This document shows, in pieces, positions 1-35,674 of a DNA stretch of 35,674 bases. The notes below the pieces were generated by a model. That model saw only the letters and a list, made by a program, of their open reading frames with translations. It was not told where the DNA came from and did not search any database. The DNA comes from Comamonadaceae bacterium (lineage in GTDB: Bacteria; Pseudomonadota; Gammaproteobacteria; Burkholderiales; Burkholderiaceae_C). The stretch lies in the NCBI GenBank assembly GCA_947464995.1, contig CANHZG010000005.1:1-35674 (forward strand). The letters run 5' to 3'. Position numbers and translations under genes: made by a program. Positions within the stretch are counted from its first letter, which is position 1; each line of letters begins with the position of its first letter.

Positions 1-1199
1 AGCACCGCAAAGTCTTTAAATTCCCGGTACTGTTGTGCCCCCACGCTTGTCACTGCGTGTACTGCGCTGCCCCCCGAGGGGGCCGTGCCTTGCTTGGGGC
101 GGCCCGGCGCTGCGGCTGGGCTCGCGCTGGGGGGTGTACTCGCGAGGCCATTCACCCGCAGGCTCTGGATGCGCGCCACGGTGCGTTCGGCCTCGTGTTC
201 TTCGTTGTCGGCGTCCACCACGCGCACCGGCTCGCCCTCGCCCAGGTCGCTCCAGAGGTTTTTGGGAAACAGCTTGGGGTTGGGGCCAATCACGTTGTTG
301 GCGGCGCGCAGAATGGCCGAGGTGGAGCGGTAGTTTTGCTCCAGCTTCACCACCTTGAGCTTCGGGAAATCGAGAGGCAGTTTTTTGAGGTTGTCCAGCG
401 TGGCGCCGCGCCAGCCGTAAATCGACTGGTCGTCGTCGCCCACGGCGGTAAAGCGGGCGTCGCCGTCCAGGTGAGCGGCACGGCTGCCGTCGGGCTCGCA
501 GCCCACCAGCAGCTTGAGCATCTCGTACTGGGTGGCGTTGGTGTCTTGGTATTCGTCCACCAGCACATGGCCCATGCGCGTCTGCCACTGGGCGCGCACG
601 TCCGCGTGTTCGCGCAGCAGTTTGAGTGGCAGGCTGATCAGGTCGTCAAAGTCCACGCTTTGGTAGGCGGTCAGGCGCTCTTCGTAGCGCGCCATCACCA
701 CGCTGGCCAGGCGCTCGCTGTCGTTGGCGGCCAGGGCCTGGGCCTGCGCCGCATTCAGACCGGCGCTTTTCCAGGCGCTGATGGTCCACTGCCAGGCGCG
801 CGCGGTGGCGGCGTCGGTGCTGCCGCCGGCGTCTTTCAGAATGCTTGTTACATCGTCGGTGTCCAAAATGCTGAATTGCGGTTTGAGCCCCAGCACCGCG
901 CCGTTGGCCCGCAGCATGCGCACACCCAGGGCGTGGAAGGTGCAAATCAGCACATCGCCCGCCGGCTTGCCGATCAAACCCTTGGCGCGCTCGCGCATTT
1001 CGGCGGCGGCCTTGTTGGTGAAGGTGATGGCGGCAATGCGCTGGGGCGCCATGCCCACCTGGATCAGCCGCCCGATCTTGTGCGTGATCACCCGGGTTTT
1101 GCCCGAACCGGCCCCGGCCAGCACCAAGCAGGGGCCGTGCAGGTAGTTGACCGCCTCTTGCTGGGCTAGGTTCATGGCGTTGGCGGGGGTGGCGGACAT
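1..1199 (-). CDS. rep: ATP-dependent DNA helicase, Rep/UvrD superfamily 1 (C-terminal part lies outside the window)
   Basis: Manual reverse-strand translation from ATG at 1199: MSATPANAMNLAQQEAVNYLHGPCLVLAGAGSGKTRVITHKIGRLIQ...AAITFTNKAAAEMRERAKGL...VDEYQDTNATQYEMLKLL...GDDDQSIYGWRGA...LEQNYRST; Walker A (GAGSGKT), DEYQDT and QSIYGWRGA motifs. Open to position 1, hence absent from the ORF track. Rep versus UvrD not certain. Confidence 0.93.
   Translation of the reverse strand, partial: MSATPANAMNLAQQEAVNYLHGPCLVLAGAGSGKTRVITHKIGRLIQVGMAPQRIAAITFTNKAAAEMRERAKGLIGKPAGDVLICTFHALGVRMLRANGAVLGLKPQFSILDTDDVTSILKDAGGSTDAATARAWQWTISAWKSAGLNAAQAQALAANDSERLASVVMARYEERLTAYQSVDFDDLISLPLKLLREHADVRAQWQTRMGHVLVDEYQDTNATQYEMLKLLVGCEPDGSRAAHLDGDARFTAVGDDDQSIYGWRGATLDNLKKLPLDFPKLKVVKLEQNYRSTSAILRAANNVIGPNPKLFPKNLWSDLGEGEPVRVVDADNEEHEAERTVARIQSLRVNGLASTPPSASPAAAPGRPKQGTAPSGGSAVHAVTSVGAQQYREFKDFAV
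36..125. repeat. GC-rich interspersed-repeat-like segment inside the helicase coding sequence
   Basis: tgcccccacgcttgtcactgcgtgtactgcgctgccccccgagggggccgtgccttgcttggggcggcccggc contains a CCCCC-CGA-GGGGG hairpin and resembles, from memory, intergenic repeats common in Comamonadaceae. Boundaries approximate. Confidence 0.5.
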
Positions 1200-1329
1200 C
1201 AAGGAGCGGGAGGGGACGGCGAAAAAACGGACCAAATCAGGCAAAAAGCCCGCCAAGCGGCGGCGAAACAAGGTGCGCCAGCGGGCATCTTAGCCCGTAC
1301 TCCTTGCTGTTTGCCCGGACAATCGCTCC

Positions 1330-2337
1330 ATGCTTGCTACCTTGAATGTCACCTTCCCCTTCTTCGCCCTGGTGCTGTGCGGCTACCTGGCGGCGCGCCG
1401 GGGGCTACTGCCGCTGGCAGCCATCCCGGGCATGAACAGCTTTGTGCTGTTTTTTGCGTTGCCGTGCATGCTGTACCGCTTTGGCGCCAGCACGCCGATT
1501 GCGCAGTTGCTCGACCCTAGCGTGGCGATGAGCTACCTGTTTTGCGCGCTGGTGATGGTGGCGCTGGTGGTCAGCGTGACGCGGCGCGGGCGCATTGGCT
1601 GGAACGACGCCGCCTTTGGCGCCCTGGTCGGGGCCTTTCCCAATACGGGCTTCATGGGTGTGCCGCTGTTGGTCGCGCTGTTGGGGCCGCAGGCGGCAGG
1701 TCCGGCCATCGTGACGATTTTGGTCGACATGGTGATCACCACCTCGCTGTGCATTGGGCTGTCGCGCCTGGGGCCCGCCGTAGCAGACGCGGCCCAACCG
1801 GAAATGGACGTAGTGCAAACGTCGGCCGCCCAAGCCGCCAAAAACGCGCTCAAGGGTGTGGCCGCCAACCCCATGCCCTGGGCGATTTTGTCGGGCGCGC
1901 TGGTGTCGGCTTACCAGCTGCACTTACCCGCGCCCGTGGCGGCGACGGTGGGGCTGCTGGCCGACTCAGCCTCGCCGGTGGCGCTATTCACCATCGGCGC
2001 GGTGCTGGCGCGCTCCAATATGCTGGCCGCCAGCGGCCACGCTCCGGCAGTGCGCTGGTCCGAGGTGCTGCCGGTGGCGGGAATCAAGCTGTTCGTCCAT
2101 CCGCTGTGGGTTTTGGCGGTGGGCCACACGGTGCGGGCCCTGGGCGTGCCCTTGGACTCCTTTGCCCTCACCGTGATGGTCTTGGTGGCTGCCCTGCCCA
2201 GCGCCAGCAATGTGTCCATGCTGGCCGAGCGCTTTGGCGCGGACAACGGGCGCATTGCGCGCATTATTTTGGTGTCCACTGCGGTGGCGTTTTTGAGCTT
2301 TTCTGGCGCTGTGGCCTGGATGGCAGCGCCTAGATAG
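1330..2337 (+). CDS. AEC (auxin efflux carrier) family transporter
   Basis: 335 aa multi-TM ORF MLATLNVTFPFFALVLCGYLAARRGLLPLAAIPGMNSFVLFFALPCMLYRFGAS...; typical AEC N-terminus and GAFPNTGFMGVPLL motif. Confidence 0.9.
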   Translation: MLATLNVTFPFFALVLCGYLAARRGLLPLAAIPGMNSFVLFFALPCMLYRFGASTPIAQLLDPSVAMSYLFCALVMVALVVSVTRRGRIGWNDAAFGALVGAFPNTGFMGVPLLVALLGPQAAGPAIVTILVDMVITTSLCIGLSRLGPAVADAAQPEMDVVQTSAAQAAKNALKGVAANPMPWAILSGALVSAYQLHLPAPVAATVGLLADSASPVALFTIGAVLARSNMLAASGHAPAVRWSEVLPVAGIKLFVHPLWVLAVGHTVRALGVPLDSFALTVMVLVAALPSASNVSMLAERFGADNGRIARIILVSTAVAFLSFSGAVAWMAAPR

Positions 2338-4486
2338 CCAGGGGGTCTACATCAATCGCCCAGCGGATCAGGCCTTTGCCTGCGGGCTCGCTACGGGTCG
2401 CTTGCAACACGCTTTGCCAAGCCGCCAAAAAGCGCTGCAAGGCCGCGCGCGACGGGCTTTCCACCAGCATTTGGGCGCGTTCGATGTTGGCCACGCGCTG
2501 GACCGCCATCGGCACTGCGGCGTACAAGCTGACCTGCGCCAGGGTCTCGGCCCAGCCTTCCCACTGCGCCATGTCGGCGCTCGCGTTGGCGCTGGCGGCG
2601 TTTAAAAAGGCCTGTGCGGCTTCTTGGCTGCGCGCTTCGGCCCGCACCAGCGCCTGAAAGCTAAATGGCGGCATGGCGGCTTGCGCGCGTTCAACCAATT
2701 GGCTTTGTGCAAAGGCGGGGTAGTCGTAGTTTTTCAGTGCCGCGTAAAGCGGGTGCGGGGGCTGGAAAGTTTGGATCCAGACCTCGCTGTGCTGGCCCAG
2801 ACGTGCGTCGCGCCCAGCGCGTCCGGCGGCTTGCATTAGCAGGCTGAATAGGCGCTCGGGTGCACGAAAGTCGCTGGAAAACAGGGCGCCGTCGGGGTTG
2901 ACGGCCGCCACCAGGGTGATGCGGCGAAAGTCGTGCCCTTTGGCGATCATTTGCGTGCCCACCAGCACGTCCACATCGCCGGCATGCACCGCTGCCAATT
3001 GGGTTTGCAGCGTGCCTTTGAGGCGCGTGGTGTCGGCGTCGATGCGGGCCAACCGAATCGGCTCGCCCAGCGGGAATTCGGCGCACACGGTTCCGGGGCG
3101 GCGCACGTCCGAGAGTAAGTCCGCCAACACCTCTTCGATTTGCTCGGTGCCCCGGCCAATCGCCGCAATATCCGGGTTGCCACAGTCCGGGCAGGCGCGC
3201 GCCACCCGATCGGTAAAGCCACAGTGGTGGCAGCGCAAGCTGCGGTCAATTTTGTGGAACACGCGGTAGGCGCTGCAGTGCGGGCACGCACTCTTCCAGC
3301 CACAGTCTGCGCAGTGCAGCACCGGAGCGTAGCCGCGGCGGTTCAAAAACACCATGCACTGCTCGCCGCGCAACACCCGCTCCTTGATGGCTTGGAGCAG
3401 CGGGAGCGAAAAAATGGCGTTGCGGGCCTGGTGGTTCATGTCCACGCGGCGCACCAAGGGCAAGTCTTGCGCAACGCTGCCAATGCGGCTGGGCATGTGC
3501 AGGCGCAGGTAGCGACCGCCCTGCTCAGCGGCTCGGCTGAGGTACCAGCTCTCCAGCGAGGGCGTGGCCGACCCGAGCACGACTTTGGCCTGCTCAAGCT
3601 TGCCTCGGTAAATGGCCAAATCGCGCGCCGAATAGCGCGCGCCCTCACCACTTTTGTAGCTGGGGTCGTGTTCTTCGTCGACGACGATGAGCGCAAGGCG
3701 GGGAATTGAGGCAAACACCGCCATGCGCGTGCCCAACACGATGCGGGCGCGGCCCTCGTGTGCGGCCAGCCAGGCACCAAGGCGCTGTGGGTTGGTCATG
3801 CCGCTGTGCAGGCTGACCAGCGCCTGCGCGCCAAACAGGGGGCCAAATCGCTCTTGAAAACGCGCCTCTAGCTGGGGTGTGAGGTTGATTTCGGGGACCA
3901 TGACCAAGGCCTGCGCCGTCGGGTCCCGCTCCAGCAGTGCTTGCACGGACTGCAAATAGACCTCGGTTTTGCCGCTGCCCGTGGCACCAAACAGCAAAAA
4001 TGGACCAGCCTGCTCCTGAATCTGCGCCACAGCGTGCGTTTGTTCAGGCGTGAGCATGGGCTCGCTGGCGTTTGGGCGCTTGTCCGGTGGACCGGCTTTT
4101 TCGGCTGACCGTGCCGCACGCGCCAGACGCCGTTGCATTTGCAGTGGCGAGAGCTCGCGCAACTGGGGTGGTAGCGCCGCCAAGGCTACTTCTCCGAGCG
4201 AGCGTTGGTAATACTGCGCTGCAAAGCGCACCAGTTGTTGCCAATGCGGGCTCAACGGCGCGACGGTGTCAATCACGCCGGCCACGTCGCGCAGTTTGCC
4301 GACGTCCAACTCGCCCGTGGCCTCGTCCGAGTCTTTGTGCCACACCACGCCCAGGGTTTCGCGTGCGCCCAGTGGCACGCGCACCAAGGTACCCGGCGCA
4401 AGTGGCGACGGGTGGCGGTAAGTCAGCACCGAGCCCAGCACGGAATGCGCGGGGGTGTGCACGAGAACGCTTAGCCAGGTGGTCAT
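2330..4486 (-). CDS. priA: Primosomal protein N' (replication restart helicase PriA)
   Basis: Helicase motifs GATGSGKTEVYLQ, VVDEEHDPSYKSGEGARYSARD, GSATPSLESWYLS, zinc-binding CADCGWKSACPHC / CHHCGFTDRVARACPDCG. Start set at MTTWLSVLV (4486); the ORF track extends to 4606. Tail-to-tail 8-bp overlap with the AEC gene. Confidence 0.95.
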   Translation of the reverse strand: MTTWLSVLVHTPAHSVLGSVLTYRHPSPLAPGTLVRVPLGARETLGVVWHKDSDEATGELDVGKLRDVAGVIDTVAPLSPHWQQLVRFAAQYYQRSLGEVALAALPPQLRELSPLQMQRRLARAARSAEKAGPPDKRPNASEPMLTPEQTHAVAQIQEQAGPFLLFGATGSGKTEVYLQSVQALLERDPTAQALVMVPEINLTPQLEARFQERFGPLFGAQALVSLHSGMTNPQRLGAWLAAHEGRARIVLGTRMAVFASIPRLALIVVDEEHDPSYKSGEGARYSARDLAIYRGKLEQAKVVLGSATPSLESWYLSRAAEQGGRYLRLHMPSRIGSVAQDLPLVRRVDMNHQARNAIFSLPLLQAIKERVLRGEQCMVFLNRRGYAPVLHCADCGWKSACPHCSAYRVFHKIDRSLRCHHCGFTDRVARACPDCGNPDIAAIGRGTEQIEEVLADLLSDVRRPGTVCAEFPLGEPIRLARIDADTTRLKGTLQTQLAAVHAGDVDVLVGTQMIAKGHDFRRITLVAAVNPDGALFSSDFRAPERLFSLLMQAAGRAGRDARLGQHSEVWIQTFQPPHPLYAALKNYDYPAFAQSQLVERAQAAMPPFSFQALVRAEARSQEAAQAFLNAASANASADMAQWEGWAETLAQVSLYAAVPMAVQRVANIERAQMLVESPSRAALQRFLAAWQSVLQATRSEPAGKGLIRWAIDVDPLAI

Positions 4487-4649
4487 GGAGCCTTTATTGT
4501 CGGTGTACGGGGTCGCTGGCGATCCCACAGCGCTGGCGTCGTAGATGTTCGAAGCGAAAAGGCCTTTATTGGCGGCGGATGTAGATATCCTGCGATAAAT
4601 AAGCACGCTAAGTCATTGATCTGTAATGAACCCCAGGATTGCCCCCAGA

Positions 4650-4673
4650 TTCTGTGGATAACTTTGTTGATAT
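4650..4673 (+). repeat. 24-bp direct repeat copy 1 (ttctgtggataactttgttgatat)
   Basis: Identical to 5063-5086; contains TGTGGATAA (reverse complement TTATCCACA, perfect DnaA box). Confidence 0.9.
4653..4661 (-). promoter_or_regulatory. DnaA box candidate TTATCCACA
   Basis: Exact match to TTATNCACA on the minus strand. Confidence 0.6.
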
Positions 4674-4838
4674 GGCTGCACAGCAGGTCGGCTCCAGTGG
4701 CAATGCGGGGCTTAAATAGGGTTGCTCAGAAATTAAGCAATTTAAAAATCCATTAAAAATCAATAACTTGCATACGCTCTCGGATTTATAGCAGCATAGG
4801 GACGCGCTGCAGGCCGCCGCCCAATGGCCTGTCAAAAA

Positions 4839-4847
4839 TGTGCATAA
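4839..4847 (-). promoter_or_regulatory. DnaA box candidate TTATGCACA
   Basis: Plus-strand TGTGCATAA; exact match to TTATNCACA on the minus strand. Confidence 0.5.
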
Positions 4848-5062
4848 GTTCAGTCGCCTCGCGCTCGCAATGTCCTCGATTAGCTTATAGAGACGGCGTC
4901 TTTGGAATCAAAAAGCATGCCGGGTCCAGCAATAAACTCGTCGGCATATTCCCTAGTGCCGAACCAACAGTATGGCAATCCATTGGGACGGTATGGTGAT
5001 GAAGAATATCTGAATGCCGCGTAAGTGATTGATTCGTATAGTGGGCTTGCCTTAGCCGGTTT

Positions 5063-5086
5063 TTCTGTGGATAACTTTGTTGATAT
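5063..5086 (+). repeat. 24-bp direct repeat copy 2 (ttctgtggataactttgttgatat)
   Basis: Identical to 4650-4673, start-to-start distance 413 bp. Confidence 0.9.
5066..5074 (-). promoter_or_regulatory. DnaA box candidate TTATCCACA
   Basis: Exact match to TTATNCACA on the minus strand. Confidence 0.6.
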
Positions 5087-5101
5087 CTGCCGTCAGGGCA
5101 T

Positions 5102-5127
5102 AAAAAAGCCCCAAGAATCAAGGCTTT
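5102..5127 (-). terminator. Possible intrinsic terminator downstream of hemE
   Basis: Minus strand reads AAAGCC-TTGATTCTTGG-GGCTTT followed by TTT; 6-bp stem plus U-tract, about 190 bp past the hemE stop. Confidence 0.35.
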
Positions 5128-5316
5128 CGCCAGCATGCCTTGAAATGATGCAAAATCAAATTTCTATATAAATCAATGGCTTACAGGGGCTTGTGCCCTT
5201 AGGCGCAGTCCTTGCTGCGAATGTTGTTGCTTTTCTTAATTGATTCAATTTTTGTGCACAAGTCAGCAATCGGCTTTGGAAAACGCCCGTCCCTATGCTA
5301 GGAAACCGAGCGCGTT

Positions 5317-6480
5317 TCAGGCCCGCTGGGCGCGCGAGTGGCTGTGAACCGCCTCGACCAATGCCGCCACATGTTCCGGGGGCGTGTGCTGGCTGATACC
5401 GTGGCCGAGATTAAAAATATGCGTGGGTCCTACGCCGTGGCCCTTGTGCGGGGCCCCAAAACTGTCGAGAACTTGCGCAACTTCGGTCGCTATCTGTGCC
5501 GGGGGGGCAAACAGTACGTTGGGGTCGATATTGCCTTGCAGGGCTTTGCCCGGACCGTTGGCAACACCGCCCACTGCAGCACGCGCTGCGCGCAAGTTCA
5601 CCGTCCAATCCAAGCCGAGTACATCGCAGTCAAGACTGCCCATCTCTTGCAGCCAGGGCCCGCCGCCCTTGGTAAACACAATGCGCGCAATGGCTTGCCC
5701 TTGAGGACCTTGGCGTTTGAGTTGGGCCAACACGCGCGCTGTGTAGGCAAGGCTGAAGGTCTGGAATGCTCCATCGGCAAGCACGCCCCCCCAGCTATCA
5801 AACACCATAACGGCTTGCGCACCTGCGTCAATCTGTGCGTTGAGGTAAGCCGCCACTGCATCGGCGTTGACTGCCAATATGCGGTGCATAAGGTCCGGGC
5901 GGGAATACAGCATGGTTTTAACCAGCCGGTAGTCGTCGGAACCGGCACCTTCGACCATGTAGCACGCCAATGTCCAGGGGCTGCCAGAAAAACCGATCAG
6001 AGGTACGCGGCTCTTTCCGTCGGACTGCGTGAGGGCCTTGCGGATGGAGCGGACTGCATCAAAGACGTAGCGCAGCTTCTCCATATCGGGCACTTCGAGC
6101 TGATTCACAGCTGCTTCGTCACGTACCGGGTTGGCAAAACGTGGACCCTCGCCAAGTGCAAAACTCAGTCCCAAGCCCATGGCGTCGGGAACGGTCAAGA
6201 TATCGCTGAACAAAATGGCAGCGTCCAAGGGGTAGCGCTCCAGGGGCTGTAGCGTGACTTCGGTGGCGTAGTCACGGTTGGTGGCCAAACCCATGAAGCT
6301 GCCTGCCTTGGTGCGTGTTGCGCGGTACTCGGGCAGGTAGCGACCGGCTTGGCGCATCAACCACAAAGGGGTGTAAGGCGTGGCGTGTCGCAAACAGGCA
6401 CGCATAAACGTGTCGTTCTGCAGTCCTGAAAACGCAGCCGCTAAAGCGTCGGTGGTGTGCAGGGGGTAGGTCGTTGTCAT
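5317..6480 (-). CDS. hemE: Uroporphyrinogen decarboxylase
   Basis: [56 protein letters not shown]...[15 protein letters not shown]...[16 protein letters not shown]; UroD signature motifs. The ORF track offers an upstream start at 6507. Confidence 0.96.
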
Positions 6481-7348
6481 GGGTTGCTTTACCTTGGCCG
6501 ATGGCACTTGTGGTTGGGGTTTAAGTGTAAGCGTGGCTTACCCTTAGCCACTTGATAAGCAGTTTGAAAATGGACTGGTGATACTTTCTACACTATGTAC
6601 AGGGCCATTTTGGCAGTGCCACTCAACGCCCACAGGGGAAAACAGTGCTTGTAAATGGGAGGTAGTGCTGCACTTCGAGTTCTTGGTGAGCACCGGGGCG
6701 AGTCGACCGCAAAAGCTGTTGCTCTCGAGTCTGCGTGCGCCATCATTTAGGCTCAGCGGGCAGGTGCATTTGCGCAACTTAGCCCCCGAAATTGACTGTT
6801 CCTTACTGTACCGCCCATGCACAGACGGGTCGTCTACCGCCAATTGCTGACTAAAGTGCAAAGCAGCCACCTCACGTACCCGGGAGGACACCAGGTTTCA
6901 AGCTGCTCCCGCCGGAATTTGTTGACAGGCACGTTGCACGCTTTGGCACCCCAACGGCGGTGCTTACAGAAACGGCCAATGCGGGAGGTCGAACCGAAGC
7001 ACGCAAGCACCGCCGCGGTGATCGCTTGTCACACACAGCCCGTGTGCGACGGACTTCACAGGTGCCTGATGGATGAAGCTATCAGCTACACCGGGTCATG
7101 CAGGGCAATTCACTCATCCGAATAATTTTATTTAATTTGTTAATGATTACCAAAATTTACTGTAACATCTTCAACGAATAGCTTCAAAATTTTTTCCGAA
7201 AAGCACTAGAAATTCAATGATCGGCTATCGGACGGGTGTGACAAATTTTGATACTGCGATTCTCACCCCCCCAGCGTTGGAAAAATGCATGCATTGTGCA
7301 TGGCAGAAGGACCGTGGGTACGGGTCAACCAAAGGTAAACGGAGGTCA

Positions 7349-7753
7349 ATGATGGAGCACACAGTTGAATATTTAGGACGCATTTTGGTAGTGGATGACA
7401 GCAATACCATTCGGCGTAGTGCGGAGTTTTTTCTAAAACAGGGCGGTCACAACGTCTTTCTGGCCGAGGATGGAATCGACGCGCTTAGCAAGGTCTATGA
7501 ACACCAGCCGGACCTGATCTTTTGCGATATTTCCATGCCGCGGCTCGATGGATATCAGACCTGCGCAATCATCAAAAGCAACTCCCGCTTCGCATCGGTT
7601 CCGGTGGTCATGCTTTCATCCAAAGATGGCGTAGTCGATCGGGCGCGCGGACGCATCGTTGGAGCACAAGATTACCTCACCAAGCCGTTTACAAAAACCC
7701 AAATATTGCATGCGGTGCAACAGTATGGCGTACCTTTTCAAGGGGTTGCGTAA
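7349..7753 (+). CDS. pilG: Twitching-motility response regulator, PilG-like (CheY fold)
   Basis: MMEHTVEYLGRILVVDDSNTIRRSAEFFLKQGGHNVFLAEDGIDALSKVYEHQPDLIFCDISMPRLDGYQTC...VMLSSKDGVVDRARGRIVGAQDYLTKPF; SD ggaggt just upstream; first gene of a pil-chp cluster. ORF track start 7217 judged too long. Confidence 0.9.
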   Translation: MMEHTVEYLGRILVVDDSNTIRRSAEFFLKQGGHNVFLAEDGIDALSKVYEHQPDLIFCDISMPRLDGYQTCAIIKSNSRFASVPVVMLSSKDGVVDRARGRIVGAQDYLTKPFTKTQILHAVQQYGVPFQGVA

Positions 7754-8124
7754 TGGCAATAAAAACGGTGTTGGTGGTCGACGATTCAAAGACTGAAACG
7801 ATGTACTTAACGGAAATCCTGATCAACAGCGGATACGTCGTATGTAGCGCGGAAAACGCTGAGGAGGCCTTTGCCTCATTGGAATCAGAACACCCCGACC
7901 TCATACTGATGGATGTAGTGTTACCCGGAAAAAATGGATTTCAGCTCACCCGCGCGGTTTCTCGGACGCCCGAATACGCCCATATTCCGATCATCATTTG
8001 CAGCAGCAAATCCTTAGAAACTGATCGAATCTGGGGCATTCGCCAAGGAGCCTTGGACTATCTAACCAAACCGGTCAGCCCTGCGCTACTGCTCGCGCGA
8101 ATCAAGTCTTTGGACGGTGGTTAG
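7753..8124 (+). CDS. pilH: Response regulator, PilH-like
   Basis: MAIKTVLVVDDSKTETMYLTEILINSGYVVCSAENAEEAFASLESEHPDLILMDVVLPGKNGFQLTR...YLTKPV; start overlaps the pilG stop (TAATG). Confidence 0.9.
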   Translation: MAIKTVLVVDDSKTETMYLTEILINSGYVVCSAENAEEAFASLESEHPDLILMDVVLPGKNGFQLTRAVSRTPEYAHIPIIICSSKSLETDRIWGIRQGALDYLTKPVSPALLLARIKSLDGG

Positions 8125-8127
8125 CGC

Positions 8128-8655
8128 ATGGGACAAAGGACCGTTATTCGGGAATTGCAGGACCGGTTAGCAAATCGTTTGCAGTTGGTCCAAGAAAAAG
8201 GCGGCGTGGCCGATTGGTTGGCTGTACGGTCAGCCGGGAAGCACTATTTGTTTTCACTTAGACAAGCCGGCGAAATACTTCCAGTATTCAACCTGCAACC
8301 GGTTCCATTCACAAAGCCCTGGTTTTTGGGCGTGCTCACCATTCGTGGTGGGTTGTTAGGGGTCATTGAGTTTGGCCAATTCACGCTCAGCGCTGTACCG
8401 GCTCCCTCTTGGCGTGAAGAGAGCAGCATGGCCATTTCGATGAATGAACAATTGGAAGTGAATTGCGCTTTGCAGGTAGACGAGGTGTTGGGGTTGAAGG
8501 GTAGTGGGGCGTTTGTTGCATCGAAACCCTCTGCGTCAGGAGCACCTCCCTACTATTCACATTGCTATGAGGACAACACGGGACTTGTATGGCAATCGTG
8601 TGATTTGCAAATACTTGCGCGGAACCCCGAGTTTTTGGATATCAGCGTTTGCTAA
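8128..8655 (+). CDS. pilI: CheW-like chemotaxis adaptor, PilI-like
   Basis: [19 protein letters not shown]...[44 protein letters not shown]; CheW-domain pattern between pilH and pilJ. Confidence 0.87.
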
Positions 8656-8666
8656 AAGGTAAGTAC

Positions 8667-10928
8667 ATGTCGACAGACCCATCAATCTTGGACCAATCTG
8701 CAGAAGAGAAGTTTCATCAGGGCCATTCCTTAGATGGATTTGCGTGGCCAGAACCTGCAGGAGGTGGCCCCAAACCATCGTTTGCGAAGGAAAAGTCCGC
8801 AAAGCTTGATAGCGCTAATTCATTTCCATGGGACACATCCTCCCTGATCTCTCTGCCATTATTGGGGTGGCGAACGCTCGGGCAACACCAATCCATTCTG
8901 GGCGGGATTTTTGGTGCAGCGCTGATTGCACTTGGGGTCCTCATTTACATGACTTTGAGCCAGTCGGACGCGACTACCCACTATTTGAAAGCCACTGGGC
9001 AGTCGTTGCTGCAGTCCGAGCGCTTGGCAAAAGCCGCAACGCAGGCTTTAACAGGCAATGAAAGCGCGTTTGCAGATTTAGCCAGTAGCACGGAACTACT
9101 GGTAAAGGCCATTAACGTACTGCACTCCGGGGAGCCGGTTGTCCAAGTGCAACCGTTGGGGCCAGAATATCAAACCGTAGTCGAAAAACTGGCCTCGCTT
9201 GCTGAGCGATCAGAAGCCAATGCCAACACCATTGGGGCGCAGCAGAAAACCCTTATGCAGATGGGCGCAGCCTTACTTCTGGTAAATCGCAGGTCTGAAG
9301 AGTTGCTTGACCTGACGAAAAATATCTCTGCGCTTAAGCAGCAGCAATCGGCGTCACCCGCAGAAATATCAGCCATCGGCGAGTTGTCTACCCTAACTCA
9401 ACGCATCGGAAAGTCCTCCAATGAGTTCATGACCACGATGGGCGTCAGCGCAGAAGCGGTATTCTTGTTGGGAAAAGACCTCAATTCGTTTCGTGACATC
9501 GCGGCTGGACTCCTTGACGGTAGCTCCGAGTTGCGCATCAATCCAACAAGAGACAAAGGGACGCGCGATCAACTCTTGACGCTAATTGAAATGTACGAGG
9601 AGACGCGGACGCAGGCCAGTGCGTTGTTAGACAACCTGCAAGGTCTCGCAGCCGCACGTGAAGCGCAAAAGTCGCTTGTGGCAGACAGTCAGTACATAAG
9701 GGACCAACTCGAAGGGCTCCAGTCCGGGTTGTCCGAGAGTGCAAAAGTGAATTCCGCAATATGGTTAGCACGAATATTGACCGCTTCGCTAGCGATCCTC
9801 GCTGCTGCTGGTATGGTTTACGTTCAGCTGAAGGACAGTCGAATTCGTCAAATCGCCGCTGAAACCAGACACAAAAGCGCCGAGGAACTGCGCGCCGAAG
9901 CTCAGCGAAAGGAGCGTGACCTCCAGCGCATGAACGACGCCAATCAGACAGCCATTTTGCGACTCATGAATGAGTTGCAGAGCGTAGCGGAAGGTGATTT
10001 GACGCAGGAAGCCACAGTCAGCGAAGACATTACAGGAGCCATCGCCGATTCAGTGAACTACACAGTCGAAGAGTTGCGAACCTTGGTACTCAATGTCCAA
10101 GGAACCGTTGATCGAGTAGTAAAGACCACTTCAAACGTGGACGCTGCGTCTGCCGCGCTCTTGATCAAGTCGAATCAGCAACTCGTAGAGATTCGTAGCA
10201 CCGGGCAGTCCGTGGTGGAGATGGCCAGCCGAATCAACGAAGTTTCCGATCGGGCACAGGAGTCCGCCGTTGTCGCAAGGCAATCGCTGCAAGCGGCTCA
10301 AACGGGACTCAGTGCGGTGCAAAACACCATCGATGGCATGAATGTCTTGCGCGACCACATTCAGGAAACCTCCAAACGCATCAAACGACTTGGCGAGTCA
10401 TCGCAAGAAGTTGGTGAAATAACTGAGTTGATCTCCGACATTACGGAGCAGACCAACGTTTTAGCGCTCAACGCAGCGATACAAGCGGCGTCAGCGGGGG
10501 AGGCTGGGCGGGGATTTTCTGTGGTGGCCGAAGAAGTTCAGCGGCTTGCCGAGCGATCAGCTGCTGCGACCCAACAAATCGCAAACTTGGTTAAAGCAAT
10601 TCAGACCGATACCAACAATGCGATGAGCGCGATGGAGCGATCTGCGCAGGGTGTGGTGGAGGGAGGAAAGCTGTCGGACGCCGCAGGTACTGCATTGTCT
10701 GAAATTGACAGGGTTTCCCGTAGCATGGCCGATCGCATCGACCAGATATCTAGGGCAGCTTCTACCGAGGCGGCACTGGCGGACTCCGTTGCTCAGAACA
10801 TTCAAAAAATCTTCTTGGTGACGGAACAGACCGGTGAAGGAACCCGCGCAACCGCTGGTCAGGTACGCGAACTCTCCCGTATGGCGCAGGAACTCCGCAA
10901 TTCTGTTTCACGTTTCAAGATTGCCTAG
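8667..10928 (+). CDS. pilJ: Methyl-accepting chemotaxis protein, PilJ-like
   Basis: TM segment, PilJ-type periplasmic region, second TM ([19 protein letters not shown]), MCP hairpin [55 protein letters not shown]. Start set at MSTDPS. Confidence 0.92.
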
Positions 10929-10970
10929 TAGGCACTTGTAACTGCATGGGTGGATTGGGAAACAGTGACC

Positions 10971-13900
10971 ATGGATCAATACATTCTGGGAACCGAGGCC
11001 AGCCCCTTTTCCATCGACAGGAGTCCATTGGCATGGGTTCTCGAAGATTTAAAGAAATCTCTTAAATTCGCCACAGCAGTCGTCTGCCGCTTTGCTTGGG
11101 AGGTGAAAAGTTCGATTGGAAATAATGCGCTAGAGATGGATACTAGTCCGCTGTCCCAGGTCCAGCGGCAACTCCAGCAAGGGGCAGCAGCACTGGACAT
11201 GGTAGGTCAACAGGTTCCGGCCGTGATGTTGCGCGCGGTTGAGTCATTGTCACGAAAATTCATTCAGTCGCCCAAGTCCTGCACTGAAGATGCTGCGCAT
11301 TGCATAGATCGATCCTGCCTCGCCGTCGTCGACTATTTGGAGGGAATTCTCAAGGGACGGACCTTGTCTCCCGTTGCACTTTTCCCCCAACACCGCGCCG
11401 TCTTGGTGCGCATCGGAGCTGAACGGATTCATCCGGCAGATCTCTGGAGTGCACTCTGGCATTGGCGCGACATTGCGTTACCTAGAGGGCTGCTAGGTGA
11501 ACAATATAGTTCGGAAATACGCGTCCGCATGAGCGAGTCGCTTTTGACACTTCTCCATTCTGGTGACCATGGTGCTGCCCGCGAGATGACTGAGTATTGC
11601 GCCGCTTTGGCGGCTGGAAGAGACGTTCGGGAACAGACCACGCTATGGGCGCTGGCCGCGGGTTTCTTTGAAGCGATTTCTTTAGACTTGGTGCCGAAAG
11701 ATATATACGTTAAGCGAGCGGCCTCAAACGTCTTGCAGCAATTTGGAGTGCTTCGCCAAGGTACCATTCGACCGTCCGAACGTGTTGCGCAGGACCTCAC
11801 CTTTTTTTGCGCAATGGCGCAGCCTTCGACTCAACAGTCTGCGCCGCATTTAAGGGCGGTCCGCGAAGCTTACGGTTTGGAACACACACCGGTTTCCGAC
11901 TATGAAATTGAGAAGTTAGGTCGATTAGACGCCGACCAACTTGACCGAGTTCTTCGCAAAATTGCCGCCGCCAGCGAAGCTTGGTCTGCCTTCGCTAATG
12001 GGGAAACCCACCGCGCTGGTTCTCTTGCCGACCTGTTTTCCGAAGTTGGAACCGCCGTCCTGAAGGTGCACTCTGAGCACACTGCGTTCGTAAGTGCGCT
12101 CAGTGATGCCGTCGAGCTTGCGATTCACGAAATCGCCCCGCTGAGGGCGGCGCTGGCGATGGAGGTAGCAACTGCCATCTTGTATTTGGAGGCGGCCTAT
12201 ACGCATATGGATGCCGACGCAGCAACCTATCAGCGTAGCGCTCAGTTGGCCGCCCGCTTGCACCATGTCTGCGCCGCAAACGACTCCTATCCGATAGAGG
12301 ATTGGATGGAGGAGTTGTACCGCCGCGCCAGCGATCAACAAACTATGGGCAGCGTCACGCGCGAACTACGTATTTCACTCGTTGAAGTTGAAAAAGCTTT
12401 GGACCAATTCTTTCGCAGTGGACGGGCAAATGCCGTGTTGCATGCCGCCCCCGCTCATCTGGCGCAGATGCGTGGCGTATTTATGGTGCTAGGGCTCGAG
12501 CAGGCTGCGCTCGCTGCAGTGCGAATGCGATCAAGCATTGAGAAGTACCTTCTGGACAGCGTAGATGCTGCCATCCATCCTTCTGCCCTATTCGATACAT
12601 TGGGGAACAGTCTGGGCGCCATGGGGTTCATGATCGACATGCTGAGCTACCAACTGCCCTTGGCCCGGCGCATGTTTGTTTACGACGAAGGCTTGGCGGA
12701 ATTCCGGTCCATTATTGAACGAGATCGGTCGGTGCGTACTCCGCCAATAACGCCAACTACCCTGTCACTTGACCGCGATCCGCCACCTCAATACCAGTCG
12801 ACTTTCGGTTCACTTAGCCCGTTTTTCGAAAATCTTGAGGACGTGATCTCTCCCGAAACCGAGCCAACACCAGTCCTGGGGGGTGGCGATGAAGGAAAAG
12901 ATCTGCTTGTCTCGGGAACGGGCGACGAAGATATACACCAAATTTTTTTGGACGAGTCCAAAGAGGTCATCTTGGTGGCCGCCTCTGCGGTTCAAGAACT
13001 TGCAGCGCAGACCGGAAACATTGGAGCGCAGGTTCGGCTGCGGAGGGCATTTCACACCATCAAGGGAAGTGCCCGCATGGTGGGCCTCCAAACGTTGGGA
13101 GAAGCAGCATGGGCGTTTGAGCGGTTGCTTAACGAGTGGTTGGCTGATGAGACGCCTTTCACTGGCGCAATGTTTGACCTGACGAGCAGCGCCGTCCGAG
13201 CCTTTGAAATGTGGGTTGATGACATTTCACACGGTAGGGATGGACCTTGGACGGCTGATCCCTTTAGAGACAGCGCAGATGCCTTTAGGACATCGGGCGA
13301 GTACAGACCTTTGCGCTTGCCCGATTACGCGGTGCAGGGCACCGACGACGGTAGGTGCTATCAGACCTTGGCAAGCGGTACGACACAATTGTCAGAGCAA
13401 TCTGAACAGCAGCCAATTTTTGACGTTGTCAACTTTTCCACGGATCAAGTGACGCGGGGTCTGTTTGAACAAGCAGCGGTGTCAATACCTGTGTTGACTG
13501 CATTACCGTCGACCGATGGCGTGCCAATTGGCAGTCCGAATAAGCTGGGAGCGCGCACCGGAAATCCCCCGCCAGAGGTTAGCGATACCGCTGAAGCCGA
13601 CCTATCACCGCCAGTGTCCCCAGCACCAATGAAAGTCATAGGGCATTTGCGATTGAGTCCAGCTTTCTTTGCTGTTTACAGCACCGAGGCAGATGAATGG
13701 TCTTCCCGCTTGATTGCTGAGATCGAGCAATGGGTGCATGACCCGGAGGCTCGCTCGACAGAAGCCGCCATGGTTTTGGCCCACTCTTTACAGGGGGCGT
13801 CAGCGACTGTAGGGTTTGATGCCTTAGCCGAGCTTGCACGGATGTTGGAGCAAGCGCTTGAACATGTCGGGTCTCATCCGAAGAAAGTCGGCGAATGGGC

Positions 13901-16634
13901 CATCGCCTTATTGGCATGTGCACGGCACATTGGTGACTTGCTTGCAGATTTTACGAATGGAAATTTACCAAAACTTGACGAGGCGCTCATGGTGGAGCTC
14001 AAGCGAATCGTCGAACCAAACGGATGGGCATCCCGCTCGGATCCATTAGAAGTTGCTTTAGGCGCACTACAGGACTCGATCAAGAATGAACTCAGTGTCA
14101 CTCCAACAGCCCCTGGACCGGGACTTAGCGGCCAACGGAAGAGTTCTGTTATCGCCGCTACAGGCGATCGCGAAAATGATGATTTGAATATTTCCGTCAT
14201 TGAATCTTCCGCCGTCGCACACGCCTACGCCCCTTCCCAAGCGACGCAAACTTTAGAGGGCTATGTCCAAACACAGTCCATACCGCAACACGACCTAGAG
14301 AGCGAGGACGCGATCGATGCAGAGTTGCTGCCCATATTCCGAGAAGAGGGACATGAATTGTTTCTGGCTCTGGGTCGTTCGCTTCGGGTATGGGTATCGA
14401 ACCCGCAATTAGAAAGTGCGCGCTCACAGTCGTTACGCGTTCTCCACACCATCAAGGGTAGCGCGCGTCTTGCGGGCGCGCTGCGTTTGGGGGAGTTGGC
14501 ACACCGATTGGAGTCTCAGATTGCCGACGCCAAGGCAGAGCGCGCGACCCCGTCGTACATCGATTCATCGATCCATGTTTTTGACCAGCTACGCGGCATT
14601 TTTGATGCATTGGGTCCAATCAATATTGGGGCAAAACCGGATGAAATACCGGCCATCTCGCCGGTCGCCGCGCCAAACCGACCGGATGTGCAACAGGGTG
14701 CGACTGGCGAAGCTGTTTCGCACAGGCTGCTGGGGCATTCGATACGGGTTCGATCGAAAATTTTGGACCGCCTGCTGGACCAAACCGGCGAGGTCATGAT
14801 GGGTCGATCCCGACTGGATGCCAACGTAGCTCAAACGCACAACGGACTGACAGACCTGGGAAACACTTTGAAGCGGATGCGCCACCAGTTGCGCGAATTG
14901 GAGCTTCAGGCTGATCTGCAAATGCAAACACGCCAAACCCAAACCCAAACCCGAGGTTCCGCGCAATTTTTCGATCCTTTGGAATTTGACCGCTTCACGC
15001 GTGTTCAAGAGCTCAGTCGATTGTTGGCAGAGTCTGTTGAAGACGTGGCCACGGTGCAGCGCAATTTACAGATTTGCGTGCAAGGCGCTCAAGACGATGT
15101 GGGCGCCCAGGGTCGACGCGTGAAGGAGCTTCAGCACGATTTGCTGCGCATGCGGTTGGTCGAGTTTGAAAGTATCGCAGACCGCCTCTACGCAGTGGTC
15201 CGTCAGGCGTGTAAGGCAACCGGAAAGCAGGTGCGCCTCGATATTTCGGCCGGTACCATTCAGCTTGACCGCGGCGTATTGGATCGGATCACCCCGGCAC
15301 TCGAGCATATTTTGCGTAACGCGGTTGGACACGGCATCGAACCGGTCGATGTGCGTCTAGCAGCTGGTAAGTCGGCCACTGGGTGCATTACCATCGTCGT
15401 GGTCCAAGATGGCGGCGATGTTGCCGTCACCATCAGCGATGACGGTCGTGGTTTAGACATCGACTTAATCCGGGTTTCTGCACAGGCAAAAAATCTTTGG
15501 GATGGGGAGGCGGACTTCGGCGTACAGGATGCAGTGCGGGTGCTATTTCTCCCTGGGTTCACCACGGCGCAACGGGTTACTGAAATGGAAGGTCGGGGCA
15601 TTGGCATGGACGTCGTACTTTCGGACGTAAATGCCCTTGGTGGGCGCATCGATACCAAAACGACAGTGGGCGTCGGCACTAGTTTTGAGTTGATTCTGCC
15701 ATTGACCACAGCGGTAACTCAAGTTGTACTGTTGCGCATGGGCGCGTTTACGATGGGCGTGCCCTCAAAGTTGATGGAAACTGTATTGCGTGTTCCATCG
15801 GACATGCTCGATCGTGCTTATGAAGATGGTTTCTTGGTGGAGGGCGGTCAGGCTGTAACGTTGTATTGGGGAGGGTCTTTGCTTCAGGTGTCAGACCGTA
15901 GTCTGGAGCGATCAAACAAGCAAAATTCAGTAGCTATCTTTCGCAGCGCGGGCCGACGCGTTGCCTTGCATATCGACGAAGTATTGGGTAATCGCGAGGT
16001 CGTTGTCAAAAACCTAGGCCCCCAGTTAAGCCGCCTACCTGGAATGGCGGGAATGACGGCTATGGCAACCGGTGCCGTGGTGTTCATATACAACCCCGTA
16101 GCTTTGGCCACCGTGTATGCCGACCCCGATCGCCAGGTTCTAGCTTCTGGGAAGCTCAGGGTCCCGAGCGCAGTATTGGGGGGTGGCACTTCAGCGGGGG
16201 CTTTGACCGGCGGCATTCAACGTCATGCTGGTCTAGTGACCGAAATGGATCAACTCGCGCCTTTGGTGTTGGTAGTGGACGACTCCATTACGGTGCGCCG
16301 TGTGGCGCATCGTCTGCTAAGGCGCGAAGGGTTTCGCGTTGCCATGGCCAATGATGGGTTACAGGCCCTGGAGCAATTGCAATTGGAGCGCCCGATGGTG
16401 GTGTTGACGGACATCGAGATGCCGCGCATGGATGGTTTTGAGCTCACCCGAAGCATTCGCGCCGACGCGGGGCTGGCGGGCTTGCCCATCGTCATGATTA
16501 CGTCCCGCATAGCGCAAAAACACCGTGACCACGCAGCCAGTCTTGGTGTAAACCATTACATGGGGAAACCCTACTCGGAACTGGATTTGATGGCCTTGGT
16601 GCGCAGCTATTGCTCCCAAACGGTGCCCGTTTGA
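10971..16634 (+). CDS. chpA: Hybrid histidine kinase/response regulator ChpA (PilL) with several Hpt domains, HATPase, CheW and C-terminal receiver
   Basis: Hpt-like LRRAFHTIKGSARMVGL, MVLAHSLQGASATVGF, LRVLHTIKGSARLAG; HATPase LEHILRNAVGHGIEP...DDGRGLD...GRGIGMDVV; CheW-like region; receiver LVLVVDDSITVRRVAHRLL...LTDIEMPRMDGFEL...MGKPYSE. ORF track uses GTG at 10950; ATG at 10971 preferred. Confidence 0.93.
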   Translation: MDQYILGTEASPFSIDRSPLAWVLEDLKKSLKFATAVVCRFAWEVKSSIGNNALEMDTSPLSQVQRQLQQGAAALDMVGQQVPAVMLRAVESLSRKFIQSPKSCTEDAAHCIDRSCLAVVDYLEGILKGRTLSPVALFPQHRAVLVRIGAERIHPADLWSALWHWRDIALPRGLLGEQYSSEIRVRMSESLLTLLHSGDHGAAREMTEYCAALAAGRDVREQTTLWALAAGFFEAISLDLVPKDIYVKRAASNVLQQFGVLRQGTIRPSERVAQDLTFFCAMAQPSTQQSAPHLRAVREAYGLEHTPVSDYEIEKLGRLDADQLDRVLRKIAAASEAWSAFANGETHRAGSLADLFSEVGTAVLKVHSEHTAFVSALSDAVELAIHEIAPLRAALAMEVATAILYLEAAYTHMDADAATYQRSAQLAARLHHVCAANDSYPIEDWMEELYRRASDQQTMGSVTRELRISLVEVEKALDQFFRSGRANAVLHAAPAHLAQMRGVFMVLGLEQAALAAVRMRSSIEKYLLDSVDAAIHPSALFDTLGNSLGAMGFMIDMLSYQLPLARRMFVYDEGLAEFRSIIERDRSVRTPPITPTTLSLDRDPPPQYQSTFGSLSPFFENLEDVISPETEPTPVLGGGDEGKDLLVSGTGDEDIHQIFLDESKEVILVAASAVQELAAQTGNIGAQVRLRRAFHTIKGSARMVGLQTLGEAAWAFERLLNEWLADETPFTGAMFDLTSSAVRAFEMWVDDISHGRDGPWTADPFRDSADAFRTSGEYRPLRLPDYAVQGTDDGRCYQTLASGTTQLSEQSEQQPIFDVVNFSTDQVTRGLFEQAAVSIPVLTALPSTDGVPIGSPNKLGARTGNPPPEVSDTAEADLSPPVSPAPMKVIGHLRLSPAFFAVYSTEADEWSSRLIAEIEQWVHDPEARSTEAAMVLAHSLQGASATVGFDALAELARMLEQALEHVGSHPKKVGEWAIALLACARHIGDLLADFTNGNLPKLDEALMVELKRIVEPNGWASRSDPLEVALGALQDSIKNELSVTPTAPGPGLSGQRKSSVIAATGDRENDDLNISVIESSAVAHAYAPSQATQTLEGYVQTQSIPQHDLESEDAIDAELLPIFREEGHELFLALGRSLRVWVSNPQLESARSQSLRVLHTIKGSARLAGALRLGELAHRLESQIADAKAERATPSYIDSSIHVFDQLRGIFDALGPINIGAKPDEIPAISPVAAPNRPDVQQGATGEAVSHRLLGHSIRVRSKILDRLLDQTGEVMMGRSRLDANVAQTHNGLTDLGNTLKRMRHQLRELELQADLQMQTRQTQTQTRGSAQFFDPLEFDRFTRVQELSRLLAESVEDVATVQRNLQICVQGAQDDVGAQGRRVKELQHDLLRMRLVEFESIADRLYAVVRQACKATGKQVRLDISAGTIQLDRGVLDRITPALEHILRNAVGHGIEPVDVRLAAGKSATGCITIVVVQDGGDVAVTISDDGRGLDIDLIRVSAQAKNLWDGEADFGVQDAVRVLFLPGFTTAQRVTEMEGRGIGMDVVLSDVNALGGRIDTKTTVGVGTSFELILPLTTAVTQVVLLRMGAFTMGVPSKLMETVLRVPSDMLDRAYEDGFLVEGGQAVTLYWGGSLLQVSDRSLERSNKQNSVAIFRSAGRRVALHIDEVLGNREVVVKNLGPQLSRLPGMAGMTAMATGAVVFIYNPVALATVYADPDRQVLASGKLRVPSAVLGGGTSAGALTGGIQRHAGLVTEMDQLAPLVLVVDDSITVRRVAHRLLRREGFRVAMANDGLQALEQLQLERPMVVLTDIEMPRMDGFELTRSIRADAGLAGLPIVMITSRIAQKHRDHAASLGVNHYMGKPYSELDLMALVRSYCSQTVPV
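14935..14952 (+). repeat. (AAACCC)3 hexanucleotide repeat within chpA
   Basis: gcc-aaaccc-aaaccc-aaaccc-gagg; encodes QTQTQT, in frame. Confidence 0.85.
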
Positions 16635-16659
16635 TGGATCAGCAAAAGAGAAAATACAA

Positions 16660-17412
16660 ATGAAAAAAAATGTCATTTCGGGATTGTTGGTCTTGGCCTG
16701 TGCCTGCAGCGCGCTGGCCCAGTCGGATACCAAGCTGATTCGATTGGCTACGCTGGAATGGCCGCCTTTTACAGGCTTGCTGCTGCCCAAGGAAGGTGTG
16801 TCGACCCACGTAGCAACCACGGTTGCCAAGCTGGCAGGGTTCAGGCTCTTGGCAGCGTCATTTGAATGGACCAAGGCAGTTGAAAAGGGCGAAAAGAGCT
16901 CCGATTTCGAGGGGTACTTTCCTGAGTACTTCAGCCAAGAACGAGACGCCGCCTGCTACCTCTCGCAGTCTATCGGAACCAGTGTGTTGGGCATAGCAAG
17001 TCTCAAAGCTGCACCGGTGGTCTGGAATAGGCTATCTAATTTGGAGGGGATTCGGTTGGGCGTGGTGGACGGCTATGTCAATGGCGATGAATTGGATGCT
17101 GCCATCAAAGACAAGCGCCAGGCCGTTGAGGTGACCACTAGCGATGCCGCAAATATCGCAAAACTGCGTGCCAAAAAAATTCGTGCCATCGTGATCGACA
17201 AAAATGTGCTCGATTACACGCTGTTTAGCTTAGGCGACCGCAGCAGTGTGGTGTTTAGTGCAAACCCCATCGCACGCCTGACCTTGCATATTTGTTTTAA
17301 GCGCACTCCCGCTGGTTTGGACATGCGCAATGCTTTTGATGCGGCCCTGGCCCGCACCGATATTGCCAAACTAGAGGCTGAGTATTTTCAGCGCATGTTC
17401 TCGCAGCGATAG
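16660..17412 (+). CDS. Periplasmic substrate-binding protein (amino-acid ABC-type SBP fold, transporter substrate-binding domain)
   Basis: MKKNVISGLLVLACACSALAQSDTKLIRLATLEWPPFTGLLLPKEGVSTHVATTVAKLAGF...; signal peptide, 'EWPPFTG' motif and overall SBP_bac_3 pattern; starts 25 bp after chpA. Confidence 0.8.
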   Translation: MKKNVISGLLVLACACSALAQSDTKLIRLATLEWPPFTGLLLPKEGVSTHVATTVAKLAGFRLLAASFEWTKAVEKGEKSSDFEGYFPEYFSQERDAACYLSQSIGTSVLGIASLKAAPVVWNRLSNLEGIRLGVVDGYVNGDELDAAIKDKRQAVEVTTSDAANIAKLRAKKIRAIVIDKNVLDYTLFSLGDRSSVVFSANPIARLTLHICFKRTPAGLDMRNAFDAALARTDIAKLEAEYFQRMFSQR

Positions 17413-17439
17413 AGCCTGTTGCAGCACACCTGCATTCGA

Positions 17440-19719
17440 CTAGAGCTCCTTGAGTGCGCCGCGTAGCTCGTTTACGCTGAGTATTTCCGAAAAGACGATA
17501 GGCGGTCTATTGGGCTGGTACAGCACGTAAACGGGAACGCCGCTGCGTTGGAGGTCTGTTAGAGCCTGGCTGATGGCGGGGTCACGCAGTGTCCAGTCAG
17601 CGCGCAATAAGCGGACATTCTTCGTCGCAAAGTCCTGTAAAACTGCGGTGTCCGCCAAAACCGTTTGCTTGTTGTATTGGCAGGTGATGCACCATGCGGC
17701 GGTAAAGTCTACAAACACTGGGTGGCCCTGTGCAAGTTCATCGTGCACCCGCTGCGTACTCCAAGCCTGCCAGACTGTGGACTTACTGGAATTTACAGTG
17801 GCGGCGCCAGCGGTGGGGTCTTGCGGTGGCGTGCTCAAGGCTGTTTCAAGAAACTGTGGACCTATCCAATGCAAAAGCAGAGCCAGAGTCAGCCCCGCCA
17901 AGCCACCGTAAACCCAGCGTGCGCGTCCGACCAGGCTCACGGACCACAACAGCAGTGCCAATACCAGCAGCAAAACCGCCAAACTGGCGGCTGCATCTAC
18001 ACCCAACATGTGGCCAAAAATCCACAGCAACCACAATACGGTGGCCGCTATCGGGAAGGCTAGGAACTGGCGCAGTTGTTCCATCCATGCCCCCGGCTTG
18101 GGTAGGTAATTGGCGACCGCCGGAAAGCCTGCGGCCAGCGCAAAGGGGAGGGCCAGACCAAGTCCTAGCGCGATAAAAACCCCCATGGCCTGCCCGTGCT
18201 CCAGCGTGAGCGCGAGCCCGAGCGAGGCGCCCATGAACGGGGCGGTACAGGGCGAGGCAATGGCAACGGCCAGTACACCAGACAGCGCAGCGTCAGCCAC
18301 GGGATGGCGCAGCTGAAGACCGGCCAGCCGACCTGGTAGCACCACGGCAAGATCGAGAAAGCCCATCAAATTGAGCCCGATCAGCGTAAACAGCAGCGCC
18401 AAGCCAGCCACTACGGGCGGGGACTGCAGTTGAAAGCCCCAGCCCAACTGTTCACCGGCTGCGCGAAAAGCCAGCAATGTAGCGCCCAAGGCCGCCATGG
18501 ACACCACTACGCCAGCCGTGTAGGCCAGGCCCAGCACGCGAGGGGAGACACCGCCTCGAGCCGATTGGCTTGCAAAGCCCAAAATTTTGATGGCTAGCAC
18601 CGGAAACACGCAGGGCATCAGGTTGAGAATCAGGCCGCCGACAAAAGCGCTTGCCAGCGCCCATAACCAGGTTTGGTCATCGCGAGAATCGTTACGGGCA
18701 GCCGACGGCACCTGCTCGCCGGCCCCACGCGCAGCCGCCGCAGCGGGCCAATTGCCCGAAACGACCACCCTGGCACGAACGCTGCTGTCGCCCATGGCCA
18801 GCACCACCGAAAACTCACCAGGGTTGGAACTGCGCTGGGGCGACAGGGGTAAACGCACAGACCATTCGCCGCCAGACCAATTCTGGGTTCCTGCGCCGGG
18901 TGCACCAGGCCGGTTGGCCACCGGGTCGTTCTGCGACGCGATGGCAGAAGTGGTAAACACATCGCGTACTTCGGGGAAAACACTGATAGCCCGCCCAGTC
19001 CAGGCGCCCGGTAATTCTTTGCCTGACAGGACCAGGCTATGGCCATCCAGGCGTGCTTGCATAGGTGTTGGCAGGTCTTGTGGTCTTTTGTGGCGGGCAG
19101 CGTCAAACAGACCCGCATGCTCGGCGATCGAACCTTGCACCGGAAGGTTCAGTGCAAATGAACCCTCCTGTGGAATGCACTCTTGCCGACACACCAGCCA
19201 GGTGGCGTTCAACACGATTGGTACATTGCCTTGCGGGTTGGTGGGGCGAAAGGCGTTCGCAACTTCCACCGTGACGGGTAGCAAGATGGTGTTCTCAAAC
19301 CCGAAGTTGGCCAATTGCCCGATTTTGATCTTGACCGGTGTGGGCCAGTTCACGTCGCCAACGCTCAGCCCAGGGGCGGCGGACCAGTGCAATTCGGTGG
19401 GCAGACCGGAGTCGCCGGGGTTTTTCCAGTAGGTGTGCCAGCCAGGTTGGTGCTGCAAGAGCAGACCTAGCTCAAAGCGGGCACCTGCAACAATGCCTTG
19501 CGGCGCATGGACCACCAGTTCGGCCCGGACTTCGGGGGTCTGCACGACGGACGTAGCCGCTGGGGGACTTCCCAAATCCAACCGGCTCTGTGCGGCAGGG
19601 GCGGACTGGGCGCCCAGCAAGGCCAGGACCAGCATTGCGATCCACCGTGTTGCGGCACCCCGCAGGCGCGGCGTATCAATGGCATCTACCGGGGGTTTCG
19701 AGAACATGGGTGCTTGCAT
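17440..19719 (-). CDS. dsbD: Thiol:disulfide interchange protein, DsbD/ScsB type
   Basis: 759 aa: N-terminal DsbD-like periplasmic domain (HQPGWHTYWKNPGDSGLPTELHW), CcdA-like TM domain (NLMPCVFPVLAIKILGF; ASPCTAPFMGASLG), C-terminal thioredoxin domain (VDFTAAWCITCQYNKQ). Confidence 0.92.
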   Translation of the reverse strand: MQAPMFSKPPVDAIDTPRLRGAATRWIAMLVLALLGAQSAPAAQSRLDLGSPPAATSVVQTPEVRAELVVHAPQGIVAGARFELGLLLQHQPGWHTYWKNPGDSGLPTELHWSAAPGLSVGDVNWPTPVKIKIGQLANFGFENTILLPVTVEVANAFRPTNPQGNVPIVLNATWLVCRQECIPQEGSFALNLPVQGSIAEHAGLFDAARHKRPQDLPTPMQARLDGHSLVLSGKELPGAWTGRAISVFPEVRDVFTTSAIASQNDPVANRPGAPGAGTQNWSGGEWSVRLPLSPQRSSNPGEFSVVLAMGDSSVRARVVVSGNWPAAAAARGAGEQVPSAARNDSRDDQTWLWALASAFVGGLILNLMPCVFPVLAIKILGFASQSARGGVSPRVLGLAYTAGVVVSMAALGATLLAFRAAGEQLGWGFQLQSPPVVAGLALLFTLIGLNLMGFLDLAVVLPGRLAGLQLRHPVADAALSGVLAVAIASPCTAPFMGASLGLALTLEHGQAMGVFIALGLGLALPFALAAGFPAVANYLPKPGAWMEQLRQFLAFPIAATVLWLLWIFGHMLGVDAAASLAVLLLVLALLLWSVSLVGRARWVYGGLAGLTLALLLHWIGPQFLETALSTPPQDPTAGAATVNSSKSTVWQAWSTQRVHDELAQGHPVFVDFTAAWCITCQYNKQTVLADTAVLQDFATKNVRLLRADWTLRDPAISQALTDLQRSGVPVYVLYQPNRPPIVFSEILSVNELRGALKEL

Positions 19720-19779
19720 GATGGGTGAAATGTCAGGCGCTTGGCTGCGGCGTCGCTCAATTGTCGCAGGGCCAGCAAA

Positions 19780-20091
19780 TCACGCAGAAGGCGTCGTAAA
19801 TACAGCGGGCAATTTCTTCGGTGCCTTGATGCGCAATTGCTTATTGACGTTTTCCTGGCCAAACACCACCTCAATGTCGCGCGTCGCTACGCCAAACAGG
19901 GGCGCCAGGAAACGCACCATGTGGTCCGTAGCCTTGCCGCCCTTGGGTGCCGCCGTAACGCTCACCTTGAGCTGCGCGCCCTTGGGCTTACCGATGGCGT
20001 CCTTGCCGGCAGCGGGTTTGCCCAATATATTGACCACGAGCACGTCGCCTTCCCAGCGGAAAAATGTGTCTGCGGTGTTAATGCGTTCCAT
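19780..20091 (-). CDS. DUF167 (YggU) family protein
   Basis: 103 aa: ...FFRWEGDVLVVNILGKPAAGKDAIGKPKGAQLKVSVTAAPKGGKATDHMVRFLAPLFGVATRDIEVVFGQENVNKQLRI; DUF167 pattern (APxxGKAT). Confidence 0.88.
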   Translation of the reverse strand: MERINTADTFFRWEGDVLVVNILGKPAAGKDAIGKPKGAQLKVSVTAAPKGGKATDHMVRFLAPLFGVATRDIEVVFGQENVNKQLRIKAPKKLPAVFTTPSA

Positions 20092-20108
20092 GCTTTGATA
20101 ATACGGCC

Positions 20109-21719
20109 ATGCAGCACCGCATCGTCCTGGCCACCCTCAATGCCAAATACATCCACGCCTCCCTAGGGCTACGCTATTTGTACGCCAATATGGCGCGCCA
20201 TGGCGACGCTGATCTGCAAGCCTGTACGCTGTTGCGGGAGTTCACCATCCACCGCGCACCGCAAGACATCGTCGACGAGCTGATCGCATCGCTTGGACCA
20301 GCCCACAGCGGCGCAGTAAACGTCGTGGGTTTTGGCATTTATATCTGGAACGTCACCCCCAGCACTGCCGTCATCGCTCTGCTTAAAGCCCAGCGGCCTG
20401 ACGTCAAGATCGTGCTCGGTGGTCCCGAGGTCAGCCACGAGCTCTCGGGGCAGGCCATTGCCGCCTTGGCCCACTATGTCATTACCGGTTGGGGTGACGT
20501 GAGTTTCCCCAAACTTTGCTGGGTGCTGGTGCATGGTCCCCAACCGCTCATGAAGGTGATCGTGGGCGAGCAGCCACCCATGGGTGACATTGCCTTGCCC
20601 TACGCCCAGTACAGTGACGCCGACCTGGCGCACCGGGTTTTGTATGTCGAGGCCTCGCGCGGGTGCCCATTCAAGTGTGGGTTTTGCCTCAGCGCGCTGG
20701 ACAAAACAGCCTGGTCCTTTGATGTAGATGATTTTTTGACCGAAATGGACTCGCTCTACCAGCGCGGCGCCCGCACCTTCAAGTTTGTAGACCGCACCTT
20801 CAACCTCAAAATTGACGACTCGGTGCGGATACTGGAGTTCTTTTTGGCGCGCCTGGTGGCCCATCCGCACCAGCCCTTGTTTGTTCACTTCGAGCTGGTG
20901 CCCGACCAGCTACCTGAGCGCTTAAAGGAATGCATCGCTCGCTTCCCGGCGGGGGTATTGCAGTTTGAAATCGGTATCCAAAGCCTCAACCCGGTCGTAC
21001 AAAAAACGATTTCTCGCCGCCAAGACGGGGCTAAAACCGAGGCCAACCTGCGCTGGCTGGCCGGCCACAGCCGGGCCCACCTGCATACCGATTTGATTTT
21101 TGGTCTGCCGGGCGAGAGTTGGGAGAGTTTTGGACAAGGGTTTGATGCGCTGTGGTCCTGGGGGCCCGATGAAATTCAGCTGGGTCTGCTCAAACGCCTG
21201 CGCGGCACCCCGCTGGCAAACAAAACCCCTGCGGGTATGGTCTTTGATGCCGAGCCGCCGTACACCGTGTTGGCGACGGATGTGCTCGTTCCCGCGCAAG
21301 TGCAGGCGTTTACGCGGCTGGCGCGCTACTGGGACCTGGTCGCCAACTCTGGGCGGTTTTCCAACACCTTGTCTCTTTTGCTGCAGGCGCCATCGCCCTT
21401 CGAGGCCTTCGGCCGGTTCTCGCACTGGCTGTGGCACACAAGGGCCCGTACCAATGGCTTGAGCCCGGAGGACCTGGTTGACGCCTTGTTTGACTACCTC
21501 ACCGGCCCTGGCGGTGTGGCACAAACAACGGTGCGCGAAGCCTTGTTGGCCGACTATGTGGCCAGCGGGGCGCGTGCGAGCCCCCGCTCACTGTTTGGGT
21601 ATTTGCCCCGCTACAAGCAAGCCGCAGCCGTGGGCAAAGCGGGTGTGGCAAGCTTGGCCGCAGAATCGTCCACGCATACACGGCGCCAACACCGCCACGC
21701 CTCGCAAAACCAACACTGA
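20109..21719 (+). CDS. B12-binding domain radical SAM protein (DUF4080-type C-terminus likely)
   Basis: N-terminal cobalamin-binding-like region (VVGFGIYIWNVTPSTAVIALLKAQRPDVKIVLGGPEVSHE), radical SAM motif CPFKCGFC (Cx3Cx2C), LIFGLPGESWESF. Confidence 0.9.
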   Translation: MQHRIVLATLNAKYIHASLGLRYLYANMARHGDADLQACTLLREFTIHRAPQDIVDELIASLGPAHSGAVNVVGFGIYIWNVTPSTAVIALLKAQRPDVKIVLGGPEVSHELSGQAIAALAHYVITGWGDVSFPKLCWVLVHGPQPLMKVIVGEQPPMGDIALPYAQYSDADLAHRVLYVEASRGCPFKCGFCLSALDKTAWSFDVDDFLTEMDSLYQRGARTFKFVDRTFNLKIDDSVRILEFFLARLVAHPHQPLFVHFELVPDQLPERLKECIARFPAGVLQFEIGIQSLNPVVQKTISRRQDGAKTEANLRWLAGHSRAHLHTDLIFGLPGESWESFGQGFDALWSWGPDEIQLGLLKRLRGTPLANKTPAGMVFDAEPPYTVLATDVLVPAQVQAFTRLARYWDLVANSGRFSNTLSLLLQAPSPFEAFGRFSHWLWHTRARTNGLSPEDLVDALFDYLTGPGGVAQTTVREALLADYVASGARASPRSLFGYLPRYKQAAAVGKAGVASLAAESSTHTRRQHRHASQNQH

Positions 21720-21742
21720 CCGATTCATCTCAAAAGTTCGCC

Positions 21743-22582
21743 ATGCAACCCACTTCCCCCCCATCCCGCTATTGGGCCGACCTGAGCACCGACCACTTCC
21801 ACGCTTTGCAAACTGGTGGCCGCATGAGTCAAACCATTGCGGTGTTGCCGGTTGCAGCAACGGAACAACACGGCCCCCACCTGCCGCTTAAAGTGGACAC
21901 TTGCATCGCCGACGGCATCGTTGCGGCATCGTTGGCACATCTGGCGCCTGATTCCAGCGCCTTATTTTTGCCCACCCAGGCGGTGGGATTTAGTCCCGAG
22001 CACGCGCGCTTTGCCGGCACACTCACCCTCAAAGCCGAAACCCTGATCCGCCTGTGGACCGATATTGGTGAGAGTGTGGCCGCTTGTGGCGTTCAGAAAA
22101 TGGTGTTTTTCAACGCCCATGGCGGCCAGGCCAACTTTATGGACATCGTTGCTCGCGACCTGCGTGCGCGCTTAGGGATGCTGGTCTTCAGCGTGAACTG
22201 GTACGGCCTGCCGCTGCGAGGACCGCAGGGAGATGACGCTCACACGCTGTTTAGCGCCGATGAGCACCGCTTTGGCATTCACGCCGGAGACATCGAAACC
22301 TCGCTGATGCTGGCCCTGGCCCCGCAGCACGTTGCCATGGAGAAGTCCCAAAACTTCACATCCAGTTCCCAGCAGCGCGCTGCGAATTTTGACATTCTGG
22401 GCGACGGGAAGTCGGCCAAATTGGCGTGGCAAATCCAAGACTACAACCCGGCAGGCGCAGTGGGCAATGCCGCGGCAGCAACCGCCGCCAAAGGCGAAAA
22501 GACCTTGCAGGCCGCTGGTTTTGCGCTAGCTAAGCTGCTTGGCGAAGTCCAGCGCCTACCCCTGAGCACGGTCGTCAGGTGA
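21743..22582 (+). CDS. Creatininase-family amidohydrolase
   Basis: VLPVAATEQHGPHLPLKVDTCIADGI, FFNAHGGQANFMD, GIHAGDIETSLML; metal-ligand motifs intact. Confidence 0.92.
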   Translation: MQPTSPPSRYWADLSTDHFHALQTGGRMSQTIAVLPVAATEQHGPHLPLKVDTCIADGIVAASLAHLAPDSSALFLPTQAVGFSPEHARFAGTLTLKAETLIRLWTDIGESVAACGVQKMVFFNAHGGQANFMDIVARDLRARLGMLVFSVNWYGLPLRGPQGDDAHTLFSADEHRFGIHAGDIETSLMLALAPQHVAMEKSQNFTSSSQQRAANFDILGDGKSAKLAWQIQDYNPAGAVGNAAAATAAKGEKTLQAAGFALAKLLGEVQRLPLSTVVR

Positions 22583-22598
22583 TCCGCCTCCATCTTCC

Positions 22599-23267
22599 TT
22601 AGGCGTAGCTTACCCACGATGCGTAGGCCTCGTCGTCTAGGTGCGGTAGCGTATTGAAAGTCACCAAGGCGTGCCGTTTTGGGTTGAAGGTCAGTTCGGT
22701 TACCGAGCTGTTGCGGATGCGGAAATTGAGCTCCACCGTTGTCTCTGGCGTGGTACCCAGCAAGTGACCGATGACCGTCGCAATCGGACCACCACTACTG
22801 ACGATGAGCACGTTGCCCGTGCAGTGCGCGCGTACATGGTCCAGCGCACTGGTCACACCATGTACAAAGTCAGGATAACTTGGCATTCCCGCGGGACTCA
22901 CCACACCGTTCATCCACTGCGTCAAGCCGTCGCGCAGCAAACGAAAGTGAGCGCGGTACATCTCGGGCGAGTCGGGCTTCTCCAGCTTATGCGGGTGAAT
23001 CGCTCCAATGACGGCTGCGCTGTCGTACTCATCGAGCCCTGGCCAAACCAGCGCCTCGGTAGGGAGATTGGCACCCTGAGCAATGCCCGCCCAGGTTTGT
23101 GCATGGCGATTCAAGCTGCCGGTAAGCACGGAATCAAACCTGAGGCCCCGTTGTGAAAAGTACTTACCCAACCGCACGCTTTGGCGCACACCCAGATCGC
23201 TAAGTTGGTCGTAGTTCTCGGCACCAAACGAGGCCTGGCCGTGGCGCACAAGATAAAGAGTTCCCAT
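22599..23267 (-). CDS. Histidine phosphatase family protein
   Basis: MGTLYLVRHGQASFGAENYDQLSDLGVRQSVRLGKYF; RHG motif. Start trimmed from the ORF track start 23345. Confidence 0.9.
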   Translation of the reverse strand: MGTLYLVRHGQASFGAENYDQLSDLGVRQSVRLGKYFSQRGLRFDSVLTGSLNRHAQTWAGIAQGANLPTEALVWPGLDEYDSAAVIGAIHPHKLEKPDSPEMYRAHFRLLRDGLTQWMNGVVSPAGMPSYPDFVHGVTSALDHVRAHCTGNVLIVSSGGPIATVIGHLLGTTPETTVELNFRIRNSSVTELTFNPKRHALVTFNTLPHLDDEAYASWVSYA

Positions 23268-23541
23268 GCCCGGATTTAAGCCGATTGCAGCCGAATTTTT
23301 TGTCTTTAGCGTGACAGGGTTGAAAGCCCAAGCCCCAACGCGCACGCCGGGACTTCTGGGCAGATGACCGACGTGCCCTTTTTAAGCGGCCGCCAGCCAA
23401 TAACCGGCGTTAAAAGGACTGCTCATGCGCAGTGCCAAAGGCGATACATCCAACAGGAAATCGCTGGGTAGCTTGACTCCGTTGGGATTTGCTTCAACAC
23501 CAAGAGGCGCGCTGGCTTCAGTGGTGGTGCTTGCCTGGTTC

Positions 23542-23576
23542 GCCCGTTCTGCTTGGCTGGTGTGTGCAGAACGGGC
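23542..23576. other. Perfect 11-bp inverted repeat at the 3' end of the barstar gene
   Basis: GCCCGTTCTGC (23542-23552) - 13 nt - GCAGAACGGGC (23566-23576); no T-run on the barstar strand. Confidence 0.8.
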
Positions 23577-23977
23577 TACAGAAAAGAATAGAAGCATCGG
23601 AACGGAATCTTCCGGTCCCCCCAATAATCTGCCGTGTCCCGAAAAATGTCGAGCAACTGCTCGCGCGCCTCTTTGTCAAATTTGACATTGGCCGGTATGT
23701 GCTCCAGCACCGCGATAAAACCTGGCTGAGGCCCCGACTTGTGCACCGGGTCGGTCATGCTGTCATATAAAGAATCAAAATTCTTGCCCGATGTGGTGGG
23801 CAGCGTGAACTGCGCCCCAATCAGGTCGAGCACGTCTTGCTTTGTTTGGGCGCTGCCCAAATTAGCGTACAAAAAGTGGTGCCCCAAACCTTGGGCAGCT
23901 TCTTGCAAGTCTGACACGCGGAATGCGCGTATCGATTGAACGATATTCGTTCTTACGGTTCGAAGTGGCGTATCCAT
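23576..23977 (-). CDS. Barstar family protein (ribonuclease inhibitor)
   Basis: ...GHHFLYANLGSAQTKQDVLDLIGAQFTLPTTSGKNFDSLYDSMTD...FIAVLEHIPANVKFDKEAREQLLDIFRDTADYWGDRKIPFRCFYSFL; barstar pattern. Confidence 0.9.
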   Translation of the reverse strand: MDTPLRTVRTNIVQSIRAFRVSDLQEAAQGLGHHFLYANLGSAQTKQDVLDLIGAQFTLPTTSGKNFDSLYDSMTDPVHKSGPQPGFIAVLEHIPANVKFDKEAREQLLDIFRDTADYWGDRKIPFRCFYSFL

Positions 23978-24009
23978 CCCCGATTCACTTTCAAAAATAA
24001 AAATTCAAT

Positions 24010-24471
24010 TCAAGGCACGATCATGCGAAAACTCGCATAGTGATTGGCCGTGTAGTAACAAGTCTCTGGCGCTGTGGCTGGGCCACCGCACACGATTCTT
24101 TGTGCTCCACGGTCCCGCGAGCCCGGCGTTTTGACGGTGTATTCCCGGTAATAACCCCGCTTTTGCAAAGGCAAAATACGTTCGCGGTTACCAAAAATAG
24201 TGCCGTCTTTCTCAAACGGAAAGGGGCCGCCCTGTTGAATGTTGCGGTAGGTCTCCATCCCATGTGCGGGCAAAGCTTGCTGCGAAATCGTCTGGAGCGG
24301 GGCTCCGAACGCTAATTTCGCCTCTGAGGCACACACCAGCGGTGCCATTGCCGCCCAAAAGAGCGCCACGCATGCTAGGGTGACCTTCCGCGCCGCCTTG
24401 GTGTGTTCGGTTGCCGCTAGGGCATCCATAAACACCGTTCTAGCCCTCGAAAACACATGAAAATCCGTCAA
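24010..24471 (-). CDS. Secreted barnase-type (N1/T1 family) guanyl-specific ribonuclease
   Basis: Signal-like hydrophobic N-terminus then ...GGPFPFEKDGTIFGNRERILPLQKRGYYREYTVKTPGSRDRGAQRIVCG...YYTANHYASFRMI; Glu/Arg/His catalytic pattern. Confidence 0.92.
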   Translation of the reverse strand: MTDFHVFSRARTVFMDALAATEHTKAARKVTLACVALFWAAMAPLVCASEAKLAFGAPLQTISQQALPAHGMETYRNIQQGGPFPFEKDGTIFGNRERILPLQKRGYYREYTVKTPGSRDRGAQRIVCGGPATAPETCYYTANHYASFRMIVP

Positions 24472-24621
24472 CGAACAAAAAAACTGCCAAAAACCATAGT
24501 CGCGATTGTCGTTGACCTAGCACAAAAAAGCAATACCCCGGGACCGGTCAAGGCCTGTTTTTATCAGGGTTTGCCCGTATTTGGTCCGCGTGGCAGGGGC
24601 GTGCGCGTGACCGCCCGTGCT

Positions 24622-24969
24622 TCAGAGTTGCGAATGCAGGACCCGATTGGCCTGGGCGCTGCGGCTGTCGGCGCTTGCGTCCTGGGGTTTGGCCATACGC
24701 ACCCCCCGCGTACCCAGGATGCTGACAAAGAAGGCATCCGCCCCAGCCTTGCCGGCCTCGTCCATCAGGCCGATCAGGGTGGAGAAATGCACATCGGTCG
24801 CCTCGGTCTCGGTGGGGCCGAAGCGGCAGGCAAAGTCCCAGTAGTCCACGCCGTCGGGCAAGGCGGCACGGCGCTGGCGCGCCACGTACTTGCGCACTTC
24901 ATGCTTGCTGGCGTCTAAAAGGCGGTCGCGGTTGCGGCCTTCAACGTTGAGTTGGAATAGTTTTTTCAC
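24622..24969 (-). CDS. DUF6172-like conserved protein
   Basis: 115 aa MKKLFQLNVEGRNRDRLLDASKHEVRKYVARQRRAALPDGVDYWDFACRFGPTETEATDVHFSTLIGLMDEAGKAGADAFFVSILG; family name recalled from memory. Confidence 0.75.
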   Translation of the reverse strand: MKKLFQLNVEGRNRDRLLDASKHEVRKYVARQRRAALPDGVDYWDFACRFGPTETEATDVHFSTLIGLMDEAGKAGADAFFVSILGTRGVRMAKPQDASADSRSAQANRVLHSQL

Positions 24970-25012
24970 GCAGTCCTAAAAGAAGTAGCCCGTTATTGAA
25001 ACATTTGCACGC

Positions 25013-27376
25013 TCAGCGCGTGGCGTTGGCGTCGGCCACGGTCAGCGCGGTCATGTTCACGATGCGCCGCACCGTGGTGCTGGCGGTTAGCACGTGCACC
25101 GGCTTGGCTGCTCCCAAGAGCACCGGCCCAATCGCAATATTGCCACCGGCTGCGGTTTTGAGCAGGTTGTAGGCGATGTTGGCCGCGTCGATATTGGGCA
25201 TGACTAGCAGGTTGGCGTCGCCGTGCAGCGTGCTATGGGGCATCAGCGCAGTGCGGGCGTGGCTGTCCAGGGCCAAGTCGCCATGCATCTCACCGTCGAC
25301 TTCGAGCCAAGGAGCGTCTTTTTGGAGGATAAGCAGCGTCTCGCGCATTTTGACCGCGCTGGGCTCGTTGCTGCTGCCAAAGTTGGAGTGGCTCAGCAGC
25401 GCGGCTTTGGGCTCAATGCCAAAACGCAGCATTTCTTCGGCTGCCATTACCGTGATGCGCGCCAGTTCGCGGGCGGTGGGGTCGTAGTTGACATGGGTGT
25501 CGACCACAAACACCTGGCGCCCGGGCAGCATCAGCCCGTTCATGCAGGCATAAATGGGCACGTCCTGGCTGCTGCCCGCAGGCGCCGAGTGGCGCTTGCC
25601 GATCACCTGGTCGATGTAGTTGAGGTGTAGCGCGGTGGTGCCCCAGGTGCCGCAGATCAGGCCGTCGACGTCGCCTTTGTGCAGCAGCATGGCGCCAATC
25701 AGTGTCAGACGCCGGCGCATTTCAATTTTGGCTACTTGCACGGTCACACCTTTGCGCTCACCCATGCGGTGGTAGGTTTGCCAGAAGTCGCGGTAGCGGT
25801 GGTCTTGCTCCACATTGACCACGGCGTAGTCCTGTCCCTGGCGCAGGCGCAGGCCAAATTTGGCGATGCGCTCGGCAATCACCGTCGGGCGGCCGATTAG
25901 CGTGGGCATGGCCAGGCCTTCGTCGACCACGATCTGGATGGCGCGCAGCACGCGCTCGTCCTCGCCCTCGGCAAAGGCCACGCGTTTTTTGAGCGCGTTC
26001 TTGGCCATGGTGAAGATTGGCCGCATGGTGGTGCCCGAAGCGTAGACAAAGCTTTGCAGCTGCTCGCGGTAGGCGTCCATGTCAGCAATCGGGCGCAGCG
26101 CCACGCCACTGTCAAACGCAGCCTGGGCCACGGCCGGGGCGATTTTCATCATCAGGCGCGGATCGAAAGGCTTGGGGATCAGGTATTCCGGGCCAAAAGC
26201 GAGTTGCTCGCCGGCGTAGGCCGCAGCCACCACGTCGCTTTGTTCGGCCTGGGCCAGTTCAGCAATCGCGTGGACGGCGGCGATTTCCATCTCGATGGTG
26301 ATGGTGGAGGCGCCGGCGTCGAGCGCGCCGCGGAAGATGTAAGGGAAGCACAGGACGTTGTTGACCTGGTTGTGAAAGTCGCTACGCCCGGTGGCCATGA
26401 TGGCATCGTCTCGCACCGCTTTCACTTCATCGGGCAATATTTCAGGCGTGGGGTTGGCCAGCGCAAAGATCAGCGGCTTGGCCGCCATGCTCTTGACCAT
26501 GTCTTGTTTGAGCACGCCGCCGGCGGAGAGGCCCAGAAACACATCTGCCCCGGCAATGATTTCGCGCAGCGTGCGGGCATCGGTCTTTTGGGCGAAAAAC
26601 TCCTTGTCGGCGTCCATCAGCTCGGTGCGGCCCTCGTAGACCACACCAGCGAGATCGGTCACATATATGTTCTCACGTGGAATGCCCAGTTTGACCAGCA
26701 GGCCCAGGCAGGCCAGCGCCGCAGCACCGGCGCCGGAGGTGACTAGCTTGATCTTTTGAGGGTCTTTGCCTACCACTTTGAGGCCATTGAGAAGCGCCGC
26801 GCCTACCACTATGGCCGTGCCGTGCTGGTCGTCGTGGAACACCGGAATCTTCATGCGCTCGCGCAGTTTGCGCTCCACATAAAAACAATCGGGCGCTTTG
26901 ATGTCTTCAAGGTTGATGCCGCCAAAGGTTGGCTCCAGCGAGGCAATGATGTCGACCAGCTTGTCCAGATCGTGTTTTTCGTTGATCTCGATGTCGAACA
27001 CGTCAATACCGGCAAACTTTTTGAACAAAACCCCTTTGCCCTCCATCACCGGTTTGGCCGCCAGCGGGCCGATGTCGCCCAGGCCCAGCACGGCGGTACC
27101 GTTGGTGATGACCGCCACCAGGTTGCCCCGGCTGGTGTACTTGAACGCGTTGTTGGGGTCTTTGACGATCTCCTCGCAGGGTGCGGCCACGCCAGGCGAA
27201 TACGCCAGCGCCAGGTCGTGTTGGTTGAGCAGCTGTTTGGTTGCGGCGATCGAGATTTTTCCGGGGGTCGGAAATTGGTGGTATTCCAGCGCTGCCAGGC
27301 GCAACTGCGCGCGCTGCTCTTGTGCAGCTTGATCGTGGGTTGCAGAACTGGGGGTCGGGAGGGAGTCGTTTGCCAT
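25013..27376 (-). CDS. maeB: NADP-dependent malic enzyme with C-terminal phosphotransacetylase-like domain
   Basis: 787 aa: [63 protein letters not shown]-terminal PTA-like region ([28 protein letters not shown]). Confidence 0.95.
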
Positions 27377-27477
27377 CGTGCATCCTTGTGCGCTGTGGCG
27401 GATCGGGCAAAAAAAGCCGTTTTCCGCTCAGCTGCTGAGGGCGCCGATTGTAGTGCGGGGGCTTTTTTCGCCCCTCG

Positions 27478-28698
27478 TTAAAGCACTGTGGCCTTGGCCA
27501 GTTCCATGCGTCTCGTGGTTTGCCCGCCGGTGAGCACAAAGCCACGCTGCTGACCGGCCGGATCCATAAATCGCCAGACGCCACCACCCTGCGCGGCGGC
27601 CGTGTCCAATGCGTCGGCCACCCAGGCACCGGCCTGCGCCGGATGGGGCGCAGCCACCACGGTAGGCAGCGCCGGGGTTTTGATGGACACCGGCATCAAT
27701 GGAAACACCAGGGCGGTGGGCGTGCCCGTCAGCGTGGCGGCTAGCGCGCGCGCGGCGTTCATGATGGGCATGACGTAAGGCAGGGTGCGCGCACCGGCGC
27801 TGGCATATTGGGCGCAGTCGCCTAAGGCAAAAACGTATGGAGCACTGGTCTGCAGTAGATCGTTCACCACCACGCCGCGCTCGCAAGCAATATCCGCCGC
27901 GCTGGCAAGCGCAGTGTCGGCGCGCAAACCGACGGCGCTGAGCACCAGATCGGCGCCCACCACCTCGCCGCTGGACAGCGTGACTGCAAGCGGCGGCGAG
28001 CCATTTGCCCGGTTAACCGCGTCGACCGTGGCGCCAAAGTGCCACACCGCGCCTAGCGCGTGTAAGGCCGCGCCAAGTTGATCCCCTGCGGCGGCGGGCA
28101 ACAAGGCGGCCAAGGGGCGCTCGGTCGGGTCGACTACGTGCACGCGGTAGCCGCCCAGCAGCAAGTCATTGGCAAATTCGCAGCCGATCAGGCCCGCGCC
28201 CATGATCAGCACGGTTTTTGGGGCAGCGCCCAGGGTGCGTTGAAAGTGCGCCAGATCGGTGAGCTGGTTGATGGACTGCACGTCGGCGCTGGCGTCTCCT
28301 TGCAGGCCGATGCGGATCGGGTGCGCGCCCGTGGCTAGCACCAGTTGGGCGTAGGGCTGGGTATGGGTGGCGCCGTCAGCGGCGCTAAGCGTCAGGGTTT
28401 GCGCTTGGGTGTCGATGCTGCGCACCTGGCTGTGGGCGCGCAGCGTGACGTTCAGCGTCTCGGCCATTTTGGCCGCTGGCGTGGTGACCAACTGGTCCGC
28501 GCTGCGCTTTTGCGCGCAGGCGTTGGACAGCGTGGGTTTGGCGTAAAAGTCACCGCCGTCGGCCGTGATCAGCACGATGGGCGTGCTGGTGTCGAGCTTG
28601 CGAAACTCGCGGGCCGTCGTCCAACCCGCCAAGCCGGCGCCAATGATGACCAGGGCACCCGCGTCTTGCGCTGCGTGGGGGTTGGACGCGGCGCTCAT
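27478..28698 (-). CDS. FAD-dependent NAD(P)H oxidoreductase, rubredoxin reductase-like
   Basis: VIIGAGLAGWTTAREFRKLD (Rossmann), VLATGAHP, VLIMGAGLIGCEFANDLLLGGYRVHVVD, FALGDCAQYA; abuts a rubredoxin gene. Confidence 0.88.
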   Translation of the reverse strand: MSAASNPHAAQDAGALVIIGAGLAGWTTAREFRKLDTSTPIVLITADGGDFYAKPTLSNACAQKRSADQLVTTPAAKMAETLNVTLRAHSQVRSIDTQAQTLTLSAADGATHTQPYAQLVLATGAHPIRIGLQGDASADVQSINQLTDLAHFQRTLGAAPKTVLIMGAGLIGCEFANDLLLGGYRVHVVDPTERPLAALLPAAAGDQLGAALHALGAVWHFGATVDAVNRANGSPPLAVTLSSGEVVGADLVLSAVGLRADTALASAADIACERGVVVNDLLQTSAPYVFALGDCAQYASAGARTLPYVMPIMNAARALAATLTGTPTALVFPLMPVSIKTPALPTVVAAPHPAQAGAWVADALDTAAAQGGGVWRFMDPAGQQRGFVLTGGQTTRRMELAKATVL

Positions 28699-28863
28699 TC
28701 AGATCGCCACGACTTCAAAATCGGCCTTGGCTACGCCGCAGTCCGGGCAGGCCCAGGTCTCGGGCACATCGGCCCAATGGGTTCCGGGGGCGATGCCGTC
28801 TTCGGGGCGGCCAGCGGCCTCGTCATATACAAAGCCACACACGATGCAGATATAGGTTTTCAT
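28699..28863 (-). CDS. Rubredoxin
   Basis: [54 protein letters not shown]; two CxxC knuckles. ORF track start 28911 trimmed. Confidence 0.96.
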
Positions 28864-28920
28864 GGGTTGTCTCTTAAAAAAAAGAAGTGAATAAAAGTTT
28901 GCTTGGTGCAAAGGTACAAA

Positions 28921-29436
28921 TTAGTTGGCTGCGACTGTATCCAGAACCGACTGGTAGTGCTTGGCGTGGCGCTCTTCGACCTTGGCCAGTGCGGCAAAAC
29001 GCTTTTGCGCCTTGTCCAGCGTGGCTTTCAGGGCGGCAGCAGCGTCCAACGCGGCCTGGAAGGCCTGGGCGTGCTCTTTGCTCTCCGAAATTTGTTCGTC
29101 GATTTCAGCTACGGCAGCAGCGTTGCCCTCTGCCTCGGCGGTTTTGCGAAAGCCGGGGTACATCTCGGTGTATTCGTAGGTTTCGCCGTCGATGGCAATT
29201 TGCAAGGCCTTGGCCGGCGTCATGCTGGCTCTGGGGTAGAGCAAGTCCAGGTGGCCAAAGGCGTGCATCACTTCCTGCGCTGCGGTCTCTTCAAAAGTGC
29301 GGGCCGTCAGTTCGTCGCCCATTTCACGGGCCAGTTTGGCGAAATAGCGGTATTTGATGTGCGCCATCGACTCGCCAGCAAAGGCGGATTCGAGGTTGGC
29401 GATGGTCTTGATCTCGGGGCGGCTTGGGGTGCTCAT
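28921..29436 (-). CDS. Rubrerythrin family protein (ferritin-like, no fused rubredoxin domain)
   Basis: ANLESAFAGESMAHIKYRYFAKLAREMGDELTARTFEETAAQEVMHAFGHLDLL...EIDEQISESKEHAQAF; di-iron ExxH motifs. Confidence 0.93.
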   Translation of the reverse strand: MSTPSRPEIKTIANLESAFAGESMAHIKYRYFAKLAREMGDELTARTFEETAAQEVMHAFGHLDLLYPRASMTPAKALQIAIDGETYEYTEMYPGFRKTAEAEGNAAAVAEIDEQISESKEHAQAFQAALDAAAALKATLDKAQKRFAALAKVEERHAKHYQSVLDTVAAN

Positions 29437-29502
29437 GGTCTTTACTCCGTTAGGTGATTACAAACTGCCAGTTGATGGTTTTCAATCGGCATGGACGAAA
29501 TC

Positions 29503-29517
29503 ATAGGATTAATCTAT
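29503..29517. promoter_or_regulatory. OxyR half-site-like motif ATAG-N7-CTAT upstream of rubrerythrin
   Basis: ATAGGATTAATCTAT, 67-81 bp upstream of the rubrerythrin ATG; second half-site of the full OxyR consensus not seen. Confidence 0.3.
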
Positions 29518-29577
29518 TAACAAAGCCAATTGCAAATGGCTAATGCCTTGATAGGCAAGTCGCTTGCCTTGTCCGCC

Positions 29578-31902
29578 TTAGAGCTTGAGTTCGAGTTTGG
29601 CCTGTAGGTTGGTCGCCGTGGGCGCCGTGCTCAGCGTGGTGTCGCGTAGCGACTGGCCTGCGCTGTTGCTGCTGAGCAGCCGGGTGCCGCTGAGGTAGTT
29701 GCGCGCAGTCAGGTTGCTCGCGCTCAGGCGCAGCTGGGCGCGCGGGCTCCAGATCCACAGCACCGAGGCGTCGGCCACCAGTTTGTCGCTTTGAAACACC
29801 TGGTCCGTGGCGTTGACTTGCGTCGTGTAGCCCGGTGTGTAAGCCAGGTTAGAGCTCAGTCTGAGCGGCCAACCACGCACTGCATAGTCGGCGCCCAGGT
29901 TGGCGGTGCCGTCGGGCTGCTGGTCGATGCGGTTGTAGGGCCCCGGCACGCCGTCCACACTGGAGCGAAACAGGCTCAGGTTGGTGCGCAGGTCTACGGC
30001 CGGCGCCTGGGGCAGCCATTCGCTTAGGCGCAGCTTGGCTTCGAGTTCCAGGCCTTGGCTGGTGGCGTTGCCCACGTTTTGCATGCGCGAGACCCAGCGC
30101 TGCACGTCGGACCAGGACACGGTCTCCAGGGCGGTCTGGCTGCGCATGGTGTTGCTGATCTGGCGCACAAATACATTGGCGCTTAGCAAGCCGCCTTTGG
30201 GGAGGTAGTGCTCAAACGCCAGGTCCACGCCCACGGCCAGTTCGGGCAGCAGCTTGGGGTTGCCCGCCGTGTCGGGCTGCAGCACCGTGTTGCTGCCGCT
30301 GGGGTAGGTGGTGTTCAGGGTGGGGCGGGCAATCAGGTTGCCCAGGCTGGGCGCGCGGTAGCTGCGCGTCAGGCTCAGGCGCCACTGGTCTTTGACCGCC
30401 AGGTCGGGCCTCCACACCGCGTGCAACAAGGGCGTGAGTACCTCGCTCTGGTTGCTGACCTGCTCCGCTCCCACGGCGGTGCTGCCCACCGTGCGAATAC
30501 CTTCCCAGCGCAGGCCTGCATGCGCCGCCCAGTGCGGGTCGATCTCCCACTCGTCTTGGCTGTACACGGCCAGGCGCTGGTTGCTGGCCAGCAGATTGCC
30601 GTCGTAGTCGCTCAAAGGGCTTTGGCCGTTTTGCAGTGTGCTGGCGCTCTCGTTGCGTTGGTTGGATTCGATCTCTACTCCGCTGACCAGGCTGTGTTTG
30701 TCGGCAATCGACTGGGTCAGCTTGGCGCTGCCCGACAGTGTGGTGTCTTGCTGGTCGGACTGCTGCGACAGCAGGCTGGCCGCGCTGGCTACGCCTGCCG
30801 TGCTGCCGCCGCTGTTAGCGCTTTGTGACTCGTAATGCCATTGGCCCTGCCCGAGGCTGGCGCTAAGCAGCAGCTTGGAGCCGCCCTCCAGCGTGCGCGC
30901 CCACGTGCCCGCCGAGCGCAGCAGCTGGAAACGGCTGGCGCTGCTGCCCAAGCTGCTGGCGTAGGGCAGGTCGCCACCCGTTTGGGACAGCAGGCTGCTG
31001 GACTGGCCCGTGCCCTGCGACACGATCAGCATGGGCGAGAGCGTGAAGGCGTCGCCCGCAGCGCTGTTCCATTGCAGCCGCCCATTGGCGTGCAGCATAT
31101 TGCGCTGGCTGCTGGCGCTGGTGGTTTCAGCCAGGTTTTGCAGCGCGCCGGTATCCAGGTTTTCGCTTGTGGTGGATTTGTTTTGGTCGTTGTTGCGCTC
31201 GCTGTGCATCACCGAGACCGACACGTTGTAAACCACCCCGTCCACGCTGTCGTTGCGCGACCAGGATGCGCCTGGCGTGGCGCGTCCGTTTTCCACGCCC
31301 ACGCCCGCCGTAGCGTTGTTCAATGTCTTGGTGTAGCCGCCGCGCGTAACGATGTTGATGGTGCCGGCAATGGCGCGGGCGCCCGTCTCGGCCGTTGGCG
31401 CACGAAAGATCTCGATGCGTTCTACCTGCTCGGGTGCAATATCGTCGGTGGAAAAGCCGCGCGCCGCCGGTTCGCCGTCGATCAAGATTTGCGTGTAGCC
31501 GCTGCCCATGCCGCGCATGCGTGGCGCGCCGCCATGGCCGGGGCGCCCGCTGGTGGTCACACCGGGCAGGCGTTTGAACAATTCGCCCAGGGTGGAGTCC
31601 CCATAGCGCTCAATCTCTTCGCGCCCAACCACGATCTTGGCCGCCGTGGACTGGCGCCGCTCCTCAGTCTCGCGGTTGGCGCGGATTTCCACCGGTTTGA
31701 GCGCGTTGGCGTCGGCGGGCTCTGGTACTGAGGCGGTAGATGGTGATGGAGTGGGAGTCGGAGTCGGAGTTGGCGCTGGGTTGTCCGTGGCGGAATGGGG
31801 CGCTGTTGGCGCGCCCGCTTCTTGCGCGTGCAAAGCGCCAGCAGCCAGACCGAGCGCCAGAACAGCCGCGCCAAAGCGCCGAAGTTGGGAAATGAATTTC
31901 AT
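29578..31902 (-). CDS. TonB-dependent outer-membrane receptor
   Basis: 774 aa: signal peptide, plug domain (PVEIRANRETEERRQSTAAKIVVGREEIERYGDSTLGELFKRLPGVTTSGRPGHGGAPRMRGMGSGYTQILIDGEPA...VERIEIFRAPTAETGARAIAGTINIVTR), C-terminal beta-barrel. Confidence 0.93.
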   Translation of the reverse strand: MKFISQLRRFGAAVLALGLAAGALHAQEAGAPTAPHSATDNPAPTPTPTPTPSPSTASVPEPADANALKPVEIRANRETEERRQSTAAKIVVGREEIERYGDSTLGELFKRLPGVTTSGRPGHGGAPRMRGMGSGYTQILIDGEPAARGFSTDDIAPEQVERIEIFRAPTAETGARAIAGTINIVTRGGYTKTLNNATAGVGVENGRATPGASWSRNDSVDGVVYNVSVSVMHSERNNDQNKSTTSENLDTGALQNLAETTSASSQRNMLHANGRLQWNSAAGDAFTLSPMLIVSQGTGQSSSLLSQTGGDLPYASSLGSSASRFQLLRSAGTWARTLEGGSKLLLSASLGQGQWHYESQSANSGGSTAGVASAASLLSQQSDQQDTTLSGSAKLTQSIADKHSLVSGVEIESNQRNESASTLQNGQSPLSDYDGNLLASNQRLAVYSQDEWEIDPHWAAHAGLRWEGIRTVGSTAVGAEQVSNQSEVLTPLLHAVWRPDLAVKDQWRLSLTRSYRAPSLGNLIARPTLNTTYPSGSNTVLQPDTAGNPKLLPELAVGVDLAFEHYLPKGGLLSANVFVRQISNTMRSQTALETVSWSDVQRWVSRMQNVGNATSQGLELEAKLRLSEWLPQAPAVDLRTNLSLFRSSVDGVPGPYNRIDQQPDGTANLGADYAVRGWPLRLSSNLAYTPGYTTQVNATDQVFQSDKLVADASVLWIWSPRAQLRLSASNLTARNYLSGTRLLSSNSAGQSLRDTTLSTAPTATNLQAKLELKL
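31748..31771 (+). repeat. Imperfect hexanucleotide repeat (GGAGTS-like, 4 units) in the TonB receptor N-terminus
   Basis: ggagtg ggagtc ggagtc ggagtt; encodes Pro-Thr repeat (PTPTPTPT) on the minus strand. Confidence 0.8.
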
Positions 31903-31945
31903 AATTCAGGCAGAAATACGCCAACGGTAACCGCAACTTGTAAAG

Positions 31946-31963
31946 CCCTGGTGACGGCCAGGG
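31946..31963. other. Stem-loop in the TonB receptor 5' region
   Basis: CCCTGG-TGACGG-CCAGGG, perfect 6-bp stem, 44 nt upstream of the receptor start. Confidence 0.6.
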
Positions 31964-32024
31964 TGCGCAAGCGCATGCTTGGCACACTATCGACCAGCGG
32001 CATCGGGTGGTCTGTCTTCCTTTG

Positions 32025-32057
32025 TAGGGGCAGCGCCAGGCGCTCCTGTCACCCCTA
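32025..32057 (-). terminator. Composite hairpin at the pepP stop codon (possible terminator or leader structure)
   Basis: TAGGGG...CCCCTA outer stem with inner AGCGCC-A-GGCGCT palindrome; no clear T-run. Confidence 0.3.
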
Positions 32058-33455
32058 GCCGCGCATCAGCGCCTCAATCGCATCCACCTCCACCGGCACG
32101 CCCCGGCTGATCAGCTCGCAACCGGTGTCGGTGACGATGGCGTCGTCCTCGATGCGGATGCCAATGCCGTGGAACTGCTCGGGCACGCCGGGCGCGGGGC
32201 GCACGTAAATGCCGGGCTCAATCGTCAGCACCATGCCCGAGCGCAGCACGCGCGCAGGGCGGTTGACAATCGTCTGGCCAGTCAGCGCGTCGCGCCGGGT
32301 GGTGGCCTGGCCGATTTCGCTGGGCTCGGTGTAGGCGCCGCAGTCGTGCACATCCATGCCCAGCCAGTGGCCGGTGCGGTGCATATAAAACGCAAAGTAA
32401 GCGCGCTTCTCGATCACGTCTTGCAGGTTGCCCACCTGGTTGGCGTCCAGCAGCCCCAGGTCCAGCATGCCTTGCGCCAGCACCTTGACGGTGGCCTCAT
32501 GCGGGTCAGTAAAGCGCGCACCAGCATGGGTGGCATTGACGGCGGCCTGTTGCGAGGCCAGCACCAGCTCGTAGAGCGCGCGCTGCGGCCCGCTGAACTT
32601 GCCGTTGGCCGGAAACGTGCGGGTGATGTCGGAGGCATAGCCGTCGAGTTCGCAACCGGCGTCAATCAGCACCAACTCGCCGTCGCGCACCAGCCCGGCG
32701 TCGGCGCGGTAGTGCAGCACGCAGGCGTTCTCGCCAGCAGCAACGATGGAGCCATAGGCCGGGCATTGCGAGCCGCGGCGGCGAAACTCGTGCAGCAGCT
32801 CGGCGTCCAGGTGGTATTCGCGCACCTCTTTGCCTTCGCGCAGCATGCGCGCGCTGAGTTGCATGGCGCGGATGTGGCCCCCGGCGCTGATTTGCGCGGC
32901 GCGGCGCATGGTGGCTTGCTCAAAGCTGTCTTTGACCAGGCGCATCTCGTCCAGCGGCTCGCACAGATCGCGCTGCGCCGACGGGCACAGCGTCCCAAAG
33001 CGCACCCGATCGCGCAGCGGCTGCAGCCAGCCGTTCACCCGCGCCTCCAGCCCCTTGTGGGTGGCAAACGGGTACCACACCGTGTCGCAACCGTCCATCA
33101 ACAGCGGCATGCGGGTGTCCAGCTCATCAATGGCATACGCTTCGTCCACGCCCAGCGCGGCCGGCGCGGCCTGTGGCCCCAGGCGAATGCCGTCCCAGGT
33201 TTCGCGCTCCAGGTCCTTGGGCAGGCAAAACAACACCGTCTTGCCGCTGCCGGTAATCACCAGCCAGGCTTTGGGCTCGGTAAAGCCACTCAGGTAATGG
33301 AAATAGCTGTCAAAGCGGTACAAAAAGTCTGCGTCCCGGTTGCGCTGCTGCTCGGGCGCGGTGGGAATGAGCGCGATGCCGTGGCTGCCCATGTGGGCGG
33401 CCAGGCGGGCGCGGCGGTCATGGTAGTTGGCGTGTGCGGCGGAGTCGGTGTTCAT
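32055..33455 (-). CDS. pepP: Xaa-Pro aminopeptidase (M24B)
   Basis: MNTDSAAHANYHDRRARLAAHMG...DADFLYRFDSYFHYLSGFTEPKAWLVI...LVLIDAGCELDGYASDITRTFPANGKF...HRTGHWLGMDVHD...GMVLTIEPGIYV; start trimmed from 33626. Confidence 0.95.
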   Translation of the reverse strand: MNTDSAAHANYHDRRARLAAHMGSHGIALIPTAPEQQRNRDADFLYRFDSYFHYLSGFTEPKAWLVITGSGKTVLFCLPKDLERETWDGIRLGPQAAPAALGVDEAYAIDELDTRMPLLMDGCDTVWYPFATHKGLEARVNGWLQPLRDRVRFGTLCPSAQRDLCEPLDEMRLVKDSFEQATMRRAAQISAGGHIRAMQLSARMLREGKEVREYHLDAELLHEFRRRGSQCPAYGSIVAAGENACVLHYRADAGLVRDGELVLIDAGCELDGYASDITRTFPANGKFSGPQRALYELVLASQQAAVNATHAGARFTDPHEATVKVLAQGMLDLGLLDANQVGNLQDVIEKRAYFAFYMHRTGHWLGMDVHDCGAYTEPSEIGQATTRRDALTGQTIVNRPARVLRSGMVLTIEPGIYVRPAPGVPEQFHGIGIRIEDDAIVTDTGCELISRGVPVEVDAIEALMRG

Positions 33456-34255
33456 GGCGTTGGCCTCGGGTCGGAGTTGAGTTGCTGCAGGCGCTCGGGC
33501 GTTCCCACATCGGTCCAGCGGCCAGTGTAGAGGGAGGCCCCCACGGCGCCCGCATCCATGGCCGCGCGCAGCAGTGGCGCAAGCGGCGCTTTCTGGCCCG
33601 TCGGGTTGCCTGCCGGAATGCCGCACCAGGCGGCTTCAAAAAAAGCGCGCCGGTAAAGCGCGATGGTGCTGAATGTGTAGCGCGAGGTCGCGTTTGCAAC
33701 CTTGGGCAGGTTCAGCGCCAGCCCATCGGCGGACAGGCCGAAGTCGCCCCCAGGGTTGTGCGCGGGGTTGGGCACCAGCCAGATATGGGCCAGCCGGCCG
33801 CTGGCGGCAAAAGCCGCCATGGCGGCGAGGTCAAACACAAAGTCGGGTGCAAACACGTCACCCGCTGCCACCCAGAACACGTCGGCCAGGTACGGCAGCG
33901 CGCGAACGATGCCGCCCGCCGTCTCCAAAGCGCCGCCAAAGTCGCGCCCTTCGTGGGAATAGCGCAGCTTCACGCCGGGCTTGGTGGTCTGGGGCGCAGC
34001 AGACAAGGTATCGGCGCGAAAAGCCGGGTCGAAATGGTCGCCAAAGCGCGCCTCCATTTGCTCCCCCAGCCAAGCGGTATTCACCACCACCGCCTCGCAG
34101 CCCGCGCGCGCCAGCGCTTCCAGGTGCCATTGCAGCAGCGGTTTGCCGCGTACCTGCAGCAGCGGCTTGGGGCAGGTGTCGGTCAGCGGGCGCATGCGCT
34201 CGCCGCGGCCAGCGGCCAGCAAAAGAGCGGTAGCCGGGCGCTGCGCCATGGGCAA
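33452..34255 (-). CDS. murU: Nucleotidyltransferase, N-acetylmuramate alpha-1-phosphate uridylyltransferase (MurU) like
   Basis: ALLLAAGRGERMRPLTDTCPKPLLQVRGKPLLQWHLEALARAG...AAGDVFAPDFVFDL...RWTDVGTPERLQQLN; overlaps the pepP start by 4 bp. Confidence 0.87.
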   Translation of the reverse strand: MPMAQRPATALLLAAGRGERMRPLTDTCPKPLLQVRGKPLLQWHLEALARAGCEAVVVNTAWLGEQMEARFGDHFDPAFRADTLSAAPQTTKPGVKLRYSHEGRDFGGALETAGGIVRALPYLADVFWVAAGDVFAPDFVFDLAAMAAFAASGRLAHIWLVPNPAHNPGGDFGLSADGLALNLPKVANATSRYTFSTIALYRRAFFEAAWCGIPAGNPTGQKAPLAPLLRAAMDAGAVGASLYTGRWTDVGTPERLQQLNSDPRPTP

Positions 34256-34257
34256 GC

Positions 34258-35379
34258 CTAGCGCGTGCCTACGCTGGCGCCCACAAACGCCGCCTGCGCG
34301 CCGCGTGGCAGGCAGCGCCAGTAGGCGGGGGTGGCTTGAACCTGGCCGTCCAGGGCCACGGCTGCTTGCCAGCCCCAGCGTGGCTGGTACAAAAAGGCGC
34401 GCGCCAGCGCCACCAGGTCGGCGTCACCGGCTTGCAGCAGTGCTTCGGCCTCGGCGGGCTCGGTAATTAGACCCACAGCGGTGGTCGCCATGCTGGTGGC
34501 GGCGCGAATAGCGCGGGCAAACGGCACTTGGTAGCCAGTAGCCAGCGGAATCTTTTGCTGCGGGGACACCCCGCCCGAGGACACGTGGATAAAGTCGCAG
34601 CCCGCCACCTTGAGGGCAGCGCAAAACGCGGTGCTTTGCGCAATATCCCAACCGCCTTCCACCCAGTCGGTGGCCGACAGGCGCAGCCCTAAGCAGCCGC
34701 TGTAAGCCTGGCGCACGGCGGCAAACACCTCAAGCGGAAAGCGCATGCGGTTTTCCAGGCTGCCGCCATAGGCGTCGCTGCGCTGGTTGGCAAGCGGCGA
34801 CAAAAACTCGTGCATCAAATAGCCGTGTGCGGCGTGCAGTTCGATGGCGTCCACGCCGATGCGCACCGAGCGCAGCGCCGCAGCCACAAAGGCGTCGCGC
34901 ACGCGCGCCAAGTCGGCCTCGGTCATGGCGTGGGGCGCAGGCTCGTGGGGCAATTGCGCCAGGGCGGATGGCCCCTCGGTCTGCCAGCCGCCCTGTTCGG
35001 GCGACAGCAACTGCCCGCCGTGCCAAGGCAGCGCGCTGGACGCCTTGCGCCCCGCGTGCGCCAGCTGAATGCATACCGCCGTGTGCGGCGCCAGTGCGCG
35101 GGCGCGGTGCAGGTGCTCGGCCAGCGCTGCCTCGGTGGTGTCGTCCCACAGGCCCAGGCAGCCCGGGGTGATGCGGCCTTCGCTCAGTACCGCGGTGGCC
35201 TCAATGGTAAAAAGTCCGGCGCCACTGTTGAGCAAATTGCCCCAATGCATCAGATGCCAGTCGGTTGCCTGGCCATCTTTGGCTGCATACTGGCACATAG
35301 GCGCCACCACAATGCGGTTCGGTAGCGTCAGGCCCCCTTGCGGTGAGGGAAGGGTCAGTGGCGAAAAGAGCAGGCTCAT
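34258..35379 (-). CDS. NADH:flavin oxidoreductase/NADH oxidase, old yellow enzyme family (YqjM/XenA-like)
   Basis: LTLPNRIVVAPMCQYAAKDGQATDWHLMHWGNLLNSGAGLFTIEATAVLSEGRITPGCLGLWDD...IQLAHAGRKAS...DAIELHAAHGYLMHEFLSPLANQRSDAYGGSLENRMRF. Confidence 0.95.
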   Translation of the reverse strand: MSLLFSPLTLPSPQGGLTLPNRIVVAPMCQYAAKDGQATDWHLMHWGNLLNSGAGLFTIEATAVLSEGRITPGCLGLWDDTTEAALAEHLHRARALAPHTAVCIQLAHAGRKASSALPWHGGQLLSPEQGGWQTEGPSALAQLPHEPAPHAMTEADLARVRDAFVAAALRSVRIGVDAIELHAAHGYLMHEFLSPLANQRSDAYGGSLENRMRFPLEVFAAVRQAYSGCLGLRLSATDWVEGGWDIAQSTAFCAALKVAGCDFIHVSSGGVSPQQKIPLATGYQVPFARAIRAATSMATTAVGLITEPAEAEALLQAGDADLVALARAFLYQPRWGWQAAVALDGQVQATPAYWRCLPRGAQAAFVGASVGTR

Positions 35380-35474
35380 AGGTTGGAGATTCCAAAGGTA
35401 GAAATGAATTCGGCGATTTTGCCGGTTTTTATGATTTCACCGTTTTTATAGTGTTTTTGGCGATAAAATTTCTT

Positions 35475-35674
35475 ATGAAAATCATTTTACTTATCGCGCT
35501 GGCCTATTGCTTTGGGCTGGCCTCCCCAGCCTGTTGGGCTGGACCCCAAGTGAAGTGGGAGCGATATTTTGATAAAACCGGCGCACTGGAGCTGCCAGAG
35601 GCGCAACAAATGGCCTTCGCGCCGGCCAGCCCCTATGTGCAGTGGAACGCCACACCCGGGACGCTGTGGCTCAA
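35475..35674 (+). CDS. N-terminus of a secreted/membrane protein, possibly a 7TMR-DISM type sensor (truncated by window end)
   Basis: Manual translation from ATG 35475: MKIILLIALAYCFGLASPACWAGPQVKWERYFDKTGALELPEAQQMAFAPASPYVQWNATPGTLWL; signal peptide then a pattern resembling DISM extracellular domain 2. Confidence 0.45.
   Translation, partial: MKIILLIALAYCFGLASPACWAGPQVKWERYFDKTGALELPEAQQMAFAPASPYVQWNATPGTLWL

Follow-up and report, generated by a model that had tools for sequence, protein, structure and literature searches.

Two tandem DnaA box–IHF elements between hemE and priA of a Comamonadaceae bacterium, a probable non-origin DnaA-control locus

Is the cluster of DnaA boxes between hemE and priA in a Comamonadaceae bacterium an origin of replication, a site that controls DnaA from elsewhere on the chromosome, or regulatory DNA for the gene that follows it? 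The question is posed by a stretch of 35,674 nucleotides (‘the window’), in which an earlier note had seen three exact TTATNCACA matches and a fourth, palindromic near-match, and had suggested an oriC-like or relict origin, a secondary DnaA-binding or titrating locus, or control of priA. Detailed knowledge of how DnaA is controlled by datA and DARS comes mainly from Escherichia coli. We describe here the layout of the gap, its conservation among relatives, and its likeness to the E. coli sites. On sequence comparison, the gap probably holds, twice in tandem, a locus of the datA/DARS type that controls DnaA away from the origin.

The extent of the gap depends on where priA begins. The most likely start, judged from the sequence and from a 718-amino-acid match to relatives, is the ATG at 4486, which we prefer over the GTG at 4606; with this start, the hemE–priA gap is 4487–5316. 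The three exact boxes lie in it where the earlier note had placed them, all on the minus strand (Table 1), and TTGTGCACA is found, as described, at 5252–5261. The idea that the latter is a separate palindromic site had to be given up: its spacing, and the occurrence of the same sequence at 187–189 bp in relatives (L063, L064, L065, L071 and L073), identify it instead as the degenerate first box of unit A. Two of the three exact boxes do sit in copies of one exact 24-bp repeat, and this repeat belongs to a larger tandem duplication that takes in a whole unit of ~240 bp, the paired boxes being 187 bp apart in one copy (5253/5066) and 186 bp apart in the other (4839/4653). An AT-rich tract remarked upon earlier, 4728–4770, includes the predicted IHF site of unit B (4758–4770). 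Dinucleotide shuffles of the whole window gave a mean of 0.35 exact boxes, and at least three in 2 of 100 shuffles. The assembly (2.74 Mb) contains 31 exact boxes altogether, and three so close together occur nowhere else in it; these genome-wide counts, with the comparative counts given below, rule out chance clustering. Elsewhere in the same assembly (G000:C147:2280-2336), two exact DnaA boxes occur on the same strand, 48 bp apart. Part of the locus is also spanned by a 15-bp inverted repeat (4793–4807 and 5285–5299 of the window), whose arms are 93% complementary and 477 bp apart.

Table 1. Positions of the two units, their sites and the flanking genes, in window coordinates
Feature	Position	Strand	Remarks
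hemE (uroporphyrinogen decarboxylase), upstream neighbour	5317..6507	-	Pfam PF01208, E 5e-126
Whole locus, two tandem G-IHF-III/C copies	4602..5275	-	both units aligned with relatives
Unit A, G box, degenerate, TTGTGCACA	5253..5261	-	187 bp from C box
Unit A, predicted IHF site TAAGCCATTGATT (exact YAANNNNTTGATW)	5171..5183	-	G +78 bp, C -109 bp
Unit A, weak DnaA box III ATATCAACA	5078..5086	-	C box -12 bp; conserved in Comamonadaceae
Unit A, C box TTATCCACA	5066..5074	-	exact match
Unit A, second, opposite IHF-type site AATCAATCACTTA (hemE-strand reading)	5022..5034	+	C box start +40 bp
Unit B, G box TTATGCACA	4839..4847	-	exact match; 186 bp from own C box
Unit B, predicted IHF site CAAGTTATTGATT (exact YAANNNNTTGATW)	4758..4770	-	G +77 bp, C -109 bp
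Unit B, weak DnaA box III ATATCAACA	4665..4673	-	C box -12 bp
Unit B, C box TTATCCACA	4653..4661	-	exact match
Unit B, downstream IHF-type site GATCAATGACTTA (hemE-strand reading; one mismatch)	4609..4621	+	C box start +40 bp; aligned with unit A site
priA (primosomal protein N'), downstream neighbour	2330..4486	-	Pfam PriA domains

Each copy is an ordered element: a DnaA box, G (TTATGCACA), followed by an IHF site and then by another box, C (TTATCCACA). Both boxes are read on the hemE strand, mostly 186–189 bp apart and sometimes 197–199 bp. Between them lies a conserved TAAGTNNTTGATT, in agreement with TAAnnnnTTGATW, the IHF consensus given in PMC8682772. The C box is preceded at 12 bp by a weak box on the same strand (box III) and followed at 14 bp, in many species and families, by an inverted box (box I). 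Box III is a good DnaA box in groups other than Comamonadaceae. Box I has three to four mismatches in both units of the window, and a mean of 3.5 in Comamonadaceae. The C box is nearly invariant in relatives, the search having selected for TTAT[CT]CACA, and the second IHF-type site, downstream of it, is present in the Comamonadaceae column consensus too. Tandem copies like those of the window occur in 15 of the 65 Comamonadaceae measured, for example in Acidovorax (L089 and L093). In these and other tandem arrays, one unit often has a spacing of 198 bp and the other of 188 bp, about one helical turn apart.

The two arms of the element vary in different ways. Of 85 Comamonadaceae units, 84 have the IHF site 109–111 bp from the C box; of 50 units from the other Burkholderiales genomes sampled, 46 have it at 107–111 bp. 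These figures are partly selected, given that the score by which units were picked mildly favoured 106–111 bp. The same score favoured no value for the distance from G to IHF, and this falls into separate classes: 67–69 bp (4 units), 77–80 bp (71) and 87–88 bp (10) in the 85 Comamonadaceae units, and 66–71 or 76–82 bp in the other 50. These clusters, at ~68, 78 and 88 bp, are steps of about one helical turn (~10 bp). A bent complex that is specific for one face of the helix predicts just such steps, confined to one arm.

Comparison of the priA–hemE gap across Comamonadaceae, which the earlier note had proposed, shows the arrangement of boxes to be conserved. Among 80 named hemE loci, most of them from this family, the first 1.2 kb downstream of hemE (93 kb when added up) contain 178 exact boxes, versus 4 in the remaining 1.15 Mb. 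A same-strand pair follows hemE in 46 of 80 loci from genomes sampled across the order (22 Burkholderiales families); many Burkholderiales among these 80 whose hemE–priA gap is short or split do not have the element there. In several genomes in which hemE and priA have separated, the boxes stay upstream of priA (L310, L313, L315, L321 and L322). Beyond the order, the strict pattern of G box, IHF site and second box occurs in 68 of 369 sampled Gammaproteobacteria genomes, and the reversed pattern, used as a control, in none of the 369; the order Burkholderiales and the class Gammaproteobacteria are meant here in the GTDB sense, were inferred for the samples from named relatives, and have their lineages given as family numbers. 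Among 150 genomes sampled from the phylum, the pattern turned up in additional members of the class and, outside the class, in two families (f261 and f264); in the remaining genomes of this sample it was not found. As a sequence pattern, then, the element is found across beta- and gamma-proteobacteria. Outside Burkholderiales it is sometimes close to priA (L324, L325, L330, L332 and L333), and elsewhere adjoins genes for shikimate dehydrogenase, malic enzyme, a HemN-like protein, DctM or an M48 peptidase, and with such varied neighbours it behaves as an autonomous locus. In the open-access literature we found no report of this element in beta-proteobacteria, where an earlier description in subscription journals is possible, and nothing relevant on datA or DARS in beta-proteobacteria or on DnaA boxes upstream of priA.

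An origin of replication, whether chromosomal, secondary or relict, would account for the DnaA boxes, the AT-rich tract and the IHF sites, and has a precedent in Caulobacter crescentus, whose origin, Cori, adjoins hemE. The likeness to Cori consists of this neighbour and of the DnaA boxes; the difference is that the boxes here come after hemE and, in a complete relative, stand well away from the skew minimum. The assembly to which the window belongs is in 279 contigs, so we sampled GC skew, in 20-kb pieces, in a complete genome of the same genus (G007, 3.89 Mb). Cumulative skew reaches its minimum there at ~600–653 kb, adjoining dnaA at 653 kb, and the hemE–priA boxes, at 125,136 and 125,323, lie 529 kb from dnaA, inside a replichore of steady negative skew rather than at the minimum. 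In the window itself, no switch of skew was found at the gap. The distance from dnaA to the element is 0.53–0.54 Mb in G001, G007 and G034, and ranges from 23 kb to 1.5 Mb in other genomes, and the recurrence of the element near unrelated genes throughout the class fits a control site instead. The skew of the complete relative rules out oriC, and lends no support to an oriC-like region or a relict origin; we regard an origin of any kind at this place as exceedingly improbable. One 20-kb piece of the complete relative (L155, G007:C1:1-20000) stands out by its G+C content of 0.316 in a chromosome of ~60% G+C, with a GC skew of -0.16, and looks like a foreign island.

That the gap is instead an operator, through which DnaA and IHF couple transcription of priA to the DnaA cycle, is improbable, but has more in its favour within Burkholderiales than outside. 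Where hemE has moved away in Burkholderiales, several genomes keep the boxes upstream of priA, and in this order the C box commonly stands at a distance of 80–140 bp from the priA start. Set against this, the latter distance ranges from 29 to 805 bp while the internal distances of the element are constant to 1–2 bp, and no sigma-70-like promoter was found between 4300 and 5500 of the window. Nor was the element found in the rpmE–priA gap of E. coli, and this, together with the varied neighbours in other orders, weakens a simple priA operator. The suggestion of regulatory DNA for priA can thus be kept as a possible role in priA expression in Burkholderiales; as the general function of the element it falls, because in other orders other genes adjoin it. 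What these comparisons support is the remaining suggestion, a secondary DnaA-binding or titrating locus, whose box architecture is conserved across the order and recurs across the class.

Among E. coli sites, datA is the one that the arms of the element resemble. It comprises box 2 (TTATCCACA), an IHF site 65 bp on, and box 3 (TTATTCACA) a further 97 bp on, which all point the same way; at 12 bp beyond box 3 comes an inverted box. The element has the same succession of strong box, IHF site and box in a single orientation, and its distance from IHF to box III is likewise 97 bp; from the left-hand box to IHF it is 68 or 78 bp versus 65 bp in datA. In the window, two high-affinity boxes of the same orientation stand on either side of a predicted IHF site, as in datA, both being exact in unit B and the G box having one mismatch in unit A. 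The intervals are 77 or 78 bp, and then 97 bp (to box III) or 109 bp (to box C), versus 65 and 97 bp in datA, so that one arm is off by about one helical turn. The arms of datA are the shorter, and the likeness is one of layout rather than of alignable sequence. There are differences as well. Nothing corresponding to box II lies between box 3 and the inverted box of datA, whereas the right-hand core of the element has three boxes. Unlike datA, the element includes another IHF-type site, 40 bp further downstream, and the window has two copies of the element in tandem. Box 7, which is essential in datA and lies 12 bp before box 2, has no conserved counterpart before G in the element, where the weak box adjoins C, and datA is situated after tRNA-Gly genes. 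Both, on the other hand, occupy the origin side of the chromosome and come directly after a transcription unit that runs in the same direction (PMC5742627, PMC10950094). Of the 18 genomes in which our locus and dnaA could both be placed, 16 have the two no more than ~14% of the chromosome apart, and the other two have them 31% and 44% apart, by a hand count from listed coordinates that uses rounded genome sizes where there are several contigs and is uncorrected for shared ancestry and hemE–priA synteny; E. coli datA is at 10% (PMC5742627). Clusters of DnaA boxes away from the origin are said to repress untimely initiation in Bacillus subtilis and Streptomyces coelicolor also (cited in PMC5742627, PMC10950094); these belong to different phyla, and the likeness, going by their description, is that the DnaA boxes are not at an origin.

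The right-hand side of the element is more like DARS. In DARS1, TAATACACA is followed at 12 bp by TTATCCACA, and this at 14 bp by an inverted TTATCCACT; these offsets recur in the core of DARS2, which the deletion primers of PMC4585315 allowed us to locate, and in the core of the element (-12 on the same strand, 0, and +14 inverted). A site 99 bp upstream of the DARS2 core, in the same orientation, which we take to be IBS2, resembles the IHF site at 109 bp in the element; no match to the IHF consensus was found in the DARS1 region. An E. coli box at 965 of L306 had been a candidate for the DARS2 core, and was rejected on finding that the knockout primers of PMC4585315 place the core at 635–669. 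It belongs to a second three-box set (951/965/977) in the rppH–mutH region (NC_000913.3, L306:951-1082). The middle box of this set is 109 bp from an exact IHF consensus, a distance shared with the Burkholderiales element, and the set may be the outer boxes of DARS2.

Such likeness raises the alternative that the element reactivates DnaA as DARS does: DnaA molecules head-to-head on boxes I and II would shed ADP, helped by IHF ~109 bp away, and ATP-DnaA would rise. We think this unlikely for the locus. In its favour, beside the core offsets and the IHF site upstream of DARS2, is the quality of the flanking boxes in the class-wide set, in which the mean numbers of mismatches are 0.82 and 1.47, under a search pattern that required neither box. 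The three-box core found class-wide is not found in the window, where box I is degenerate in both units, and yet boxes I and II are described as crucial in E. coli (PMC4585315). Furthermore, the G-box arm is a feature of the element and not of DARS; DARS2 depends on Fis sites (FBS2-3), whose consensus is weak, and its outer boxes are different ones; and the origin-side position fits datA better.

Returning to the datA-like reading, the element would work as follows. DnaA would bind the strong G and C boxes, both pointing one way, and IHF would bend the DNA between them, so that the DnaA on both arms could meet in a loop, by analogy with datA (PMC5742627, PMC10950094). The weak box beside C and, in many species, the inverted box beyond it might recruit further DnaA. 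Most likely, the DnaA gathered in this manner would have its bound ATP hydrolysed, or be titrated, and active DnaA would fall; happening soon after the replication fork had duplicated this origin-side locus, this would prevent premature re-initiation. Genes for IHF alpha, IHF beta and Hda are present in the assembly. We infer binding and looping, and likewise the sign of the effect; as to the sign, we consider inactivation of DnaA, as at datA, to be about evenly balanced between right and wrong; reactivation seems unlikely, and titration only, a shade less likely again. Taken as a sequence pattern, the element appears to combine the arms of datA with the right-hand core of DARS. It is conceivable, and we put it forward only tentatively, that beta- and gamma-proteobacteria inherited in the G-IHF-III/II/I element an ancestral, composite switch for DnaA, in which, depending on how it is bound, either the G-IHF-III arms would inactivate ATP-DnaA or the I-II-III core would reactivate ADP-DnaA, E. 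coli datA and DARS2 being specialised descendants that split these roles.

One paper describes conservation of DARS2 only among gamma-proteobacteria related to E. coli (PMC4245941), and a review of the subject mentions beta-proteobacteria without detail (PMC5742627). An element defined by its geometry, and findable by pattern search across an order and, next to varied genes, across a class, provides a handle on once-per-cycle initiation in other proteobacteria, and allows ideas on how datA and DARS evolved to be tested. On a practical note, origin-finding software could mistake the locus for oriC. Also near hemE, at 7217–16634 of the window, are genes for a response regulator, CheW and a PilJ/MCP protein, and an open frame of 1894 amino acids, a chemotaxis-like cluster whose composition suggests a type IV pilus (Chp-like) signalling operon adjoining hemE.
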